Below, in pieces: positions 1 to 64,000 of a stretch of DNA of 64,000 bases. A model generated the notes under the pieces. The model was given only the letters and a program-made list of their open reading frames with translations. It did no database searches and had not been told where the DNA came from. Position 1 is the first letter of the stretch; each line of letters opens with the position of its first letter. Made by a program: the position numbers and the translations under genes. Source of the stretch: Nitriliruptoraceae bacterium (GTDB taxonomy: Bacteria > Actinomycetota > Nitriliruptoria > Nitriliruptorales > Nitriliruptoraceae); the NCBI GenBank assembly GCA_003563915.1, contig PWTE01000071.1, positions 1 through 64,000 on the forward strand. The letters run 5' to 3'.

Positions 1-401
1 ATCCCGGTGCCGATCCCGAACGCGGTCGCGACCACCGGCCACGCTCCTGGGAGGCCGTCGACGCCGACGACCACCACGGCGACGGCCAGCGCCGCGGCCG
101 ACATCGTCGCGAACCCCTGACTGACCAGCAACAGCCAGCGACGATCCAGTCGGTCGGACAGGGCACCGGCGAAGGGGGAGAACAGCACCAGCGGGAGGAA
201 CTGCGCGACGGAGACCAGCCCCACCATGAACGCCGATCCGGTCAGCCGGAACACGACCACGGCCGCGGTGACATTGAACAGCCAGTTGCCCGTGTTGGAC
301 GTCAGGTTCCCCAGGAAGAACGGTGCGAAGTTGCGGTCGCGCAGCACGGCGCTGCTGGAGCGCGGACCGGGGGAGGCGGCAGGATCGTCGAGACGCGTCA
401 C
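1..401 (-). CDS. MFS transporter (EntS-like group), N-terminal part
   Basis: Reading the minus strand from a GTG at 399-401 gives about 133 residues before the window edge, so the C-terminal two thirds are missing. A charged cytoplasmic start is followed by membrane segments rich in Leu/Val/Phe. The loop with the GALSDRLDRRWLL motif matches the conserved MFS loop between helices 2 and 3 (GxLaDRxdRR). The LRDRNFAPFFLGNLTSNTG start resembles MFS exporters of the EntS/MFS_3 group. The substrate cannot be told. It lies 22 bp downstream of the CPBP protease gene on the same strand and may share its transcript. Confidence 0.75.
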   Translation of the reverse strand, partial: MTRLDDPAASPGPRSSSAVLRDRNFAPFFLGNLTSNTGNWLFNVTAAVVVFRLTGSAFMVGLVSVAQFLPLVLFSPFAGALSDRLDRRWLLLVSQGFATMSAAALAVAVVVVGVDGLPGAWPVVATAFGIGTG

Positions 402-423
402 GTCCGCGACGCTACCGGAGCGT

Positions 424-1137
424 TCAGAGCAGCCCCTGCGCCACCACGGCGGCGAGCAGCCCGACACTGTTGGTCCCGATGTGTGCCAGGATCGGTGCCA
501 CCAGGCTGTCGGATGCCAGCCGCAGCCAGCAGAACGCGTAGCCGGCGATCGTCGTGACGACGACCGCACCGCCGATGGCGATCAGCCCCCCAGGCGAGGC
601 GACGACGACCTCGTTGATGCGAAGCGCCACGATCGTTGGTGCGATGTGCCACAGTCCGAAGGCGATGCTCGAGACGGCGACCGCCCGCCAACGTGACAGC
701 CACCGCAGTGCGGCGGCGAGCAGCACGCCGCGGAAGGCGACCTCCTCGAAGACGGCCGTCCCCAGCGGGATCCGGACCAGCGCCACGAACCACACGTCGT
801 CGGCGAAGCCGGCGGCTCGCTGGTCCTCCAGTAGTCGGCCGACGGGCGCGATCACGTCGGCGAGCAGCACACCCACGCCGATGGCGCCGGCGATCAGGAC
901 GAACGCCCCGCCGCCCCACGCGAGGCCCCGGGCGAGCTGCCTCGGTGCCAGCCCGACCTCCTCGAGAGCATCGCCGAGCTCCGGCCGCCCGGTAGCGACG
1001 CGGTAGCGCCACCACCCCACCAACAGCAGCGCGGTGAGCAGCAGGTTGCGGCCCGTGTAGGCACGCTTGCCGATCAGCAGGTTGGCCACCAGGCTCCAGG
1101 TGACCAGTGATCCCGCGATCGTCCACGTCACACGCAT
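424..1137 (-). CDS. CPBP family intramembrane metalloprotease
   Basis: About 237 residues, mostly hydrophobic helices. It has the CPBP (CAAX protease/bacteriocin-processing) motifs: EEVAFR at about residues 131-136, FGLWH at 160-164 and a C-terminal HIGTN. These supply the glutamates, histidines and asparagine expected to bind the catalytic metal inside the membrane. The family cleaves or processes membrane-embedded or prenylated peptides; the substrate here is unknown. A GTG at 1146 would add three residues. I prefer the ATG at 1137 because a TACCTT -10-like box (minus strand, 1148-1153) sits too close to 1146 for that codon to be transcribed from it. The gene is divergent from the M42 peptidase. 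Confidence 0.85.
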   Translation of the reverse strand: MRVTWTIAGSLVTWSLVANLLIGKRAYTGRNLLLTALLLVGWWRYRVATGRPELGDALEEVGLAPRQLARGLAWGGGAFVLIAGAIGVGVLLADVIAPVGRLLEDQRAAGFADDVWFVALVRIPLGTAVFEEVAFRGVLLAAALRWLSRWRAVAVSSIAFGLWHIAPTIVALRINEVVVASPGGLIAIGGAVVVTTIAGYAFCWLRLASDSLVAPILAHIGTNSVGLLAAVVAQGLL

Positions 1138-1147
1138 CAGGTCCACG

Positions 1148-1153
1148 AAGGTA
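1148..1153 (-). promoter_or_regulatory. -10-like hexamer TACCTT for the CPBP gene
   Basis: The minus-strand TACCTT fits the TANNNT pattern seen before many genes here and ends 10 nt before the ATG at 1137. No -35 match was seen. Confidence 0.3.
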
Positions 1154-1183
1154 CGGGTGCGGGCGCGGGGCTCACACGACCGC

Positions 1184-1189
1184 TAGCGT
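1184..1189 (+). promoter_or_regulatory. -10-like hexamer TAGCGT before the M42 peptidase gene
   Basis: TAGCGT ends 8 nt before the ATG at 1198. Transcription starting 6-8 nt downstream of the box would begin at or next to the start codon, so the mRNA may be leaderless. No Shine-Dalgarno sequence precedes this ATG, which agrees. Confidence 0.45.
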
Positions 1190-1197
1190 CGCCCGCC

Positions 1198-2517
1198 ATG
1201 GATGCCATCGACCAACTCATCGACCCCGAGCTCGACCAGGACTACCTCAAGGAGGTACTGCTCGAGCTGCTCAGGATCCCCAGTCCGTCGGGGCGTACCG
1301 ACGTGATCATGCAGTTCGTCGGTGAACGTCTGCAGGACATCGGGGTGCCGTTCGAGCTCACCCGTCGTGGTGCGATGATCGCCGATCTGCCGGGGAACGG
1401 TGGCGGATCGCTGCGCCGGGCGGTGGTGGTGCACACCGACACGATCGGCTGCATGGTCCGGGAGCTCAAGCCCACCGGCCGGCTGTCGGTGGTACCGGTC
1501 GGTACCCACTCGGCCCGGTTCTCCGAGGGCACGCGGGTCACCATCTTCACCGACGACATCGACCGCTCCTACACCGGGACGATCCTGCCGAACAAGGCGT
1601 CCGGTCACGCGTTCGGCGACGCGATCGACGAGCAGCCGGTCGGATGGGAGCACGTCGAGGTACGGGTCGACGAGAAGGTCCGCGACGACCGCGACCTTCG
1701 AGCACTCGGGATCAAGGTCGGGGACTTCGTCGCCCAGGTGGCGTCGCCCATCATCACCCGGTCCGGGTTCGTGAACTCGCGTCACCTCGACGACAAGGCG
1801 GGGGTCGCGGCGGCCCTCACCGCGGTCAAGGCCCTCATCGATCAGGGGTGCGCGCTGGAGGTCAGCGCCCGTTTGCTGATCACGATCTCCGAGGAGGTCG
1901 GCCACGGTGCCTCGAGCGGGATCACCAGCGACGTCGCGGAGCTGCTCTCGATCGACGCGGCGGTGGTGGCGCCGGGGCAGACCACCAAGGAGACCGGGGT
2001 CACCGTGGCGATGCAGGACCTCCACGGACCCTTCGATTACCACCTCACCCGGCGGTTGTGTGCCCTGGCGGAACGTGCCAAGGTCGAGCACACCCGCGAC
2101 GTGTTCCGCTACTACCGCTCCGATGTCGCTGCCGCGCTGGAAGCCGGAGCCGAGACCCGCGCCGCCCTGATCGGGTTCGGGGTCGACGCGACGCACGGTC
2201 ACGAGCGCACCCACCTCGACTCGATCCTGGCGACCGCGAGGTTGCTCGGTCTCTACCTGCAGACGCCGCTGACCTTCCGGACCTGGGACGCCGAGCCGCA
2301 GGGACCGTTGAGCCGGTTCCCGTCGACGGCGGTGCAGCCGGTGCGGCGTGAGCCCGAGCTCGACCCCGAGGCCGACGACCTGGTGCTGAACGAGCCCTTC
2401 CCGGAGCTCGACGAGGAGGACGGGGCGTGGTACGGGGCCCCCGGTTCGGGGCCACCCGGGGCAGGAGGCCGCAAGGGAGATCGCGGTCTGGCCGGGCCCG
2501 ATCGGGAGGAGGGCTGA
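1198..2517 (+). CDS. M42 family metallopeptidase, NAGGN-system type
   Basis: 439 residues. Dizinc aminopeptidase ligands are visible: H79 and D81 (VVVHTDT), D198/D199 (SRHLDDKAG), the E232-E233 pair (ITISEEVG), D253 and H339 (ERTHLDS). Long stretches (RIPSPSG, PFELTRRGA, RHLDDKAGVAA, FDYHLT, DVFRYYRSD, GVDATHGHERTHLD) match my memory of the peptidase subfamily annotated with the N-acetylglutaminylglutamine amide (NAGGN) osmoprotectant locus. Its usual partners, the asparagine-synthase-like amidotransferase and the acetyltransferase/ATP-grasp synthetase, are not in this window. The core ends near residue 355. About 85 extra residues follow, acidic then Gly/Pro-rich and apparently disordered. 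It is immediately followed by an F420-type oxidoreductase (GTG one base after the stop). Confidence 0.85.
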   Translation: MDAIDQLIDPELDQDYLKEVLLELLRIPSPSGRTDVIMQFVGERLQDIGVPFELTRRGAMIADLPGNGGGSLRRAVVVHTDTIGCMVRELKPTGRLSVVPVGTHSARFSEGTRVTIFTDDIDRSYTGTILPNKASGHAFGDAIDEQPVGWEHVEVRVDEKVRDDRDLRALGIKVGDFVAQVASPIITRSGFVNSRHLDDKAGVAAALTAVKALIDQGCALEVSARLLITISEEVGHGASSGITSDVAELLSIDAAVVAPGQTTKETGVTVAMQDLHGPFDYHLTRRLCALAERAKVEHTRDVFRYYRSDVAAALEAGAETRAALIGFGVDATHGHERTHLDSILATARLLGLYLQTPLTFRTWDAEPQGPLSRFPSTAVQPVRREPELDPEADDLVLNEPFPELDEEDGAWYGAPGSGPPGAGGRKGDRGLAGPDREEG

Positions 2518-2518
2518 C

Positions 2519-3478
2519 GTGCGCATCGGACTGATGATCGAGGGCCAGGAAGGCGTCACCTGGGACCAGTGGGTCGCCCTCGCACGGACCTGCGAGGACC
2601 ACGGGATCGGGGCGCTGTTCCGTTCCGACCACTACAACGGGCTCATGGGCGACGAGAGCCGGGACGCCACCGACGCCTGGGCCCTGATCGCGGCGCTCGC
2701 GGCGGTCACCTCGACCGTACGGCTCGGGACGCTGGTGTCGCCGGTGACCTTCCGCCACCCCTCGGTGCTCGCGAAGATGGTCGCCACCGCGGACCACGTG
2801 TCCGGTGGCCGGGTCGAGCTGGGATTGGGGGCCGGGTGGAACGAGCGGGAGCACGAGGCGTACGGCTTCGACTTCCCGGATCTCGGGACGCGGTTCGAAC
2901 TGCTCGAGGAGCAGGCCGCGATCATCCGGGCACAGTTCACCGAGGAGGTCGTGAGCTTCGCGGGAGATCACTACCGGCTCCAGGAGCTCCAGCCGCTCCC
3001 GCACCCGCTCCAGTCACCCGTACCCCTCATCATCGGTGGGTCGAGCGGGTCGCGTTCGGCCGCGCTCGCCGCCCGGGTCGCCGACGAGTACAACCACGTG
3101 ATGGCCAGCGTCGACGACCTGCCTGAGCGCCAGGCCCGGCTGGACGCGGCCTGCGAGCAGGTGGGGCGCGACCCGGCCACGCTGGCACGGTCGCAGATGA
3201 CCGGCTGCGTCGTCGGGCACACCCAGGAGCAGGTCCTGGCCCGGGTCGAGCGGGTCATGGCCAAGGCCGGCGCGGAGGGCGATCCGACCAGCTTCGTGGA
3301 GCAGCAGACCGGCCGCTGGGTGATCGGCACGGTGGAGGAGGTCCGCGACCAGCTCGGCCGACTCGAGGAGCTGGGCGTCGAGCGGATCATGCTCCAGCAC
3401 CTGGTCCACGAGGACCTGGAGATGGTCGCGCTGATCGGTGACGAGCTGGTGAGCGAGGGGTCCGGACCGGCCGCGTGA
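2519..3478 (+). CDS. LLM class F420-dependent oxidoreductase (Rv1855c-like)
   Basis: 319 residues forming a luciferase-like TIM barrel. Family signatures include the MRIGLMIEGQEG start, FRSDHY near residue 40, LGTLVSPVTFRHPS near 80, GRVELGLGAGWNEREH near 105 and IGGSSGSRSAALAARVADEYN near 175. This pattern matches the F420-dependent group named after Rv1855c rather than FMN luciferases. The substrate is unknown. The GTG start has a strong GGAGGAGG site ending within the peptidase gene and overlaps its 3' end by all but one base, so the two genes are very probably co-translated. Confidence 0.85.
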   Translation: MRIGLMIEGQEGVTWDQWVALARTCEDHGIGALFRSDHYNGLMGDESRDATDAWALIAALAAVTSTVRLGTLVSPVTFRHPSVLAKMVATADHVSGGRVELGLGAGWNEREHEAYGFDFPDLGTRFELLEEQAAIIRAQFTEEVVSFAGDHYRLQELQPLPHPLQSPVPLIIGGSSGSRSAALAARVADEYNHVMASVDDLPERQARLDAACEQVGRDPATLARSQMTGCVVGHTQEQVLARVERVMAKAGAEGDPTSFVEQQTGRWVIGTVEEVRDQLGRLEELGVERIMLQHLVHEDLEMVALIGDELVSEGSGPAA

Positions 3479-3505
3479 GGTGCTGAGGTGGTGCTGAGGT
3501 GGTGC
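3479..3505 (+). repeat. 11-bp tandem repeat in the gap before rmuC
   Basis: GGTGCTGAGGT occurs twice in direct tandem (3479-3489 and 3490-3500), followed by the first five bases of a third copy. It begins right after the stop codon of the oxidoreductase. Its role is unknown. Confidence 0.6.
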
Positions 3506-3567
3506 GCGCTCCACCGCACCGTCGAGCTCACACGGGCGGGGTCCTCGGTGTTGTCGCACCGTGGCCG

Positions 3568-3573
3568 TACGGT
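3568..3573 (+). promoter_or_regulatory. -10-like hexamer TACGGT before rmuC
   Basis: TACGGT ends 6 nt before the ATG at 3580 and no ribosome-binding site is visible, again suggesting a leaderless transcript. Confidence 0.4.
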
Positions 3574-3579
3574 GTCGTC

Positions 3580-4722
3580 ATGTCACTCGGGACCGTCCTG
3601 CTCGTGATCGGCCTGACCGCGGCGACGACCGCGGCTGTGGTCCTGTTGGTGTTGCGCCACCACCAGCAACGTCTGACCGCACACCTGGCCCGACAGCGTC
3701 GCGAGGACCTGGACGCGGCGGTGGACACGTTGGCTGCGGTCGCCGGGGAGCGGCTCGAGGCGCAGACCCGGGTGTCCACGAGCCACCTCGACTCCCGCAA
3801 GGAACTGATCGACGCGGAGCTCGCACGGATGGGGCGCACGCTCGGGGAGGTCACGACGACCTTGCAGCGGCTGGAGTCCGAGCGGGCGGAACAGCTCGGA
3901 CGTATGGGCGAGCAGCTGCAGGGTGTCGCCAGGACCCACCAGGATCTGGCCCGGACGACCGGCGCGCTCCGTGAGGCGCTGTCCAGCTCGCAGGCGCGTG
4001 GGCAGTGGGGTGAGCGGATGGTGGAGGACGTCCTGCGGGCGGCCGGTTTCGTCGCTGGGGTGAACTACCGCACGCAGACCACGACCCGGTCGGGGACCCG
4101 TCCCGACGTGACGTTCCTGCTCCCGCACGACCAGGTCGTGCACCTGGACGTGAAGTTCCCGCTGGACCGCTACCTGGCCATGCTCGAGGCCGACGGCGAG
4201 CAGGAGCGTGAGACCCACCGGGCGGCCTTCCTGCGGGCGGTCCGTGACCGGGTCAAGGAGCTCAGCACCCGGGGCTACATCGACCCGCAGGACGGGACGA
4301 TCGACTGCGTGCTGCTGTTCATCCCCAACGAGCAGGTCTACGGGTTCGTCCACGAGCAGGACCCGCAGCTGCTCGACGACGCCTTGGCGCAGCGGGTGGT
4401 GCTCTGCTCGCCCTCGACCCTGTTCGCGGTGCTCGCCGTGATCCGTCAGGCGATGGATCGCGTCGCGCTGGAGCGCACCAGCGACCGGATCCTGGACCTG
4501 CTCGAGGCCTTCCGGGACCAGTGGCAGCGGTTCACCGAACAGATGGACAAGGTCGGCCGCGGCTTGGAGACGACCCAGCGGGCCTACGACGCCCTCGCGA
4601 CCACGCGACGCAACCAGCTCGAACGCCAGCTCGACCGGGTCGACGACCTCCGGCAGGGACACGAGGACGCCGCTGCGACCCTCGTGCCGCTCGACCGGGC
4701 CCGCCGGTCGGCGGAGGGCTGA
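3580..4722 (+). CDS. rmuC: DNA recombination protein RmuC
   Basis: 380 residues from the ATG at 3580; the reading frame is open further upstream but without family features. There is one N-terminal membrane segment (about residues 3-25), then a long charged coiled coil to about residue 130. The RmuC nuclease-like domain follows, with GQWGERMVEDVLRAAGF, RPDVTFLLP, VHLDVKFPLDRY, DCVLLFIPNE and VLCSPSTLFAVL. The PD-(D/E)xK-like core is expected to act on DNA structures and limit recombination between short inverted repeats. It is followed after 3 bp by the cyclo-ligase gene. Confidence 0.93.
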   Translation: MSLGTVLLVIGLTAATTAAVVLLVLRHHQQRLTAHLARQRREDLDAAVDTLAAVAGERLEAQTRVSTSHLDSRKELIDAELARMGRTLGEVTTTLQRLESERAEQLGRMGEQLQGVARTHQDLARTTGALREALSSSQARGQWGERMVEDVLRAAGFVAGVNYRTQTTTRSGTRPDVTFLLPHDQVVHLDVKFPLDRYLAMLEADGEQERETHRAAFLRAVRDRVKELSTRGYIDPQDGTIDCVLLFIPNEQVYGFVHEQDPQLLDDALAQRVVLCSPSTLFAVLAVIRQAMDRVALERTSDRILDLLEAFRDQWQRFTEQMDKVGRGLETTQRAYDALATTRRNQLERQLDRVDDLRQGHEDAAATLVPLDRARRSAEG

Positions 4723-4725
4723 CGC

Positions 4726-5499
4726 GTGGCGCGACCGTCACGGCGTCACGACCACGACGCGGGTGGCGACCCGGACCTGCTGTCCGCGAAGGCCGCGCTG
4801 CGCGACGAGGTGTGGTCGCGGCTGGACACCGACGGCATCCGCCGTTTCCCGGGGCCGCGCAACCGCATCAGCAACTTCGTCGGCGCCGAGGCGGCTGCGC
4901 AGCGGCTCCGCCAGACGGCAGCGTGGCAGCGCGCCGCCACGATCAAGGCCAACCCCGACAGCCCGCAGTGGCCGGTGCGCCAGCGAGCGCTCGAGGACGG
5001 CAAGGTCGTGTACATGGCGGTCCCGCGGCTGGCGGAGCAGGACCCGTTCTTCCTGCTCGACCCGGACCACCTCGCCGAGCCTCCCCGGCAGGCCTCATCG
5101 ATCAAGGGTGCGTCCCGCTCAGGACGGACGGTGCCGGTGGAGGAGCTCGAGCCGGTCGACCTCGTGGTGACGGGATGCGTTGCGGTCGGTCGTGACGGAG
5201 CCCGGCTCGGGAAGGGCGGCGGGTTCAGCGACCTCGAGTTCGCGATCGCCTCGGAGGCCGGTCTGATCGACGACACCACGGTCGTGGTGACGACGGTCCA
5301 CGACCGACAGGTGCTGGACCGCGGGGCGATCCCCGTGGCCGAGCACGACGTCCGGGTCGATGTGATCGTCACGCCCGATCAGGTCATCGAGGCGTCCCGC
5401 GAGGGACCGCGGCCGGTGGGTCGCCTCCGGTGGGACGAACTGACCGAGGACAAGCTGGCAGCGATCCCCGTCCTGCAGCGGCTGCGAAGCTCCCGGTGA
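4726..5499 (+). CDS. 5-formyltetrahydrofolate cyclo-ligase family protein
   Basis: 257 residues. The family signature is RLGKGGGFSDLEFAI near residue 160, the glycine-rich loop that binds ATP and the folate. KANPDSPQWPVRQRALEDGK matches the N-terminal substrate region. The expected reaction is ATP-dependent conversion of 5-formyl-THF to 5,10-methenyl-THF. The protein is longer than the classical YgfA enzyme (about 180-200 residues) and resembles the MTHFSD-like branch found in actinobacteria and archaea, so catalytic identity is likely but not proven. The GTG start lies 3 bp after the rmuC stop, giving an apparent operon. Confidence 0.8.
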   Translation: MARPSRRHDHDAGGDPDLLSAKAALRDEVWSRLDTDGIRRFPGPRNRISNFVGAEAAAQRLRQTAAWQRAATIKANPDSPQWPVRQRALEDGKVVYMAVPRLAEQDPFFLLDPDHLAEPPRQASSIKGASRSGRTVPVEELEPVDLVVTGCVAVGRDGARLGKGGGFSDLEFAIASEAGLIDDTTVVVTTVHDRQVLDRGAIPVAEHDVRVDVIVTPDQVIEASREGPRPVGRLRWDELTEDKLAAIPVLQRLRSSR

Positions 5500-5545
5500 C
5501 CGCGGGCTGGCGTTCGCCCGCCCCGCCGACCTCCAGGAGTCCGTC

Positions 5546-6034
5546 GTGAGCGTGCAGACCGGTGACACCGCCCCCGATTTCGAGCTGCGGGACCAGACAG
5601 GCCAGCCCGTACGCCTCTCCGACTACCGGGGGAAGCGCAACGTGATGCTCGTGTTCTACCCCCTGTCCTTCACCGGGGTCTGCGAGGGCGAGATGTGCCA
5701 GATCCGCGACAACCTCGAGATCTACGTCAACGACGAGGTCCAGACGCTGGCCGTCTCCGTCGACTCCCCTCCGACGCACAAACGGTGGGCCCACGAGCAG
5801 GGGTTCGACTTCCCACTGCTCAGCGACTTCTGGCCGCACGGTGAGGTGGCATCGACCTACGGGGTCTTCGACGAGACCCTGGGCATCGCCCAGCGTGGCA
5901 CCTTCATCATCGACAAGGACGGCACGGTGGTGTACGTCGACCGCAACCCGATCCCCGAGGCCCGCGACCAGGCGCCGTGGCGCGCCGCGCTGCGCGACAT
6001 CGGCGCGATCGACAGCGACCCCGTCGGCACCTGA
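5546..6034 (+). CDS. ahpE: Peroxiredoxin AhpE
   Basis: 162 residues of thioredoxin fold. The peroxidatic cysteine is C46 in PLSFTGVC. The later LLSDFWPHG, YGVF and GIAQRGTFIID segments agree closely with mycobacterial AhpE, which reduces H2O2, organic hydroperoxides and peroxynitrite. Unlike one-cysteine AhpE as I remember it, a second cysteine follows at C51. This is the C-x4-C spacing of BCP/PrxQ enzymes, so an intramolecular resolving disulfide is possible. The GTG start is preceded by an AGGAG-like site. Confidence 0.9.
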   Translation: MSVQTGDTAPDFELRDQTGQPVRLSDYRGKRNVMLVFYPLSFTGVCEGEMCQIRDNLEIYVNDEVQTLAVSVDSPPTHKRWAHEQGFDFPLLSDFWPHGEVASTYGVFDETLGIAQRGTFIIDKDGTVVYVDRNPIPEARDQAPWRAALRDIGAIDSDPVGT

Positions 6035-6049
6035 CCGCCAGGACCGCTC

Positions 6050-6064
6050 CGGCTGGCCCAGCCG
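6050..6064. terminator. Hairpin between convergent ahpE and methyltransferase genes
   Basis: CGGCTG (6050-6055), a three-base loop and CAGCCG (6059-6064) form a perfect 6-bp GC stem between two convergent genes. There is no T-run, so it is not a classical intrinsic terminator. Confidence 0.35.
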
Positions 6065-6097
6065 ACGCGCGTCCGTGGCTGGGTGCGGTCGCGGCGG

Positions 6098-6904
6098 CTA
6101 CGACGGCCGGTTCCCCCAGGCCTGGACGAGGGTGAAGGTCAGCCCCCAGCTTCCGGGCTCGGCGATCTCGCGCTCGGCCTCGTCGATGAGCGCGTCGAGC
6201 TCGTCGCCGTCAACCAGCTTGCGGAGCAGTCCGTCGAGTGCGGTGGCGAACTGCAGCGGCAGCCGTTGGTAGGGGTGGCCGGGCTCGAGCGCCTGGACCT
6301 CGGCGCTGACATCGGGCTCGATGGCAGCGTCGCGGAACAGGTCGGGCAGCCGGCGGGCCACCCACGGGTCGTCGCTGACGGTCTCGAAGGCCTGCGCCAC
6401 CAACGGGATCATCCGTTCCTCGATCGCCGGCGCCGGCGGCAGGAAGTGCCAGGAGCCGGGGTCGACGTCCTCGAGGATGACCGTGCCGCCGGGGCGAACC
6501 AGGCGGAGGTAGGTGGCCAGTTGCTCCTCGGCGCGCCCCAGGGGGGCGAGCTGGAAGCGAGCATGGACGAGGTCGAACGACCCTGGGTCGAGGTCGGTCG
6601 CGAAGAGGTTGTCCTCGATGAGGGCGACGTTGCGAAGTCCCTCGGTGGCCGCGAAGGTGTCGGCCGCTGAGAGCATGTCCTCGTCGATGTCGGTCCCGAC
6701 GACGGAACCCTCGGGGCCGACCCACTCGCTGAGCAGCCGCAGCCATCCCATGGCGCCACAACCGACGTCCAGGACTCGGGCGCCGGCGCCATCGCCGATC
6801 TGCGTGAGGACCCGCCGACCGGCGGGCTCCCACACGCGGGACTGCAACTGCAGGCGGTCGAGCTCGGAGGCCTGACCGGTCAGTACGTACGTGCCTTGGC
6901 TCAT
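6098..6904 (-). CDS. Class I SAM-dependent methyltransferase
   Basis: 268 residues from the ATG at 6904, which has a GAGG-type site upstream in AAGGAGAACGGC. Motif I is RVLDVGCGAMGW (about residues 43-54). GTDIDEDML marks the acidic end of strand 2. FDLVHARFQLAPLG and RLVRPGGTVILEDVD are the later motifs of the Methyltransf_11/25 type. The protein is soluble and its substrate is unknown. It follows the SnoaL-like gene on the same strand after 38 bp, which would fit modification of a small natural product, though no synthase genes are nearby. Confidence 0.85.
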   Translation of the reverse strand: MSQGTYVLTGQASELDRLQLQSRVWEPAGRRVLTQIGDGAGARVLDVGCGAMGWLRLLSEWVGPEGSVVGTDIDEDMLSAADTFAATEGLRNVALIEDNLFATDLDPGSFDLVHARFQLAPLGRAEEQLATYLRLVRPGGTVILEDVDPGSWHFLPPAPAIEERMIPLVAQAFETVSDDPWVARRLPDLFRDAAIEPDVSAEVQALEPGHPYQRLPLQFATALDGLLRKLVDGDELDALIDEAEREIAEPGSWGLTFTLVQAWGNRPS

Positions 6905-6942
6905 GCCGTTCTCCTTGCGTTCCTCGGGTGATCCTGTGCGGT

Positions 6943-7368
6943 CTAGGTCGGGGACATGGCGGGGTCGATGGCTCCCAGCTGGCTCATGAGGGAGAGCAGA
7001 TCCTGCTCGCACCACCGCTCCTCGATCCTGCCGTCGCGCACCACGGCGACATCGTTGCCGGTGGTCTCGACGTGGTTCTGGCTCGGTGGGATCCCCAGGA
7101 ACTCGCCGGTGTGTTTGCCGGTGACGCGCCACCGGAAGGCAACCTGGCCGTCATCGACCAGGACGCGCTCCAGCTCCGCGTTCGTGTCGCTGAGGGCACC
7201 GTGCAGCGCATGGATGAAGCTCTTCAGGCCCTCGCGGTCCGGGGAGAACCCCGCCGGCATCGGGTGCTCGATGTAGTCCTCGTGGATGAGCTCATCGATG
7301 AGCTCCACCCGTCCTTCGCCGTACACCTCTTCGATGAAACGGCGGACGGCTTCGCGTGTGTCCGGCAT
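6943..7368 (-). CDS. SnoaL-like / ester cyclase family protein
   Basis: 141 residues with the NTF2-like pattern: REAVRRFIEEVYGEGRVEL, then HEDYIEHP, FRWRVTGKHTGEFLGIPPS and a C-terminal VRDGRIEERWCEQDLLSLMSQLG. This matches SnoaL polyketide cyclase-type cone-shaped folds, but most such proteins are not cyclases, so the function is open. The ATG has a GAGAGGAG site about 8 nt upstream. It probably forms an operon with the methyltransferase. Confidence 0.8.
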   Translation of the reverse strand: MPDTREAVRRFIEEVYGEGRVELIDELIHEDYIEHPMPAGFSPDREGLKSFIHALHGALSDTNAELERVLVDDGQVAFRWRVTGKHTGEFLGIPPSQNHVETTGNDVAVVRDGRIEERWCEQDLLSLMSQLGAIDPAMSPT

Positions 7369-7503
7369 CGTCGGGACTCCTCTCGTCTAGGAAGCACGGA
7401 CGATGTCGATGCTGACGCACACGCGCGACGGCGGCTTCGGACACGAGGACCAATCCTCAGCGGCCCCGCAGTGGTCCAGATGGACCAGTGCGCCGACAAC
7501 CGA

Positions 7504-9195
7504 TCAGAGCAGATCGTGCTCGTGCGCCCAGGCAGCTGCAGCGGTGCGCGAGGAGAGGTCGAGCTTGGTCAGCAGGTTGGAGACGTGGCGCCGAACGGTG
7601 TGGTGGCTGACCACGAGCTCGTCGGCGATCTCCTGGTTGGTCGCGCCCCGGGCCACCAGGCGCAGCACCTCGGTCTCACGGGGACTGAGCCCACCGACCG
7701 CGGAGTCATCAGCGGGACCGAGCTCGTCCAGCAGCGCTTGCACCTTGCGCTCCTCGACGGTCGCGCCGAGCTGCGCGAAGCCCTCGTGTGCCATGCGCGC
7801 CTGCTCGCCGGCCGACTCGTGGCGATCGGCCGCATGCAGGCTCCGTGCGAGGTCGGCACGGGCCAGGGCCTCGTCGAAGGGCAGCCCGACCCGCTGGTAG
7901 GCATCCAGGGCGACCTGGAGCCGCGTTCGGGCCGTGGTGGCCTCTCCGGAGATCAGCGCCAGCTGGCCACGGAGGTGGTTCGCCCGCCCCATCAACCAGT
8001 CGGTGCCGGCTGCCTCGGCGACCGCTTCGAACTCGGCCACCGCCTCCTCGGCCGCGTCCGTCTCGCCCGCCGCGGCGCGAAGCCCGGCGACCAGTTCGAG
8101 GGCGGTGAGACGCTCGACCCGATCGGCCTCCGGTACCCGTTCGAGGATCCCCTCGGCGATCTCCCGTGCCGTCTCGGCATCACCCCCGTCCAGGGCGAGG
8201 CGCGCGCCGCCGAGGATCCCACCCGGATCCGGTTGCGCGCGCTCGAACAGGGCCGCGGCCTCGTCGAAGCGTCCTTGCCGGCGTCGCAGCTCGCCGAGTC
8301 GAGCGCTCACCGTCAACGACCATGCTGGGCGGGCTTGCAGTGCCTCGCGGGCGTCCTCCAGCTGTTGCTCTGCCTCGCCCCAGCGGCCACGAGCGGCCAG
8401 CACCGACGCGTGATGGGCCTGGCAGAAGGCGAGGTAGCCCGGCATACCGCGGCGCTGGCAGTAGCCCATGTACTGCTCGCACCACTGGCTGGCCCGCTCG
8501 ATGTCGCGCACCCGCTCGCAGGCGAAGATCACGAAGCAACAGATGCCCGAGATCGCCTTGTAGCTCTGGAGCTCACCGCTGGTCGCCGCGGCGGCGGCCT
8601 CGTCCAAACGTTGCAGTCCCTCCTCGATCTCGCCGAGGCCCACGAGGGTCAAGCCCTCCAGGGCCTGTGCCATCAGTTCGGCATCGAGCAGCGAGAGGCT
8701 CTCGGCCAACCGGCGCGCACTGGCAGCTTGCTGGCGCGTGTGCTCCATGTCCCCGGCGGTGTGGTAAGCGACCTCGGCCTCGCGCAGGCCCAGCCACACC
8801 TGTTCGGCGACCGGGTCGTGGTCGTCGAGCAGACGGTGTGCGCGCTGGAACCAGCCGTTCGCCACCGCCAGTTCGAGCCGGAACACCGCGTGGTCGAACC
8901 CCAACTCGGTCGCCATCCGTCCCGCGTCGACGTCCGCCTCGCGCTGGCGGTAGAGCCGGTAGGCACGCTGCCGGGCGTTCAGCACCTCGGGAGCGTCCTC
9001 TAGCCACCAGGCCGCCTCGGCCAGCCCCTCCAGTGCCTCGGCGCTCTCCTCGTCCGCAAGTGCCGCCTCGAACCCGGCGCGTGCCTGCTCCCACTGGCCT
9101 TGCTGGAGGGCCTGGCGCGGCTCATCGAGCGGGTCGGCCGTCGCCTTCTGGCCAGGGGCGGAGCTTGCAGGTGGCTGATGCTCGTGCGCCTGCAC
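7504..9195 (-). CDS. LuxR-type transcriptional regulator with TPR sensor region
   Basis: 563 residues. Most of the protein is a run of Ala/Leu/Glu-rich helical pairs (about residues 25-490) typical of tetratricopeptide repeats. The last 60 residues are a GerE/LuxR helix-turn-helix: LSPRETEVLRLVARG, TNQEIADELVVSHHTVRRHV and NLLTKLDLSSRTAA. No AAA+ ATPase or receiver domain is present, unlike large LuxR (MalT-type) regulators, so signal input must come through the TPRs. It lies upstream of the SnoaL-like and methyltransferase genes on the same strand (136-bp gap) and is their likely regulator by position. Confidence 0.85.
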   Translation of the reverse strand: MQAHEHQPPASSAPGQKATADPLDEPRQALQQGQWEQARAGFEAALADEESAEALEGLAEAAWWLEDAPEVLNARQRAYRLYRQREADVDAGRMATELGFDHAVFRLELAVANGWFQRAHRLLDDHDPVAEQVWLGLREAEVAYHTAGDMEHTRQQAASARRLAESLSLLDAELMAQALEGLTLVGLGEIEEGLQRLDEAAAAATSGELQSYKAISGICCFVIFACERVRDIERASQWCEQYMGYCQRRGMPGYLAFCQAHHASVLAARGRWGEAEQQLEDAREALQARPAWSLTVSARLGELRRRQGRFDEAAALFERAQPDPGGILGGARLALDGGDAETAREIAEGILERVPEADRVERLTALELVAGLRAAAGETDAAEEAVAEFEAVAEAAGTDWLMGRANHLRGQLALISGEATTARTRLQVALDAYQRVGLPFDEALARADLARSLHAADRHESAGEQARMAHEGFAQLGATVEERKVQALLDELGPADDSAVGGLSPRETEVLRLVARGATNQEIADELVVSHHTVRRHVSNLLTKLDLSSRTAAAAWAHEHDLL

Positions 9196-9339
9196 CGGAT
9201 GATCCGTTCCTCGTCGCCAGCCGGGCGCCGCTGCACGACACCCTCGACGTGGACCCTGACCACGCTACCCACACACGCCGTGTCGAGCCAGACCCCTGGC
9301 GATCCAGCGCCCTCGCGTAGATCGAGGCCGGCGTGGCGG

Positions 9340-9345
9340 TAGTCT
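9340..9345 (+). promoter_or_regulatory. -10-like hexamer TAGTCT before guaB
   Basis: TAGTCT lies 33 nt before the guaB ATG in the 184-bp gap after the divergent LuxR gene. No clear -35 element was seen. Confidence 0.35.
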
Positions 9346-9378
9346 CGTGCCACCGGCGGTACTTCGAGGTGGAAGCTG

Positions 9379-10866
9379 ATGGAGATCACGGAAGCGCTGA
9401 GCTACGACGACGTCCTGCTCACGCCGATGGCCTCGGCGGTGCTTCCACGCGACGTCGACGTGGCCACGACGCTGCACCCGACGCTCGCCCTGCGCCTGCC
9501 GCTGTTGTCTGCCGCGATGGACAAGGTGACCGAGAGCGGGATGGCGGTCGCCCTGGCGCGTCAAGGCGGGCTCGGGGTGATCCACAAGAGCGCCCCGATC
9601 GAGGTCCAGGCCGGGATGGTCGAGTCGGTCAAGCGGTCCGAATCCGGCTTCATCGTCGACCCGGTCACCCTGCGGCCCGAGGACGTCGTCGACACCGCCT
9701 TCGAGCTGATGTCGCGTTACCGGGTGTCGGGGTTCCCGGTCGTGGACGCCGACGGCCGGCTGGTCGGCATCGTGACCAACCGTGACCTGCGACTCGGGGC
9801 GGCCGCGGGGACGCCGGTACGGGACTACATGACGTCCGAACGGCTCGTGACCGCGGTCCCGGGTACGACGTTGGAACAGGCTCGCGACAAGATGCAGGAG
9901 CACCGGGTCGAGAAGCTGCCGATCGTCGACCCGGAGAGCGGCAAGCTGACCGGGATGTTCACCTTCAAGGACATCGAGAAGGTCCGTAAGTACCCCGCTG
10001 CGGCGAAGGACCACCGCGGTCGCCTGCTCTGCGCCGCGGCCGTCGGTGTCGGCCCGGACGGTGAGGAGCGGGCCGAAGCCCTGGCTCGGGCCGGGGTGGA
10101 TCTGATCGCGATCGACTCGGCCCACGGCCACTCGGCCGGCATCCTGGAGTTCGCTGCGAAGCTCAAGGACCGGTTCCCTGACGTGCCGTTGATGGTCGGC
10201 AACGTGGCCACCGGCGATGGGGTGCGCGCCTGTGCGGACCACGGCGCCGACATCGTGAAGGTCGGCGTCGGGCCGGGTTCGATCTGCACGACCCGGGTCG
10301 TGACCGGGGTCGGGATGCCACAGTTCACCGCGGTGGCCGACTGTGCCCGCGTGGCCCGTGAGCTCGGTGTCGCGTCCATCGCGGACGGTGGAGTCCGCTA
10401 CTCCGGCGACATCGTGAAGGCCCTGGCCGCTGGTGCCCACGCCGTGATGGTCGGCAACATCCTCGCCGGGACCGACGAGTCGCCCGGCGAACTGGTCCTG
10501 GTCGGTGGGCGCCGCTACAAGGAGTACCGGGGGATGGGCTCGATCGACGCCATGCGGGCCGGGTCCGCCGACCGGTACTTCCAGGACAAGGCCGGCAGCG
10601 CCGAGGAGGCGCGGCAGACGTCCAAGCTGGTACCTGAAGGGGTGTCCGGGCTGTTGCCGTACCGGGGCAGCGTCGCCGAGGTGACCGCGCAACTCGTGGG
10701 TGGGCTGCGTTCCGGGATGGGCTACCTCGGCGCCCCGGATCTGACGTCGCTGATGGAGCGGGCGAGGTTCGTGAGGCAGTCTGCGGCCGGGGCCCGCGAG
10801 TCGCACGTCCACGACGTCGATGTCGTGCACGAGGCGCCCAACTACTCGATCCCCGGCAAGGAGTGA
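9379..10866 (+). CDS. guaB: Inosine-5'-monophosphate dehydrogenase
   Basis: 495 residues, a usual length. The N-terminal barrel start is [13 protein letters not shown] pair of CBS domains (about residues 95-210) carries [19 protein letters not shown] and [17 protein letters not shown]. The catalytic loop is [15 protein letters not shown], where the cysteine attacks IMP, followed by [20 protein letters not shown] and the flap YRGMGS. It oxidises IMP to XMP with NAD+, the committed step to GMP; the CBS pair usually senses purine nucleotides. It is convergent with the DUF5522 gene. Confidence 0.97.
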
Positions 10867-10896
10867 TCGGCCGCGTCGCGCCGGTCCCTGTCGTGC

Positions 10897-11172
10897 TCAC
10901 GGGTCGGAGCGTGCCTCGGGTGGCAGACCGCGCGGACCACGCGGCCCGTCGTCGTACGGGCAGTGGCGACAGCCGGAGCTGCAGCAGACCCCACGCTCCC
11001 ACAGCTCGGCGGCGGCGAAGACGAAGAACCCGCTGGTGGGGTCGACGTACCCGGGTGCGCCCGTGCGTATCGCGGCCTCGTGCGCGGAGATGATCCGCGC
11101 GTAGCTGCCGTCCCGGGGTGAGAGTCGCTCGACCAGTGGCAGACGGCGAGCGCGCGGGAGTTCGTCGGTCAC
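10897..11172 (-). CDS. DUF5522 cysteine-rich small protein
   Basis: 91 residues. The C-terminal GVCCSSGCRHCPY motif has four cysteines (CC-x3-C-x2-C) and suits a metal site. The preceding YVDPTSGFFVFAAAEL fits DUF5522. Its function is unknown. The GTG start (11172) overlaps the stop of the HAD phosphatase by 4 bp, so it is the last gene of a coupled chain with DUF3467 and HAD. Confidence 0.8.
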   Translation of the reverse strand: MTDELPRARRLPLVERLSPRDGSYARIISAHEAAIRTGAPGYVDPTSGFFVFAAAELWERGVCCSSGCRHCPYDDGPRGPRGLPPEARSDP

Positions 11173-12107
11173 AGCACGGTCTTCGCGTGATCCGGACGAC
11201 CGGCCACCTCCACACCGGACCAGCCGACCAGCGCGTCGAGCGCGGTCGCAACGCCGTGGGTGTCGACGTCGGGGACGACCAGGTGCGCGACCTCACGGAT
11301 CTCCCGGGGAGCCTGTCCCATCGCCACCGCCGTACCCGCCACCTCCAGCATGGAACGGTCGTTGGCCGCATCCCCGATGGCGGCGACGGCGCTGAGGTCG
11401 ATACCCAGGTGCTTGGCGGCGAGGTCGAGGGCGCTGCCCTTGGTCGCACCCGGACGACTGACGTTGACGAAGGCGAGCCCAGGGGTGAGGGGTGACCCGG
11501 CGTGGCCGACCTCCAGTTCGAGGGTCGACAGCCGCTCGAGCAGCCAGGCGGTGCCCTGCTCGCTGAACGTCGCGAAGGTGGCTTTCGGCACGACCGGGTC
11601 GGTCAGCTCCGACGCGGTCGAGATCACGCCGAGTGGCTCGGCGCCGAGGATGTCCCAGTGCGGCTGCGCTCGAGGGTCCCAGCGAGAGACGACGAACCCG
11701 GAGGTGGCATAGACCTCGAGGTAGAGGTCGTCGCGCTCGTCGGCGATGCCGAGGAGCGCCTCCACCTCGTCGCGCTCGAGCGACCAGCCGGCGATCGTGC
11801 GACCGTCCGCCCGGACCTCCGCGCCGTTGTGCAGCACGTGAGGTCCCAGCGCACGGAGCTGCCGGTGCAGACCCGCGACCGCGTCGCGCATACGTCCGGT
11901 GGCGTAGCCGACCCGTAAGCCGGCGGCATGGGCGCGTTCGACCGCGGCGACGACCTCGTCCGTGGCCGACGCGGTCGGTCCCACCAGCGTCCCGTCGACG
12001 TCACAGACGACGAACGCGACCGGACGAGGTTCCCAGGCGTCGAACCGACCTCCCGGGCTGATCCCGGTGGGGAGGGTGGCGGCACGGGCAGCCGAGGACG
12101 CGCTCAC
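11169..12107 (-). CDS. HAD superfamily (Cof-like) hydrolase
   Basis: 312 residues. HAD motif I is VVCDVDGTLVGP near residue 35. Motif III/IV is AAIGDAANDRSMLEVAG near residue 245, and KGSALDLAAKHLGI supplies the motif III lysine. The large C2-type cap between them matches Cof/sugar-phosphate phosphatases. The substrate is unknown. It starts at a GTG overlapping the DUF3467 stop by 4 bp and ends overlapping DUF5522. Confidence 0.88.
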   Translation of the reverse strand: MSASSAARAATLPTGISPGGRFDAWEPRPVAFVVCDVDGTLVGPTASATDEVVAAVERAHAAGLRVGYATGRMRDAVAGLHRQLRALGPHVLHNGAEVRADGRTIAGWSLERDEVEALLGIADERDDLYLEVYATSGFVVSRWDPRAQPHWDILGAEPLGVISTASELTDPVVPKATFATFSEQGTAWLLERLSTLELEVGHAGSPLTPGLAFVNVSRPGATKGSALDLAAKHLGIDLSAVAAIGDAANDRSMLEVAGTAVAMGQAPREIREVAHLVVPDVDTHGVATALDALVGWSGVEVAGRPDHAKTVL

Positions 12108-12409
12108 CCGAGGGCCTTGACCTGCCCGAACCGGTCCTCGTAGTTCGAGAGGTTGGTGTTCAGTGCGTTGAGGACGCGGCCCACCATCGTCGGTGCGATG
12201 CGTACGCGTGACACGACCTCCGCGTTCACCTTCCCCTGCTCGCCTGACGGCAGCAGTTGACAGAAATCCAGGGTGAACTCGTGGGGTGAGTGGGACACCA
12301 GCAGGAAGTTCGCGTACTCACCGAGCTTCACGTCGTCGGGCACGACGACGTTGACCTTCTGTTGCTGAGGGCGCTCACCCTCGCTGCCTGAAGTGGGCTG
12401 GTCGCTCAC
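12104..12409 (-). CDS. DUF3467 domain protein
   Basis: 101 residues. After a Gly/Gln-rich start the DUF3467 pattern follows: YANFLLVSHSPHEFTLDF, then VSRVRIAPTMVGRVLNALNTNLSNYE. The family is small, widespread and uncharacterised. It is first in a three-gene overlapping chain (DUF3467, HAD, DUF5522) and divergent from pgi. A TAGCCT box lies 48 nt upstream. Confidence 0.85.
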   Translation of the reverse strand: MSDQPTSGSEGERPQQQKVNVVVPDDVKLGEYANFLLVSHSPHEFTLDFCQLLPSGEQGKVNAEVVSRVRIAPTMVGRVLNALNTNLSNYEDRFGQVKALG

Positions 12410-12457
12410 GGTCGGCCTCTCGCTTCGGGAACGTCGATGTGACGGGTCTGGTCCAGG

Positions 12458-12463
12458 AGGCTA
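12458..12463 (-). promoter_or_regulatory. -10-like hexamer TAGCCT before the DUF3467 chain
   Basis: Minus-strand TAGCCT in the divergent gap, 48 nt before the DUF3467 GTG. Confidence 0.3.
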
Positions 12464-12502
12464 CCGGTCGCATCGATGGAGGCCGGGGGCGCCCCGCAGC
12501 CT

Positions 12503-12508
12503 CTAGGC
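12503..12508 (+). promoter_or_regulatory. -10-like hexamer TAGGCT before pgi
   Basis: TAGGCT lies 47 nt before the pgi ATG and leaves room for a leader with the AGGAG site at 12546-12550. Confidence 0.4.
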
Positions 12509-12555
12509 TCCGAGTGTGTCCGTGCCACCGCCGTAACGCCGTAACAGGAGCCACC

Positions 12556-14079
12556 ATGCGACTCGGACCGCTCAGCGATGGCGTCGCAACCGCCACCGAT
12601 GAGGCGCTGAGGCTGGTGCCTCGGATCTGGGAGCACGACCACACCGTGTGGGGCGACGACCCGACGGAGATCTCGGATCGGCTGGGGTGGCTCGAGGCGC
12701 CGGAGCGTGCGACGAGCCTGCTGCCCGGCTTACGCCGGACGGCGGACGCGGTGCTGGCGGATGGGGTGACCGACGTCCTGCTCGTGGGGATGGGAGGTTC
12801 GTCGCTGTACCCCGAGGTGTTGGGGACGGTCTTCGGTCCACACCCGGACGCGCCGCGGCTCCGGGTGTTGGACTCCACGGATCCCGCCGCCGTGCTGGCG
12901 GTCGAGGAGGCGTTGCCGTGGACCAGCACGTTGCTGGTCCCCGCCTCGAAGTCCGGCACGACGATCGAGATGCTGTGCCATCTGGATCGCTTCTACGGGC
13001 GACTCCAGGATGCACACGGCGCTTCCGCAGGCCGCTACGTGACGCCGATCACGGACCCCGGGAGCGATCTCGACGTGCGGGCGGAGGGACTCGGCGGGTT
13101 CCGGACCGTGATCCACGGACAACCCGACGTCGGTGGTCGGTTCTCCGCTCTCACGCCGTTCGGTCTGTGGCCGGCGGCGTTGCTCGGTCTGGACCTGGAG
13201 GCCCACCTGGCGCCAGCGGCGGCGGAGCTCGAGTCGGCTCGTTCGACCGACCCGGAGGTCAACGCCGCGGCGGCGCTGGGGGCGGTCATGGCGGTCGCGG
13301 CCCAGCAGGGGCGTGACAAGCTGACGATCCTCCTGCCGGAGGAGGTCGCCTCCTTCGGTCTGTGGATCGAGCAGTTGGTCGCGGAGTCGATCGGCAAACA
13401 CGGGGTCGGACTCCTGCCGATCGTCGAGGAGACGCCGGGGTCCGCCACCTTCGGGCCGGATCGTCTGGTCGTGAGCCTCGGTGACCATCCGCAGGCCGCA
13501 GCGTTGGCGGCTGATGGGATCCCCGTGGTGACGCTGCCGTGGCGGGGGGCATCCGAGCTGGCCCGCGAGGTCGTGCGGTGGGAGTTCGCCACCGCCGTCG
13601 CAGGTGCGCTGCTGGGGATCAACCCCTTCGACCAACCCAACGTCGCCTCCGCGAAGGCCGCGACCAACGCGGTGCTCGCAGAGGGTCGCGACCTGCCCGC
13701 TCCCACCGCATCGGGGGAGCTTCTCGCCGAGGTCCGTCCGGGCGACTACCTCGCCATCCTCGCGTTCGTCACGCCTCAGGGTGACGATGAACGCCGGATC
13801 CGTGCCGCGGCCGACCGGCTGCGTGCCGACCACGAGGTCCCTGTGACCGTCGGTATCGGCCCGCGCTACCTCCACTCCACGGGGCAGTTGCACAAGGGCG
13901 GCCCGGACAACGGCGTGTTCCTGGTCGTCGTGGGCGACGATCCGCGGGATGCGCCGATCCCGGGTCGCGACCTGAGCTTCTCGCGACTCAAGCGTGCGCA
14001 GGCGGCAGGGGATCTCCAGGCGCTGCAAGATGCCGGTCGTCGCGCCGCACTGGTGCGCTTGGACGATCTGACCGGCTGA
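12556..14079 (+). CDS. pgi: Glucose-6-phosphate isomerase, transaldolase-fusion type
   Basis: 507 residues from the ATG at 12556, which has AGGAG 5 nt upstream; an upstream in-frame start lacks a site. Two SIS folds are visible: VGMGGSSLYPEVLG (about 75), SKSGTTIEM (about 135), EETPGSATFGPDRLV and the C-terminal GPRYLHSTGQLHKGGPDNGVFL. This sequence type is usually seen as the C-terminal half of bifunctional transaldolase/PGI proteins; here it stands alone with no transaldolase beside it. It is expected to interconvert glucose-6-P and fructose-6-P. Confidence 0.88.
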   Translation: MRLGPLSDGVATATDEALRLVPRIWEHDHTVWGDDPTEISDRLGWLEAPERATSLLPGLRRTADAVLADGVTDVLLVGMGGSSLYPEVLGTVFGPHPDAPRLRVLDSTDPAAVLAVEEALPWTSTLLVPASKSGTTIEMLCHLDRFYGRLQDAHGASAGRYVTPITDPGSDLDVRAEGLGGFRTVIHGQPDVGGRFSALTPFGLWPAALLGLDLEAHLAPAAAELESARSTDPEVNAAAALGAVMAVAAQQGRDKLTILLPEEVASFGLWIEQLVAESIGKHGVGLLPIVEETPGSATFGPDRLVVSLGDHPQAAALAADGIPVVTLPWRGASELAREVVRWEFATAVAGALLGINPFDQPNVASAKAATNAVLAEGRDLPAPTASGELLAEVRPGDYLAILAFVTPQGDDERRIRAAADRLRADHEVPVTVGIGPRYLHSTGQLHKGGPDNGVFLVVVGDDPRDAPIPGRDLSFSRLKRAQAAGDLQALQDAGRRAALVRLDDLTG

Positions 14080-14100
14080 GCCCCGGCCGCTGGTCCGGTG

Positions 14101-14850
14101 TCAGCCCTTGGGGCGGGTACGCACCTGCCCGAGCCCGCCGTCGACCCCCAGCACCTGGCCCGTCACCCAGGACGTTGCGGGATCGAGGAGCCAGGCGACC
14201 GCGGAGGCGATGTCCTCACCCGTCCCGAGCCGGCCCAGCACGTGCATCGCCCGGCTGGCTTCGGCCTGCGCCTCGTTGGCGACGAGCCTGGCGGTCATCT
14301 TCGCCTCGACCAGCCCGGGGGCGATGGCGTTGACACGCACGCCGCGGGCTCCGTAGGTGGCCGCCGCCGAGCGCGTGAGCGCGATCACGCCTCCCTTGGC
14401 GGCGGCGATCGCTTCGTGGTTGGCGATGCCGGTCTGCGCAGCAGCCGAGGCGGCGAGCACGATCGACCCGCCGTCGCCCTTGGCCATCAACGGGGCTGCC
14501 GCACGCACGACCGCGAAGGCCGAGGTGAGGTTGACCGCGATCGTCTCCTCCCACTCCTCGGGCGTGGTGAGGTGGGCCGGCTTGATCAGCACCGACCCGA
14601 CCAGGTTCGCGACCCCGTCCAAGCGGCCGTGACGCTCCGCCACCTCCTGGATGACCCCGCTCACCTGTGCGAGGTCCCGTGCATCCAGCTTGTGGGTCTC
14701 GCTGAGGCCGCTCTCTTCGGCGACACGCGCGAGCTCGTCACCATCACGGCCGCCGAGGACGACGTTCGCGCCGTGATCGCGCAGGTGCGTGACGGTGGCG
14801 GCGCCGGCGGCGCCGGTCGCGCCGAGGACGAGATGGACGGGAGCGGACAC
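14101..14850 (-). CDS. SDR-fold protein lacking the catalytic tyrosine
   Basis: 249 residues from a GTG at 14850 with GGAGG just upstream. The Rossmann start LVLGATGAAGAATV, NLVG (variant of NNAG), N at AVNLTSAF and the C-terminal VTGQVLGVDGGLG are classic short-chain dehydrogenase features. In the active-site YxxxK motif the lysine is kept (AAAK) but the tyrosine position is isoleucine (HEAIAAAK). Known relatives with this change exist in my memory, but whether they catalyse redox chemistry is unclear. It lies 86 bp downstream of another SDR on the same strand. Confidence 0.8.
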   Translation of the reverse strand: MSAPVHLVLGATGAAGAATVTHLRDHGANVVLGGRDGDELARVAEESGLSETHKLDARDLAQVSGVIQEVAERHGRLDGVANLVGSVLIKPAHLTTPEEWEETIAVNLTSAFAVVRAAAPLMAKGDGGSIVLAASAAAQTGIANHEAIAAAKGGVIALTRSAAATYGARGVRVNAIAPGLVEAKMTARLVANEAQAEASRAMHVLGRLGTGEDIASAVAWLLDPATSWVTGQVLGVDGGLGQVRTRPKG

Positions 14851-14936
14851 GGGGCCTCCAGCCGGCAGGCGGTCGCACGGATCACCCTCCGTTCGCTGCG
14901 ACGCGGGCCGTCGGATCGTTCCGCGACCGCCAGACG

Positions 14937-15935
14937 TCACACGTGGGGATCGGTGCCGGCATCGCGGCAGACGCGGTCCCAGAGACGCTCGGCCTCCGCC
15001 GGATCGGTACGCGTCCACGGCACCTTGTGCTCCAGGCGAGGTCGTCGGTCGTGCCACAGGCGTCCGTCTTCCAGGACCTCTGGCGTCAGTGCCAGCCAGG
15101 CGATGGTGTCGGCGCCCTGGGACGCGTCCCGCAGGATCGGGCCGGTCAGCCGACGGAACCCGGGCAGGGAGGACTCGACGCCGGGGGTGAGGGCCCAGCC
15201 GGGATGGGCCGCATGGAAGCCGACCCCACGCCCTCCGAACCGTCTGGCCCACTGGCGGGTCAGGGTCACCTGCGCGCGCTTGGCGCGGGCGTAGGCGACC
15301 GTTCCTCGGTAGTCCGTGGGAGAGTCGACGCGGGTGACGTCGAGGGGTTCGGCGTACATGCCGCCCGACGTGACGCTGATCACGCGGCTGGGGGCGTCCG
15401 CGATCAGCGTGGGTAGCAGGAGGCTGGTCAGCAGGAAGGGAGCGACGACGTGGATCTGGTAGGTGCGTTCCAGGCCGTCGACGGTCTCCTCACGATCGGC
15501 GAACAGCGCCCCGGCGTTGTGGACGATGGCGTCGAGGCGCTCTCCGCGATCCAGCCAACGCTGGGCGAAGCCGTGTACCGAGCTCAGTTCCGCGAGGTCG
15601 AGGAGGTCGTAGGAGGCCAGCTCGCGGATCTCGCCGATGTGGCGCCCGAGGTCGTGAGCGAGCGCGCTCAGGGTCTGCTCGCCCTTCTCCTCCGTGCGGA
15701 CCGTGATGCACGCCTGGCCGTCGGCCGCCAGGATCGCACGCGCGGTCGCGTACCCGAGTCCGGAGTTGGCGCCGGTGACCAGGACGCGCCGACCGGTGCC
15801 AGCGAGCGCGGTGACGTCCTCCCAGCCCTCGACGGTGGATCGCAGCGCATAGCCGACGCGGCTGAACGAGAGGACGACCGTTCCCTCGAGGGCGAGATCG
15901 ACGCCGCGAGCGAGGGACGGGCGGATGCGGGACAT
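14937..15935 (-). CDS. SDR family oxidoreductase (retinol dehydrogenase-like)
   Basis: 332 residues from the ATG at 15935, preceded by GGAGGAG. TGANSGLGYATARAI is the cofactor glycine motif, IVHNAG the NNAG equivalent, VTSGG the serine region and YARAKRAQ the YxxxK site; HPGWALTPGVE follows. The long C-terminus and WDRV ending resemble dehydrogenase/reductase (DHRS/RDH) relatives. The N-terminal 45 residues precede the Rossmann fold. The substrate is unknown. The frame is open upstream through the tRNA gene, but that extension is not coding. Confidence 0.85.
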   Translation of the reverse strand: MSRIRPSLARGVDLALEGTVVLSFSRVGYALRSTVEGWEDVTALAGTGRRVLVTGANSGLGYATARAILAADGQACITVRTEEKGEQTLSALAHDLGRHIGEIRELASYDLLDLAELSSVHGFAQRWLDRGERLDAIVHNAGALFADREETVDGLERTYQIHVVAPFLLTSLLLPTLIADAPSRVISVTSGGMYAEPLDVTRVDSPTDYRGTVAYARAKRAQVTLTRQWARRFGGRGVGFHAAHPGWALTPGVESSLPGFRRLTGPILRDASQGADTIAWLALTPEVLEDGRLWHDRRPRLEHKVPWTRTDPAEAERLWDRVCRDAGTDPHV

Positions 15936-16002
15936 GGCTCCTCCGACGGGAAGGGTCAGGAGGGGTTCGCGGCTGACCCGACCGGTGGCCGGCATCGACC
16001 GG

Positions 16003-16076
16003 TGGGCGGGGAGGGGCTCGAACCCCCGGCCTCCTCGGTGTAAACGAGGCGCTCTCGCCATCTGAGCTACCCGCCC
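16003..16076 (-). tRNA. tRNA-Val (anticodon UAC)
   Basis: On the minus strand the 7-bp acceptor stem GGGCGGG/CCCGCCC pairs perfectly. The D arm is GCTC/GAGC, and the anticodon stem CCTCG/CGAGG holds loop TTTACAC with anticodon TAC. The T arm contains TTCGAGC. The discriminator is A, followed by CCG, so the CCA end is not fully encoded. A TAGCCT box lies 11 nt upstream. Confidence 0.97.
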
Positions 16077-16087
16077 GGGCGTCACCG

Positions 16088-16093
16088 AGGCTA
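16088..16093 (-). promoter_or_regulatory. -10-like hexamer TAGCCT before tRNA-Val
   Basis: Minus-strand TAGCCT ends 11 nt before the mature tRNA 5' end, the distance expected for a short precursor leader. Confidence 0.45.
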
Positions 16094-16156
16094 CCGCGCA
16101 CGGGCGTGGTCCCCGCCCCTACGCTCGGGCCACCCGGCGACCACGCGGAGGACGGC

Positions 16157-17278
16157 ATGACGCACGACACCGTCGGTGACTGGCTCGGGCTGGTCCACGA
16201 CCGCTACCCGCCGAGCGACGCCTACGACTGGGACAACGTCGGGCTGCAGGTCGGCGACCGGTCCTGGCCCGTCGAACGGGTGCTGGTCAGCCTGGATGTG
16301 ACCGGGGCCGTGCTCGACGAGGCTGCCCAGGTCGACGACACCCTGGTCCTGGCACACCATCCGTTGCTGTTCCGGCCCCTCCAGCGTCTCACCTCCGCGA
16401 CGGCGTCGGGCCGACTGGCGCTGACGGCAGCGCGGCGGGGCATCGCGGTCGCGGCCGCCCACACCAACCTCGACGTCACCCAGGACGGCGCCGGCACCTC
16501 GCAGCCGGTGGCGAGCCTGCTCGGCCTGACCGGGACGCGGCCACTCGAGACCCGCCTGCGGGACGGGGGGCGCTGCAAGCTCGTCACGTTCGTGCCGCCT
16601 GAAGCGGTCGCGCAGGTGATCGACGGCGTCGCCGCAGCCGGCGCCGGCCGGATCGGGGAGTACGAGCGGTGCACCTTCCGGGTCCGTGGAACCGGGACGT
16701 TCCGTCCCCTGGAGGGCAGCGATCCATACAGCGGCACCATCGGCGAGGACGCGGCCGAGGAGGAGGACCGTCTGGAGGTGGAGCTGCCGACCCGCATCGC
16801 TGGGGACGTGGTTCGGGCCCTGATCGCTGCCCACCCCTACGACGAGGTGGCCTACGACCTGCTGCCGATGCTCGACGGCGCGGAGGTCGGGCTCGGGCTC
16901 GTCGGCAAGCTGCCCGCACCGCGATCCCTGGCTGAGGTGGCGGCGATCATCCGTGACGAGCTCCCAGCGCCGCACCTGCGGTACGCCGGCGATCCGGACG
17001 CCGAGGTGGCGCGGGTCGCGATCGTCGGGGGAGCAGGCGACAGCCACATCGCGGCAGCCATGGCCGCGGGTGCCGACGTGTACGTGACCGGCGACCTGCG
17101 CCACCACGTCGCGCTCGACGCGCTGGAACAGGGTCTTGCCCTGATCGACGCCGGCCACCACGCGACCGAGGTGGCCGCCCTGCCGAGCTGGGTCGAGCGT
17201 CTGCGGAGCGCTGCCGCCGCACGAGGACTCACCGCGCCGGTGCTAGCGTCGGAGACCCCGACCGTGCCCTGGAGGTGA
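16157..17278 (+). CDS. Nif3-like dinuclear metal center protein
   Basis: 373 residues from the ATG at 16157 (GGAG at 16147-16150). N-terminal motifs are WDNVGLQVGD and LAHHPLLF, and AAHTNLDV and the C-terminal GDLRHHVALDALEQG and DAGHHATE supply histidines and acids for the dinuclear site. An insert domain (about residues 130-230) is present, as in the longer Nif3/YqfO members rather than E. coli YbgI. The protein is probably a hexameric cytosolic hydrolase of unknown substrate. It overlaps or abuts the zinc-ribbon gene, a common pairing in actinobacteria. Confidence 0.92.
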   Translation: MTHDTVGDWLGLVHDRYPPSDAYDWDNVGLQVGDRSWPVERVLVSLDVTGAVLDEAAQVDDTLVLAHHPLLFRPLQRLTSATASGRLALTAARRGIAVAAAHTNLDVTQDGAGTSQPVASLLGLTGTRPLETRLRDGGRCKLVTFVPPEAVAQVIDGVAAAGAGRIGEYERCTFRVRGTGTFRPLEGSDPYSGTIGEDAAEEEDRLEVELPTRIAGDVVRALIAAHPYDEVAYDLLPMLDGAEVGLGLVGKLPAPRSLAEVAAIIRDELPAPHLRYAGDPDAEVARVAIVGGAGDSHIAAAMAAGADVYVTGDLRHHVALDALEQGLALIDAGHHATEVAALPSWVERLRSAAAARGLTAPVLASETPTVPWR

Positions 17279-17280
17279 GT

Positions 17281-18009
17281 GTGGCGGAGCCCACGACCGA
17301 GCAGCTCGAGCTGCTGCTGGCTCTGCAGGACACCGACACCCGCATCCGGCGGCTCGAACACCAGCGCGACGCGCTACCGGAGCAAGCCGAACTCGATGCC
17401 GCCGAGGCCCGGGTCGCCGAGCTGGTCCGCGAACACGACGAGGTCAAGCTGGCGCTGGACGGCTTGGCGTCCAAGCAGCGCCGCCTGGAGCGCGAGATCG
17501 AGGTGCTCTCCGAGCGGCGTGACGCCGAGCGCGCCCGTCTCTACGACGGCACCGTCACCAACGCGCGTGAGCTCAGATCGGTCGAAGCGGAGATCGAGAC
17601 GACCGGGCGCCGGATCGCCGAACAGGAGGACGAGCTGCTGGAGGTGCTCGAGGGCATCGAGGAACTGGAGGCCCGCCAGGCGACGCTCGACGAGGACCTG
17701 GCTGCGCAGCGGCAGGCGGTGGTCGAGCGCACCACGGCGCGCGACGAAGCGGCCAAGGGGATCATCGCCGAGTTCGCCGAGGTCGGCGTCGTTCGCGACC
17801 AGCAGGCTCGGGAGCTGGATGGTGAGCTTCTCGAGCGCTACCAGGCCGCCGCTCAACGGGGCGGCGGGGTCGGTGTCGGTCGGCTCGAAGCCACCACCTG
17901 CTCGGCGTGCCGTATCGAACTGTCCCGTGCGGACGTCGGGGAGCTCCTCGCAGGACCGCCGCTCACGACGTGTCCCGAGTGTCGACGGTTGTTGGTCATC
18001 CCGGACTGA
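17281..18009 (+). CDS. Coiled-coil protein with C-terminal C4 zinc ribbon
   Basis: 242 residues. Residues 5-185 form a long charged antiparallel coiled coil. The end has CSAC and CPEC, a four-cysteine zinc ribbon of the type in the Helicobacter HP0958/CT398 family. In mycobacteria this gene neighbours Nif3-like genes too. A role in RNA, DNA or export has been discussed for the family but is not established here. I chose the GTG at 17281 because GGAGG at 17271-17275 gives correct spacing; GTG 17275 would overlap that site. Confidence 0.85.
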   Translation: MAEPTTEQLELLLALQDTDTRIRRLEHQRDALPEQAELDAAEARVAELVREHDEVKLALDGLASKQRRLEREIEVLSERRDAERARLYDGTVTNARELRSVEAEIETTGRRIAEQEDELLEVLEGIEELEARQATLDEDLAAQRQAVVERTTARDEAAKGIIAEFAEVGVVRDQQARELDGELLERYQAAAQRGGGVGVGRLEATTCSACRIELSRADVGELLAGPPLTTCPECRRLLVIPD

Positions 18010-18010
18010 T

Positions 18011-18026
18011 CGCGGTCGGGACCGCG
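18011..18026. terminator. Hairpin between convergent zinc-ribbon and GGDEF genes
   Basis: CGCGGT (18011-18016), loop CGGG and ACCGCG (18021-18026) form a perfect stem in the 32-bp gap between convergent genes. There is no T-run. Confidence 0.4.
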
Positions 18027-18041
18027 CAGCCGGGTCACCCG

Positions 18042-18923
18042 TCAGTAGATGTCGCCGTGGGCGGTCCCGACGCGGTCGATGCCGGCGGACTTCGCGCGTT
18101 CCTTGGCACGGTCGGCGGAACGCAGCACCGCGACCTCGTCGTCGCCGTCCTCGGGGAACCGTGAGATCCCGTAGGCCGCATGGACCTCGAACCGGTCCCC
18201 GTCGGGAAGGGTGACCTGCTCCTCGTGGAGGCGGGCAACCACATCGGCGATGATGGCTCGACACCTCTGACGATCCTCGCCGGAGAGGGCGATAGCCACC
18301 TCGTCGCTCCCGAGGCGTGACGCTGGCACGTCGGGGCCTGCGGCGCGCCGCAGGACGTGCGCCAGCGCGCGCATGGCCTCGGTGCCGGTGGGGTGTCCGT
18401 ACCGCTCGTTGAGCGAGCGCATCCCGCGGATGTCCGCGAGGAGGATGACGAAGGGTTCCTCATCACGACGCAGCTGGGCGAGCCGCTCGTAGAACGCTCG
18501 GACGTTCAAGAGGCCGGTGACGGGGTCCTCGTCGATGATGCGCTGCAACGCCGACGTCCGGTTTCGCTCGACCTGGGCACCTGCGGTCCCGACCAACCCG
18601 ACCCCGACGAGCACCAGGCTGCGCAGAGCGATGCCGGGGACGGGAGCGAGGCGCAGATCGTTGGCGAGATCGATCGCGGCATGTCCGAACGCCGCCACGA
18701 GCGCCACGGTCAGGGCGACCCGCACGCCACCCGCGAGCCCGGCGAGCAACGTCACCGGAGCGGACAGCCAGGCGAACTGCGGATCCTGGACCAGGGCGTG
18801 CAGGGCGAGGGACACGACCAGGCCGAGGACGAGCAGCGTGTTACGGCGCGGTGCCGCACCGAGCAGTTCGATGAGCCGAGTCAGCGCTCCACGGGTCTGG
18901 CTCGGAAGACCGCGTCGCGACAC
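18042..18923 (-). CDS. Membrane protein with degenerate GGDEF domain
   Basis: 293 residues. Residues about 25-125 contain roughly four hydrophobic helices. The rest follows the diguanylate cyclase fold (DPVTGLLNVRAFYERL, LLADIRGMRSLNERYGH, ISRFPEDGDDEVAVLRSADRAKERAK). The signature loop reads LGSDEV instead of GGDEF, and the GHxxGD aspartate is threonine. The acidic pair DE and the first metal aspartate remain, so activity is uncertain. The GTG start is one base after the otsB stop, and its AGGAGG site lies inside otsB, so it is translationally linked to trehalose synthesis. Confidence 0.82.
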   Translation of the reverse strand: MSRRGLPSQTRGALTRLIELLGAAPRRNTLLVLGLVVSLALHALVQDPQFAWLSAPVTLLAGLAGGVRVALTVALVAAFGHAAIDLANDLRLAPVPGIALRSLVLVGVGLVGTAGAQVERNRTSALQRIIDEDPVTGLLNVRAFYERLAQLRRDEEPFVILLADIRGMRSLNERYGHPTGTEAMRALAHVLRRAAGPDVPASRLGSDEVAIALSGEDRQRCRAIIADVVARLHEEQVTLPDGDRFEVHAAYGISRFPEDGDDEVAVLRSADRAKERAKSAGIDRVGTAHGDIY

Positions 18924-18924
18924 C

Positions 18925-19713
18925 TCAGCAGCCTCCTGCAGCAGCCGTGAGCAGGCGTAGCAACGCCACCACGTCCGAGGGGTCCGCCAACCGCCAGGTC
19001 GCCGCTGTCGGCCGCGCATCCTCGCTGACCAGTACCGCGATGCCGTCAGCTTCGATCGCGGCCGTGAACGCGTCCTCGTCGGTGCGATCGTCGCCCACGA
19101 CGAGCGGCACCAGGTCGGGCGTGCGATCCAGCAGCCAGGCCAACGCGGTCCCCTTGTCGACACCAGCCGGACGCAGTTCGACCACGGCCTTGCCGGTCAG
19201 CACCTCGAAGGGAGGGTCGGTCTCACGGTGCAGGTCGAGGATCGCCAGGATGCGGGGGAGCAGCGACTCCTCCTCATCCTCGGGCACCAACCGGTGGTGC
19301 ACGGCGAGCGAGGTCCGCTTGCGTTCGACGAACCAGCCGGTGCCGTCGGCCAGGATGTCCTCGACAGCGTGTTGCGCCGCGTCCAGCACCGTGACGACGT
19401 CGGAGACGTCGATGAGCGCGTGGTGGCCGCCCTCCGGGTCCAGGATCTCCGCGCCGTGGCCACCGGCGAGGGGGATGGGCAGGTCGGGGAGGAAGCCCTG
19501 GAGCTCGGTGATCGGGCGCCCCGACACCACCGCGACCCTGGTGTGGTGAGCCAGTTCCTGGAGCGCTTCGTGGGCGCCCGGAGCCGGTTGCGCGTCGTCG
19601 GGTCGATCGACGATCGGGGCCAGCGTGCCGTCGTAATCGGCGACCACCAGGTACCGGCTCGCCGGACCCAGGACGGCCGCCAGTTCGTCGGGAGAGGTCA
19701 GGGCGAGCGTCAC
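18925..19713 (-). CDS. otsB: Trehalose-6-phosphate phosphatase
   Basis: 262 residues of HAD fold. Motif I is VVADYDGTLAPI near residue 25. VVSGRPITELQGF and GGHGAEI follow, then KAVVELRPAGVDKGTALAWLL and the metal-binding GDDRTDEDAF, all standard for OtsB. It dephosphorylates trehalose-6-phosphate made by OtsA. It starts at a GTG overlapping the otsA stop by 4 bp. Confidence 0.95.
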   Translation of the reverse strand: MTLALTSPDELAAVLGPASRYLVVADYDGTLAPIVDRPDDAQPAPGAHEALQELAHHTRVAVVSGRPITELQGFLPDLPIPLAGGHGAEILDPEGGHHALIDVSDVVTVLDAAQHAVEDILADGTGWFVERKRTSLAVHHRLVPEDEEESLLPRILAILDLHRETDPPFEVLTGKAVVELRPAGVDKGTALAWLLDRTPDLVPLVVGDDRTDEDAFTAAIEADGIAVLVSEDARPTAATWRLADPSDVVALLRLLTAAAGGC

Positions 19714-21119
19714 GGGCCGTCGGTCCCCTGCTCGATCGCGTGGAGTTCGTCGTCCACCCAGCGGTACACGTCGGCGCTGCGTACCACCTCGGCCAGACGG
19801 CGGATGCGTGCCCGCCGGTCCTCCTCGTCCAGTGTCAAGGCCGACCCCATCAGGTAGCTGAGCCCTTCCACGTCGAAGGGGTTGCATGGCACCACGTCGT
19901 CTCCGAACTCGATCGCGGTCCCGCAGAACTCGCTCAACATCAGGACCCCCGCCTCGTCGCCGGCTGCCTGGACGGTGACGAACTCCTTCGCGACCAGGTT
20001 CATCCCGTCCTTGAGTGGTGTGACGCACATCACGTCGGCGAGACGGTAGTACGCCGCGAGCTTGGCGCGGCTCACCCCGCGGTAGAGGTAGTGCACCGGG
20101 ACGTCATGGCCGGGTTCGGTGAAGCGGCCGTTGATGCGGCCGACCTCGGTCTCCACCTCGGTGCGCAGGTCGCGGTACTCCTTGACGTCGTCGCGACTGG
20201 GTACGGCGACCTGGACGAACGCGAACTCCTTCCTGAGCTCAGGATCGCGCTCGAGGAGCAGTTCGATGGACTGCAGCCGGTGGCGGATCCCCTTCGTGTA
20301 GTCCAACCGATCGACCCCGAGGAAGACCTTGCGCCCCGCGAACTGCTCACGGAGGGCGGACAGTTCCTCCTCGGTCTCCTGGGAGGTTGCGAGCTGTGAG
20401 AACTCGTCGACGTCGATCGAGATCGGGTGTGCGACGGCGTGGACCTGACGGCCGTCGGGGAGCACGAGCGTGTCTCCCAGGGAGGTGACGCCGTTGAAGA
20501 CGCGTTGGACGGAGCGGATGAAGTTGTCGCGGAACCGGGCCGTGTGGAACCCGATGCTGTCGGCACCCAGCATCCCGGAGAGCAGCTGGTCCCGCCACGG
20601 CAGTCGTGCGATCAGCTCAGGAGGTGGGAAGGGGATGTGGAGGAAGAAGCCGATGGGTGCCTGCAGCGCAGCCTCGCGCAACATCTGGGGGAGCAGGAGC
20701 AGGTGGTAGTCCTGGACCCACAGGGTCGGCGTGGTCTGGGTGTCCTCCAGGACCTCCAGGGTGGCATCCGCGAACGCCCGGTTGGCTTCGAGGTAGCTCG
20801 TCCACCACCGGCGATCGATGACCGGTTGCTTGATCAGGTCGTGGAAGAGGGGCCAGAGCGTACGGTTCGCGAACCCGTGGTAGTAGCCCCGGACCTGGGC
20901 GCGGCTCAGCTTGACCGCGTGCAGATCGCACCCCAGGCCATCGACCCGACGGGGAACCTCGTCGGCATCATCGCTCCAGCCGACCCAGGCACCGCCGACC
21001 TCGTCCATGACGGGGCGCATGGCGGTGACCAGGCCGCCCGCCGATGCTCGCCATCCGTCCTCTCCCCGGGACACGGGCAGACGGTTCGCCACCACGACGA
21101 GCGGACGGGTGTCGCTCAC
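19710..21119 (-). CDS. otsA: Trehalose-6-phosphate synthase
   Basis: 469 residues of GT20 glycosyltransferase. Features are [11 protein letters not shown] at the start with [51 protein letters not shown], then [14 protein letters not shown] and [11 protein letters not shown]. It joins a nucleotide-activated glucose (UDP- or GDP-glucose) to glucose-6-phosphate. The operon is otsA, otsB, degenerate GGDEF. A likely -10 TACGCT lies at 21146-21151 (minus). Trehalose would serve as a stress or osmotic protectant. Confidence 0.96.
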
Positions 21120-21199
21120 ACAGCTTCCTCAGGACGACTACACCGAGCGTACTGAGCGGCGGCCAGAACCCACCTACCGAGCTCACCGTCGGGGCCGGG

Positions 21200-22048
21200 T
21201 CAGCCCCGCGGATCCAAGGTCGCTCGGACGTGCTCGGCGAAGGCCTCCTGGAGACGCTCGGTCACCGGGCCCGGTGAGGGATAGCCGACCTCTTCCCCGT
21301 CGATCACGATCGTGTGCACCGGGACGACCGGGCGTGCCGCCGAGACGACGAAGACCTCGTCGGCGGCGCGCAGATCCGCGAGCGTCGGGACCGTCGGTGC
21401 CACCTCGACGACCTTGCGGAGCTCGGCCAGGGAGATCGAGTCGAGGATCGGGAGCCGTTCGTGGTCGGGTGCGCTGACCTCACCGTCGTGCACCAGGCAG
21501 ACCGCTCCGGTGGGCAACTCGTGCACGACCCCGTCGGTCGCGATCAGGGCATCGTCGGCTCCCTGCTGGTTGGCCGCGCGCGTCGCCATCATGTTGGCTG
21601 CGTAGGACAGGGTCTTGACCCCCGTGAGCGCCGTTCGCCAGGGCAGGTCGATCGTCGCCAGCGACTGGGACGCCGGCCACGGCGGCGCCGACAGCAGTCC
21701 CCGCACGTTGCCGCCGCGCGTGACGATGATGCGCATCACCCCGTCACGGTCGCCCCAGGCAGCCAGCAGGTCCGTCACGACCTGGCGGAGGACGGGCACG
21801 CGCAGGTCGAGGGCCTTGGCCGAGCGTCGCAGGCGGGCCAGGTGGGCATCCGCGGCGTGGGTGTGGCCGTCCCGAACCAGCATCGCGTCGAAGACCGCAT
21901 CACCCCGGAGGAAGCCGTCGTCGGTCAGGGGAACCGTGGCGTCCGACGCGGGGATCACGCGGCCGTCGGCCCAGGCGATCGGCCGGGGATGGGCCCCGGT
22001 CGATCGGTCGGCGCCGGCGGGGTGGCGGGTGGTCGAGGAGGTTGGCAT
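21200..22048 (-). CDS. Class IV PLP-dependent aminotransferase
   Basis: 282 residues from the ATG at 22048. The fold-type IV pattern is present: LTDDGFLRGDAVFDAM, HLARLRRSAKAL, then the PLP lysine in GVKTLSYAANM with GADDALI, and TGAVCLV (the phosphate-binding region). It could be a branched-chain or D-amino-acid aminotransferase or 4-amino-4-deoxychorismate lyase; residues visible here do not decide. It is a single gene between otsA and the divergent thioesterase. Confidence 0.87.
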   Translation of the reverse strand: MPTSSTTRHPAGADRSTGAHPRPIAWADGRVIPASDATVPLTDDGFLRGDAVFDAMLVRDGHTHAADAHLARLRRSAKALDLRVPVLRQVVTDLLAAWGDRDGVMRIIVTRGGNVRGLLSAPPWPASQSLATIDLPWRTALTGVKTLSYAANMMATRAANQQGADDALIATDGVVHELPTGAVCLVHDGEVSAPDHERLPILDSISLAELRKVVEVAPTVPTLADLRAADEVFVVSAARPVVPVHTIVIDGEEVGYPSPGPVTERLQEAFAEHVRATLDPRG

Positions 22049-22134
22049 CTGCCCATCCTGCCAGACGGCGTCGCGCCACGTCGGACATCCACCGGGAGGT
22101 GCTCGGCCCCGGCAGCGAGATCCGGCTGTCCGGG

Positions 22135-22140
22135 TAGCGT
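22135..22140 (+). promoter_or_regulatory. -10-like hexamer TAGCGT before the DUF4442 gene
   Basis: TAGCGT lies 34 nt before the ATG at 22175, leaving room for a short leader with the CGAGG site. Confidence 0.4.
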
Positions 22141-22174
22141 CTGCCGTCCCCGCCACACGAGTTCCGAGGTGTCC

Positions 22175-22654
22175 ATGACAGCGGACGATCCGGTCGTCGC
22201 CGGTCTGATCGAACTCGGCGACGCCCTGCCGTTCAACCAGCACCTGGGTGCCGAGGTGGTGACCGTCGCACCAGGACGTTGTCGCACCCGTCTGCGCGCG
22301 GACGAACGTCTGGCGAACCACCTCGGAGGGGTGCACGCCATCGCGGAACTGGCGCCGGTTGAGCTCGCCGGTGCCCTGGCGGCGTCGACCCGGCTCCGCG
22401 CGCTGCTCCAGCGTGGTTTCGTGCCGGTGGTCCGTGACCTCGCGGCCAGCTACCACGCGCCAGCGGAGGGGGAGCTGACGGCGACGGCGACCGTCGGGGA
22501 GGATGCGGTGGCCGCCGCCGATGCTGCCCTCGAGGCCGGACTGCGCCCGCGTGCCGTCGCCCAGGTCGAGGTCACCGATGCGGCTGGCACGGTCGTGGCC
22601 ACCGCCCAGGTGACGTTCACCTTCCTCGACATGGGCGGCTCGTCGGACGACTGA
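22175..22654 (+). CDS. DUF4442 hotdog-fold thioesterase-like protein
   Basis: 159 residues. The order is LPFNQHLGAEVV, NHLGGVHAIAELAPVELAGALAAS, AEGELTATATVG and AGTVVATAQVTFTFLDM, matching DUF4442, a hotdog family related to PaaI thioesterases. The HAIAELAPVE stretch replaces the usual HGG..A catalytic helix start. Acyl-CoA substrate is inferred only from the fold. It lies directly upstream of rnpB. Confidence 0.8.
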   Translation: MTADDPVVAGLIELGDALPFNQHLGAEVVTVAPGRCRTRLRADERLANHLGGVHAIAELAPVELAGALAASTRLRALLQRGFVPVVRDLAASYHAPAEGELTATATVGEDAVAAADAALEAGLRPRAVAQVEVTDAAGTVVATAQVTFTFLDMGGSSDD

Positions 22655-22700
22655 GCGCAGATCTCTCCGTTCGGCACGCCCCGTTCCGCCGTCGCTGCCG

Positions 22701-22706
22701 TACCAT
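22701..22706 (+). promoter_or_regulatory. rnpB: -10-like hexamer TACCAT for rnpB
   Basis: TACCAT ends 4-5 nt before the predicted 5' end of RNase P RNA, the distance expected for the transcription start. This is the best internal support for the TANNNT boxes in this genome. Confidence 0.5.
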
Positions 22707-22710
22707 CGAG

Positions 22711-23152
22711 GGTGCTGGGAGGAGCCGGCTAGGCGGCCGCGCTGCGTTCGCCGCAGCGAGGAAAGTCCGGACTCCTCAGGGCAGGATGCTGGGTAACGCC
22801 CAGGCGTGGTGACACGCGGAAAGCGCAACAGAGAGCAGACCGCCGTCATCGCTGAGCCGTCGACCCGCTGCGCGCGTCGACGGGGAGGTGACGGTGAGGG
22901 TGAAACGGTGAGGTAAGAGCTCACCAGCACGGCGGGTGACCGTCGTGGCTAGGCAAGCCCCATCCGGAGCAAGGCCAAGTCGGGACGCGGGTGGCCCGCC
23001 CACGGTCGTCGCACGCGAGTGCCGGCCACGTCCCAGGTAGGCCGCACGAGGCGTCGGGTGACCGGCGTCCCAGAGAGATGGTCGCCACCCACGGCCGGGC
23101 AACCAGCCGTGGGGACAGGATCCGGCTTATCGGCCGACTCCTCCCAGCACCC
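22711..23152 (+). ncRNA. rnpB: RNase P RNA, bacterial type A
   Basis: About 440 nt. The conserved GAGGAAAGTCCGGACTC block lies at about 22758, GGGTAACGCCCAGG and AAAGCGCAACAGAGAG follow, GAGGGTGAAACGGTGAGGTAAGAG is at about 22896, and GGCTTATCGGCCGACTC closes it near 23122-23140. The terminal helix P1 is unusually good: 22710-22724 pairs perfectly with 23138-23152 over 15 bp. This is the catalytic RNA that matures tRNA 5' ends. Confidence 0.97.
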
Positions 23153-23284
23153 TGGACCTCCCCGCTCGCCGGACACCGACGCATGCGGCCCTACCACCCA
23201 GCTCAGGACGTGATCCACCCTCCTCCACGACATGATCCCGAGCGCCACATAGTGGGGCCCATGTCCATTTCGCCATAGGCCCCA

Positions 23285-25072
23285 TCAGCGGTCCAGGTCC
23301 TCGGCGGTCTCGGGATCGAGCGCGAAGCGTGGATGCGTCGGGTCGGCCATCGCCGTGTCTGTGCGTCGCCTCGGTCGCCATCGGTTGCTGATCGGCATCC
23401 TTCGGTCGAGGCCGAACGCCCGCGGGCTGATCGTGACCCCGATGGGGCTCTGTCGCCGGGCGAACTCGGCGTCGTCGATGCGGCGCAGCACGTCGAGCAC
23501 CACGTCGGCTTCGAGCCCGCGTGCGACGAGGTCCTCGACGCCCTCGCCGTACTGCACGTACCGCTGCACGATGGTGTCGAGCACGGTGTAGGAGGGCAGT
23601 TCCGCGCCGAGTCGTTCCTGCGCCGACGTGCGCTTGGACAGCACCTGCTCGGGGATGCGGCCCTGGCCGATGTCGGGATGGCGTGCCAGGCGGTAGAGCA
23701 GCGTCTTCGGGCAATCTCGCAGAGGGGCGAACTCACCGGCCGTGGCGCTGCGCAGTGTGGGCGCGCCGATCGACAGCTCCGTCTGGTTGGCCGTGGCCAA
23801 CACGAGATGGCCGTGGGCGTCGCTGACCGACGCCAGCACGCTGGCACGCAGCCGGGCTGCTCTTGCCGTCACCTCCGTAGCGGGAGTCTCACGATCCGCC
23901 GAACCGCCCGTTGCCGTGGCCAGCGCCTGCTCTGCCTGGTCGATGAGCGACTGCAGGGCAACCACGCCGAACCCGATCCCCAGGGCCTTGGCGACCTGCT
24001 CGGCGTCCGCGAGTTCCTCCGGCGGGGTCTGCGGCCCCGGCATGGCGATCCCGAGCACGGCGTCGGGACCGAACACCTCGGCGGCGAGGGTGGCTGTCAG
24101 GGCGGCGTCGATCCCGCCCGAGAGGCCGAGCACCGCGCGGTCGAAGCCGTTCTTGCGCGCGAAGTCGCGCGTCCCGACGCGCAGCGCGGTCCAGATCTCG
24201 ACGAGTTCCTCTGGAGGGGTCGCGACATCGTGGGTGGGGTGACCGTCACGTTCGGGCACCGGGACCGTGTGGACCGTGGTCACGGGGCCGGCGACCGGGC
24301 GCGGTGGCGGCAGCGGCACGTCGACGATGGCGCGGTCCTCGGTGAAGGCGGGCCCTCGGTAGCGCAGTTCACCGTCGGCGTCGACCACCAGGGAGTTGCC
24401 GTCGAAGACGATCTCGTCGTGTCCCCCGACGAGGTTCGTGTACACGAGCGGGACCCCGTTGCGTCGGGCGACCTGCGCCGCCAGCCGCTCCCGTCCCTGA
24501 CGCTTGCTGCGGTGGTAGGGGGAGGCGTTGGGGGCGAGCAGGATGCGGGCGCCGCCGCGCGACTGTGCCTCCGGTGGCCCATCACCGGACCACAGGTCCT
24601 CGCAGATCGCGATGCCGGCGATGACGTCGCCGATGAGCCACAGCGCATCAGGGCGGTTGCCGGGCGCGATGTTCTTCCCCTCGTCGAAGCCGCCGTAGGT
24701 CGGAAGCAGCACCTTGTGGTACGAGCCGCGGTGCTCGCCACGGTTCAGCACGGCGGCGCTGATCGCCACGGCGCGGTCGACGGTGTCCCACGAGCGCCGG
24801 GGTGGAACACGCTCGACGGTGCTCAGCACGGTGGTGGTCCGCCCCGCGCGCTCCGCGAGCCACGCGGTTGCCTCCTCTGCCTCGGCGACGAACTCCCGGT
24901 GCAGCACGAGGTCCGCGACCGGGTAACCCGTCAGCACGAGTTCGGGCAGCACCAGGATCTCGGCACCCTCGTCCTCGGCCCAGTCCATCGTTGCGGCGAT
25001 CCGCTCGGCGTTCCCGGCGATGTCGCCGACGGCGACGGGAAGCTGGCCGATGGCGATGCGCAGGTGGGTCAT
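23285..25072 (-). CDS. nadE: Glutamine-dependent NAD+ synthetase
   Basis: 595 residues. The N-terminal nitrilase-type glutaminase has the Glu-Lys-Cys triad in LPELVLTGYP, YHKVLLPTYGGFDE and GIAICEDLW. The C-terminal synthetase has the ATP-loop GLSGGIDAAL, TANQTELSIG and ISPRAFGLDRRMPISNRW. It converts deamido-NAD+ to NAD+ using glutamine and ATP. The P-loop serine of SGGxDS is alanine here. ATG 25072 is preferred over ATG 25078 because AGGG directly abuts the latter. Much longer open frames upstream are not coding. Confidence 0.95.
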   Translation of the reverse strand: MTHLRIAIGQLPVAVGDIAGNAERIAATMDWAEDEGAEILVLPELVLTGYPVADLVLHREFVAEAEEATAWLAERAGRTTTVLSTVERVPPRRSWDTVDRAVAISAAVLNRGEHRGSYHKVLLPTYGGFDEGKNIAPGNRPDALWLIGDVIAGIAICEDLWSGDGPPEAQSRGGARILLAPNASPYHRSKRQGRERLAAQVARRNGVPLVYTNLVGGHDEIVFDGNSLVVDADGELRYRGPAFTEDRAIVDVPLPPPRPVAGPVTTVHTVPVPERDGHPTHDVATPPEELVEIWTALRVGTRDFARKNGFDRAVLGLSGGIDAALTATLAAEVFGPDAVLGIAMPGPQTPPEELADAEQVAKALGIGFGVVALQSLIDQAEQALATATGGSADRETPATEVTARAARLRASVLASVSDAHGHLVLATANQTELSIGAPTLRSATAGEFAPLRDCPKTLLYRLARHPDIGQGRIPEQVLSKRTSAQERLGAELPSYTVLDTIVQRYVQYGEGVEDLVARGLEADVVLDVLRRIDDAEFARRQSPIGVTISPRAFGLDRRMPISNRWRPRRRTDTAMADPTHPRFALDPETAEDLDR

Positions 25073-25273
25073 CGGCATCCCTCGTGACGACGGTTGCGTG
25101 AACCGTACGGGTCCGCGGCCCTCGCCGCGGTCATCACCGCTGGTCGTGACCGCGGAGATCGTCCCCGCGCCGTAGACCTCGACACGAGCGATACGCTGTC
25201 GCATCCAGATACGGGGTCGTATCCGAGTTTCCCGCCGTTGCGCCCTCGTCACTCGCTCGTCACCGGAGGCACC

Positions 25274-27328
25274 GTGTCCACCGCTGCCTCGCCGCCCCGG
25301 ATCTCCCGGCGCGCGCGGGCCGTCGCCCGGCGCGCCCGCCGACGTCGCCACGTCATCGACGCCACGCGGGCGGTCGGTGTCGCGCTCGCGGCGCTGGCAC
25401 TGGTCGGGGTGCCCGTCCCCTCCAGCGCCCCGGTGCTGGCCTGCGGGCAGGAGCGGGCCACCACGATCGTCCGGCTCGGCGAGCTCGCGGACGATGGCGA
25501 GCTGACCGCACTGCGCGAACGCCACCTCACGGACGGTACGGAGCCCTGCGAGACCGAGGTGTCGGACGCGACCGACGTCGCGGTTGCCATCGTCCACCAG
25601 GACGCGGCCGGCCGTTCGCTGGAAACCTCGGAGCTGGGGCGTGTGGACGGACCCGTCGATACCCGTGTCAGCGTGCGCGATACCACCGCCCGCACGGAGG
25701 ACCTCGTCGTCACGGGCCCGGCGGGCGTCGTCTCCGCGACGCGTCGCATCGGGGTCCCGCAACTGGTCCGGATCACGATCACGTACCCCTCGGGCTGGGA
25801 GCTGGGGTCGGCACGTGGTGACGGCGTCAGCGTCAGCATCCTCGAGGACGGTGTCGAGGTGACCCGCTCGGGCGTGCTGTTCCCGCCGCTGTTCGCTACC
25901 GCGCTCCAACTCACGACGACCGCGAGGCCTGCCCGCGGCACCCCCACCGTCACGGTGGAGGCGACGCCGCTCGCCCAGGGCGCGCCGGTGCCATCGACCC
26001 TGCTCGACCGTGACACGACCGCGGTCGTCGGTGCGCTGCTCGACGTCACCCGCGGCGGCGTCCGCGAGCTCGCCGATGGGGCTGGTCAGCTGGCCGACGG
26101 CACGGATGCGCTGGCCGGAGGTGCCCGCGAACTGGCCGACGGTACGGAGGAACTGGCCGCCGGGGCCCGCGAGCTCGCCGATGGCACGGAAGGACTCGTC
26201 GACGGCGCTGCCGAGCTGCGTGATGGCACCCGAGGACTCAGCCGCGGTGTCGGCCAGAGTGCGATCGGGGCCGAGGAGCTCGCCGGAGGCGCGGACGCGT
26301 TGGCCGACGGCACCAGCGAGCTGGCAGCGGGGACCGCGCCGTTGGCCGCCGGTGCGCGTGAGCTCGCTGAGGGTGCCCAGCAACTGGCTGATGGGTTGGC
26401 GATCGACGACGAGCTCACCTCACCGCCGATCGACCCGCAGGAGCTGCTCGACGCGGTCGACGCCATCGAGGACGGGATCCGCGAGGTACGTGACGACCTC
26501 GCCGACCTGGTGCCGCCGGGGACCGATCCGACCGACCCCGAGGACCCCAACGCACCACTCGCGGTGGCCGTGCTGGTCCTGACGGGTCTGGCCGATGCGA
26601 CCGGCGAGCTGGCTGCCGGGATCGCCGCGGCCCTTCAGGCGCTGGTCGACGCGGCGGAGGGCCTGGCGGCTGCCGCCGACGGCGCCGCTGAACTCGCGGC
26701 CGGCGCTCAGGAGCTCGCCGCCGGCCTCGCCCAGCTCGACGCGGCGGTCCGGGGCATCCGGGACGGCGCGGACGCGCTGGCGGCGGGTTCCGGTGAGCTG
26801 GCCGGTGGCCTCGGTCAGCTGTCAGGCGCGTCGAGGCAGGTCGCCGATGGCGCCAGCGAGCTCACGGACGGCAGCCGTGAACTGGCCGCTGGCAGCGACG
26901 GGTTGGCGGCCGGCAGCCGTGAACTGGCCGCTGGCAGCGACGACCTGGCGGACGGTAGCCGCGAGGTGGCCGACGGTGCTGACGAGCTCGCGGAGGGTGC
27001 CGGTGAGCTGCCCGCAGCCGTCACGGACATCCTCGAGATCGCCGACCGTGGTGGCGAGCGCGCCGCCGTCACCGATGCGGTCCTCGACGCGGGAGCGCGC
27101 CGCGCGTCGGAGCGGGTCGGTGAGGCCGAGCTGGTCACCACCCAGCTGGTCCACCGCGGCGGCCAGCCCCTGCCGGTGGTGGTCCTCGCCCTGGGTGGCC
27201 TCGCGGTGCTGGTCGCCCTCGGGTTGCCCCTGTGGCTGTGGGGTCGACGCCGCGAGGGGTCGGGGCCGCCGACCGAGACCGAGGCCGGGGAGCCGACCCT
27301 CGCCGGGGTAGGGGGAGGCGACCGATGA
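25274..27328 (+). CDS. LxxG heptad-repeat exported/membrane protein
   Basis: 684 residues from the GTG at 25274 (GGAGG at 25265-25269). A very basic N-terminus precedes a hydrophobic segment (about 32-55) ending VLAC at C57, which could be a lipobox or a signal-peptide end; a second cysteine is C92. Residues 60-250 form a beta-rich domain with no family I recognise. Two blocks of seven-residue repeats with the pattern LADGxxE follow: about 16 units (266-377) and about 19 (446-580). They are split by an acidic/proline linker with one hydrophobic stretch. A membrane helix lies at 633-656. The X3-Leu-X2-Gly heptads match TIGR03057-type repeats found in YhgE/Pip-like and MMPL-associated proteins. 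It is co-translated with TetR and MMPL genes, so a role as partner of the transporter is inferred. Confidence 0.85.
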   Translation: MSTAASPPRISRRARAVARRARRRRHVIDATRAVGVALAALALVGVPVPSSAPVLACGQERATTIVRLGELADDGELTALRERHLTDGTEPCETEVSDATDVAVAIVHQDAAGRSLETSELGRVDGPVDTRVSVRDTTARTEDLVVTGPAGVVSATRRIGVPQLVRITITYPSGWELGSARGDGVSVSILEDGVEVTRSGVLFPPLFATALQLTTTARPARGTPTVTVEATPLAQGAPVPSTLLDRDTTAVVGALLDVTRGGVRELADGAGQLADGTDALAGGARELADGTEELAAGARELADGTEGLVDGAAELRDGTRGLSRGVGQSAIGAEELAGGADALADGTSELAAGTAPLAAGARELAEGAQQLADGLAIDDELTSPPIDPQELLDAVDAIEDGIREVRDDLADLVPPGTDPTDPEDPNAPLAVAVLVLTGLADATGELAAGIAAALQALVDAAEGLAAAADGAAELAAGAQELAAGLAQLDAAVRGIRDGADALAAGSGELAGGLGQLSGASRQVADGASELTDGSRELAAGSDGLAAGSRELAAGSDDLADGSREVADGADELAEGAGELPAAVTDILEIADRGGERAAVTDAVLDAGARRASERVGEAELVTTQLVHRGGQPLPVVVLALGGLAVLVALGLPLWLWGRRREGSGPPTETEAGEPTLAGVGGGDR
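26870..26942 (+). repeat. 31-bp exact direct repeat inside the heptad gene
   Basis: The 31 bases at 26870-26900 recur exactly at 26912-26942. The 42-bp offset equals 14 codons, two heptads. This is a recent in-frame duplication within repeat block 2. Confidence 0.9.
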
Positions 27329-27927
27329 GCGACGCGCCCACGCGGCTGACCCGCGCCGAGCAGCAGGCCCGGACCCGCGAACGCCTGCTCGCGGCGGCCG
27401 CCGACGCCTTCGCCGAGCACGGGTTCGACGGCGCGTCGATCGACGACATCACCGCCCGCGCCGGCTTCAGCCGCGGTGCGTTCTACTCCAACTTCGCCGA
27501 CAAGAGCGACCTGCTCGTGCAGCTGTGCGAGGCGCACATCGACCGGTTCGCACGGGCGGAGCTGCCCGCGATCCTGGCGGTCCCTGAGCAGGAGCAGCTC
27601 GCGGCGGTGGCGCGGTGGCTGGTCCAGGAGGAGCCACCGCTCGAGACGCTGCTGGTCGTGGAGCTCGCACGTCAGCGGCACCGGCCGGAGATCGCCGCCA
27701 CCCTCGACCGGGTGCTCGCGACCGTGATCGACGGCATCGAGGGGCTGCTGACCGTCGAGGGCAGCCAGCTCGCCGGACTCGGGCGCGACGAGGTGCAGGC
27801 GCGGTCCCGCGCCGTGCTGGCCGCGGTCGTCGGGATCGACGTGCTGGGGCACGTCGGCATCCCGATCGATCGCCGGGTGATCGAACTGCTGTTGGCCGGC
27901 ATCGCCGACCCGGAGGCGGCTACGTGA
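27325..27927 (+). CDS. TetR/AcrR family transcriptional regulator
   Basis: 200 residues. The N-terminal helix-turn-helix is standard: RERLLAAAADAFAEHGFDGASID, DITARAGFSRGAFYSNFADKSDLL. The C-terminal ligand domain is unspecific. The ATG overlaps the heptad-protein stop (ATGA) and its own stop overlaps the MMPL GTG, so it sits in the middle of the coupled operon. It likely represses that operon; the inducer is unknown. Confidence 0.92.
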   Translation: MSDAPTRLTRAEQQARTRERLLAAAADAFAEHGFDGASIDDITARAGFSRGAFYSNFADKSDLLVQLCEAHIDRFARAELPAILAVPEQEQLAAVARWLVQEEPPLETLLVVELARQRHRPEIAATLDRVLATVIDGIEGLLTVEGSQLAGLGRDEVQARSRAVLAAVVGIDVLGHVGIPIDRRVIELLLAGIADPEAAT

Positions 27928-30797
27928 GCCGCTGGCTCGACGCGCTGGCCCGTGGGGTCACCCGGATCCCGCGGCTGACCCTGGCCATGCTGGTCGCGGT
28001 GACGGTCGCGCTGGGTGCCGCGGCGTCACTGCTCGAGGTCGACACGAGTGTCGAGGGCTTCGCACCCGCGGATGGCCGCGCCGCGACGCTCGATCGGATC
28101 GAGGACCGTTTCACGACCGCCACGTCCGTCCAGGTCCTCATCGACGCGGGGCCGGGGGGAGACGTCATCACCCCGGCCACGATCACCGCCGTCGACGACC
28201 TCGCCGCCGCGATCGAGGCCGACCCGGACGTCGCACCCGTCCTGGCGCCCGAGGCGATCGGTCAGCCTCCGGTGGTCAGCTTCGCGCTGCCCTTCGATGC
28301 CGCCGGCGAGGCACTGGATCAGCCGCTGGAGGAACTCGACCCGGCCACCTTCGAGGCGCTCGCCCGCGGTATCGTTGCGGACGGGGGCGACGAGGTCGCC
28401 GGCCTGTTCTCCGACGACCTCGTCAGCGACCCGCCGCAGGCACGGGCGGGGCTGCTCGTCGTCGACCTGGACGCCACCGCGTCCAGCGCGGAACGCGAGC
28501 GGGCGACGCGGGCCATCACCGCCTGGGTCGATCGCACCGAGGTCGGCGACACGCGCCGCGCCACGTTGTCGATCCTGGCGATCGAGGAGGGCATCGAGGC
28601 CGCGCTCGAACGCGACCTGCCCGTGCTGCTCTCCATCTCGCTGCTCCTCGTGGTGCTGGTGCTGGCCCTGCTGTTCCGTTCCGTCGTGGACGTCCTGGTC
28701 GGGCTGGCCGGGTTGCTCGGCAGCATCGTGTGGATGGCGGGGTTCGCCGGGCTCCTGGGGCCGGGCGGGCTCGGGCTCACCGGTCCGTTCACGCAGGTCG
28801 CCACGGCGGTCCCCGTCCTGCTCGTCGGGCTCGGGATCGACTACTCGGTGCACCTGACGACCCGCTACCGGGAGCAACGCCGCCACGGTGATGATGCGAT
28901 CCGCTCCTCGCGGGTGGCCCTGGCCACGGTGGGCGTCGCCCTGGTGCTCGCGACCGTGGCCTCCGTCGCCGGGTTCCTGGCCAACATCGTGACCCCGTTG
29001 CCACCGATCCGTGACTTCGGCATCTTCGCCGCGATCGGGATCGTCAGCGCGTTCGTGATCCTGTCGACGGCCGTGCCGGCTGCTCGGACGCTGGCCGACC
29101 GGCGGCGGGACGCGGGGGCACCCGCTCCGGGGCCGGACGACACCCGGTCCGCCTCCGACGATCCCACCCCACCCGCATGGGCCCGAGCGGCCACGCAGGT
29201 GGCGACCCGCACCCCCACCCTCGCCCTGGGCATCACGTTCCTGGTCCTGCTCGGCGCCGGGTATGCCGCGACGGGGCTGTCCACGGAGTTCGACGAGCGC
29301 GACTTCCTCCCGGAGGGCGAGCCGGTGCTCGCGACGATCGACCGGCTGGACGCCCGGTTCGGCGGCGACGTCAGTGAGCGCACGTTCCTGCTGGTCGACG
29401 GTGACCCGACCGACCCGACGCTGCTCGCGGCGGTGGCGGCCACCGAGGACCGGCTTCCCCAGGTCGAGGATGTCCGCACGATCGAGGACGACGCCGAACG
29501 CTCGTCGCCGCTCGAGCTACGGCAGCGCATCGTGCGCCGCGGGGAGCGGGTACGCGAAGGGCTCGCGGATGACCTCGCCGCCTGGCAGGACCCCGAGGCC
29601 GCTGCGGCCGACGTGGACCTGCCGGACCCGCTGGACACCGAGGCGTTCCTCGATGACCTCGATGAGGTGGAGCTCGACGACGAGCTCCGCGAGGCGCTGC
29701 TCGGACGGCTCCCGGAGGGCCGCGATCCACTCGCCGCGCTGCTCGCCACCATCGACCCAGCGGAGCTGGAGGCCGAGATCCGTGCCGGGTTGGCGGAGGG
29801 GTTCGCGGAGGGCCGCCCTGACGAGCTCGCGGATGCCGCGGTGGACGACCTGGCCGCACGGCCCGCGCCCGAGCTCACGCTGGCTCGGCTGCAGCAGGCA
29901 GGGTTCCCGCTGGCCGAGCTGGACCCGGACGAGCGCGAACGCCTGGAGCAGCTGGAGGCCCTGGAGGCCGTCGGCGACGTCGACAGCCGCGACGGCCGGA
30001 TCCTCGCCGCCCACCTCGACGTCCTGGCGGACGTCGCGCCGAACGACCTCGCGCGGGTGCTCGACGAGGAGGGCCTGCTCGTCGCCATCGCCACCCAGGC
30101 GGGGCAGGACGGCGCCGAGCGACTGGCTGCAGAGCTGGCTGCCGTGGCCACGCCGATCGAGACAGCCGGCGGCACGATCACGATCGTCAGCGACCCGCTG
30201 GTGAACGCCGAGATCATCGAGGAGCTGTCGGCGGCGCAACTGATCGCGATAGCGATCAGCCTGGCCGCTGCCGCCGCGCTGCTGGTCATCGCCACGCTCG
30301 CGAGCGCTCGCGTCGTCGGCCTCGGCCTGATCGGCATCGTGCCGAGCGTCGTCGCCCTGGTGCTGGTCCTCGGTGCCATGCGAGGGGTCGGACTCGCGTT
30401 CAACGCCCTGACGGCCACGGTCGCGTCCATCGCCGTCGGCATCGGTGTGCCCTACGGCATCCACCTGACCAACCGTTACCGCGAAGCTCTGGCTCGCGGC
30501 TTCGACCCGGACGGGGCGGCGCGGGATGCCCTCACCAACACCGGGCCGGCGCTGGTGGGCTCCGCGGTGACCACGGGGCTGGCCTTCGCGGTGCTGATGC
30601 TGTCCAACAGCGTCCCCATCCGGCAGTTCGGTGCGGTCAGCACGATGATGATCGTCCTGGCCCTGGCCGCGTGTCTGTTCGTGCAGCCGGCCCTCCTGGT
30701 GCTCTGGGCCCGGCGGCGCAACGTGACCGGCGGTCGGCGGCAGCGCCGCCGCGACCGGGCAGAGGCGCAGGCCGGGGAGGCGCTCCCGGTACCGTGA
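27924..30797 (+). CDS. MMPL/RND family transporter, asymmetric
   Basis: 957 residues with the duplicated RND plan: TM1 at about 18-38, an extracytoplasmic domain to about 230, a five-helix bundle 232-390, TM7 at 432-450, a larger second domain 452-770, and helices 772-930. The first half has the proton-relay motif GLGIDYSVH (D306-Y307). The matching place in the second half reads GVPYGIH, with proline instead of aspartate. The second domain carries about 200 acidic, Leu/Glu-rich helical residues (525-735) absent from the first. Substrates of relatives include lipids and hopanoids. It starts at a GTG overlapping the TetR stop by 4 bp. The cytoplasmic tail is basic. Confidence 0.93.
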
Positions 30798-30855
30798 CGG
30801 CCGTCCGGCGGACCCCTCCGCCTCGCCCCTCGCGTCCCCCCGGAAGGTCGTTGCC

Positions 30856-31962
30856 GTGTCCGGCGCCCCCGACCCTGCGGCCGTCCGTGCCCGGCATGCC
30901 GACGGCCCGTTCCTGCGTGCCTGCCGTGGTGAGGCCCACGACACCGTGCCGGTCTGGTTCATGCGGCAGGCGGGACGTGCGCTGGCCGAGTACCGGGAGG
31001 TGCGGGCGCGCCACAGCTTCGAGGAGGTGATCCACACCCCCGAGCTCGCGGCGGAGGTGACCCTCCAACCGATCCGCCGCTACGGCGTCGATGCCGCGAT
31101 CCTGTTCTCGGACATCGTCACCCCGCTGGCGGGGCTGGGCATCGGGGTCACGATCGAGCCGGGCGTCGGTCCCGTCGTGGCGGAACCGGTACGGCGGATG
31201 GAGGACCTCGTCCGGCTCCGGCGGCTCGAGCCCGAGGAGGATCTGCCCTACGTCCTGCAGACGGTCGACCTGCTGGTCGCCGAGCTGGCCGTCCCGTTGA
31301 TCGGCTTCGCTGGTGCTCCCTTCACCTTGGCGAGCTACCTCGTCGAAGGTGGCCCGTCACGCTCCTACACCCACACCAAGGCGTTGATGTTCCAGGACGA
31401 GCTGACCTGGCACCGACTCATGGACCTGCTCGCCGGGGTGACCCTCGCGAGCTTGCGCGCGCAGGTCGAGCACGGCGCCGCGGCGGTCCAACTGTTCGAC
31501 TCGTGGGCCGGGGCGTTGTCGCCGGCCGACTACGAGCGCTTCGTGCTCCCACACACGCAGCGGATCATGGAGGGACTGGAGGACCTGGATGTGCCCCGCA
31601 TCCACTTCGGTGTCGCGACCGGTGAGCTGCTCGGGCTGATGGCATCCGCCGGCGCCGACGTGGTCGGCGTCGACTGGCGCGTCCCGCTCGACGAGGGACG
31701 CCGCCGTATCCCCGTCGGTGTCGGGTTCCAGGGCAACCTCGAACCCGCGGTCTGTCTGGCGCCCTGGGAGACCGTCGTCGCACGCGTCCGCGACGTGCTG
31801 GCGCGCGCAGGCGCTCGCCACGACCATGTCTTCAACCTGGGGCACGGGGTCCTGCCGCCGACGGACCCCGGGGTGCTGGCGCAGATCGTCGACCTCGTCC
31901 ACGAGGAGGGGGAGGTCCGCGATCCGGCGGAGGTGCGGGCCGAGGACGCCGCCCATGCCTGA
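30856..31962 (+). CDS. hemE: Uroporphyrinogen decarboxylase
   Basis: 368 residues. [16 protein letters not shown] near residue 33 is the substrate-binding signature; [16 protein letters not shown] holds the catalytic aspartate, and [28 protein letters not shown] and FQGNLEP follow. It converts uroporphyrinogen III to coproporphyrinogen III. The GTG has GGAAGG 9 nt upstream. The 3' end overlaps the next, unknown gene by 8 bp. Confidence 0.96.
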
Positions 31963-32617
31963 GCCCATCGCCGTCGCGTTCCTCGGGGATGCCCGCACCG
32001 CTGCGGCGCTCGAAGGCCGTCTCGGCTGGCAGGTCGCCGCCACGTCCGAGCACGACCACCTCGAGGTGGCCGCGAGCCTGGAGGCGGACCTGGTCGTCGG
32101 CCTCGCGGGGGTCCCGTGGCCGACCGCCGAGGAGCTCCACGCGCAGGGCTCGACCGATCTCGGGTCCTACACCGGGGTGGTGTCGTGGCACGCCCTGCCG
32201 AGCCTGCACGAGCGGCTGGCTGATGCGGCTGCTCCCGGCGTCCGCGCAGGCGCGCACCTCCTGGTGACCGCGCCGGACCCCGGTCCGGAGACCCTGCCGA
32301 CGGACGTGACGTTCCTACGTGAGGTCGCCGAGGCCCTCACCGCACGACTGGACCCGCCCTCCCGATCCATCGCCTGGCGCGGGGACACCCGGACCCCGAC
32401 AGCGGTGGATGCGCTGACGAGCCTGGTGGAGGCCCACGGACGGGCCGACGTCGTCGAGTGTCCCGTGGGACCGGGGATGTCGGCGGATCCGTCGCTGACG
32501 GCTCGGGCCACGGAGCTGGGCATCCGGCTGACGTGCATCGACCTGGGTGCCGGGACGCGCGTCGAACTCCTCGCCGAGGTGGTCCGCACCGTCGCCGGCC
32601 ACGAGGGTGTGGCGTGA
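31955..32617 (+). CDS. Unknown protein embedded between hemE and hemY
   Basis: 220 residues from the ATG at 31955 (GAGGA 9 nt upstream). It overlaps hemE by 8 bp and the hemY start by 4 bp, so all three are co-translated. I recognise no family. It begins like a Rossmann or response-type fold ([24 protein letters not shown]). Later it has [20 protein letters not shown] and [15 protein letters not shown], ending [17 protein letters not shown]. No membrane segment or metal motif is obvious. Position suggests a heme-related role, for example an assembly or regulatory partner, but this is inference only. Confidence 0.7.
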
Positions 32618-34053
32618 GCCGGCCTGCCCGTCACCGCGCGGTCGTCGTCGGTGCCGGTCTCACGGGACTCGCAGCGGCGTGGCGGGTGCGCGACGCCGTC
32701 GAGGTCACCGTGCTGGAGGCGTCCGACCGCGTCGGCGGCGAGATCCGCACCGTGCGGTTCGCCGGGGCGCCCTTCGACGTCGGGGCCGACGCGTTCCTGG
32801 CACGTCAACCCGAAGCCGAACGGCTGGCCCGCGACGCCGGGTTCGGTGACGAGGACCTCGTCGCGCCGGCGACCGGAGCGGTGTCGCTGTGGGTCGACGG
32901 CCGCCGCCGGCCGCTGCCCGAGGGGACCGTCCTGGGGGCGCCCACGGACCTACGGGCCGTGGCGCGCAGTGGTGTGCTGGGCCCAGGTGCGCTGCTGCGT
33001 GCCGCTGCCGAACCCGTCCTGCCACGGCGACAGATCGTGGGGGACCGCAGCGTCGCCGACCTGGTCGGCGAGCGCTTCGGGCACGAGGTCGTGGACCGGC
33101 TGGTCGAGCCCCTGCTGGGCGGTGTGTACGCCGGGCAGGCCGACCGCTTGAGCGCGCAGGCCGCCGCTGCACCCCTCTGGGACGCGGCGTCACAGCACCG
33201 CTCCCTGGCGCGCGCGCTCACGCGGCGGCGTGCGAGCTCGACGTCCGACCAGCCGGTGTTCCTGACCCTGCGTGGTGGCCTGGGACGGCTGGTCGACCGG
33301 CTGGCCGGCGACCTGGGAGCACGGCTGCACCGAGACGCCGAGGTGGTGACCATCGAGCGGGGGAGCGCGGATGCCCGCTGGCAGGTACGGACCGCCTCGG
33401 GGGCGACGGTGCTGGCGGACACGCTGGTCCTCGCGGTCCCGTCGGCGCAGGCGGCGCGGCTGCTCGGCGACGTCTCGGCGGAGGCTGCCCGCGAGCTGGC
33501 TGCGATCCCGAGCGCGTCGGTCGGGGTGGTCGCGATGGCCTACCCACGGCCGGTGGGCAGCGGCGGGCCGCAGGGCAGCGGGGTGCTCGTCCCGCGCACC
33601 GAGGGTCGCATCGTCAAGGCCATCACCTTCGCGTCGAACAAGTGGCCGCAGCACGCGGACCACCGACACGTGCTCCTGCGGGCGAGCGTCGGCCGGATCG
33701 ACGACGACGCGCCACTGCACTGGGACGACGCACAGCTCGTGGAGGCCGTCGATCGTGAGGTCCGCGAGCTGGCGGACCTGGACGCTGCGCCGGTCGAGAC
33801 CGAGGTGACGCGCTGGTGGCAGGCACTCCCGCAACACGAGGTCGGGCACCTGCTGCGGGTCGATCGCGTCAGGGCCGCGCTGCGGCGCGACGCACCGGGG
33901 CTCCACCTCGGCGGGGCGTCGTTGGACGGCATCGGGCTGGCTGCTCGGGCGCGCGACGGTGCACGCCTGGCGCACGAGATCCGCTGGGAGGCCGGCCTGA
34001 TCGACCCGTCCGGCCAGGTTCCGTACGAGCGTCCGGAGGTTCCGCCCGGATAA
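32614..34053 (+). CDS. hemY: Protoporphyrinogen/coproporphyrinogen III oxidase
   Basis: 479 residues. The FAD-binding start is AVVVGAGLTGLAAAWRV, then EASDRVGGEIRTV and DVGADAFLARQPE. LLGGVYAGQADRLSAQAA and FLTLRGGLGRLVDRL are HemY landmarks, and LHLGGASLDGIGL is the C-terminal FAD motif. In actinobacteria this enzyme normally oxidises coproporphyrinogen III (CgoX, coproporphyrin route). hemQ and the chelatase are not in this window. The GTG start overlaps the unknown gene's stop. Confidence 0.93.
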   Translation: MSRPARHRAVVVGAGLTGLAAAWRVRDAVEVTVLEASDRVGGEIRTVRFAGAPFDVGADAFLARQPEAERLARDAGFGDEDLVAPATGAVSLWVDGRRRPLPEGTVLGAPTDLRAVARSGVLGPGALLRAAAEPVLPRRQIVGDRSVADLVGERFGHEVVDRLVEPLLGGVYAGQADRLSAQAAAAPLWDAASQHRSLARALTRRRASSTSDQPVFLTLRGGLGRLVDRLAGDLGARLHRDAEVVTIERGSADARWQVRTASGATVLADTLVLAVPSAQAARLLGDVSAEAARELAAIPSASVGVVAMAYPRPVGSGGPQGSGVLVPRTEGRIVKAITFASNKWPQHADHRHVLLRASVGRIDDDAPLHWDDAQLVEAVDREVRELADLDAAPVETEVTRWWQALPQHEVGHLLRVDRVRAALRRDAPGLHLGGASLDGIGLAARARDGARLAHEIRWEAGLIDPSGQVPYERPEVPPG

Positions 34054-34089
34054 CCGGACGACGGATCTTCCGGTGCTCGGGCCGCCGGG

Positions 34090-34782
34090 TCAGTCCACGC
34101 TGCCGGGTTCGAGCAGCTCCGGACCGTCATTGCGGACGTTGTTGACGCGGTCGCTGATCTCCGTCGCGACCAGCCGTGGTGCTCCGAGGGCCTGGATCGC
34201 CGCCAGCAGGTGGGGGGCGTCGTCCTCGTCGGCCCCGAGCCAGTCGGCCCACAGACCGGCGGGGAGGATCACCGGCATGCGGTGGTGGATCCGTTCCATC
34301 TCGCCGTCGGCCGCGGTGGTGATGATCGCCGCGGTCGACAGGGGATCGGCGTCCTGCTCGGACGGGTCCCGCCAGACCGACCAGATCCCGGCGAACGCCA
34401 GCGGCTCGCCGTCGGGGTCGGCGATGTGGAACGGCTGCTTCTTGCGGCCCTCTCCCCGGTCCAGCCACTCGTAGAAGCCGTCGGCGGGCAGGATGCAGCG
34501 CTGGCGCTTGAAGGCGGTGCTGAACATCCGGTTCGTGGCAACGGTCTCGACCCGGGCGTTGATCGGCTGGGGACTGCCTTTCAGTTGCTTGGCCCACCGT
34601 GGGACGAAGCCCCAACGGATCGGCCCCAGACGGCGATCGCCGTCGTGTTCCAGCACGGCAGGGACCTGCGTGGAGGGGGCGACGTTGTAGCGAGGCGCAG
34701 AGCCGTCGAGCTTGACCGTAGCGACCTCGAACCGCTCGGCGAGGTCGGCGGGGGACGAGAGGGAGAGGTACCGGCCGCACAT
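34090..34782 (-). CDS. yedK: SRAP domain protein (YedK/HMCES)
   Basis: 230 residues. The invariant start MCGRYLSL exposes Cys2, which crosslinks to abasic sites in single-stranded DNA. YNVAPSTQVPAV, GFVPRWAK, INARVETV, GFYEWLDR and the catalytic histidine in HHRMPVIL complete the SRAP pattern. It protects abasic sites during replication. The TAGTCT box ends 6 nt before the ATG, so the mRNA may be leaderless. Confidence 0.95.
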   Translation of the reverse strand: MCGRYLSLSSPADLAERFEVATVKLDGSAPRYNVAPSTQVPAVLEHDGDRRLGPIRWGFVPRWAKQLKGSPQPINARVETVATNRMFSTAFKRQRCILPADGFYEWLDRGEGRKKQPFHIADPDGEPLAFAGIWSVWRDPSEQDADPLSTAAIITTAADGEMERIHHRMPVILPAGLWADWLGADEDDAPHLLAAIQALGAPRLVATEISDRVNNVRNDGPELLEPGSVD

Positions 34783-34788
34783 GGTGGC

Positions 34789-34794
34789 AGACTA
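34789..34794 (-). promoter_or_regulatory. -10-like hexamer TAGTCT before yedK
   Basis: Minus-strand TAGTCT separated from the start codon by 6 nt; no ribosome-binding site fits between them. Confidence 0.45.
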
Positions 34795-34853
34795 CTGGTC
34801 GTGGCCGGTTCCAGAGCGGCTCGCCACGACCACCATCAGAGGGGAACCCCGCC

Positions 34854-35456
34854 ATGAGCTCCGAGGTCGACGCGCGTGCGCGAGCACGTGCGCTCGTGCG
34901 CGAGGTGCTCGCGGAGGCGGGCGAGCCGGATCCACGAGGTGGCACGCCGACCCCTTCCGGGCCCCCGCCCCCGCCCCCGGAAGCACAGCGTCTCGCTCAT
35001 CGGATCGTGCAGGACGTGCTGGCCGAGGAAGCGCGACGACAGGACGAGCGGCGTGCGGCCGAGCAGGCGCGCGCCGCACACGAGCGACCGGACGCACAGG
35101 TCGATCTGCTGCCGGCCCCCATCGAGGAGGACGCGGTACAGCCCGCGGGTCCCGCAGAAGAGCGTCGTGCAGGCACCGAAGTACCGCCGATCGTCCGACC
35201 GGAGGACCTCGCTCGGGAACCCGATATCGATCCCGGACCACCCCCGCCTCCGTCGCTGCCTGCGCCCGGCGTCCTGCTCGAGCGGTGGCGTCAGCATCGT
35301 CGTCGGAAGCGGCTCCAGGAGGAGTGGGCGGAGGACGCGGCCCCACCGCCACGTCGCACCGGCCGCTGGCTCGTCGCCACCATCCTGCTGCTCGCGGCCA
35401 TCGTGCTGCTCTTCCCGTTGGTCGTGGACGCGTTGCGCGACCTGGTCGCGCTGTAG
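34854..35456 (+). CDS. Proline-rich tail-anchored membrane protein, unknown
   Basis: 200 residues. The N-terminal 150 residues are charged and proline-rich, with two related helical units (ALVREVLAEAGEP near 15 and RIVQDVLAEEARR near 50). A basic stretch (RHRRRKRLQEEW) precedes one C-terminal membrane helix (about 172-193) ending seven residues before the terminus. This is a tail-anchored topology with the bulk in the cytosol. The ATG has an AGAGGGGA site. No family is recognised. Confidence 0.7.
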   Translation: MSSEVDARARARALVREVLAEAGEPDPRGGTPTPSGPPPPPPEAQRLAHRIVQDVLAEEARRQDERRAAEQARAAHERPDAQVDLLPAPIEEDAVQPAGPAEERRAGTEVPPIVRPEDLAREPDIDPGPPPPPSLPAPGVLLERWRQHRRRKRLQEEWAEDAAPPPRRTGRWLVATILLLAAIVLLFPLVVDALRDLVAL

Positions 35457-35465
35457 GGGCGGTGC

Positions 35466-36026
35466 TCAACGTGACCAGACGTCCTCGAACCAGGGCGGCG
35501 TCGACGGCACCGGACCGGGCGGGGGGAAGTGGGCTGCGGCGTCGGGAACGAGATCGCGCTGGTAGACGACCCCGATGCCACCCGGGAAGCGCACGTCGAG
35601 GTCGGGTCGACGCGTGAACCCGAGGGTGTCGTAGAGCCTGTGGGCGCGGGTCATCCACGCCATCGAGGTCAGCATCAGTCGACGCCGTTCGTGGTGGAGC
35701 GCCAGATCGACACAGTGTGTGACCAGCGCGCGACCGACCCCGCGCCCCTCCGTGTCCGGAGCCACGGCCAGGACACGGAAGCCCGCATCCGCGTGGGGTG
35801 GGTCCGGCCCCTCCCACTCGGGGTCCTCCGGGAGCACGAACGTCACCGTGCCGACGATGCGACCCGCTACCTCGGCGACCAGGAGGGCCGTGCTGCCGGC
35901 GGCACGGCGGCGCGGTGCAGCGAGCTGTTCGCGGTAGGGCCCGGTGATCGATCCGTAGCCGTCGTAGGCCGCCAGCGTGAGCGACCCGACCGCGTCGGCA
36001 TCCTGCGGGGCGAAGTCGCGGATCAC
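35466..36026 (-). CDS. GNAT family N-acetyltransferase
   Basis: 186 residues. Motif A is VLAVAPDTEGRGVGRALVTHCVD near residue 88, the acetyl-CoA pyrophosphate loop. Strand 4 with an LLVAEVAGRIVGTVTFVLP segment precedes it, and AHRLYDTLGFTRRPD is motif B. The acceptor is unknown. It ends only 10 bp from the convergent unknown gene. Confidence 0.88.
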   Translation of the reverse strand: MIRDFAPQDADAVGSLTLAAYDGYGSITGPYREQLAAPRRRAAGSTALLVAEVAGRIVGTVTFVLPEDPEWEGPDPPHADAGFRVLAVAPDTEGRGVGRALVTHCVDLALHHERRRLMLTSMAWMTRAHRLYDTLGFTRRPDLDVRFPGGIGVVYQRDLVPDAAAHFPPPGPVPSTPPWFEDVWSR

Positions 36027-36036
36027 GCGGCTCGGA

Positions 36037-36663
36037 TCACTCGTCCTGGAGTCGGAACGCCAACGTCTCGTCGAGATCAGCCACCAGCGAGCTGATCAGC
36101 CGGAGCCGGTCGGTGACCTCGTCGGTCTCGAGGATCCGCTGGGCGTCGTAGGGGTTGAAGGGGAGGATCACGGCGGCCTGCCAGGACGCTTCCTCCGGAT
36201 CGTTGGCCAGCTCGAAGGTCGACGGCACGCCCTCCTCCCCGAGTTCGCTCAACATCGCCAGGCTACGGCGCAGCTGCGGCTCCAGCTCGGTCAGGAGCTC
36301 CGCCGCGCCGGTTGCCGGGGGCGCCGACGGCAGCTCCTCGACCTCCGCGACCGGGTAGGGATCCTCCGGTAGCCACCGCTGTACGCGGATGCGGCGTGTC
36401 CCGACGGCGACCACGATCCACCGGCCGTCCTCGAGCTCCTGGGCCCGCAGGATCCGCGCCACCGCCCCGACCTCGGCGCGCTGGTCCCCGCCACCGACCT
36501 CGTGGCCGCGGGTGATCAGGGTGACCCCGAACTCCCGCTGGGAGTCCTCCGCGTCGAGCACGTCGTGGAGCAGGACCCGGTAGCGGGGTTCGAAGATGTG
36601 CAGTGGCAGGACCATGTGAGGCAGCAGGACGGTGCCCAACGGGAACATGGGCAGCTCGGGCAC
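36037..36663 (-). CDS. Lon-substrate-binding (LON) domain protein
   Basis: 208 residues, starting ELPMFPLGTVLLPHMVLPLHIFEPRY, the LON N-terminal domain signature, followed by GVTLITRG and VAVGTRRIRV. There is no AAA+ or protease part, as in short LON-only proteins. The GTG has GGAGG upstream. A substrate-recruiting or regulatory role is inferred from the domain. Confidence 0.9.
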   Translation of the reverse strand: MPELPMFPLGTVLLPHMVLPLHIFEPRYRVLLHDVLDAEDSQREFGVTLITRGHEVGGGDQRAEVGAVARILRAQELEDGRWIVVAVGTRRIRVQRWLPEDPYPVAEVEELPSAPPATGAAELLTELEPQLRRSLAMLSELGEEGVPSTFELANDPEEASWQAAVILPFNPYDAQRILETDEVTDRLRLISSLVADLDETLAFRLQDE

Positions 36664-36780
36664 GGGGGCCTCCTGCAGGCGGGGTCGGGGCGAGGCAGCG
36701 GTGGATGGTCGAGGTCGCTGCTGGTCACCGGGGTTCGCGCCCGGTGGCGTCGCGGCTCGGTGCGTGGTACCCCGGACCCC

Positions 36781-37065
36781 ATGGACACTCTAGATGCGAA
36801 CACGATCCGAACCGCGCTCGATGATCTCGACGGCTGGGAGCGCGACGGCGACGTCATCCGCCGGGAGTTCCGTTTCGACGGCTTCCGGGACGCGATCGAC
36901 TTCATCGTCCGTCTCGCTGACCTCGCCGACGAGGCCGACCACCACCCGGAACTGACCAACGTCTACAACCGCGTCACGGTGGAGCTGACCACCCACGACG
37001 CCGGCGGGATCACCCAGAAGGACCTCGATCTCGCGGCGGCCATCCAGGGTGTGGTCTCGCCGTAG
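36781..37065 (+). CDS. 4a-hydroxytetrahydrobiopterin dehydratase (PCD/DCoH)
   Basis: 94 residues. The active-site pattern is DEADHHPELTNVYNRV followed by VELTTHDAGGITQKD, with the paired histidines. It dehydrates 4a-hydroxy-pterins after aromatic amino acid hydroxylation; no such hydroxylase is nearby, so a molybdopterin-related or general pterin role is equally possible. The start ATG is the first in this frame that leaves the family length intact. Confidence 0.93.
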   Translation: MDTLDANTIRTALDDLDGWERDGDVIRREFRFDGFRDAIDFIVRLADLADEADHHPELTNVYNRVTVELTTHDAGGITQKDLDLAAAIQGVVSP

Positions 37066-37072
37066 CGCCGGC

Positions 37073-37078
37073 TAGCGT
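37073..37078 (+). promoter_or_regulatory. -10-like hexamer TAGCGT before the SDR at 37118
   Basis: TAGCGT lies 39 nt before the ATG; the intervening leader has GAGGGG. Confidence 0.4.
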
Positions 37079-37117
37079 CCCCTCCCGTCCTGGACAGAGC
37101 TACCCGAGGGGACGTCG

Positions 37118-37885
37118 ATGGAACTGCGCCTGGATGGCAAGGTCGCGATCGTCACCGGTGCCAGTCGCGGCATCGGTGAGGCCATCGCCCGGCAGCTGCT
37201 CGACAGCGGTGTCGCGGGACTGGTGATCACCGGGCGTCGAGCCGAGACGCTCGAGCCACTCGCCGACGAACTGGGCGACAACGTCGTTGCCGTCGTCGGC
37301 AACGCCAGTGACCCCGACCACGTCGAGGCAGCGGTCGGGACGGCGGTCGAGCGCTTCGGGTCCTGTGACCTTTTGGTGAACAACGCCGGCACGAACCCGG
37401 CGGCGGGCTCGCTCCTGGACGTGGATCTGGCGGCGGTCGACAAGACGTGGGAGGTGAACCTCCGTGGCCCGCTGCTGTGGGTACGTGCTGCGTGGCATGC
37501 CTCGATGCAGGAGCATGGGGGTGCGATCGTGTCGATCGGGTCGGTCGGGGGGATGTCGCCCAGCCCACTGCTCGGGGCGTACAACGTCTCCAAGGCCAGC
37601 GTGCACCACCTGACCCGGCAGCTGGCGCTGGAGATGGCACCCCGGGTACGGGTCAACGCGGTCGCGGCGGCGATCGTCAAGACCCGGTTGTCCGAGGCGC
37701 TGTGGACCTACGACGAGGACGCGGTCGCCGCGGCGCACCCCCTGGGGCGTCTGGGCGCCCCTGAGGACGTCGCCCGGGCGGTGGTCTTCCTCCTGTCCGA
37801 CGCCGCGAGCTGGATCACCGGGGTGACCCTGCCCGTCGATGGCGGCGTCAGCATGGCGACCAGCGCCCTGACGGTCCCGGGCTGA
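37118..37885 (+). CDS. SDR family oxidoreductase (FabG-like)
   Basis: 255 residues of classical SDR: GKVAIVTGASRGIGEAIA, NNAGTNPAAGS, SIGSVGG with the serine, YNVSKASVHHLT as YxxxK, and SWITGVTLPVDGG at the end. The catalytic Ser-Tyr-Lys set is complete. It is probably NAD(P)H-dependent reduction of a keto or acyl substrate. The gene is isolated by a promoter and is convergent with the metalloprotease. Confidence 0.88.
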   Translation: MELRLDGKVAIVTGASRGIGEAIARQLLDSGVAGLVITGRRAETLEPLADELGDNVVAVVGNASDPDHVEAAVGTAVERFGSCDLLVNNAGTNPAAGSLLDVDLAAVDKTWEVNLRGPLLWVRAAWHASMQEHGGAIVSIGSVGGMSPSPLLGAYNVSKASVHHLTRQLALEMAPRVRVNAVAAAIVKTRLSEALWTYDEDAVAAAHPLGRLGAPEDVARAVVFLLSDAASWITGVTLPVDGGVSMATSALTVPG

Positions 37886-37903
37886 GCCGGGGTCTGTCGA
37901 TCG

Positions 37904-38737
37904 TCACCGTTGCTTCCGGTGCAGGTCGAGCTCGCTCAGCGGGACGGGGACCTCGACCGGTCGGGGCGGCGGCCCGCTCCGACAGCCAGCCGCCTCGCCG
38001 ATCGCTGACAGGCCGGCGAGGTCCCCCGGACCGAACCGCACGGGGCCCTGGCCGGGGAAGGTCGCCATCAGTTCGCCCTCGTCCTGCACGTGCGCCAGGC
38101 CCAGGAGGTGGCCGAACTCGTGGAGCAGGGTCGCTCCCCACGAGGTCGCACGATCCTCGAAGCCCAGGTCCAGGTCCTCGCGGTCGGCGTTGAACACGAC
38201 CTGGCCGGTCACGTAGGTGCGATCGCCCGCTGGCCCCACCGCGACGGGGATCGCCAGACCACGGTCGGTGGCGAGCAGGGGCAGCTCGCCGTCGCCTGGC
38301 CGCGCCCAGGCGACCAGCACGGGTGCCCAGCGCTCGCCGTACCGGTCGGGTTGGTAGGCATCGCGCTGCAGGGAGGGCGACTCGTCCGTGTCCGCGGTCA
38401 CGCGAAGCGTCATCCCGGAGGCCTCCCGGAGCTCGTCCAGTGCTACCTCGAGGTCGGTGCGCCAGCCGCTCGGGGCGAGGTCGTCATGGATCACGAGGTC
38501 CAGCGGGCGGCAGGGATCCCAGCGCACCGGTGTCCCGTCGTCGTTGCGTGCCCAGACGCGGTAGCCGTCGCTCGACGCTCCGAACGCCGCGATGGCGTCC
38601 TCGGCCGTGGCGGTCTCGCCGCCCCGGTCGTCGAACAGCACGCCGACCAGGCCGACGAACCCCGCGACGGCGATGGCGACCAGGCCGAGCAGCACCAGCC
38701 CGAGCGTCGCGCCCCCCGCTCGCGGCCCGTCGGTCAC
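37904..38737 (-). CDS. Membrane-anchored metzincin-type zinc protease
   Basis: 277 residues. One N-terminal helix (about 11-34) should anchor or export it. The catalytic site is HEFGHLLGLAHV (HExxHxxGxxH) near residue 215, and ELMATF supplies a Met-turn candidate; YVTGQVVFNAD precedes the helix. The layout fits small matrixin-like (M10/M12-type) peptidases that work outside the membrane. WDPCRPLDLVI and AAGCRSG give a possible disulfide pair. It starts at a GTG at 38737. Confidence 0.85.
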   Translation of the reverse strand: MTDGPRAGGATLGLVLLGLVAIAVAGFVGLVGVLFDDRGGETATAEDAIAAFGASSDGYRVWARNDDGTPVRWDPCRPLDLVIHDDLAPSGWRTDLEVALDELREASGMTLRVTADTDESPSLQRDAYQPDRYGERWAPVLVAWARPGDGELPLLATDRGLAIPVAVGPAGDRTYVTGQVVFNADREDLDLGFEDRATSWGATLLHEFGHLLGLAHVQDEGELMATFPGQGPVRFGPGDLAGLSAIGEAAGCRSGPPPRPVEVPVPLSELDLHRKQR

Positions 38738-38894
38738 GTCGTGTGCCTCCCGGTCAGCCTCGTCGCTGCGTCGGCGACGGTACCGGCGAGCGTGGTCCGG
38801 GTAGCGTCCCCCATGGAGACGACGAGGTGGTGCTGCGACGGACCGGGAACCGGATCGCGTCCCGCTCCGGGGTCCGGGGCGCGAGGACCTCCAC

Positions 38895-39758
38895 GTGCCG
38901 GTCCTAGCCTTGGGCGATCCGGCCGGTCCGCCGGTCGCGCTCCTCCCGGGCCTGACCGACGGGCTGCACCCGGTGTCGCGCCCCGAGGCACGACGGCTGT
39001 TCGACGAGCTGCCGGTGCCGATGGATCGCTGCCGCGGGCTGGTGCTGTCCTACCGCCACCCCCTGGACGCGCCGGTCTCGACCGAGACGCTGGCGGACGA
39101 CGTCGCCCAGGTGCTCGCCGCCCTGGTGGACGGGCCGGTGGTCCTGATCTGCCACTCGATGGGCACGATGGTCGCCCAGCACGTGGCGGTGCGTCACCCT
39201 CAGCTGGTGGCCGGCCTGGTGCTGTCCGCGCCGCTGGTCCACGCGGATGCCCGACTGCGAGAGGTGGTGGGTCGATGGGCGGAGCTCGTCCGTCGGCGAC
39301 GCTGGCAGAGGTTCGCCGAGGAAGCCCTCGCAGCGGCGTACACGGGGGAGGAGCTCGCACGGCGCCGCGAGCTCAGCGAGGCGCTGCCGCCGGATCGGCA
39401 GGACGACGGGCTCCGTGAGCGCCACCTCCACCTGTCGCAGGCCTGCCTGACCCACGATGCGCGCGCGTCGCTGCATCGGATCCTCGCCCCGACGCTGCTG
39501 CTGGCCGCCGACGCCGATCCCGTCGCACCGCCCCACCATGCGGAGCTGCTGGATGCCGAGGTCGCCCACAGCCACCTGCACGTTCTGCCCGGGCTGGCGC
39601 ACGGCTTCCCCGAGCAGGCAGCCGGCGCTTTCGGTGCCCTGGTGACCAGCTTCCTCGGCGAGGTGGCCGGATCGGACCCGGACTGGGGGCGTCCGCCGGC
39701 TGAGCGTCGCGACCGCGGGCAAGGCGACGCTTCCTGGAGGCTGCCGCCCGAGCAGTAG
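38895..39758 (+). CDS. Alpha/beta hydrolase
   Basis: 287 residues. The nucleophile elbow is ICHSMGTMVAQ near residue 80 (GxSxG variant CHSMG). The acid is in LLLAADADPVAPPHH and the histidine in LPGLAHGFPE. The GTG at 38895 is the most upstream start possible, since an in-frame stop lies at 38802-38804 with no ATG/GTG/TTG between; GAGGA precedes it. The substrate is unknown. Its TAG stop doubles as part of the next gene's -10 box. Confidence 0.87.
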   Translation: MPVLALGDPAGPPVALLPGLTDGLHPVSRPEARRLFDELPVPMDRCRGLVLSYRHPLDAPVSTETLADDVAQVLAALVDGPVVLICHSMGTMVAQHVAVRHPQLVAGLVLSAPLVHADARLREVVGRWAELVRRRRWQRFAEEALAAAYTGEELARRRELSEALPPDRQDDGLRERHLHLSQACLTHDARASLHRILAPTLLLAADADPVAPPHHAELLDAEVAHSHLHVLPGLAHGFPEQAAGAFGALVTSFLGEVAGSDPDWGRPPAERRDRGQGDASWRLPPEQ

Positions 39759-39761
39759 GCT
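39756..39761 (+). promoter_or_regulatory. -10-like hexamer TAGGCT overlapping a stop codon
   Basis: TAGGCT uses the TAG stop of the hydrolase gene and ends 8 nt before the ATG at 39770, so the next mRNA could be leaderless. Confidence 0.4.
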
Positions 39762-39769
39762 GCCACGCT

Positions 39770-40501
39770 ATGGACACCCTCGTGATCGTGACCGGTGGGT
39801 CGTCGGGGCTCGGTCGCGCCCTCCTCGACGCGGCCCCCCCGGCCAGCACCCGCATCGACGTGAGCCGCAGCGGCCACGGCGGCCCGGACGTGGTGCACAT
39901 CCCCGCGGACCTGGCCGACCCGGACAGCTGGGAGCAGGTGGGGGAGCGCATCGCCGCCGAGGTCGCCAGGGGCGACTGGGGACGCATCACGCTGATCCAC
40001 AACGCCGGCACCCTGACCCCGATCGGCTACGCCGGTGAGACGGACAGTGATGCGGTGACCGCCAACGTGTTGCTGAACAGCGCGGCCGGGCAGGTCCTCG
40101 GCCACCGGTTCCTCGCGGCGGTGCGGGGGGTGAGCTGTCGCCGCGAGCTCGTGTTGATCTCGTCGGGTGCGGCGCGCAAGGCCGTGCCCGGCTGGGCGAC
40201 CTACGGCGCGTCGAAGGCGGCGTTCGACCTGTGGGTCCGTACGGTCGGGGAGGAACAGCGGGATCGGGGCGGCACGCTGGTGGTCTCGGTCGCCCCGGGC
40301 GTCGTGGCGACCCCCATGCAGGCCGAGATCCGCGACACCGACCCCCACGACTTCCCCGGGGTGTCGCGCTTCCGCGACCTGTACCAGCGCGGCGAGCTCG
40401 CGGACCCGGACGTGACCGCCCGCGCGCTGTGGGCGCTGCTCGACGAACCGGACCTCACGACCGGCAGCGTCGTCGACCTGCGTGATCGGGATGCGGGGTG
40501 A
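39770..40501 (+). CDS. SDR family oxidoreductase (sepiapterin/benzil reductase-like)
   Basis: 243 residues. Glycine motif TGGSSGLGRALL, IHNAGTLTPIG, SSGAARKAVPGWATYGASK (Ser and YxxxK) and APGVVATPMQ. The arrangement resembles benzil reductase/YueD and sepiapterin reductase-type SDRs. A pterin link would fit the pterin dehydratase 3 kb upstream but is speculative. Its stop overlaps the AMACR-like GTG by 4 bp. Confidence 0.85.
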   Translation: MDTLVIVTGGSSGLGRALLDAAPPASTRIDVSRSGHGGPDVVHIPADLADPDSWEQVGERIAAEVARGDWGRITLIHNAGTLTPIGYAGETDSDAVTANVLLNSAAGQVLGHRFLAAVRGVSCRRELVLISSGAARKAVPGWATYGASKAAFDLWVRTVGEEQRDRGGTLVVSVAPGVVATPMQAEIRDTDPHDFPGVSRFRDLYQRGELADPDVTARALWALLDEPDLTTGSVVDLRDRDAG

Positions 40502-41640
40502 CCGGCCCGCTCGCGGGGATCAAGGTCATCGAACTGGCCGCGATCGGACCGGCGCCGTACGGCGTGATGCTGCTGGCCGACCTGGGTGCCGAGGTGGTGC
40601 GGGTCGACCGCGCGGCCGCGGCCCGCGGGCAGCTCGGCGCCGAGGCCTCGATGGTGGGGCTGTCCCGCAACCGCCGGTCGATCGCCATCGATCTGAAGGC
40701 CAGCGCCGGGGTGGAGCTCGTGGAGCGGCTGGTCGACGACGCTGACGTGCTCGTCGAAGGGTTCCGCCCCGGGGTCGCCGAACGGCTCGGACTGGGCCCC
40801 GACACGCTGTGTGAACGCAACCCGCGCCTGATCTACGCCCGCATGACGGGCTGGGGGCAGGACGGACCGCTGGCGCTGCGTGCCGGCCACGACATCGACT
40901 ACGCCGCGATCGCGGGGGCGCTGCACACCGTCGGACGGCCCGACGAACCGCCTGCGCCGCCGGTCAACTACCTCGCCGACTTCGGGGGTGGTGGGACGTT
41001 CCTGGCGATCGGCGTGCTGGCTGCGCTGGTCGAGCGGGCGGGCTCGGGGCGGGGACAGCTCGTCGATGCCGCCATGGTGGACGGGACCGCGTCGCTGACC
41101 GCGTTCCTGCAGGGCCTGCGGGCGATCGGTGCGTGGAGCACGGAGCGCGGGACCAACCTGCTGGACGGCGGCGCCCCCTTCTACGACAGCTACCGCTGCG
41201 CCGATGACAGGTTCGTCGCGGTCGGTGCCCTGGAGCCGCAGTTCTACGCGGAACTGCTCGACCGGTTGGAGCTCCCCCCGGACGACTGGCCGCAGCACGA
41301 CCGCGACCGATGGCCGGCGATGCGGGCACGTTTCGCCGAGATCTTCGCGACCCGCACCCGGGATCAGTGGGCCGAGGTGTTCGCCGACAGCGACGCGTGT
41401 GTCGCACCGATCCTGGACCTCGAGGAAGCACCTGCGCACCCGCACAACGTGGCCCGGGGCACCTTCACCGACGCCTTCGGCGCCGTGCAGCCCGCACCTG
41501 CGCCTCGGATGTCGCGGACCCCGGGCACCATCGAGCGTCCCCCGCCACGACCCGGTCAGCACACCGACGAGATCCTGACCGAACTCGGCATCGACGACGA
41601 GGCGGCCATGGTCCTGCGCAACGCCGGCGTGATCGGCTGA
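40498..41640 (+). CDS. CaiB/BaiF CoA transferase, alpha-methylacyl-CoA racemase-like
   Basis: 380 residues. Family III landmarks: GIKVIELAAIGPAPYGVMLLADLGAEVVRVDR, NRRSIAIDLK, LVEGFRPGVAERLGLG, RMTGWGQDGPLALRAGHDIDY and NYLADFGGGG with the conserved aspartate. Similarity to Mycobacterium Mcr is good, so racemisation of 2-methylacyl-CoA esters is likely, but CoA transfer is possible. It is translationally coupled to the SDR. Confidence 0.9.
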   Translation: MTGPLAGIKVIELAAIGPAPYGVMLLADLGAEVVRVDRAAAARGQLGAEASMVGLSRNRRSIAIDLKASAGVELVERLVDDADVLVEGFRPGVAERLGLGPDTLCERNPRLIYARMTGWGQDGPLALRAGHDIDYAAIAGALHTVGRPDEPPAPPVNYLADFGGGGTFLAIGVLAALVERAGSGRGQLVDAAMVDGTASLTAFLQGLRAIGAWSTERGTNLLDGGAPFYDSYRCADDRFVAVGALEPQFYAELLDRLELPPDDWPQHDRDRWPAMRARFAEIFATRTRDQWAEVFADSDACVAPILDLEEAPAHPHNVARGTFTDAFGAVQPAPAPRMSRTPGTIERPPPRPGQHTDEILTELGIDDEAAMVLRNAGVIG

Positions 41641-41649
41641 ACCGACCGG

Positions 41650-44031
41650 TCACAGCTCCTCGGTCACGCCGTCGACGAGCCCACCGATCGCGTCGTCGTC
41701 GTCGCCGTCGTCCTCCGGCTCCTCTGCCGGTTCCTCGGGCTCCTGCTCGGGCTCCTCCTCCGGCGCCTCGTCCGCGGGCTCCTCGGGTTCCTCGGCAGGC
41801 TCCTCGTCCGGCTCGGGGTCGGGCTCACCCAGGACCTCCACGCACGGGCGACCGTCGAGGTCGCGGAGGTCCTCCCGGACGTCCGGGAAGCGACCGAACT
41901 CGTCCGGTCCGTCCGGGGGTTCGGCGAAGACGTACCCGTCCGGGCACTCGTCCGGCGGCGGCGGGATCTCCACGCACGGCCGGCCCTCGTCGTCCGTGAT
42001 GTCGATCAGGATGTCGGGGAAGAACCCGCGCGGGTCGGCCTCCGTCGGCGGTTCGGCGAACTCGTAGCCCTCGGGGCACTCCTCGGGCTCCTCGTTCAGG
42101 ATCTCGAGGTCGGCCAAGGACGGTGCGACGAAGTCCTCCACCTCGAGGTCGGCGACGGCGCGTTCCATGTAGGTGGCCCAGACCGGGGCGGCCAGCCCGC
42201 CGCCGGTGGCGTTGTCGGCGTCGATCGGGGAGTTGTCGAGGTTGCCGAGCCACACGGAGGTCGTGAGCTGCGGCACGTAGCCCACGAACCACACGTCACG
42301 GCCGTCGTTGGTCGTGCCGGTCTTGCCGGCGGTCGGGCGGCCGAGGTCCGCGGCCCGGCCGCTGCCCTGGGTCACGACGGCACGGAGCGTGTCCGTGACG
42401 GTCCGCGCCACCTCGAGATCGACCTGCCGCTCGACGCTGACCGAGGTCTCGTGGACCACGTTGCCGAAGGCGTCCTCGACCCGGGTCACCAGGTGCGGTG
42501 TGGTGTGGACACCTTCCGCGGCGAAGGTGGCGTAGGCGCTGGTCATCTCCAACGGGCTGGCAACGTCCTGTCCGAGCGTGAGCCCGGCCAGCGGTCGCAG
42601 CGCCGGGCCCTCCGGGCGTTCCGTCGGGAAGGGTTCGTCGGCCTTGTCCAGCGGGAGTCCGGCTCGGCGTGCCGCGTCGATCACGGACTCGCGGCCGACG
42701 AACTCCTGGAGCTGGACGAAGACGGTGTTGGTGGACGAGGCGGTGGCCTGTCGGACCGTCTGTTCCCCGAACGTCGACCCGCCGAAGTTGCTGATGGGCC
42801 GTTGCGCGTCCTCGACCTCGATCTCGGCGGGAGCCGGGAAGCGCGACTGCGGGTGGTAGCCCTGCTCGATGAAGGCCTGGAGGGTGAAGGGCTTGAACGT
42901 CGAGCCGGGTTGGCGCACCGAGCGGACCGCCGTGTTGAACGGCTGTTCCTCGATCTCCGGGCCACCGACCAGGGCGCGCACGCCGCCCGTGAGCGGGTCG
43001 ACGGTCACGATCGCCCCCGTGTCAGTGGGGCCGTCCACGACCGCCTCTGCCAGGGTCTCCTGCGCCGCGAGCTGCAGGTCCTGATCCAGCTGCGTGTGGA
43101 TCCGCAGGCCCTGGAACAGCTCGCCGTCGCTGAACTCGGGGAGGGCGGCGAGCTCGCGACGGACCGCGTCGATGTAGTAGGCGTTGGGACCCTGCGCGAC
43201 GGTACGGCGCTGGGTCACGGCCGGAAGGCCCTCCGCTAGCAGTCGCTCGTGTTCCGCCGGGGTGATGGTGCCCTCCGAGAGCATCCCGTCCAGCACGAAG
43301 CGTCGCCGGCGGTCGGCCGCTTCCGGGTTGTCCAGCGGGTTGAACCCCTCGGGGGCGGCGATGATGCCGGCCAGCGTCGCGGCCTGGTTGACGCTGAGTT
43401 CGCTCGCCGAGACGTCGAAGGTGGTCTGGGCCGCCGCCTCGATGCCGTAGGCGCCACGTCCCCAGTAGATCGTGTTGAGGTAGAAGGTCAGGATCTGTTC
43501 CTTCTCGAACTCACGCTCGAGCTTGATCGCGAGCGCGGCCTCCTGGACCTTGCGCGTGTAGGTCTGCTCCGGCGTCAGTGCCGCGTTCTTGATGTACTGC
43601 TGGGTGATGGTCGAGCCGCCCTGCGCCACGCTGCCGGCGCGGACGTTGGTGAACAGCGCGCGGGTGATCCCGGTCGCGGAGATCCCGCGGTGTTCGTAGA
43701 AGCCGCGGTCCTCGGCGGCCAGCACCGCGTGCTCGACGTGAGGAGGCAGCTCACCGAGCTGGACGTCCTCACGGGCGATCTCGGCCGCCAGGCCACCGAC
43801 CTCCTCGCCGTCGGCATCCAGCACGATCGACGAGGAGGCGGCGATGTCCTCGGGGAGTGGGACGGTCGAGAAGACGAAGTAGAAGGCCAAGAGTCCGATG
43901 GCGCCCAGGGCCACGGCAGGGAAGACGAGCAGCAGCAGCCACCAGCGTTTCCACCACGGGCGGCCGGGCCGCTTGCGCGTGCCCACCGTCTGGCGGTTAC
44001 GCGCAGCCTTGCGTGAGCGGGATGACGACAT
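41650..44031 (-). CDS. Class A penicillin-binding protein with duplicated Cys module
   Basis: 793 residues from the ATG at 44031. A basic cytosolic start and membrane helix (31-53) are followed by the GT51 glycosyltransferase with E107 in LAAEDRGFYEHRG. The transpeptidase has S377-xx-K380 (GSTFK), S433-T-N435 and K570-T-G572. It polymerises and crosslinks peptidoglycan outside the membrane. After the catalytic domain come two copies of a 37-residue module with cysteines C652/C686 and C696/C730 (C-x33-C in both, EC-P-[ED]-GY...GRPCVE). An acidic Glu/Pro tail (about 738-781) ends the protein. A TAGCGT box lies at 44113-44118. Confidence 0.93.
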   Translation of the reverse strand: MSSSRSRKAARNRQTVGTRKRPGRPWWKRWWLLLLVFPAVALGAIGLLAFYFVFSTVPLPEDIAASSSIVLDADGEEVGGLAAEIAREDVQLGELPPHVEHAVLAAEDRGFYEHRGISATGITRALFTNVRAGSVAQGGSTITQQYIKNAALTPEQTYTRKVQEAALAIKLEREFEKEQILTFYLNTIYWGRGAYGIEAAAQTTFDVSASELSVNQAATLAGIIAAPEGFNPLDNPEAADRRRRFVLDGMLSEGTITPAEHERLLAEGLPAVTQRRTVAQGPNAYYIDAVRRELAALPEFSDGELFQGLRIHTQLDQDLQLAAQETLAEAVVDGPTDTGAIVTVDPLTGGVRALVGGPEIEEQPFNTAVRSVRQPGSTFKPFTLQAFIEQGYHPQSRFPAPAEIEVEDAQRPISNFGGSTFGEQTVRQATASSTNTVFVQLQEFVGRESVIDAARRAGLPLDKADEPFPTERPEGPALRPLAGLTLGQDVASPLEMTSAYATFAAEGVHTTPHLVTRVEDAFGNVVHETSVSVERQVDLEVARTVTDTLRAVVTQGSGRAADLGRPTAGKTGTTNDGRDVWFVGYVPQLTTSVWLGNLDNSPIDADNATGGGLAAPVWATYMERAVADLEVEDFVAPSLADLEILNEEPEECPEGYEFAEPPTEADPRGFFPDILIDITDDEGRPCVEIPPPPDECPDGYVFAEPPDGPDEFGRFPDVREDLRDLDGRPCVEVLGEPDPEPDEEPAEEPEEPADEAPEEEPEQEPEEPAEEPEDDGDDDDAIGGLVDGVTEEL

Positions 44032-44112
44032 CGGTGCGCAGATCCTCCGGGGAACCGGGCCGACAGGACGCGGGTCGGGACAGCAGGTCACCGCGGCCAG
44101 GGTGACAGAGGG

Positions 44113-44118
44113 ACGCTA
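44113..44118 (-). promoter_or_regulatory. -10-like hexamer TAGCGT before the PBP gene
   Basis: Minus-strand TAGCGT lies 81 nt before the PBP ATG; the leader would carry CCGGAGGATC as its ribosome site. Confidence 0.3.
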
Positions 44119-44173
44119 CCGGCGACGGTCGGTGTCGTCGTGGCACCGACACCGACCGTTCCGCCGGTGGCCG

Positions 44174-46069
44174 TCAGAACGCCTCGTTGGACAGTTCCAT
44201 CAGGGCGCCGTCCTCCTCCTCCGCGGTGCGCCGACGCACCGCGACCTTCGGTAGGACGTTGCGCGCGAACCAGCGGGCCGCGGCGATCTTGCCCTCGTAG
44301 AAGGCGGCGTCGCCGTCGCCGAGCGCACCGGTCCCGGCCCCGTCCAGCTTGTCGCGGGCGACCTCGGCCTGGCGGAGCAGCAACCAGGCGATCATGACCT
44401 CGGACAGGGAGTACAGCAGGTCGGTCGAGTGCAGGCCGGTCTTGTAGATCTCCTCGCGCTTGGTCTCGTCCAGCGACGCCATCGCGTGCTGCAGGAGCAC
44501 CCCCAGGTGCGTCTGGGCGTCCTCCAGGGCCTCGCCGAGCCGCTCACGCTCGTCGGTGAGCGGGTCGTCGTCGGCGCCGCCCTTGACGAAGCTGCGGATC
44601 TGGTCCGCGAACCACGTGAGGGTCGCGCCCTGGTCACGCACGATCTTGCGGAACAGCAGGTCCAGCGCCTGGATCGCGGTCGTGCCCTCGTAGAGGGTGT
44701 CGATCTTCGCGTCCCGGATGTACTGCTCGATCGGATAGTCCTGCGTGTAGCCCGACCCACCGAAGGTCTGCAGGCTGTGCGAACCGAGCAGCTCGTAGGC
44801 CTTCTCGGAGCAGTAGCCCTTCACCAGCGGCAGGAGCAGGTCCTCGCGGGCGATCCAGCGGTCATGGTCCTCCTGGTCCTCGCCCTCGCCGGTGTCGGCG
44901 GACGTTGCCAGCTGCGCCTGGTCCTGGACCCACCCGGCGTAGAGCACCAGGGCACGCATCCCCTCCGCGTGGGCCTTCTGCTCCATCAGCAGCCGGCGCA
45001 CATCGGGGTGGGAGATGATCTCGACCTTCGGGGCGGTCTTGTCGGTCGCCTCGGTCAGGTCCGCACCCTGCACCCGCACCTTCGCGTAGTCGAGCGCGTT
45101 GAGGTAGCCGGTGGACAGGGTCGCCATCGCCTTCGTGCCGACCATCATCCGGGCGTACTCGATCACCAGGAACATCTGCTTGATGCCCTCGTGCACGTTG
45201 CCGGCGAGGTAGCCGACGCAGGGCGTATCGTCCTGGCCGAGCGACAGTTCGCAGGTCGCCGAGCCCTTGATGCCCATCTTCTTCTCGAGGTTGGAGACCC
45301 GCACACCGTTGCGATCACCCAGCGAGCCGTCGGCGGCCACGTGGAGCTTCGGCACGATGAACAGGCTCAGGCCCTTGGTGCCGGGGCCGGCGCCTTCGGG
45401 GCGTGCCAGGACCAGGTGGATGGTGTTCGGGTGGGTCTGGGCATCCGCCGAGGTGATGAACCGCTTGATGCCTTCGAGGTGGTAGACGTCGCCAAGATCG
45501 TCGTCACCGGAGGACTCCACGAACGTGGCCCTGGTCGTCCCGGCGCCGACGTCGGATCCCGCGTCGGGCTCGGTCAGGACCATCGTTCCGCCCCACGGGA
45601 CCTCGATCATGGGCTTCGCGAAGCGCTCCTTCTGGCCCGCGGTCCCGATCGAGTCGAGGATCGTCGCCATCAGCGGGCCGATGGGCCACAGCGACGCGGT
45701 GGCGTGGCTGCCGGCCGCCAGTTCGGTCGCGGCCCACCGCACGGTCGGAGGCGCGCCGTAGCCTCCCAGGTGCGTGGGCAGCGGCATCAGGTGCCAGCCG
45801 GCGTCGTAGTAGGCGCGCAGCGCCTGGTCCAGCTCGTCGGGGATCGTGATGTCGCCCTCGGCGGAGAGCTCCAGCGGGGTGCGGTCGGCGGGGACGAAGG
45901 AGTCGGCCCAGATCGACTCACGACAGAACCGCTCGTACTCCTCGAGGAGCATGCGGGCCTGGTCCTCGTCGACCTGGTCGAAGGGGCCAGAGCCGAGGTA
46001 GCTGCCGGTATCGAGCACCTCGAAGAGGTTGAACTCGATGTCTCGGAGGTTGCTGCGGTAGTGGCTCAT
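44174..46069 (-). CDS. fadE5: Acyl-CoA dehydrogenase, FadE5-like
   Basis: 631 residues, the long ACAD class. The start MSHYRSNLRDIEFNLFEVL, the MVLTEPDAGSDVGAG flavin region, GIKRFITSADAQT, LVLARPEGAGPGTKGLSLF, SATCELSLGQ and DAKIDTLYEGTTAIQA (with the catalytic glutamate) agree closely with mycobacterial FadE5, a broad-range dehydrogenase of fatty-acid beta-oxidation. It is divergent from a TetR regulator across an inverted-repeat operator, as is common for fadE genes. Confidence 0.94.
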   Translation of the reverse strand: MSHYRSNLRDIEFNLFEVLDTGSYLGSGPFDQVDEDQARMLLEEYERFCRESIWADSFVPADRTPLELSAEGDITIPDELDQALRAYYDAGWHLMPLPTHLGGYGAPPTVRWAATELAAGSHATASLWPIGPLMATILDSIGTAGQKERFAKPMIEVPWGGTMVLTEPDAGSDVGAGTTRATFVESSGDDDLGDVYHLEGIKRFITSADAQTHPNTIHLVLARPEGAGPGTKGLSLFIVPKLHVAADGSLGDRNGVRVSNLEKKMGIKGSATCELSLGQDDTPCVGYLAGNVHEGIKQMFLVIEYARMMVGTKAMATLSTGYLNALDYAKVRVQGADLTEATDKTAPKVEIISHPDVRRLLMEQKAHAEGMRALVLYAGWVQDQAQLATSADTGEGEDQEDHDRWIAREDLLLPLVKGYCSEKAYELLGSHSLQTFGGSGYTQDYPIEQYIRDAKIDTLYEGTTAIQALDLLFRKIVRDQGATLTWFADQIRSFVKGGADDDPLTDERERLGEALEDAQTHLGVLLQHAMASLDETKREEIYKTGLHSTDLLYSLSEVMIAWLLLRQAEVARDKLDGAGTGALGDGDAAFYEGKIAAARWFARNVLPKVAVRRRTAEEEDGALMELSNEAF

Positions 46070-46138
46070 GCTGTGCCTCCCAGGCTGCCGGTGTGTGGCG
46101 CGTCGGGGCTGGCCGCTCCCGTAGCCGACCCGAGTTGG

Positions 46139-46167
46139 AGCGTACGTTCCATCTTTGAGTGTACGCT
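46139..46167. promoter_or_regulatory. Inverted-repeat operator between fadE5 and tetR
   Basis: AGCGTAC at 46139-46145 and its complement GTACGCT at 46161-46167 are separated by 15 bp in a locally AT-rich spot of the divergent gap. Size and placement suit a TetR-family dimer acting on both promoters, including autoregulation. Confidence 0.55.
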
Positions 46168-46230
46168 ACATTTCATCTGAACGCTCGTCCGTCGAGGCAG
46201 CGTCCGGCGACGAGAGCAGGGGAGGACGAG

Positions 46231-46800
46231 GTGGCCCGTTACCGCGTGGGGATCGAGACCCGCGAGCGCATCCTGTCCGCGACCCGCCGACTGTTGTCCG
46301 AGGTCGGGATCGAAGGCGTGACGCTGAAGGCCATCACCGATCAGGCCAGTGTCGGGGCCGGCAGCTTCTACAACCTGTTCGGCTCGAAGGAGGAGGCGGT
46401 CTTCGAGGTCGTCCGGGAGGCGATCGAGGCGGTCGACCCCGATCCGGAAGGTGTGGGGACCGACACGCTCGCGGACCTGGTCGACGCGTTCGTCACCTTC
46501 ATGACCGACTCGTCGCCGATCGCCCGCATCTACCTGCAGCTCGCGGTCGGTCGTGGCTTGACCGATCCCGCCATCGCGCACCGCGTCGTCCGGTCGCACC
46601 AGCGCCGGGTCGAGCGGTTCGCCGATGCCTGGCTGCGCGAGGATCCCTCCCTGAGCGAGCAGGAGGCCACCCGACGCGCCGAGGTGATGCTCGCGTCGCT
46701 CACGGGACTCGGGCTGTCGGCCCTGCTCGACGAGACCTTCGACATGCGTGCGCATGCCCGTGAGCTGGTGCCGGGTGCGCGGTCGACCACCGAGGGTTAG
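46231..46800 (+). CDS. TetR/AcrR regulator of fatty-acid genes (predicted)
   Basis: 189 residues. Helix-turn-helix: RERILSATRRLLSEVGIEGVTL, ITDQASVGAGSFYNLFGSKEEAVFEVV. The C-terminal helices look like ligand domains of FadR/FasR-type TetR proteins, with RIYLQLAVGRGL. The GTG has AGGGGAGG upstream. Divergence from fadE5 and the shared inverted repeat suggest it represses fadE5, responding to acyl-CoA; this is inference from context. Confidence 0.9.
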   Translation: MARYRVGIETRERILSATRRLLSEVGIEGVTLKAITDQASVGAGSFYNLFGSKEEAVFEVVREAIEAVDPDPEGVGTDTLADLVDAFVTFMTDSSPIARIYLQLAVGRGLTDPAIAHRVVRSHQRRVERFADAWLREDPSLSEQEATRRAEVMLASLTGLGLSALLDETFDMRAHARELVPGARSTTEG

Positions 46801-46905
46801 CCCCGAGCTCGGTGGGCGCCCTCTGGCGCTACGGTGCGACGGAGACGAGCGGCCGCGTGGTGGCTGCCACGGGCTTGCAGCCGCCCCTGGCGACGATGAG
46901 GGATC

Positions 46906-47559
46906 GTGAGGACACGGACGAGGTGGGTGTTGACCGCCGCGATCGTGGTGCTCGGTCTGGCGTGCTCTGCCTCGGAGTCCGACGAGACCGAGGTGGCCGG
47001 GGTCGTGCTCGACCAGGACACCTCCGCGGAAGCGTCGTCAGCCTCCGGGGCTGAGGGGTCTGAGGACCCTGCGGGGTCTGCGGGGCCCGACGCCCTGCCG
47101 TCACCCGACGATCGTCAGGACGAGCCCGCCATCCCTCCGTTGGTCGTGCTGCGCAGCGGTCCCGCGACCGTCGGCGCCTCGTGGCTGGCGGCCGCCGGTG
47201 CGTGGGTGCAGCTCGACGGGCAGAGCCTGGAACGCGGCACCCAGGGTGACGCGCTCTACCTCGACGCCGCGGTCGCGTTCGATGCCGCGCAGCGGGCCGT
47301 CCCCGAGGGCTGCCTGGTCCGCGTGGTCGCACCGGAAGCTGCCGATCTCCATGCCGCCGGTGTCGTGTCCGTGGAACTCGTGGTCGAGGTGGCGGACCGA
47401 TCCTCGATCCGTACGGTCGTGGACGACGTGGAGCTGGCCTTGGAGCTCGCTCCGGGCGAGCGGTGGGAGCTGACGCTGCTGGGCGCAGAGACCCTCGGAC
47501 CGGTCGACGCCGACCAGGACGTCGTGATCCGGTGCGAAGGACGGTTCGACCGCTCGTGA
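46906..47559 (+). CDS. Putative lipoprotein, unknown
   Basis: 217 residues. Signal-like start VLTAAIVVLGLACSAS puts a cysteine where lipidation would occur, although glycine at -3 is not consensus. A low-complexity Ser/Glu/Asp linker (about 25-75) follows, then a compact beta-rich domain with cysteines in EGCLVRVV and VVIRCEG, possibly a disulfide. No family is recognised. The stop overlaps the start of the first CorC-like gene by 4 bp. GAGGG precedes the GTG. Confidence 0.7.
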   Translation: MRTRTRWVLTAAIVVLGLACSASESDETEVAGVVLDQDTSAEASSASGAEGSEDPAGSAGPDALPSPDDRQDEPAIPPLVVLRSGPATVGASWLAAAGAWVQLDGQSLERGTQGDALYLDAAVAFDAAQRAVPEGCLVRVVAPEAADLHAAGVVSVELVVEVADRSSIRTVVDDVELALELAPGERWELTLLGAETLGPVDADQDVVIRCEGRFDRS

Positions 47560-48905
47560 GCGTCACCCTCGGACTGGTGATCGCGGCCGCCCTGATCGTC
47601 GCGAACGGTCTGTTCGTTGCGGCGGAGTTCGCGCTGGTCAGCGTGCGTCGTCCGAGCGTCGAGGAGCGGGCCGCGGCCGGTGGCCGACGGGCGCGTGTCG
47701 TGGTCCGTGAGCTCGGTGACCTGTCCTTCGCGCTCGCCGTCGCGCAGTTCGGGATCACGCTGACGTCACTGCTGCTCGGCTACGTCGCGGATCGTGCGAT
47801 CGGGGCGGGGGTCATCCGTCCGTTCCTCGCGATGGTCGGGCTTCCCGAGGAAGCGTCGCTGATCGTCGCCGTCGTCGCGGCACTGCTGCTCGTCACGATG
47901 GTGCAGATGGTCCTGGGCGAGCTGTTCCCGAAGAACCTCGCGATCTCCCGCCCGCTCGGGGTCGCGCTTGCCGTGACCCCCGTCACCCGCACCTTCCGGG
48001 TCGTGTTCGGCCCGATCATCCGCGTCTTCGACCTCGCGGCCCAACGGATCACCCGCGGGGTGTTCCGTGTCGAGGTGACCCGACGGCTCGAAGGGGGGCA
48101 CAGCCTGGACGAGTTGGCCCGCATCGTGGCGGCCTCCGGGGAGCAGGGGAGCCTCACGAACCACCAGGCCGAGCTGTTGCAACGAGCGATCGGACTGGGG
48201 GACCGCCGTGTCAGCGAGGTGATGGTGCCACGACCCGACGTCGTGTGGTTGCGCGCGGACGACCCGCTGGAGGCCCTGCGCGACGCCGCGCGTGACACCG
48301 GCCACAGTCGCTTCCCCGTCCGCGGTGACACCGAGGACGAGGTCGCCGGCACCGTGCACGTCAAGGATCTGCTCACCGTTCCCCCCGAAGCCCATGCGCG
48401 GACCCGGTTGCTCGAGATCGCGGACCCGATGCTGGCGGTCCCGGAGAGCGAGTCGCTTCGCCGGTTGCTCTCGGAACTGCGCCGCGAGCAGCGGACCTTC
48501 GCCCTCGCGGTGGACGAGCACGGCGGAACCGCCGGCATCATCACGGTCGAGGACGTGCTCGAGGAACTGGTCGGAGACATCGCGGACGAGTTCGACCGGG
48601 GCGATCCCTCCGAGGTCCGACGCGTCGGCGTGGATCGGTTCGTCGTCAGCGGCACCGTCCGGCTCCACCGGGTCGAGGAACGGTTCGGTGTCGCGCTGCC
48701 CGAGGGGGAGTACGAGACCCTCGCCGGGTTCATGCTCGACCAGCTCGGCCACATCCCCGAACCGGGCGAACGGGTCGTCCACGGGTCCCTCGAACTCACC
48801 GTGCTCGCCTTGAGCTCCCTGCGGGTCACCGAGGTGGCCGTCCGCGTCCTTCCCTCGGCGTCACCCGCCCCGGACGCGCCCGGACCGACGAGCGAGGCCC
48901 CGTGA
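47556..48905 (+). CDS. CNNM/CorC-type membrane protein (hemolysin family), copy 1
   Basis: 449 residues. The DUF21 membrane domain has about four helices (LIVANGLFVAAEFALVSVRR, LSFALAVAQFGITLTSLLLG, MVQMVLGELFPKNLAISRP). A CBS pair follows (SEVMVPRPDVVWL, VAGTVHVKDLL, FALAVDEHGGTAGIITVEDVLEELVGDI) and then a CorC_HlyC domain with GTVRLHRVEERFG. Relatives affect Mg2+/divalent-cation efflux. It overlaps the lipoprotein before it and copy 2 after it. Confidence 0.93.
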   Translation: MSVTLGLVIAAALIVANGLFVAAEFALVSVRRPSVEERAAAGGRRARVVVRELGDLSFALAVAQFGITLTSLLLGYVADRAIGAGVIRPFLAMVGLPEEASLIVAVVAALLLVTMVQMVLGELFPKNLAISRPLGVALAVTPVTRTFRVVFGPIIRVFDLAAQRITRGVFRVEVTRRLEGGHSLDELARIVAASGEQGSLTNHQAELLQRAIGLGDRRVSEVMVPRPDVVWLRADDPLEALRDAARDTGHSRFPVRGDTEDEVAGTVHVKDLLTVPPEAHARTRLLEIADPMLAVPESESLRRLLSELRREQRTFALAVDEHGGTAGIITVEDVLEELVGDIADEFDRGDPSEVRRVGVDRFVVSGTVRLHRVEERFGVALPEGEYETLAGFMLDQLGHIPEPGERVVHGSLELTVLALSSLRVTEVAVRVLPSASPAPDAPGPTSEAP

Positions 48906-50260
48906 TGCTGACCACCGGGTCCGCCCTCGAAGGCGTCTGGCTGTCCGCCCTGCTGATCGGGTTGGTGTTGCTGATCGGCAACGGGATCTTCGTTGCGATC
49001 GAGATCGGGTTGCTGGCGGCGCGTCGTCAGCGACTCGAGGAGGCCGCTCAGGGCGGTGATCGCCGGGCACGACGTGCTCTGGCTGCGCACCATGAGCTGG
49101 CGGTCACCCTGTCCGGGGCGCAGCTCGGGATCACCATCTGCTCGTTGGGGCTCGGGGCGATCGCGGCACCCGCCCTCCAGGCCCTGTTCGAGGGTCTGTT
49201 CGCGGCCACCCCCGTCCCGGATCGAGCGATCCCTGCGCTCGCCTTGATCGTTGCGCTGTCCCTCGTGGTCTTCCTGCACATGGTCCTCGGCGAGATGGCC
49301 CCGAAGCACCTGGCGATCGCGAGACCCGAGACGGTCGCACTGGCGCTGATGCGACCGTTCGCCGCCTTCATCCTCGTCTTCCGACCGGTGATCGTGGCGC
49401 TCAACGCCGTGGCCAACCTGCTGGTCCGGGCCGTGCGTACCCAGCCGGTCGACGAGCGGCAGCTGGTGCACACACCCGAGGAGCTCTCCCTGGCGGTGGC
49501 CGAGTCCCAGGACCTCGGGACGATCGCACCCCAGGATGCACGGATGATGGCGGCGGCGCTCCGGTTGGCGACGATCGATGCCGAGGCGGCCATGACCCCA
49601 CGGGTCGACCTCGACGCGGTGCCAGACGACGTGACCCTCGTCGAGGTCCTCGCGCTCGCAGCGGAGACCGGCCACACCCGCATCCCGGTCTACCACGACG
49701 ACCTCGACCACATCGTCGGCATCGTCCACGTCAAGGACGCGTTGATCCGCGACGAGGATGACCAGCAGCGACTGACCGTGACCGACCTGCTCAGGCCGAT
49801 CTCGACCGTCCCGGAGTCGCAGGACCTGGAACATCTGCTGCGCGACATGCTCGATCTCGGTAGCCACGCGGTCGTGGTCCTGGACGAGTTCGGTGGCACG
49901 GCTGGGCTGCTCACCCTCGAGGACGTGCTGGAGGAGCTGGTCGGGGAGATCGCCGACGAGTTCGATACAGAGCCACATCCCCAGCTCATGCGTGACCGTT
50001 CGTGGGTCGTCCCGGGCACGATGCGTCGCGACGAGGTCGCACACCTCACGGGGCTGTCGTTGGTCTCGGAAGGGGACGCCGAGACCCTGTCCGGCTACCT
50101 CGTCGAGCAGGTAGGTCGGTTGCTGGAACCCGGCGACGTGGTGTGGACCGACGACGGATGGCGGTTGACGGTGCGATCACTGGAGGGACGCCGCGCCGGT
50201 GAGGTCGAGATCGAGGCACCGGCCGCGGTCGAGGACGGCGCGGGTCCACGTCCTGACTAG
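48902..50260 (+). CDS. CNNM/CorC-type membrane protein (hemolysin family), copy 2
   Basis: 452 residues with the same domain order: DUF21 (IGNGIFVAIEIGLLAARR, VTLSGAQLGITICSLGLGAI, FLHMVLGEMAPKHLAIARP), CBS pair (AMTPRVDLDAV, IVGIVHVKDALI, VVVLDEFGGTAGLLTLEDVLEELVGEI) and CorC_HlyC. It diverges from copy 1 across the whole length, so the tandem is old. GTG 48902 overlaps the previous stop; ATG 48905 is an equal alternative. Its TAG stop is part of the next promoter box. Confidence 0.93.
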   Translation: MMLTTGSALEGVWLSALLIGLVLLIGNGIFVAIEIGLLAARRQRLEEAAQGGDRRARRALAAHHELAVTLSGAQLGITICSLGLGAIAAPALQALFEGLFAATPVPDRAIPALALIVALSLVVFLHMVLGEMAPKHLAIARPETVALALMRPFAAFILVFRPVIVALNAVANLLVRAVRTQPVDERQLVHTPEELSLAVAESQDLGTIAPQDARMMAAALRLATIDAEAAMTPRVDLDAVPDDVTLVEVLALAAETGHTRIPVYHDDLDHIVGIVHVKDALIRDEDDQQRLTVTDLLRPISTVPESQDLEHLLRDMLDLGSHAVVVLDEFGGTAGLLTLEDVLEELVGEIADEFDTEPHPQLMRDRSWVVPGTMRRDEVAHLTGLSLVSEGDAETLSGYLVEQVGRLLEPGDVVWTDDGWRLTVRSLEGRRAGEVEIEAPAAVEDGAGPRPD

Positions 50261-50263
50261 CCT
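50258..50263 (+). promoter_or_regulatory. -10-like hexamer TAGCCT overlapping a stop codon
   Basis: TAGCCT uses the TAG stop of CorC copy 2 and lies 36 nt before the thioesterase GTG at 50300. Confidence 0.35.
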
Positions 50264-50299
50264 CGCCGGGCGCGTCGGGTGTGCGAGCAGGAGCAGGAT

Positions 50300-50941
50300 G
50301 TGGCGGACGAGGAGACGGCGGTGCCGGGAGCCGACCACCCGCGCGCTCGTGCTGCCGCAGCGCTGCGACGCCTCGGGCACGCCATGATGGGCCACGAGAT
50401 GGACGACGAGCTGCTCGAGGACGTTGCGCGGGCCGCCGACCGGGTGGCGAGCGATCTCGAGTCCCAACCTCCCCGGGCGCGGGACCTCCTCGAGCTCAAG
50501 CGGCGCATGTTCGACGTCGAGGTGGCGGACGGTCAGGCGGTCGTCCACTTCGACGAGTGCTTCGTCTCCGGCCCCTGGAACCCGATGGGCATCGCCGTCG
50601 AGGTCCACCGCGAGGGCGACGAGGCTGTCGCGGAGGTGACGCTCGGCCCGGCGTTCGAGGGAGCTCCGGGTCGATCCCACGGCGGCATCGTCGCGGCGAT
50701 CTTCGATGACGTCCTGGGCTACTTGGGGACGTTGCTGCACCAGCCCGGGTTCACCGGCGAGCTGACGGTCCGCTACCTCGCGGCCACCCCGATCGGCCAG
50801 CCGTTGGTCTTCCGGGGGCGTGTGCTGCGCGCTGAGGGCCGCAAGCTGTGGACCACTGCCGAGGCGACCGCCGATGGCGAGGTGGTGGCCACGGCCGAGG
50901 CCCTGTTCATCAAGATCGAGCCCTTCCGGCTGCGGAGCTGA
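50300..50941 (+). CDS. PaaI-type thioesterase
   Basis: 213 residues from GTG 50300, chosen because AGGAG at 50289-50293 has good spacing; GTG 50279 would add seven residues without a site. The C-terminal hotdog domain has WNPMGIAVEVH, GAPGRSHGGIVAAIFDDVLGYL with the HGG helix start, GELTVRYLAATPIG and GEVVATAEALFIKI. An N-terminal helical region of about 70 residues precedes it. It likely hydrolyses acyl-CoA esters. Confidence 0.87.
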   Translation: MADEETAVPGADHPRARAAAALRRLGHAMMGHEMDDELLEDVARAADRVASDLESQPPRARDLLELKRRMFDVEVADGQAVVHFDECFVSGPWNPMGIAVEVHREGDEAVAEVTLGPAFEGAPGRSHGGIVAAIFDDVLGYLGTLLHQPGFTGELTVRYLAATPIGQPLVFRGRVLRAEGRKLWTTAEATADGEVVATAEALFIKIEPFRLRS

Positions 50942-50997
50942 AGCGACCGGACCGCGGCGCTACGACGACCGATCGCGGACCCCGGCCTCCGGCGGCG

Positions 50998-51003
50998 TAG
51001 CCT
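50998..51003 (+). promoter_or_regulatory. -10-like hexamer TAGCCT before mug
   Basis: TAGCCT lies 29 nt before the GTG, with the AGGAGGG site in the leader. Confidence 0.4.
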
Positions 51004-51032
51004 CCGGCGTCCGAGGAACGCCAGGAGGGTCC

Positions 51033-51602
51033 GTGGTCCGGTTCACGTCCGAGGAGTTGGCGTCGTTCCGTGATGCGACCGTGGCGGACCTCCTCGGCGA
51101 GCAGCCCCCTCGGTTGCTGTTCGTGGGTATCAACCCTGGCCTGTGGACCGCGGCGACCCAGACGCACTTCGCCCACCCCTCGAACCGGTTCTACCCGGCG
51201 CTGTTCCGCGCGGGCATCACCGAGCGGGAGCTCGATCGGGTGGCGGGGCTCTCCGACGCCGACCGCGGCCACCTCGTCGACCGTGGGGTGGCCATCACCA
51301 ACATCGTCGCGCGCGCGACGGCGCGTGCCTCAGAGCTGTCGACGGCGGAACTGCGTGCTGGTGCTGACCAGCTCAAGGAGCGGCTCGAGGTGTGGCGACC
51401 ACGGGTCGTCGCCGTTGCCGGCGTCACGGCCTACCGGACGGCCTTCAAGCGGCCGAAGGCGACGCTAGGCCGTCAGGAGACGACCCTGGCGGGTGCACAG
51501 CTGTGGATCGTGCCGAACCCGAGCGGCCTGAACGCCCACGAGACCGTCGACACGCTGGCCGAGCGCTACCGCGAGGCCGCCGAGGCCGCCGGCGTCGTCT
51601 GA
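51033..51602 (+). CDS. mug: G/T(U) mismatch-specific DNA glycosylase
   Basis: 189 residues. Motif 1 LLFVGINPGLW carries the catalytic asparagine, HPSNRFYPALFRAG follows, and motif 2 is IVPNPSGLNAH. This is the Mug/TDG class of uracil-DNA glycosylase, which removes uracil or ethenocytosine opposite guanine. The GTG has a strong AGGAGGG site at 51023-51029. Confidence 0.95.
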   Translation: MVRFTSEELASFRDATVADLLGEQPPRLLFVGINPGLWTAATQTHFAHPSNRFYPALFRAGITERELDRVAGLSDADRGHLVDRGVAITNIVARATARASELSTAELRAGADQLKERLEVWRPRVVAVAGVTAYRTAFKRPKATLGRQETTLAGAQLWIVPNPSGLNAHETVDTLAERYREAAEAAGVV

Positions 51603-51660
51603 GTCAGCTTGTGGTGACATCGGGCAGATGGTTGCGGGAGATCACCACAAGATGTGTGGA

Positions 51661-52158
51661 TCAGGGGTGGAGGGGGAGACCGCCGCTGGTGTCGTCCGGG
51701 CCGCCCCGCTTGGGGTCGATCCCGGAGAACACGTCGCCCTGCCCCGGGAGTGCGTCGACCGCGTGCTGCAGGGGATGGAGGAAGGGCAACGCGGTCGGAT
51801 CGAGGGGTTCGGGGGCGACGAACTCCGCGAGTTCGTCCTCAGGGGTGAAACGGGAGGCGGTGATCTCCGGCGCGTGGCGCCGGGCCCCGTAGGCGACCAC
51901 CAGCACGTCCGCGTCCTCGACCTCGGCCTCGGCGACGAACCCCCAACATGGCACGGCCTCCGCCGTGACGTGGTCCTCGGCGAGCTGCGCGATGACCGTG
52001 TGGCGCAGTTCGTCGTCCGGAGGCAGGTCGGGCAGGGTGAGCAGACGTGTTCGGTCGGGACCGGGCAGGACCACCGTCGGGGGGACCGGGCGTCCCTTCT
52101 GCTGCACCAGGTCCAGCGCCGCCTGCTGGCAGACGAAGCGGAGCTCCTCGAACTGCAC
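51661..52158 (-). CDS. Hypothetical protein
   Basis: 165 residues from a GTG at 52158 with GGGAGG 5 nt upstream and a TAGCGT box at 52186-52191. Visible pattern: FEELRFVCQQAALDLVQQKG, PTVVLPGPDRTRLLTLPDLPPDDE, VIAQLAEDHVTAEAVPCWGFVAEAE, VLVVAYGAR. The C-terminus is proline/glycine-rich. It is soluble with no family recognised; actinobacterial relatives of unknown function are likely. Confidence 0.7.
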   Translation of the reverse strand: MQFEELRFVCQQAALDLVQQKGRPVPPTVVLPGPDRTRLLTLPDLPPDDELRHTVIAQLAEDHVTAEAVPCWGFVAEAEVEDADVLVVAYGARRHAPEITASRFTPEDELAEFVAPEPLDPTALPFLHPLQHAVDALPGQGDVFSGIDPKRGGPDDTSGGLPLHP

Positions 52159-52185
52159 GGCGACCTCCCGGCGGTGGGGCGTCCG

Positions 52186-52191
52186 ACGCTA
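52186..52191 (-). promoter_or_regulatory. -10-like hexamer TAGCGT before the hypothetical gene
   Basis: Minus-strand TAGCGT lies 27 nt before the GTG at 52158. Confidence 0.4.
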
Positions 52192-52213
52192 CCGGCTGGT
52201 CACGGAGCGACGG

Positions 52214-53896
52214 TCACACGCTGGTGGTCGCGCCCTCGGATGCGGAGCACACCGTCCGCGCGTACTTCGCCAGCACGCCACGGGTGTAACGGGGCGGCAG
52301 CGGTTCCCAGCCCTCGCGGCGGCGTGCCAGCTCGTCGTCGTCGACCAACAGGTCGAGCCGGCGTGACGGGACGTCGATGCGGATCGTGTCGCCGTCGCGG
52401 ACGAAGGCGATCGGTCCGCCGTCGGTGGCCTCCGGGGCGACGTGCCCGATCGAGAAGCCGTGGGTGGCGCCGGAGAAGCGACCGTCGGTGATCAGCGCGC
52501 AGGTCGCGCCGAGCCCGGCACCCTTCACGGCCGAGGTCACCGCCAGCATCTCGCGCATGCCGGGCCCACCCTTCGGCCCCTCGTAGCGGATGAGGATCAC
52601 GTCGCCGTCCTGGATCTGGCCGGTCAGCACCGCCTCCATCGCGCCCGACTCGCCGTCGAACACGCGGGCCGGTCCCTCGAACTGCATCTGGTCCGCGGTG
52701 AGCCCGGCGACCTTCACCACCGCACCGTCCGGCGCCAGCGAGCCGCGGAGGATGGCCAGGCCTCCGTCCGTGTGGATCGGGGCCGACAGTGGATGCACCA
52801 CCTCGCCGTCCGGTGAGGCGACGTCCAACGCCTCGAGCTCCTCGCCGATCGAACGGCCGGTGACGGTGAGAGCATCGCCGTGGAGCAACCCGGCGTCGAG
52901 CAGCTCCTTCATCACCACCGGGACGCCGCCGATGCGGTCGAGGGCGTTCATCACGTACCGCCCACCCGGCTTGGTATCCGCGATGTGGGGCACCCGCCGG
53001 CCGATCCGGTCGAAGTCGTCGATCGTGACGTCCACCTCGGCCTCGCGGGCGATGGCCACCAGGTGCAGGACCGCGTTGGTGGACCCGCCCACCGCCATGA
53101 CGACGGCGATCGCGTTCTCCAGGGCCTCGCGGGTGATGATGCGACGTGCCGAGATGCCCTGCTCGAGCAGGTGCACGACCGCTTCGCCCGACGCACGGGC
53201 GAAGTGGTCGCGCCGCGGGTCCGGGGCCGGGGGCGAGGACGATCCGAGCAGGGCCATGCCCATCGCTTCGATCGCCGACGCCATCGTGTTGGCGGTGAAC
53301 ATCCCGCCGCAGGAGCCCTCGGACGGGCAGGCCGCCCGCTCGATCGCGGCCAACTCGTCGTCGTCGATCGTGCCGCGGCCGCGTGCACCGACCGCCTCGA
53401 AGACCTCCTGGATCGTGATCTGCTGCCCGGCGTGCTGACCCGGCAGGATCGACCCGCCGTAGAGGAACACGCTGGGCACGTCCAGCCGCGCCGCGGCCAT
53501 GACCATCCCGGGCAGCGACTTGTCGCAGCCGGCGAAGGTCACCATCCCGTCGAGACGCTCGGCGTGCATCACCGTCTCGACGGAGTCGGCGATCACCTCG
53601 CGCGAGACGAGCGACGCCCGCATGCCCTCGTGGCCCATCGCGATGCCGTCGGATACCGCGATCGTGTTGAACTCGATCGGGTAGCCGCCCGCGGCCCGCA
53701 CCGCCTCCTTGGCCTGTTTCGCCAGCCGGTCCAGCGGCAGGTTGCAGGGAGTGACCTCGTTCCAGGACGAGGCGATGCCGACCTGCGGCTTGCCCCAGTC
53801 GTCATCGGTCATCCCGATCGCGCGGAGCATCGCGCGCGCTGGTGCGCGCTCGTAGCCCTCGGTCACGTCGCGGCTGCGGTGTTTCGGATCCGCCAT
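52214..53896 (-). CDS. ilvD: Dihydroxy-acid dehydratase
   Basis: 560 residues from the ATG at 53896; a longer frame adds non-family residues. Iron-sulfur cysteines sit in [24 protein letters not shown] and [31 protein letters not shown] and [21 protein letters not shown] are the C-terminal signatures. It makes 2-keto acids for isoleucine, valine and pantothenate. A TATGGT box (53930-53935, minus) lies 33 nt upstream. Confidence 0.97.
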
Positions 53897-53929
53897 GGTG
53901 CGCCTCACTCGTCCGTGTCGACGTATCCC

Positions 53930-53935
53930 ACCATA
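53930..53935 (-). promoter_or_regulatory. -10-like hexamer TATGGT before ilvD
   Basis: Minus-strand TATGGT in the divergent gap, 33 nt before the ilvD ATG; no leader peptide or attenuator was found. Confidence 0.35.
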
Positions 53936-53968
53936 CGTCGCGGTGCCGTCGCGAACGCACCCCACGGC

Positions 53969-53974
53969 TACCGT
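53969..53974 (+). promoter_or_regulatory. -10-like hexamer TACCGT before the thioesterase at 54022
   Basis: TACCGT lies 47 nt before the GTG, on the other side of the ilvD divergent gap. Confidence 0.3.
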
Positions 53975-54021
53975 GCCCCCCGACGGGGCCGTCGCGACCC
54001 CACCGTCGGGAGGCAGAGCAG

Positions 54022-54498
54022 GTGGACACGCAGGTGTTGGTGGAGGTCGGTGCCCGGTTGGCTGCCGGGGAGACCCTGGCGGGCGACGACCTGCGGGCCT
54101 TCGGCGGCGACACCTTCGGCAGTGAGGTGCTGGGGCTCGTGTGGGACGAGATGGCCCTCGGCCGCGTCACCGCCCACCTGGAGCCCGACGAACGCCACCA
54201 CCAGCCCCACGGCATCGTGCACGGTGGCGTCTGGTGCTCGGTGGTCGAGTCGATGGCGTCCGTCGGCGCGGCCCTCCACGTCATCGCCGATGGCAGGATC
54301 ATCGTCGGGGTCAGCAACAGCACCGATTTCCTGCGCTCGCACCGGACCGGGCGCATCGATGCGATCGCCGAACCGATCCACGTGGGCCGCCTGCAGCAGC
54401 TGTGGCAGGTACGACTGTCCCGGGCCGACGACGGCAAGGCGGTGGCACGTGGCCAGGTGCGTCTGCACAACCTCGACCCACAGGTGCTCGGTGGCTGA
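54022..54498 (+). CDS. PaaI-type hotdog thioesterase
   Basis: 158 residues from GTG 54022 with GGGAGG 8 nt upstream. [26 protein letters not shown] is the PaaI signature with the HGG catalytic turn; [19 protein letters not shown] and [21 protein letters not shown] complete the fold. It probably hydrolyses aromatic or medium acyl-CoA esters. It is 28 bp upstream of an F420-type oxidoreductase and likely co-transcribed with it. Confidence 0.88.
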
Positions 54499-54526
54499 TC
54501 GTCAGGAGCGATCGTCAGGAGGTCCC

Positions 54527-55540
54527 ATGCGTATCGATGCGATGACCTACGGCCGACCGCTGGCCGAGGTAGGCGACGAGGTGCGCGACCTGGAGGCGCG
54601 CGGTTACGACGCCTGGTTCGTCGGCGAGGTCACCCACGACCCCCTGCTGGCGTGCACCGCGGCAGGACTCGCCGCCGACCGGATGGAGATCGGCACGGCG
54701 ATCACCGTCGCGTTCCCGCGCAGCCCGATGCACGTGGCCTACGCGGCCCACGACCTGCAGGCCCTGACCGGCGGGAGGTTCGTGCTCGGGCTCGGCTCGC
54801 AGATCAAGCCCCACATCGAGAAGCGGTTCGGTACCGAGTGGCGCCAGCCGGCCGCTCGCATGCGCGAGTTCATCCTGGCCCTGCGGGAGATCTGGTCCGC
54901 CTGGGAGACGGGCGAGCCGCTGCGCTTCCGTGGCGAGTTCACCCGCCACACGCTGATGACCCCCTTCTTCACCCCGGCGGACCACGGCCACGGGCCGCCG
55001 GCCGTCTACCTCGCCGCCGTCGGACCGCGCATGACCGAGGTCGCCGGCGAGGTCGCCGACGGGCTGCTGTGCCACGGCTTCACCACCGCCCGCTACCTCG
55101 ACGAGGTGACCCTGCCGTCCGTCGCCCGCGGTGCGGCAGCCGGGGATCGCGACCCCTCGGCGGTCGCGATCAGCGTCCCCCTGTTCATCGTCACCGGTGA
55201 CGACGACGCGGAACGGCAGCGGACCGAGGCTGAGGTGCGCGGGCAGATCGCCTTCTACGGCTCCACGCCCGCCTACCGCGCGGTCCTGGACCTCCACGGG
55301 TGGGGTGAGCTCCACGAGCAGCTGCACGCGCGGTCGCTGGACGGCGCGTGGGCCGAGATGCCCGGACTGATCGATGACGAGGTGCTCGACGCCTTCGCCA
55401 TCGTCGCATCGCCCGGGGAGGTCGGCCGGCGGGTACGGGAGCGCTTCGGTGGGCTCGCCGACCGTGTCGCCTTGCCTGTGGACCTCCCGGTCGACCAGGA
55501 CACGTGGGCGACGCTTGTGACCGACATCCGTGACGGTTGA
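54527..55540 (+). CDS. LLM class F420-dependent oxidoreductase (MSMEG_2256-like)
   Basis: 337 residues from the ATG at 54527 with AGGAGG 4 nt upstream. Features are the MRIDAMTYGRPL start, GYDAWFVGEVTHDPLL, GTAITVAFPRSPMH, LTGGRFVLGLGSQIKPHIEKRF, AAVGPRMTEVAGEVADG and CHGF. This fits the group named for MSMEG_2256 within the F420 luciferase-like enzymes. The substrate is unknown. Its 3' end overlaps the EamA transporter by 11 bp. Confidence 0.87.
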   Translation: MRIDAMTYGRPLAEVGDEVRDLEARGYDAWFVGEVTHDPLLACTAAGLAADRMEIGTAITVAFPRSPMHVAYAAHDLQALTGGRFVLGLGSQIKPHIEKRFGTEWRQPAARMREFILALREIWSAWETGEPLRFRGEFTRHTLMTPFFTPADHGHGPPAVYLAAVGPRMTEVAGEVADGLLCHGFTTARYLDEVTLPSVARGAAAGDRDPSAVAISVPLFIVTGDDDAERQRTEAEVRGQIAFYGSTPAYRAVLDLHGWGELHEQLHARSLDGAWAEMPGLIDDEVLDAFAIVASPGEVGRRVRERFGGLADRVALPVDLPVDQDTWATLVTDIRDG

Positions 55541-56483
55541 TCCGATCAGACGCGGCGCGGCGGCCGCGTCGGTCGTCTTCGGTGCCGCGCTCTGGGGCAC
55601 CGCGGGGATCGCCCAGGAACTCGGTGTGCCCGAGGCACCGACCGCTTCCGTCGCGGTCGTGCGCACGGTGATCGGTGGGCTGGCGTTGCTCGCCGTCGGC
55701 GTGGCCGTCGGCGGGCGCGCCACCATCGGCGAGCTGGTCCGTCGGGGTCGCGGTCTGGTGCTGGTGGCGGCGATGGCGATGGGCCTGTTCCAGCTCGCCT
55801 ACCTGACGGCGATCCGCTTCACCGGTGTGGCACTGGCGGTGCTGGTAGCGATCGGCAGCGCCCCGATCTGGACCGGCTCCTACGAGCTCGTGCGCGGCAA
55901 CCGGCCGTCCTGGCGCTGGGTCGTGGCGACGGCCCTGTCGCTGTTCGCCGCGGCGCTGCTGCTCCTGGCGAACGGGGACACGCTGGTCGACCCGGCGGGC
56001 ATCGGGTTGGGTCTGGTCGCTGGCTTCGCCTACGCCAGCTACGCCCTCACCTCGAAGGCCCTGCTGGAGCGTGGGGTAGCCGGCATCCCCGTGATGGGCG
56101 TCGCGATCCTGGGTGGGGGGCTGCTGCTGTCGCCCGCCCTGCTGGTCGTGGACGTCTCCTGGTTGTTCACGCCGCGAGGGCTCATCAGTGCCGCGTGGCT
56201 CTCGGTGATCTCCGCCGGACTGTCCTACATCGCGTTCGTGTGGGGCCTCGCCCGGCTCCCGACGCCGACGGTCACGACGCTGACGTTGGCCGAGCCACTC
56301 GTGGCGGCGCTGCTGGCGGTCCTGCTGCTGGCCGAACGGCTCACCGGCCTACCTCTGCTCGGTGCGGCCCTGTTGCTCGTCGGGCTCGTACTGGTCGGCA
56401 CCGAGCGGCCACACCGTGCGGTCGTCGGGCATCCCGAGGCGACCATCGCGGACGCGACCGATGCCGACGACGGAGCCAGCTGA
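55530..56483 (+). CDS. EamA/DMT family transporter
   Basis: 317 residues with ten hydrophobic segments in two five-helix EamA repeats (start FGAALWGTAGIAQEL; second repeat GLVAGFAYASYALTSKALLE; end TLTLAEPLVAALLAVLLLAERLT). It is a metabolite or amino acid exporter by family; the substrate is unknown. The GTG lies inside the previous gene. Confidence 0.9.
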   Translation: MTVDPIRRGAAAASVVFGAALWGTAGIAQELGVPEAPTASVAVVRTVIGGLALLAVGVAVGGRATIGELVRRGRGLVLVAAMAMGLFQLAYLTAIRFTGVALAVLVAIGSAPIWTGSYELVRGNRPSWRWVVATALSLFAAALLLLANGDTLVDPAGIGLGLVAGFAYASYALTSKALLERGVAGIPVMGVAILGGGLLLSPALLVVDVSWLFTPRGLISAAWLSVISAGLSYIAFVWGLARLPTPTVTTLTLAEPLVAALLAVLLLAERLTGLPLLGAALLLVGLVLVGTERPHRAVVGHPEATIADATDADDGAS

Positions 56484-56491
56484 CGGGCGCC

Positions 56492-56497
56492 TACGAT
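56492..56497 (+). promoter_or_regulatory. -10-like hexamer TACGAT before the ROK kinase
   Basis: TACGAT lies 34 nt before the GTG at 56532; GAGGAGG is in the leader. Confidence 0.45.
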
Positions 56498-56531
56498 GGC
56501 GGTGCGGGGGTCGCAAGAGTGAGGAGGCCAC

Positions 56532-57500
56532 GTGCGCACGGTCGGTGTCGATCTCGGCGGGACGAACATCTCGACCATCGTCCTGGATGGCGATGACCAG
56601 GTGGTCGGTGAGGCCAAACTGAAGACCCCCACCACGGGGGATCGCGGCGGTGTCGTCGAGGTGATCGCTGCCAGCGTGTTCGACGCCCTGGACGACGCCG
56701 GGCTCGAGCGTGATGCTGTGGCCGCGATCGGCATCGGGACACCCGGGGTGGTCGTGGATGGGACGGTCGGCGGTGCCGCCAACGTGCCAGGGTTCCTGGA
56801 GCGGTTCTCCCTCGCCGGACTCGTGAAGGAGAAGCTGGAGCTTCCCGTCCGCGTCGCCAACGACGTCACGGCCGCCGCGGTCGGTGAGCACCAGGTCGGT
56901 GCCGGGAAGGGCGTCAGCGACCTGCTCTGCATCTTCGTCGGAACCGGTGTCGGGGGTGGACTCATCCTCAACGGTGCGCCCTACGAGGGCGGTCAAGGCG
57001 GTGCCGGCGAGTTCGGCCACCTCGTCGTGCGCCAGGGCGGTGCCGTCTGTCCGTGCGGGCGACGCGGCTGCGTCGAGGCCTACGCCGGACGCCGCGCGAT
57101 GGTCCTCGCCGCCGAACGGGCACGAGCAGCAGGAACCGCGACGGTCCTGTTCGACGTGATGGAGGAGAAGGGCAAGCCGCGCCCGACCTCGGGGGTCTTC
57201 AAGGAGGCACTCGCCCGCGGCGACACCCTGATCGCGGACCTGGTCGACGACGGCATCGAGGCGCTCGGCGCGGGGATCGCGTCGGCGGTGAACCTGCTGG
57301 ATGTCGATGCTGTCGTTCTCGGCGGTGGTCTGGCCGACAAGCTGGGGGAGCGCTTCCGGTTCCGGGTGGACGCTGCGATGCGACCCCACCTGTTCCTCCA
57401 CCCGCCGCGGGTCGAACTCGTCGAGGCCGCCTTGGGCGATCACGCCGGCGCGATCGGCGCGGGCATCGTGGCTCGCGAGGTGGCCGAGGCCTCGACGTAG
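56532..57500 (+). CDS. ROK family glucokinase
   Basis: 322 residues. ATP motif VGVDLGGTNISTIVLDGD at the start; GIGTPGVVVDG; ANDVTAAAVGEHQVGAGKG holds the catalytic aspartate; GGAGEFGHLVV is the ROK helix; CPCGRRGCVEAYAG binds zinc. There is no DNA-binding domain, so it is a kinase and not a repressor. Glucose phosphorylation is the most likely activity. Confidence 0.92.
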   Translation: MRTVGVDLGGTNISTIVLDGDDQVVGEAKLKTPTTGDRGGVVEVIAASVFDALDDAGLERDAVAAIGIGTPGVVVDGTVGGAANVPGFLERFSLAGLVKEKLELPVRVANDVTAAAVGEHQVGAGKGVSDLLCIFVGTGVGGGLILNGAPYEGGQGGAGEFGHLVVRQGGAVCPCGRRGCVEAYAGRRAMVLAAERARAAGTATVLFDVMEEKGKPRPTSGVFKEALARGDTLIADLVDDGIEALGAGIASAVNLLDVDAVVLGGGLADKLGERFRFRVDAAMRPHLFLHPPRVELVEAALGDHAGAIGAGIVAREVAEAST

Positions 57501-57597
57501 CCACCTCCGATCGGGCACGGTCGATTGGGTCCTCTGTGGCCGGGGTGGCACGCTTGCCGTCCCGCGCCTGGTCGTGGCGCCGGTCGAGGAGGTTCCC

Positions 57598-59244
57598 ATG
57601 CAGCACCTGGACCACGCCCGTGCCCTGACCGACGCGGTCCGCTCCGTCGTCGACCGTGCTGCGGCCTCGCTCGCAGGACGCTGCGAACAGGACGGACGGA
57701 TCAGCACCGGACGCCTCGACGAGCACCAGACCGTCGCCTACGACCTGGCCTCGGTCGCATCCGCGCTGGCGGCAGCGGAACGGCTCGTCGCCTGGGGCGA
57801 GCGCGGGGAGCTGGAAGCGCAGCTCGCCCTGCTGCTGGCCGCCGACGTGGCCGTCGACCTGCGGGCCCGGGTCGCGGGACGTCAGGCCGCCTGGGGGTTG
57901 GAGTCCGGGGTCCTGGACGACCAGGCCGACGCGCTCGCAGCAGGGCGCGACCCTGCCCTCGCCGACGCGATCGCCACCCAGGTGCTGGCCACCGGCGAGG
58001 CCGGCAAGCGGCACCTGCCGGAGGAGCTGGAGATGGTCCGCCAGACCTTCCGACGCTTCGCCGAGGAGCGCGTGAAGCCGGTCGCCGAGGAGGTCCACCG
58101 CCAGGACCTCGACCTCCCCGAGGAGATCATCGCGGGACTGGCCGAACTCGGCTGCTTCGCGCTGTCGATCCCCGCCGAGTACGGCGGCATGTCCGAGGGC
58201 GGCGAGGACGAACTCGTCAACATGGTGCTCGTGACCGAAGAGCTCTCGCGTGGGTCGCTCGGCGTCGCCGGGTCGCTCATCACCCGCCCCGAGATCATCG
58301 GGACGGTCATCCTGAAGGGCGGCACCGAGGAGCAGAAGCAGCGGTGGCTCCCCGCCATCGCCGCCGGCGAGAAGATGTGCTCGGTCGCCGTGACCGAACC
58401 CGACGTCGGCTCCGACGTGGCCGGCGTCAAGGTCACCGCTACCCGTGACGGCGATGACTGGATCCTCGACGGCGTCAAGACCTGGTGCACCTTCGCGGGA
58501 CGTGCCGAGTACCTGCTCGTGCTGGCTCGTACGGACCCGGACCGGGCGGCGGGGCACCGTGGCCTGTCGCTGTTCGTCGTCGAGAAGGACGCCTTCCCGG
58601 GCCACGCATGGACGGCTACGCAGGACGGCGGCGGCACGATGGACGCCCGCGCGATCGCCACCCTCGGCTACCGCGGGATGCACTCCTTCGAGATCTCCTT
58701 CGACAGCTGGCGGGTCCCACATGCCGCACTTATCGGAGAAGGGGAGGGCCTGGGCCGGGGCTTCTACCTCCAGATGCAGGCGTTCGCGAACGCCCGGCTG
58801 CAGACCGCCGCTCGCGCACAGGGCGTCATGCAGGCGGCCCTCGACGAGGCCGTCACCTACGCCCGCGCCCGCAAGGTGTTCGGCCAGCCCCTGGCCGACT
58901 ACGAGCTGACCCGCACCAAGGTGGCTCGGATGGCGGCCCTGCTGGCCGGGTGTCGGGTCCTCGCCCTGGACGTCGCGCGCCAGCTGGCCCGCGGGGACGA
59001 ACGTGGGCAGCTCGCGGCGTCGCAGGTGAAACAGTTGGCCTGCCGCGTCACCGAGTGGGTCACCCGTGAAGCACAGCAGCTGCACGGTGGCTACGGCTAC
59101 GCCGAGGAGTACACCGTCAGTCGGCTGTTCGTCGATGCGCGGGTGCTGTCGATCTTCGAGGGCGCTGACGAGGTTCTCGCTCTGCGGGTCATCGCCCGGA
59201 ACCTGCTCACCGAGGCACTGGCGGAGGCCGGCGCGTCCACCTGA
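57598..59244 (+). CDS. Acyl-CoA dehydrogenase, (2S)-methylsuccinyl-CoA dehydrogenase-like
   Basis: 548 residues from the ATG at 57598 (GAGGAGG upstream). An extra N-terminal helical domain of about 140 residues precedes the ACAD core, which starts EELEMVRQTFRRFAEERVKP. Further on come SIPAEYGG, VTEELSRGSLGVAGSL, TEPDVGSDVAG, LGYRGMHSFEISFDSWRV, LHGGYGYAEEYTVSR and FEGADEV with the catalytic glutamate. Length and these stretches resemble Mcd of the ethylmalonyl-CoA pathway as I remember it. No crotonyl-CoA carboxylase/reductase or mutase is in the window, so the pathway is not demonstrated. Confidence 0.82.
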   Translation: MQHLDHARALTDAVRSVVDRAAASLAGRCEQDGRISTGRLDEHQTVAYDLASVASALAAAERLVAWGERGELEAQLALLLAADVAVDLRARVAGRQAAWGLESGVLDDQADALAAGRDPALADAIATQVLATGEAGKRHLPEELEMVRQTFRRFAEERVKPVAEEVHRQDLDLPEEIIAGLAELGCFALSIPAEYGGMSEGGEDELVNMVLVTEELSRGSLGVAGSLITRPEIIGTVILKGGTEEQKQRWLPAIAAGEKMCSVAVTEPDVGSDVAGVKVTATRDGDDWILDGVKTWCTFAGRAEYLLVLARTDPDRAAGHRGLSLFVVEKDAFPGHAWTATQDGGGTMDARAIATLGYRGMHSFEISFDSWRVPHAALIGEGEGLGRGFYLQMQAFANARLQTAARAQGVMQAALDEAVTYARARKVFGQPLADYELTRTKVARMAALLAGCRVLALDVARQLARGDERGQLAASQVKQLACRVTEWVTREAQQLHGGYGYAEEYTVSRLFVDARVLSIFEGADEVLALRVIARNLLTEALAEAGAST

Positions 59245-59279
59245 GCCGTCTGGTCGCCAGACCACGCCCGGGTAGGCGG

Positions 59280-59285
59280 TAGCGT
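59280..59285 (+). promoter_or_regulatory. -10-like hexamer TAGCGT before the ABC exporter operon
   Basis: TAGCGT lies 48 nt before the GTG at 59334. Confidence 0.4.
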
Positions 59286-59333
59286 CGGAGGGTCCCGTCC
59301 ACAGGTCCGTGCCACGCCGCGTCCGGGGGAGTC

Positions 59334-60251
59334 GTGCTCGAGTTCGTCGACCTCCAGCGCTCGTTCGGCGACGTCGTCGCTCTCGACGGGCTGTCGTTCG
59401 CGGTCGCGCCGGGGGAGCTTTGTGGGTTCCTCGGACCCAACGGTGCCGGCAAGACCACCGCGATGCGGTGCGCCGTCGGCGTGAGCGCCCCCGATGGCGG
59501 CACCGTGACGTGGCAGGGGCGCCCGATCGACCTGGCCACCCGTCGACGGACCGGGTACATGCCCGAGGAACGCGGGCTCTACCCGAAGATGCGGGTCCAC
59601 GAGCAACTCGTCTACCTCGCCCGGCTCCACGGGATGGCAGCCGCGGACGCGGCGGCGTCCGCTTCCGCGTGGATCGATCGACTGGGCCTCGCGGAGCGGG
59701 CAGGGTCCACGGTGGAGGAGCTGTCCCTCGGCAACCAACAGCGGGTGCAGCTCGCGGCGGCGCTGGTCCACGAACCTGAGCTGCTGATCCTCGACGAGCC
59801 CTTCTCCGGGTTGGACCCCCTGGCGACCGATGTGATGAGCGAGGTCCTGCGTGAACGGGCCCGAGCAGGGGTCGCCGTCGTCTTCTCCTCGCACCAGCTC
59901 GATCTGGTGGAGGGCCTGTGCGAGACGGTCGCGGTCATCGCGAACGGACGCCTGGTCCTGGGCGGCCGGGTGGCCGAACTCACGTCACGCGGTGGCCGAC
60001 GCCTCCGTATCGAGGTGGCGGGTGGCACCGCCTGGACGCACGAGCTGCCCGGCGAAGCCGAGCTCCTCGCCGCCGACGACGCCGGCGCGACGGTGCTGCT
60101 GCCGCCCGGCGAGGATGCCGGGCCGGTGTTGGACGTCGCCCGCCGCACGGGCCGTCTGCTGGATGTCCACCTCGAACAGCCGCGGCTGTCCGAGCTGTTC
60201 CGCACCGCCGTCGGCAACGGGGCCACGCCAGGCGACGAGGATCCGACGTGA
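59334..60251 (+). CDS. ABC transporter ATP-binding protein (NatA-like)
   Basis: 305 residues. Walker A GPNGAGKTT near residue 38, signature LSLGNQQRVQLA (degenerate LSGGQ), Walker B LLILDEPFSGLDP, switch histidine in FSSHQ. The C-terminal 80 residues match the DUF4162 extension of NatA-type exporters. It overlaps its permease by 4 bp. GGGGGAG precedes the GTG. Confidence 0.93.
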   Translation: MLEFVDLQRSFGDVVALDGLSFAVAPGELCGFLGPNGAGKTTAMRCAVGVSAPDGGTVTWQGRPIDLATRRRTGYMPEERGLYPKMRVHEQLVYLARLHGMAAADAAASASAWIDRLGLAERAGSTVEELSLGNQQRVQLAAALVHEPELLILDEPFSGLDPLATDVMSEVLRERARAGVAVVFSSHQLDLVEGLCETVAVIANGRLVLGGRVAELTSRGGRRLRIEVAGGTAWTHELPGEAELLAADDAGATVLLPPGEDAGPVLDVARRTGRLLDVHLEQPRLSELFRTAVGNGATPGDEDPT

Positions 60252-61456
60252 CCGCGGTACGGACCGTGGCGCTGATCGCCGGCCGTGAGGTCCGGCAACG
60301 GTTGCGTTCGAAGCTGTTCGTCTGGACCACGGCGGTGATCAGCCTGCTCCTGACGGTCGGCGCACTCGTCCCGTGGCTGATCGGCAGCTTCGGTGCCGAT
60401 CTCATGAGCGACCCGACGGACGCGGTCGTGACGATCGCCGTCGTCGGGGAACTGGACGAGGCGCGGGTGTCGGCGCTCGAGTCCCAGTTCGGGGCGATCG
60501 AACTGGAGCCGGTAGCGGATGACGCGGCGGCGCGGGCCAAGCTCGATGAGCAGGACGGGGTCGACCTCGCGATCATCGACGGTGCAAGCGTGCTGGTGGC
60601 CCCGACCACAGGTGCGTTCCCCGGCGTCGGTTCGGGTCGGGCGAACGCGGCGGCCGAAGCGCTCGCACTGGTCGACCTCCTGGAGGACAACGGGGCGGCC
60701 GATATCGCGCCAGGCATCCTCGGCATCACGCCGCTGCCCGTGGAGACGGTGGGCGAACGGGACCCGACCGAGCGTGTGGCCGGTCTGGTCGTCGCCAACG
60801 TCGGCGTGGTCTTCCTGTTCGGTCTGCTGATGTTCTACGCCTCGATGATCGTGAACGGCATCATCGAGGAGAAGGGCAGCCGGGTCGTGGAGCTCCTGGT
60901 CGAGGCCGTCCCCGTCCGACAACTGATGACCGGCAAGGTGCTCGGGATGGGCATCATCGCCATCGGACAGGCGACCGCACTGTTCGCGCCGGCGCTCCTC
61001 GTCCTGCTCCTGACCTACCGGGACCTGCTCCCACCCGGTTCGGGGGTGCTGGTCGCGGCTGCCGCGCTGTGGTTCGTCCTCGGCTACGCGTTCTACGCCC
61101 TGCTCTGCGCAGGACTCGGAGCCCTGGTCTCACGGCCGGAGGAGGCACAGGCGGTGCTGACCCCGGCCACGATGCTCGCCCTGGTGGGCTACTTCCTCGG
61201 CTTCATCGCCATCCAGCAGCCTGACGCGCTGTGGAGCGTCATCGCCGGGTGGCTCCCGCCGACGGCCCCGTTCGTGATGCTGGTGCGCCAGGCGGTGGGC
61301 GAACCGACCGCGGTCGAACTCGTCGGGTCGGTCGTGCTGCTCCTCGTCGGGATCGTCGGCGCGGCGTTGCTGACCGCACGCATCTACGAGGGTGGCATCC
61401 TGCGGGTCGGCGCCCGCGTGCGGTTCGGCGAGGCCTGGCGCGGCTCCCGGCTCTGA
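60248..61456 (+). CDS. ABC-2 type permease (NatB-like)
   Basis: 402 residues. TM1 (about 22-42) follows a basic start (GREVRQRLRSKLF). A large extracytoplasmic domain (about 45-180) comes next, then five to six helices with the conserved NGIIEEKGSRVVELLVEAVPVRQLMTGKVLG coupling helix. With the ATPase upstream it should form a Na+ or drug exporter; the substrate is unknown. The GTG overlaps the ATPase stop. Confidence 0.92.
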   Translation: MTAVRTVALIAGREVRQRLRSKLFVWTTAVISLLLTVGALVPWLIGSFGADLMSDPTDAVVTIAVVGELDEARVSALESQFGAIELEPVADDAAARAKLDEQDGVDLAIIDGASVLVAPTTGAFPGVGSGRANAAAEALALVDLLEDNGAADIAPGILGITPLPVETVGERDPTERVAGLVVANVGVVFLFGLLMFYASMIVNGIIEEKGSRVVELLVEAVPVRQLMTGKVLGMGIIAIGQATALFAPALLVLLLTYRDLLPPGSGVLVAAAALWFVLGYAFYALLCAGLGALVSRPEEAQAVLTPATMLALVGYFLGFIAIQQPDALWSVIAGWLPPTAPFVMLVRQAVGEPTAVELVGSVVLLLVGIVGAALLTARIYEGGILRVGARVRFGEAWRGSRL

Positions 61457-61488
61457 GCGGCGGAGAGCGGCCGGCGACCTCGAACCGG

Positions 61489-62673
61489 TCACCGCTCCGG
61501 AGGGCTGCCGCCCAGGACCTCGTCCAGCCGTGCGACGTCGTGGAGCAGGCGCGCAGCGATCCGGACCAGGGGGATCGCCGCGAGGGCACCGCTGCCCTCG
61601 CCCAGGCACAGCTCCAGATCCAGCAGCGGGTGCAGCCCGAGCGCCTCCAGGACCACCCCAGCTCCTGGCTCGGGGGAGCGGTGCCCGGCGATCATGACCT
61701 CACGACACCCTGGCGACATCCGCGAGGCAACCAGCGCCGCGGCGCACGCGATCACGCCGTCGAGGACGACCGGGATGCGGTGGCTGGCTGCGGCGAGCAG
61801 GACGCCGACCAGGGCGGCGTGCTCAGCGCCCCCGAAGGCGGCGAGGTACCCCGCGGCATCACGCTGGCCTGCGCGGACGACCGCGTCGGTGACGACCCGT
61901 CGCTTGAGCTCGAGGGTCGCGTCGTCGATCCCCGCTCCGCGGCCCGTCACCAGGCGTACGTCGACGTCGGCACAGGCCGCGATCAGTGCCGCACTCGCCG
62001 TGGTGTTGCCGATGCCGAGGTCGCCGACGGCCACCAGGTCGCCGCCCTCGGCGACGATCGCCTCGGTCACGCGCGCACCCAGCACGATGGCTCGTGCCAC
62101 CTCGCCGTCCGACAACGCGTCGCGCGTGCGCAGGTCTCGGGTGCCGGCCACGACCCTGGCCGGCACCAGGCGCGGAGCCGGGGCCGGTGGCGTCACCAGG
62201 CCGGCATCGATGACGACGGTGCGTGCTCCGGCCTCGTTCGCGAACGCGGACGCCCCAGCGTGACCGCCCGCGAGCGTCGACGCCACCAGTGCAGATACCC
62301 GCTGCGGCCAAGGCGTGACCCCGTGGACGTGGACCCCGTGATCACCGGCGGCCGCGATCAGCGTCGCACGCTGGGGGATCGGCGGCGGCAGGTCACCGCG
62401 GATGACGGCGAGCTCGACCGCGAGGTCCGCCAGGCGGCCGAGCGCTCCCGGCGGGGTCGCCAGCGCGGACACGGCCTCAGCCGCGTGGTCGCGGAGACCG
62501 TCGTCGGTGGCTGCCGCCACCGCCGCGGTACTGCGGAGCAGTTCGGCGAGCTCCTCCTGGAGGGCTGCCGGTCCAGGCTGGTCGTCGTGGCCGTCGGTAG
62601 GGGCCAGGTCGTCGAGCGCCACCCGGGGTGCTGCCCGGTCCGCCCATCGCACCCCCGAGCTGTGGCCGGTCAC
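61489..62673 (-). CDS. cobT: Nicotinate-nucleotide-dimethylbenzimidazole phosphoribosyltransferase
   Basis: 394 residues, somewhat longer than typical (about 350) owing to a 40-residue N-terminal extension. Family stretches are TPPGALGRLADLAVELA, AAGDHGVHVHGVTPWP, VAVGDLGIGNTTASAAL, FGGAEHAALVGVLL and LCLGEGSGALAAIPL with the catalytic glutamate. It activates the lower ligand of cobalamin as alpha-ribazole phosphate. GTG 62673 overlaps the cobC stop and has GGAGGG upstream. Confidence 0.95.
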   Translation of the reverse strand: MTGHSSGVRWADRAAPRVALDDLAPTDGHDDQPGPAALQEELAELLRSTAAVAAATDDGLRDHAAEAVSALATPPGALGRLADLAVELAVIRGDLPPPIPQRATLIAAAGDHGVHVHGVTPWPQRVSALVASTLAGGHAGASAFANEAGARTVVIDAGLVTPPAPAPRLVPARVVAGTRDLRTRDALSDGEVARAIVLGARVTEAIVAEGGDLVAVGDLGIGNTTASAALIAACADVDVRLVTGRGAGIDDATLELKRRVVTDAVVRAGQRDAAGYLAAFGGAEHAALVGVLLAAASHRIPVVLDGVIACAAALVASRMSPGCREVMIAGHRSPEPGAGVVLEALGLHPLLDLELCLGEGSGALAAIPLVRIAARLLHDVARLDEVLGGSPPER

Positions 62674-63299
62674 GTCGCGATGCCCTCCAGGGTCCAGCTG
62701 CCTCCCGGCCACCGGGTGAGCCACGTCGCCGTCGCCGTGTCGACCCGGACCCGTAGGGCGCTGGTCGCCTCCAACCCCAGCACGTGCGCCACGGCACAGA
62801 CGATCGGCCCACCGTGGCACACCACCGCGATCGGCGGGTTCGCCGTCGGGTCCTGGCGTCCGTGATCGCGGCCGAGCTCCTCCAGAGCGTCGGTGACCCG
62901 ACCCTGGAGGTCGCTGACGGTCTCGCCCCCTGGTGGCGTGAATGCGGCGAAGCGGGCCGGGTCGGTCTGGACCTCGGGCGGCGCCTCCTGCCAGAGCTCG
63001 GACCAGGGCCGACCTTCCCAGCTCCCGAGGTCCCGCTCCGCCCATCGGGGGTCCACCCGGTCGGGCTGCCATCCGAGCAGATCGGTCGACAGTCCAGCGC
63101 GGGTCGCCGGGGAGCGGACGATGACCGGCGGTAAGGCGTCTCCCAGGGTCGTGCGTGCCGGGGCGCCGCCGACCAGCCGTGTGCGTAGCGCCGCCACCTC
63201 GTCTCGGCCCGCGTCCGAGAGACCGGGGTCCATCCGTTGGCCGTACGCGATGCCGGTCACGTCGACGGCGCCGTGGCGGATCAGGACGATGCGGGTCAC
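62670..63299 (-). CDS. cobC: Histidine phosphatase, probable alpha-ribazole phosphatase
   Basis: 209 residues. LIRHGAV near residue 7 is the phosphohistidine motif; ERDLGSWEGRPW carries the acid and VVCHGGPI the second histidine. The position between cobS and cobT, overlapping both, indicates alpha-ribazole-5'-phosphate phosphatase over other phosphoglycerate-mutase-like roles. GTG start with GAGGAG 7 nt upstream. Confidence 0.88.
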   Translation of the reverse strand: MTRIVLIRHGAVDVTGIAYGQRMDPGLSDAGRDEVAALRTRLVGGAPARTTLGDALPPVIVRSPATRAGLSTDLLGWQPDRVDPRWAERDLGSWEGRPWSELWQEAPPEVQTDPARFAAFTPPGGETVSDLQGRVTDALEELGRDHGRQDPTANPPIAVVCHGGPIVCAVAHVLGLEATSALRVRVDTATATWLTRWPGGSWTLEGIAT

Positions 63300-64000
63300 A
63301 GCAGAGCTCCTCGGTCGAGGGCGACGACGGTCGCCAGTGACAGGATCAGGACCACCTGCTGGGTCGCGCCGAGCACGTCACCGGTCAGCCCTCCGATGCG
63401 TCGACGCGCGGTGCGTCGCAGGGCAGCGGTCCCGACGATCGCGATCAGGAGCACCAGCGGGGTCCAGACGCCGACGGCCAGGATGCAGGTGGCGAGGGTC
63501 GTGGTCCCCGCGATCGTGACGCCGATACCGCCGACCGGGTCGGCCACCTGCGCACCGGTACCGCGGTCAGAGACCGGAGGCAGCCAGCGGATCTGCAGGA
63601 GGATCGCGGCCCGGCCGACCACGTGGGCGAGCAGGATCGCCCGTGCTGCCAGGACGAGATCCGCCTGTGCGAGCAGGGTCGAGCGGGCGAGCAGGGAGAG
63701 GATCAGGGCGGAGGCACCGTAGGTGCCGATGCGGGAGTCGCGCATGATCTCGATGCGGCGCTCGGGGTCCCAGCCGCCCCAGAGACCGTCGAAGGTGTCG
63801 GCGAGTCCGTCCTCGTGGAACGCGCCGGTGACGGCGACGGCGACGCCGACCGCACCGACCGCGGCAACGACCGGGCCCAGGAGGGTGTCGAGGGTGGCCC
63901 AGATCGCCAGGACGATGCCACCCACGATGAGCCCGACCAGTGGGAACGCGCCCGTCGCGCGGCGCAGGTCACCGTCGACGACGGGGATCTGCGGCACGGG
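63296..64000 (-). CDS. cobS: Adenosylcobinamide-GDP ribazoletransferase, 5' end cut
   Basis: About 234 residues visible. ATGAFPLVGLIVGG, GAFHEDGLADTFDGLWGG and RIEIMRDSRIGTYGA are CobS landmarks, and DVLGATQQVVLIL is the last helix. The protein is a polytopic membrane enzyme that joins the lower ligand to GDP-cobinamide. The frame runs to the window edge as VPQIPVVDG, which in family members follows an FLTRLPVP start, so about 15 N-terminal residues lie outside. An internal GTG at 63997 is probably not the start. Confidence 0.93.
   Translation of the reverse strand, partial: PVPQIPVVDGDLRRATGAFPLVGLIVGGIVLAIWATLDTLLGPVVAAVGAVGVAVAVTGAFHEDGLADTFDGLWGGWDPERRIEIMRDSRIGTYGASALILSLLARSTLLAQADLVLAARAILLAHVVGRAAILLQIRWLPPVSDRGTGAQVADPVGGIGVTIAGTTTLATCILAVGVWTPLVLLIAIVGTAALRRTARRRIGGLTGDVLGATQQVVLILSLATVVALDRGALL

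Follow-up and report, generated by a model that had tools for sequence, protein, structure and literature searches.

What might a long, exported protein built of LxxG heptads do when its gene shares an operon with a TetR-family regulator and an MMPL/RND pump? The question is raised by three open reading frames, P0001, P0002 and P0003, of the window, by which is meant the whole stretch of 64,000 nucleotides of Nitriliruptoraceae DNA, from a metagenome-assembled contig, that was analysed. A literature search for TIGR03057 proteins together with MMPL pumps found no paper and nothing direct.

Organization of the Operon

All three genes, and the features within them, lie on the + strand. P0001 (25274..27328) has a GTG start and encodes an LxxG heptad coil protein of 684 aa (TIGR03057, E 6e-34), P0002 (27325..27927) encodes a TetR-family regulator of 200 aa (PF00440, E 5e-14), and P0003 (27924..30797) encodes an HAE3-like MMPL/RND pump of 957 aa (PF03176, E 8e-41). 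P0001 and P0002 share 4 bp at an ATGA (27325), and P0002 and P0003 share 4 bp at a GTGA (27924). The preliminary description had named the three products in the same way, with overlaps of this size, and these points are borne out here. Overlaps of 4 bp were found again in most orthologues and suggest translational coupling; the further claim that the genes are translated in fixed proportion is unsupported by them. Searches for σ70 promoter and terminator patterns returned none. Across the 4.15-Mb genome, the heptad signature occurs solely at the operon, and MMPL matches lie on four contigs. The window also contains another TetR-like open frame (46159-46797, + strand, E 2e-15).

The Heptad Protein

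P0001 scores 114.7 bits against TIGR03057, in eight stretches, where the curated cut-off is 18.6 bits, and is thus a member of that family. Counted strictly, with Leu at position a and Gly at position d by construction, it has 25 LxxG repeats, 15 in a first block (residues 266-371) and 10 in a second (474-572), each block keeping one register. When [LIVM]xxG is admitted, 28 repeats can be chained over 31 heptad slots. The two blocks had been recognized in the preliminary description, which had put the number of repeats too high, at about 35. Position b is mostly Ala (Ala/Ser/Thr), e mostly Ala/Thr/Ser and g mostly Glu, and with Gly at d the earlier wording "rigid, small-residue-rich" is fair at the level of sequence.

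The DNA is GC-rich, and repeats of this kind break assemblies, so that the heptads might be suspected of being low-complexity sequence or an artefact of reading frame. That explanation is refuted by the in-register counts (24 chained strict LxxG, versus 0.26 +/- 0.73 and a maximum of 8 in 20,000 residue shuffles), by the register kept in orthologues from the family loci that are 39-55% identical, and by indels in the repeat blocks that are mostly multiples of 7. Several draft contigs (L111, L117, L119, L120, L122 and L123) end within or beside heptad repeats; the absence of a gene from a metagenome-assembled genome is therefore often an assembly effect.

The N-terminal export sequence, a predicted signal peptide of residues 1-56 (25274..25441) that ends ...PVLA-C, is read from the sequence and from a modelled helix at 12-43. 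A type I signal peptidase site is preferred over a lipobox, judging from the V/G/S/A-x-A that precedes the Cys in the orthologues inspected. Cys57 and a Cys near residue 94, by the mature N-terminus, recur in the aligned full-length orthologues of the family and could possibly form a disulfide.

Next comes a predicted beta-sandwich domain, NDOM, at residues of about 62-233 (25457..25972), modelled by AlphaFold2 with a pLDDT mostly of 84-97. A profile of NDOM was built from the loci of this analysis; it matches 54 open frames in the collected loci, the window included, and covers residues 69-233 of P0001 (E 6e-40). No family counterpart was found in Pfam, NCBIfam or the PDB. Chemoreceptor coils and adaptin-type beta domains, proposed by Foldseek and phmmer, were rejected as reflecting coil composition and a generic sandwich, with low TM-scores. 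The MmpS proteins offer a parallel. MmpS4 and MmpS5 are likewise operon partners of MMPL pumps, and each combines a membrane helix with a beta-sandwich domain (PMC12803245). Unlike MmpS, P0001 carries a coil in addition and has its anchor at the C-terminus; NDOM had no MmpS sequence match in the PDB, and no MmpS was among the 50 Foldseek matches listed.

P0001 has the same repeat as the TIGR03057 proteins of the YhgE/Pip and EsaA-like permease kinds, and far exceeds the family cut-off. Unlike them, it lacks both the N- and the C-terminal YhgE/Pip domains (no match to TIGR03061 or TIGR03062) and has a single C-terminal membrane helix, not an ABC-2 permease; it is thus no YhgE/Pip protein. Homology of NDOM to the Pip N-terminal domain was ruled out, with an hhalign probability of 0.1. 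These results bear on the idea that P0001 senses the envelope or acts as a surface receptor and is co-regulated with the pump, much as Pip proteins might be. Pip proteins do bear heptads, and the variable extracellular region of Enterococcus PIP sets phage tropism (PMC4999554). Yet P0001, besides lacking the domains just named, has no signalling domain, and the fusion of heptads to MMPL described below favours a transport role, which makes a sensor distinctly improbable.

Evidence for an Antiparallel Hairpin

The structure of P0001 was modelled with AlphaFold2 on 13 orthologues (overall pLDDT 73, pTM 0.47). The model has helices at residues 246-304, 312-380, 388-410, 427-538 and 548-615, which make up a first arm (residues 246-410, 26009..26503; LxxG block 1 at 266-374, 26069-26395), a predicted hairpin tip at the helix break (411-426, 26504..26551), and a second arm (427-615, 26552..27118; LxxG block 2 at 474-575, 26693-26998). 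The chain then returns in a beta strand (620-627) and ends in a hydrophobic C-terminal membrane helix (635-661), followed by GRRRE (strand and helix together, 27131..27256); the helix had been expected from the preliminary description.

Pairwise alignments, which are independent of the model, revealed that heptad-sized insertions come in pairs. Five orthologues have +7 at residue 307 together with +7 at 545, and a sixth has paired insertions of +28 and +21. The midpoint of the 307/545 pair is residue 426, the predicted tip of the coil, and low-confidence breaks at 304-311 and 537-551 of the model lie opposite each other about the same centre. The lengths of the two blocks also co-vary (Spearman 0.71, n=24 proteins, relatives that are not independent). 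Because the insertions mirror each other about 426, the breaks face each other and the block lengths are correlated, the evidence supports an antiparallel hairpin with arms of about 165-190 residues. At 0.15 nm per residue it would be roughly 25 nm long.

The MMPL Pump

P0003 matches PF03176 in two stretches (140.6 bits, above the gathering cut-off), as expected of a pump with two MMPL units. Its second extracytoplasmic loop is 307 aa long versus 180 aa for the first, and the label "asymmetric" of the preliminary description was apt. In sequence and in model (pLDDT 82; best PDB matches MmpL5, MmpL4 and HpnN), P0003 resembles the HAE3 and HpnN-type RND exporters. It differs from them in a long porter-domain insert, in having a coil partner and in falling below the curated cut-offs of both TIGR00921, the HAE3 model (250.7 versus 351.9 bits), and TIGR00833, the model of the cluster I MmpL proteins with a coiled coil (209.9 versus 874.7 bits); it was thus filed as MMPL and HAE3-like only. 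The insert lies within the second porter domain, at residues of about 529-710 (29508..30053), and is modelled as compact, with short helices and no long hairpin. As the sequence of P0003 is not of the MmpL4/5 type and the pump keeps an insert of 203 aa, P0003 is not simply a pump that has lost its coil.

The MMPL proton relay is represented by Asp306-Tyr307 in TM4 (28839..28844), whereas the counterpart in TM10 is Pro843-Tyr844 (30450..30455), with Pro-Tyr for Asp-Tyr as in many HAE3 relatives. The TM4 Asp is kept in all sequences of the P0003 clade, and the TM10 Asp is mostly replaced by Pro (21 of 26), which would give the clade an asymmetric relay.

Linkage of Heptad and MMPL Genes

The order heptad-TetR-MMPL was found in 16/16 readable Nitriliruptoraceae loci, the window counted, where readable means that the contig reaches; one contig (L129, genome G002) stops just before the heptad gene. 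The relatives' MMPL proteins are 56-75% identical to P0003, and the P0002 orthologues, 44-66% identical, lie between both partner genes. The genes that flank the operon vary and are unrelated outside the genus, HemE at one same-genus locus being the exception. A guess at the cargo from neighbouring trehalose and heme genes was dropped because the flanks are not conserved outside the genus. More distant orthologues have other arrangements, including MMPL, small membrane protein and heptad gene in that order (L089, L090) and a divergent pair (L105, L125), and other families have MMPL-heptad pairs with overlapping or abutting frames (L108, L223, L265).

TIGR03057 is present in 77 of 397 sampled Actinomycetota genomes. 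Outside the class to which the window belongs, 72 TIGR03057 genes, the best-scoring part of the matches listed, were sorted into 46 YhgE/Pip permeases, 13 fusions into MMPL, 10 beta-domain coil genes and 3 others. Within this best-scoring sample, 9/10 beta-domain coil genes have an MMPL gene at a distance of 3 kb or less, versus 8/46 Pip genes; for a rough baseline, the presence of four MMPL contigs per 4.15 Mb would give a chance neighbour about 1% of the time. A TetR gene lies within 3 kb of 53 of the 72. The expectation that heptad proteins co-occur with MMPL genes thus holds for stand-alone beta-domain coil genes (9/10) and for the operon itself (16/16), but it does not extend to TIGR03057 genes at large, 46/72 of which are YhgE/Pip genes, with 8 of these near MMPL.

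These numbers also speak to the possibility that the heptad gene is a passenger whose neighbourhood has no function for the pump. The HAE3-type pumps of Acidimicrobiia and archaea indeed have no heptad neighbour gene, with TetR staying beside some of the actinobacterial ones. Nevertheless, the linkage occurs in several independent gene orders and in 9/10 cases outside the class, and the exclusive use of either a fused or a separate coil and the shared operator, both taken up below, point the same way; a passenger is strongly disfavoured.

YhgE/Pip genes form arrangements of their own. At eight loci (L210, L216, L224, L230, L233, L251, L264, L270), a YhgE/Pip heptad permease gene lies directly 3' of MMPL on the same strand, the open frames overlapping, and several MMPL-YhgE/Pip heptad loci have a divergent TetR, a second arrangement in trans.

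Built-In and Separate Coils

In three relatives of the same bacterial family (L100, L109, L112), LxxG heptads lie inside the MMPL protein itself. The alignment of such fused-heptad pumps to MmpL4 ends at residue 483 and restarts at 696, and the heptads therefore take the place of the MmpL4 coiled-coil insert (residues 484-695). When insert lengths were measured over the MMPL alignment, pumps with a built-in coil had 303-326 aa, those outside the class that adjoin a separate beta-coil gene had 37 aa (9/9), and the measured ones adjoining a Pip-heptad gene had 17 aa (7/7). The P0003 clade has 203-251 aa, and HAE3 relatives with no coil partner mostly have 84-88 aa. The coil is thus either built in or next door. 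The earlier idea of a membrane-tethered, envelope-spanning coil gains support from the hairpin evidence and from these fused counterparts, which sit where MmpL4/5 have their coiled coil; the exchange of the coil between cis and trans, like the operator, goes beyond that reading.

As a follow-up test, genomes with a long-insert pump and no linked coil gene were searched for a coil gene elsewhere. An unlinked one was present in G038 (a single contig), G063 and G011, that of G038 and G063 being Leu/Asp-rich and not LxxG. No beta-domain gene was found in three further long-insert genomes, all drafts (G043, G054 and Cellulomonas bogoriensis, G431), and a genome-wide search of four short-insert genomes (G042, G432, G433, G434) found no coil gene. 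The C. bogoriensis locus (L146) has a long-insert MMPL with a divergent TetR, and its contig stops about 70 bp beyond the TetR frame.

Beta-domain coil genes also occur in other company. Eleven MMPL-less ones (L091, L092, L093, L094, L102, L103, L104, L106, L110, L118, L237) are preceded by a gene for a small multi-helix membrane protein, and at three loci (L089, L090, L116) the same small protein sits between MMPL and the coil gene. Four beta-domain proteins (L105:7223-10546, L125:10692-13991, L290:7666-11412, L291:2499-6074) keep the layout with a Leu/Asp-rich coil (LLxDLDLxxL) in place of LxxG.

Many beta-domain coil genes of the class are paired in this way, lacking an MMPL and accompanied by a small membrane protein of about 180 aa that matches no known family. 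P0001 might then act more generally, as a scaffold or spacer spanning the wall for several small membrane machines, with MMPL as one client; the coil would position the machine in the wall and leave the cargo untouched, and the fact that the coil can turn Leu/Asp-rich while the architecture persists would suit such a role. The exchange with a built-in MMPL coil and the closed heptad-TetR-MMPL cassette point instead to a role specific to the pump, and a general scaffold is judged unlikely.

Regulation

P0002 scores 52.1 bits against TetR_N (cut-off 24), which places it among the TetR regulators; at 60.3 bits against NF041196 (cut-off 150), it falls outside the ScbR-type autoregulator-binding factors. 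A candidate operator, the palindrome CCAGATAC-GGGGTC-GTATCCGA (25205..25226), lies 48 bp upstream of the P0001 start. Its core, GATAC-N6-GTATC (25208-25223), is exact in 7/8 orthologous upstream regions, the second half-site of the other (L081, genome G029) being GTATT. The columns GATAC and GTAT are unchanged in 8/8 promoters, and in L077 and L083 the palindrome is perfect across 20-22 bp.

The core occurs once in its own 4.15-Mb genome, where a reversed-pattern control gave 0, and 0 are expected in the window. It was found at the matching promoter in operon-bearing G001, G007 (with one extra site), G012, G023, G025, G031 and G034, and the exact core was absent from the half-complete genomes G003 and G029. 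Genomes with no operon orthologue have none (G010, G014, G008) or one elsewhere (G004, G005). The palindrome is thus likely to be the operator that P0002 would bind, going by its sequence and distribution.

A Proposed Mechanism

Several known systems provide a frame. Deletion of the coil of MmpL5 abolishes efflux, and the coil has been modelled as a 13-nm tube (PMC12501195). In MmpL10, it is the coil that brings about oligomerization, and it forms a tube-like extension (PMC12183618); MmpS beta-sandwich domains encircle the MmpL coil stalk (PMC12803245). The P0001 coil, as predicted, resembles those of MmpL4, MmpL5 and MmpL10 as a long extracytoplasmic antiparallel helical hairpin for an MMPL pump, the relatives' fused LxxG coils lying at the same position. 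It differs in being encoded by a gene of its own, as part of a chain that also has an export signal, a beta domain and a membrane anchor; in its LxxG heptads; and in its probable length, roughly 25 nm versus 13 nm for MmpL5 (PMC12501195). An MMPL pump with a coiled-coil extension is a known kind; the extension on a separate polypeptide would be new.

From the observed gene order, paired insertions, exchange of the coil and conserved operator, a model can be proposed in which binding, oligomeric state, transport and its direction, cargo, ligand and the contact of TetR with its operator are all suppositions. P0003 would be an MMPL exporter driven by protons, its cargo a lipid (as assumed from the MMPL family) or another amphiphile. 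P0001 would be secreted and anchored by its C-terminal helix, with the beta domain near the membrane and the LxxG hairpin projecting from it across the zone of the wall. There, the coil would do in trans what the built-in coiled-coil domain of MmpL4/5/10 does in cis, coil and beta domain assembling on P0003 either to hold the pump or to form a stalk or conduit for delivery past the wall. On balance, P0001 is probably such a detached coiled-coil extension, under TetR control, serving to hold an MMPL exporter or guide it through the wall; the earlier notion of a guide for lipid cargo would be one form of this role. Against this reading stand the 203-aa insert of P0003 and its sequence, which is not of the MmpL4/5 type, the many beta-domain coil genes of the class that have no MMPL, the three draft long-insert genomes in which no beta-domain gene was found, the relatives with Leu/Asp-rich coils and the lack of any match between NDOM and MmpS.

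P0002 would repress the operon at the 25205-25226 palindrome and release it once cargo or a related ligand accumulates. That an amphiphile may also release P0002 is plausible because a TetR regulator paired with a fatty-acid MMPL exporter is known, namely FarR and the MMPL-type pump FarE of Staphylococcus aureus, whose genes are divergent (PMC12671165). The present operon shares with FarR/FarE the pairing of regulator and pump, and unlike it has one direction of transcription and a coil partner, none having been described for FarR/FarE.

Conceivably, though this is possible rather than probable, an entire class of MMPL exporters works with a free-standing coil protein under TetR control, in which an MmpS-like beta sandwich and a coiled-coil stalk, the two accessory elements of the mycobacterial MmpL pumps, are combined. 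A wall-crossing conduit would then be made from a separate chain, its length tuned by paired heptads to the thickness of the wall.

Significance

LxxG heptad proteins occur widely and essentially lack an explanation; the operon offers them a role that can be tested. How hydrophobic cargo passes the wall without TolC is a question about MMPL/RND pumps that is unsettled even in tuberculosis. With the coil on a separate chain, coil and pump could be deleted, swapped, shortened or tagged separately, and the unique operator would provide a direct route to the inducer and hence to the cargo.
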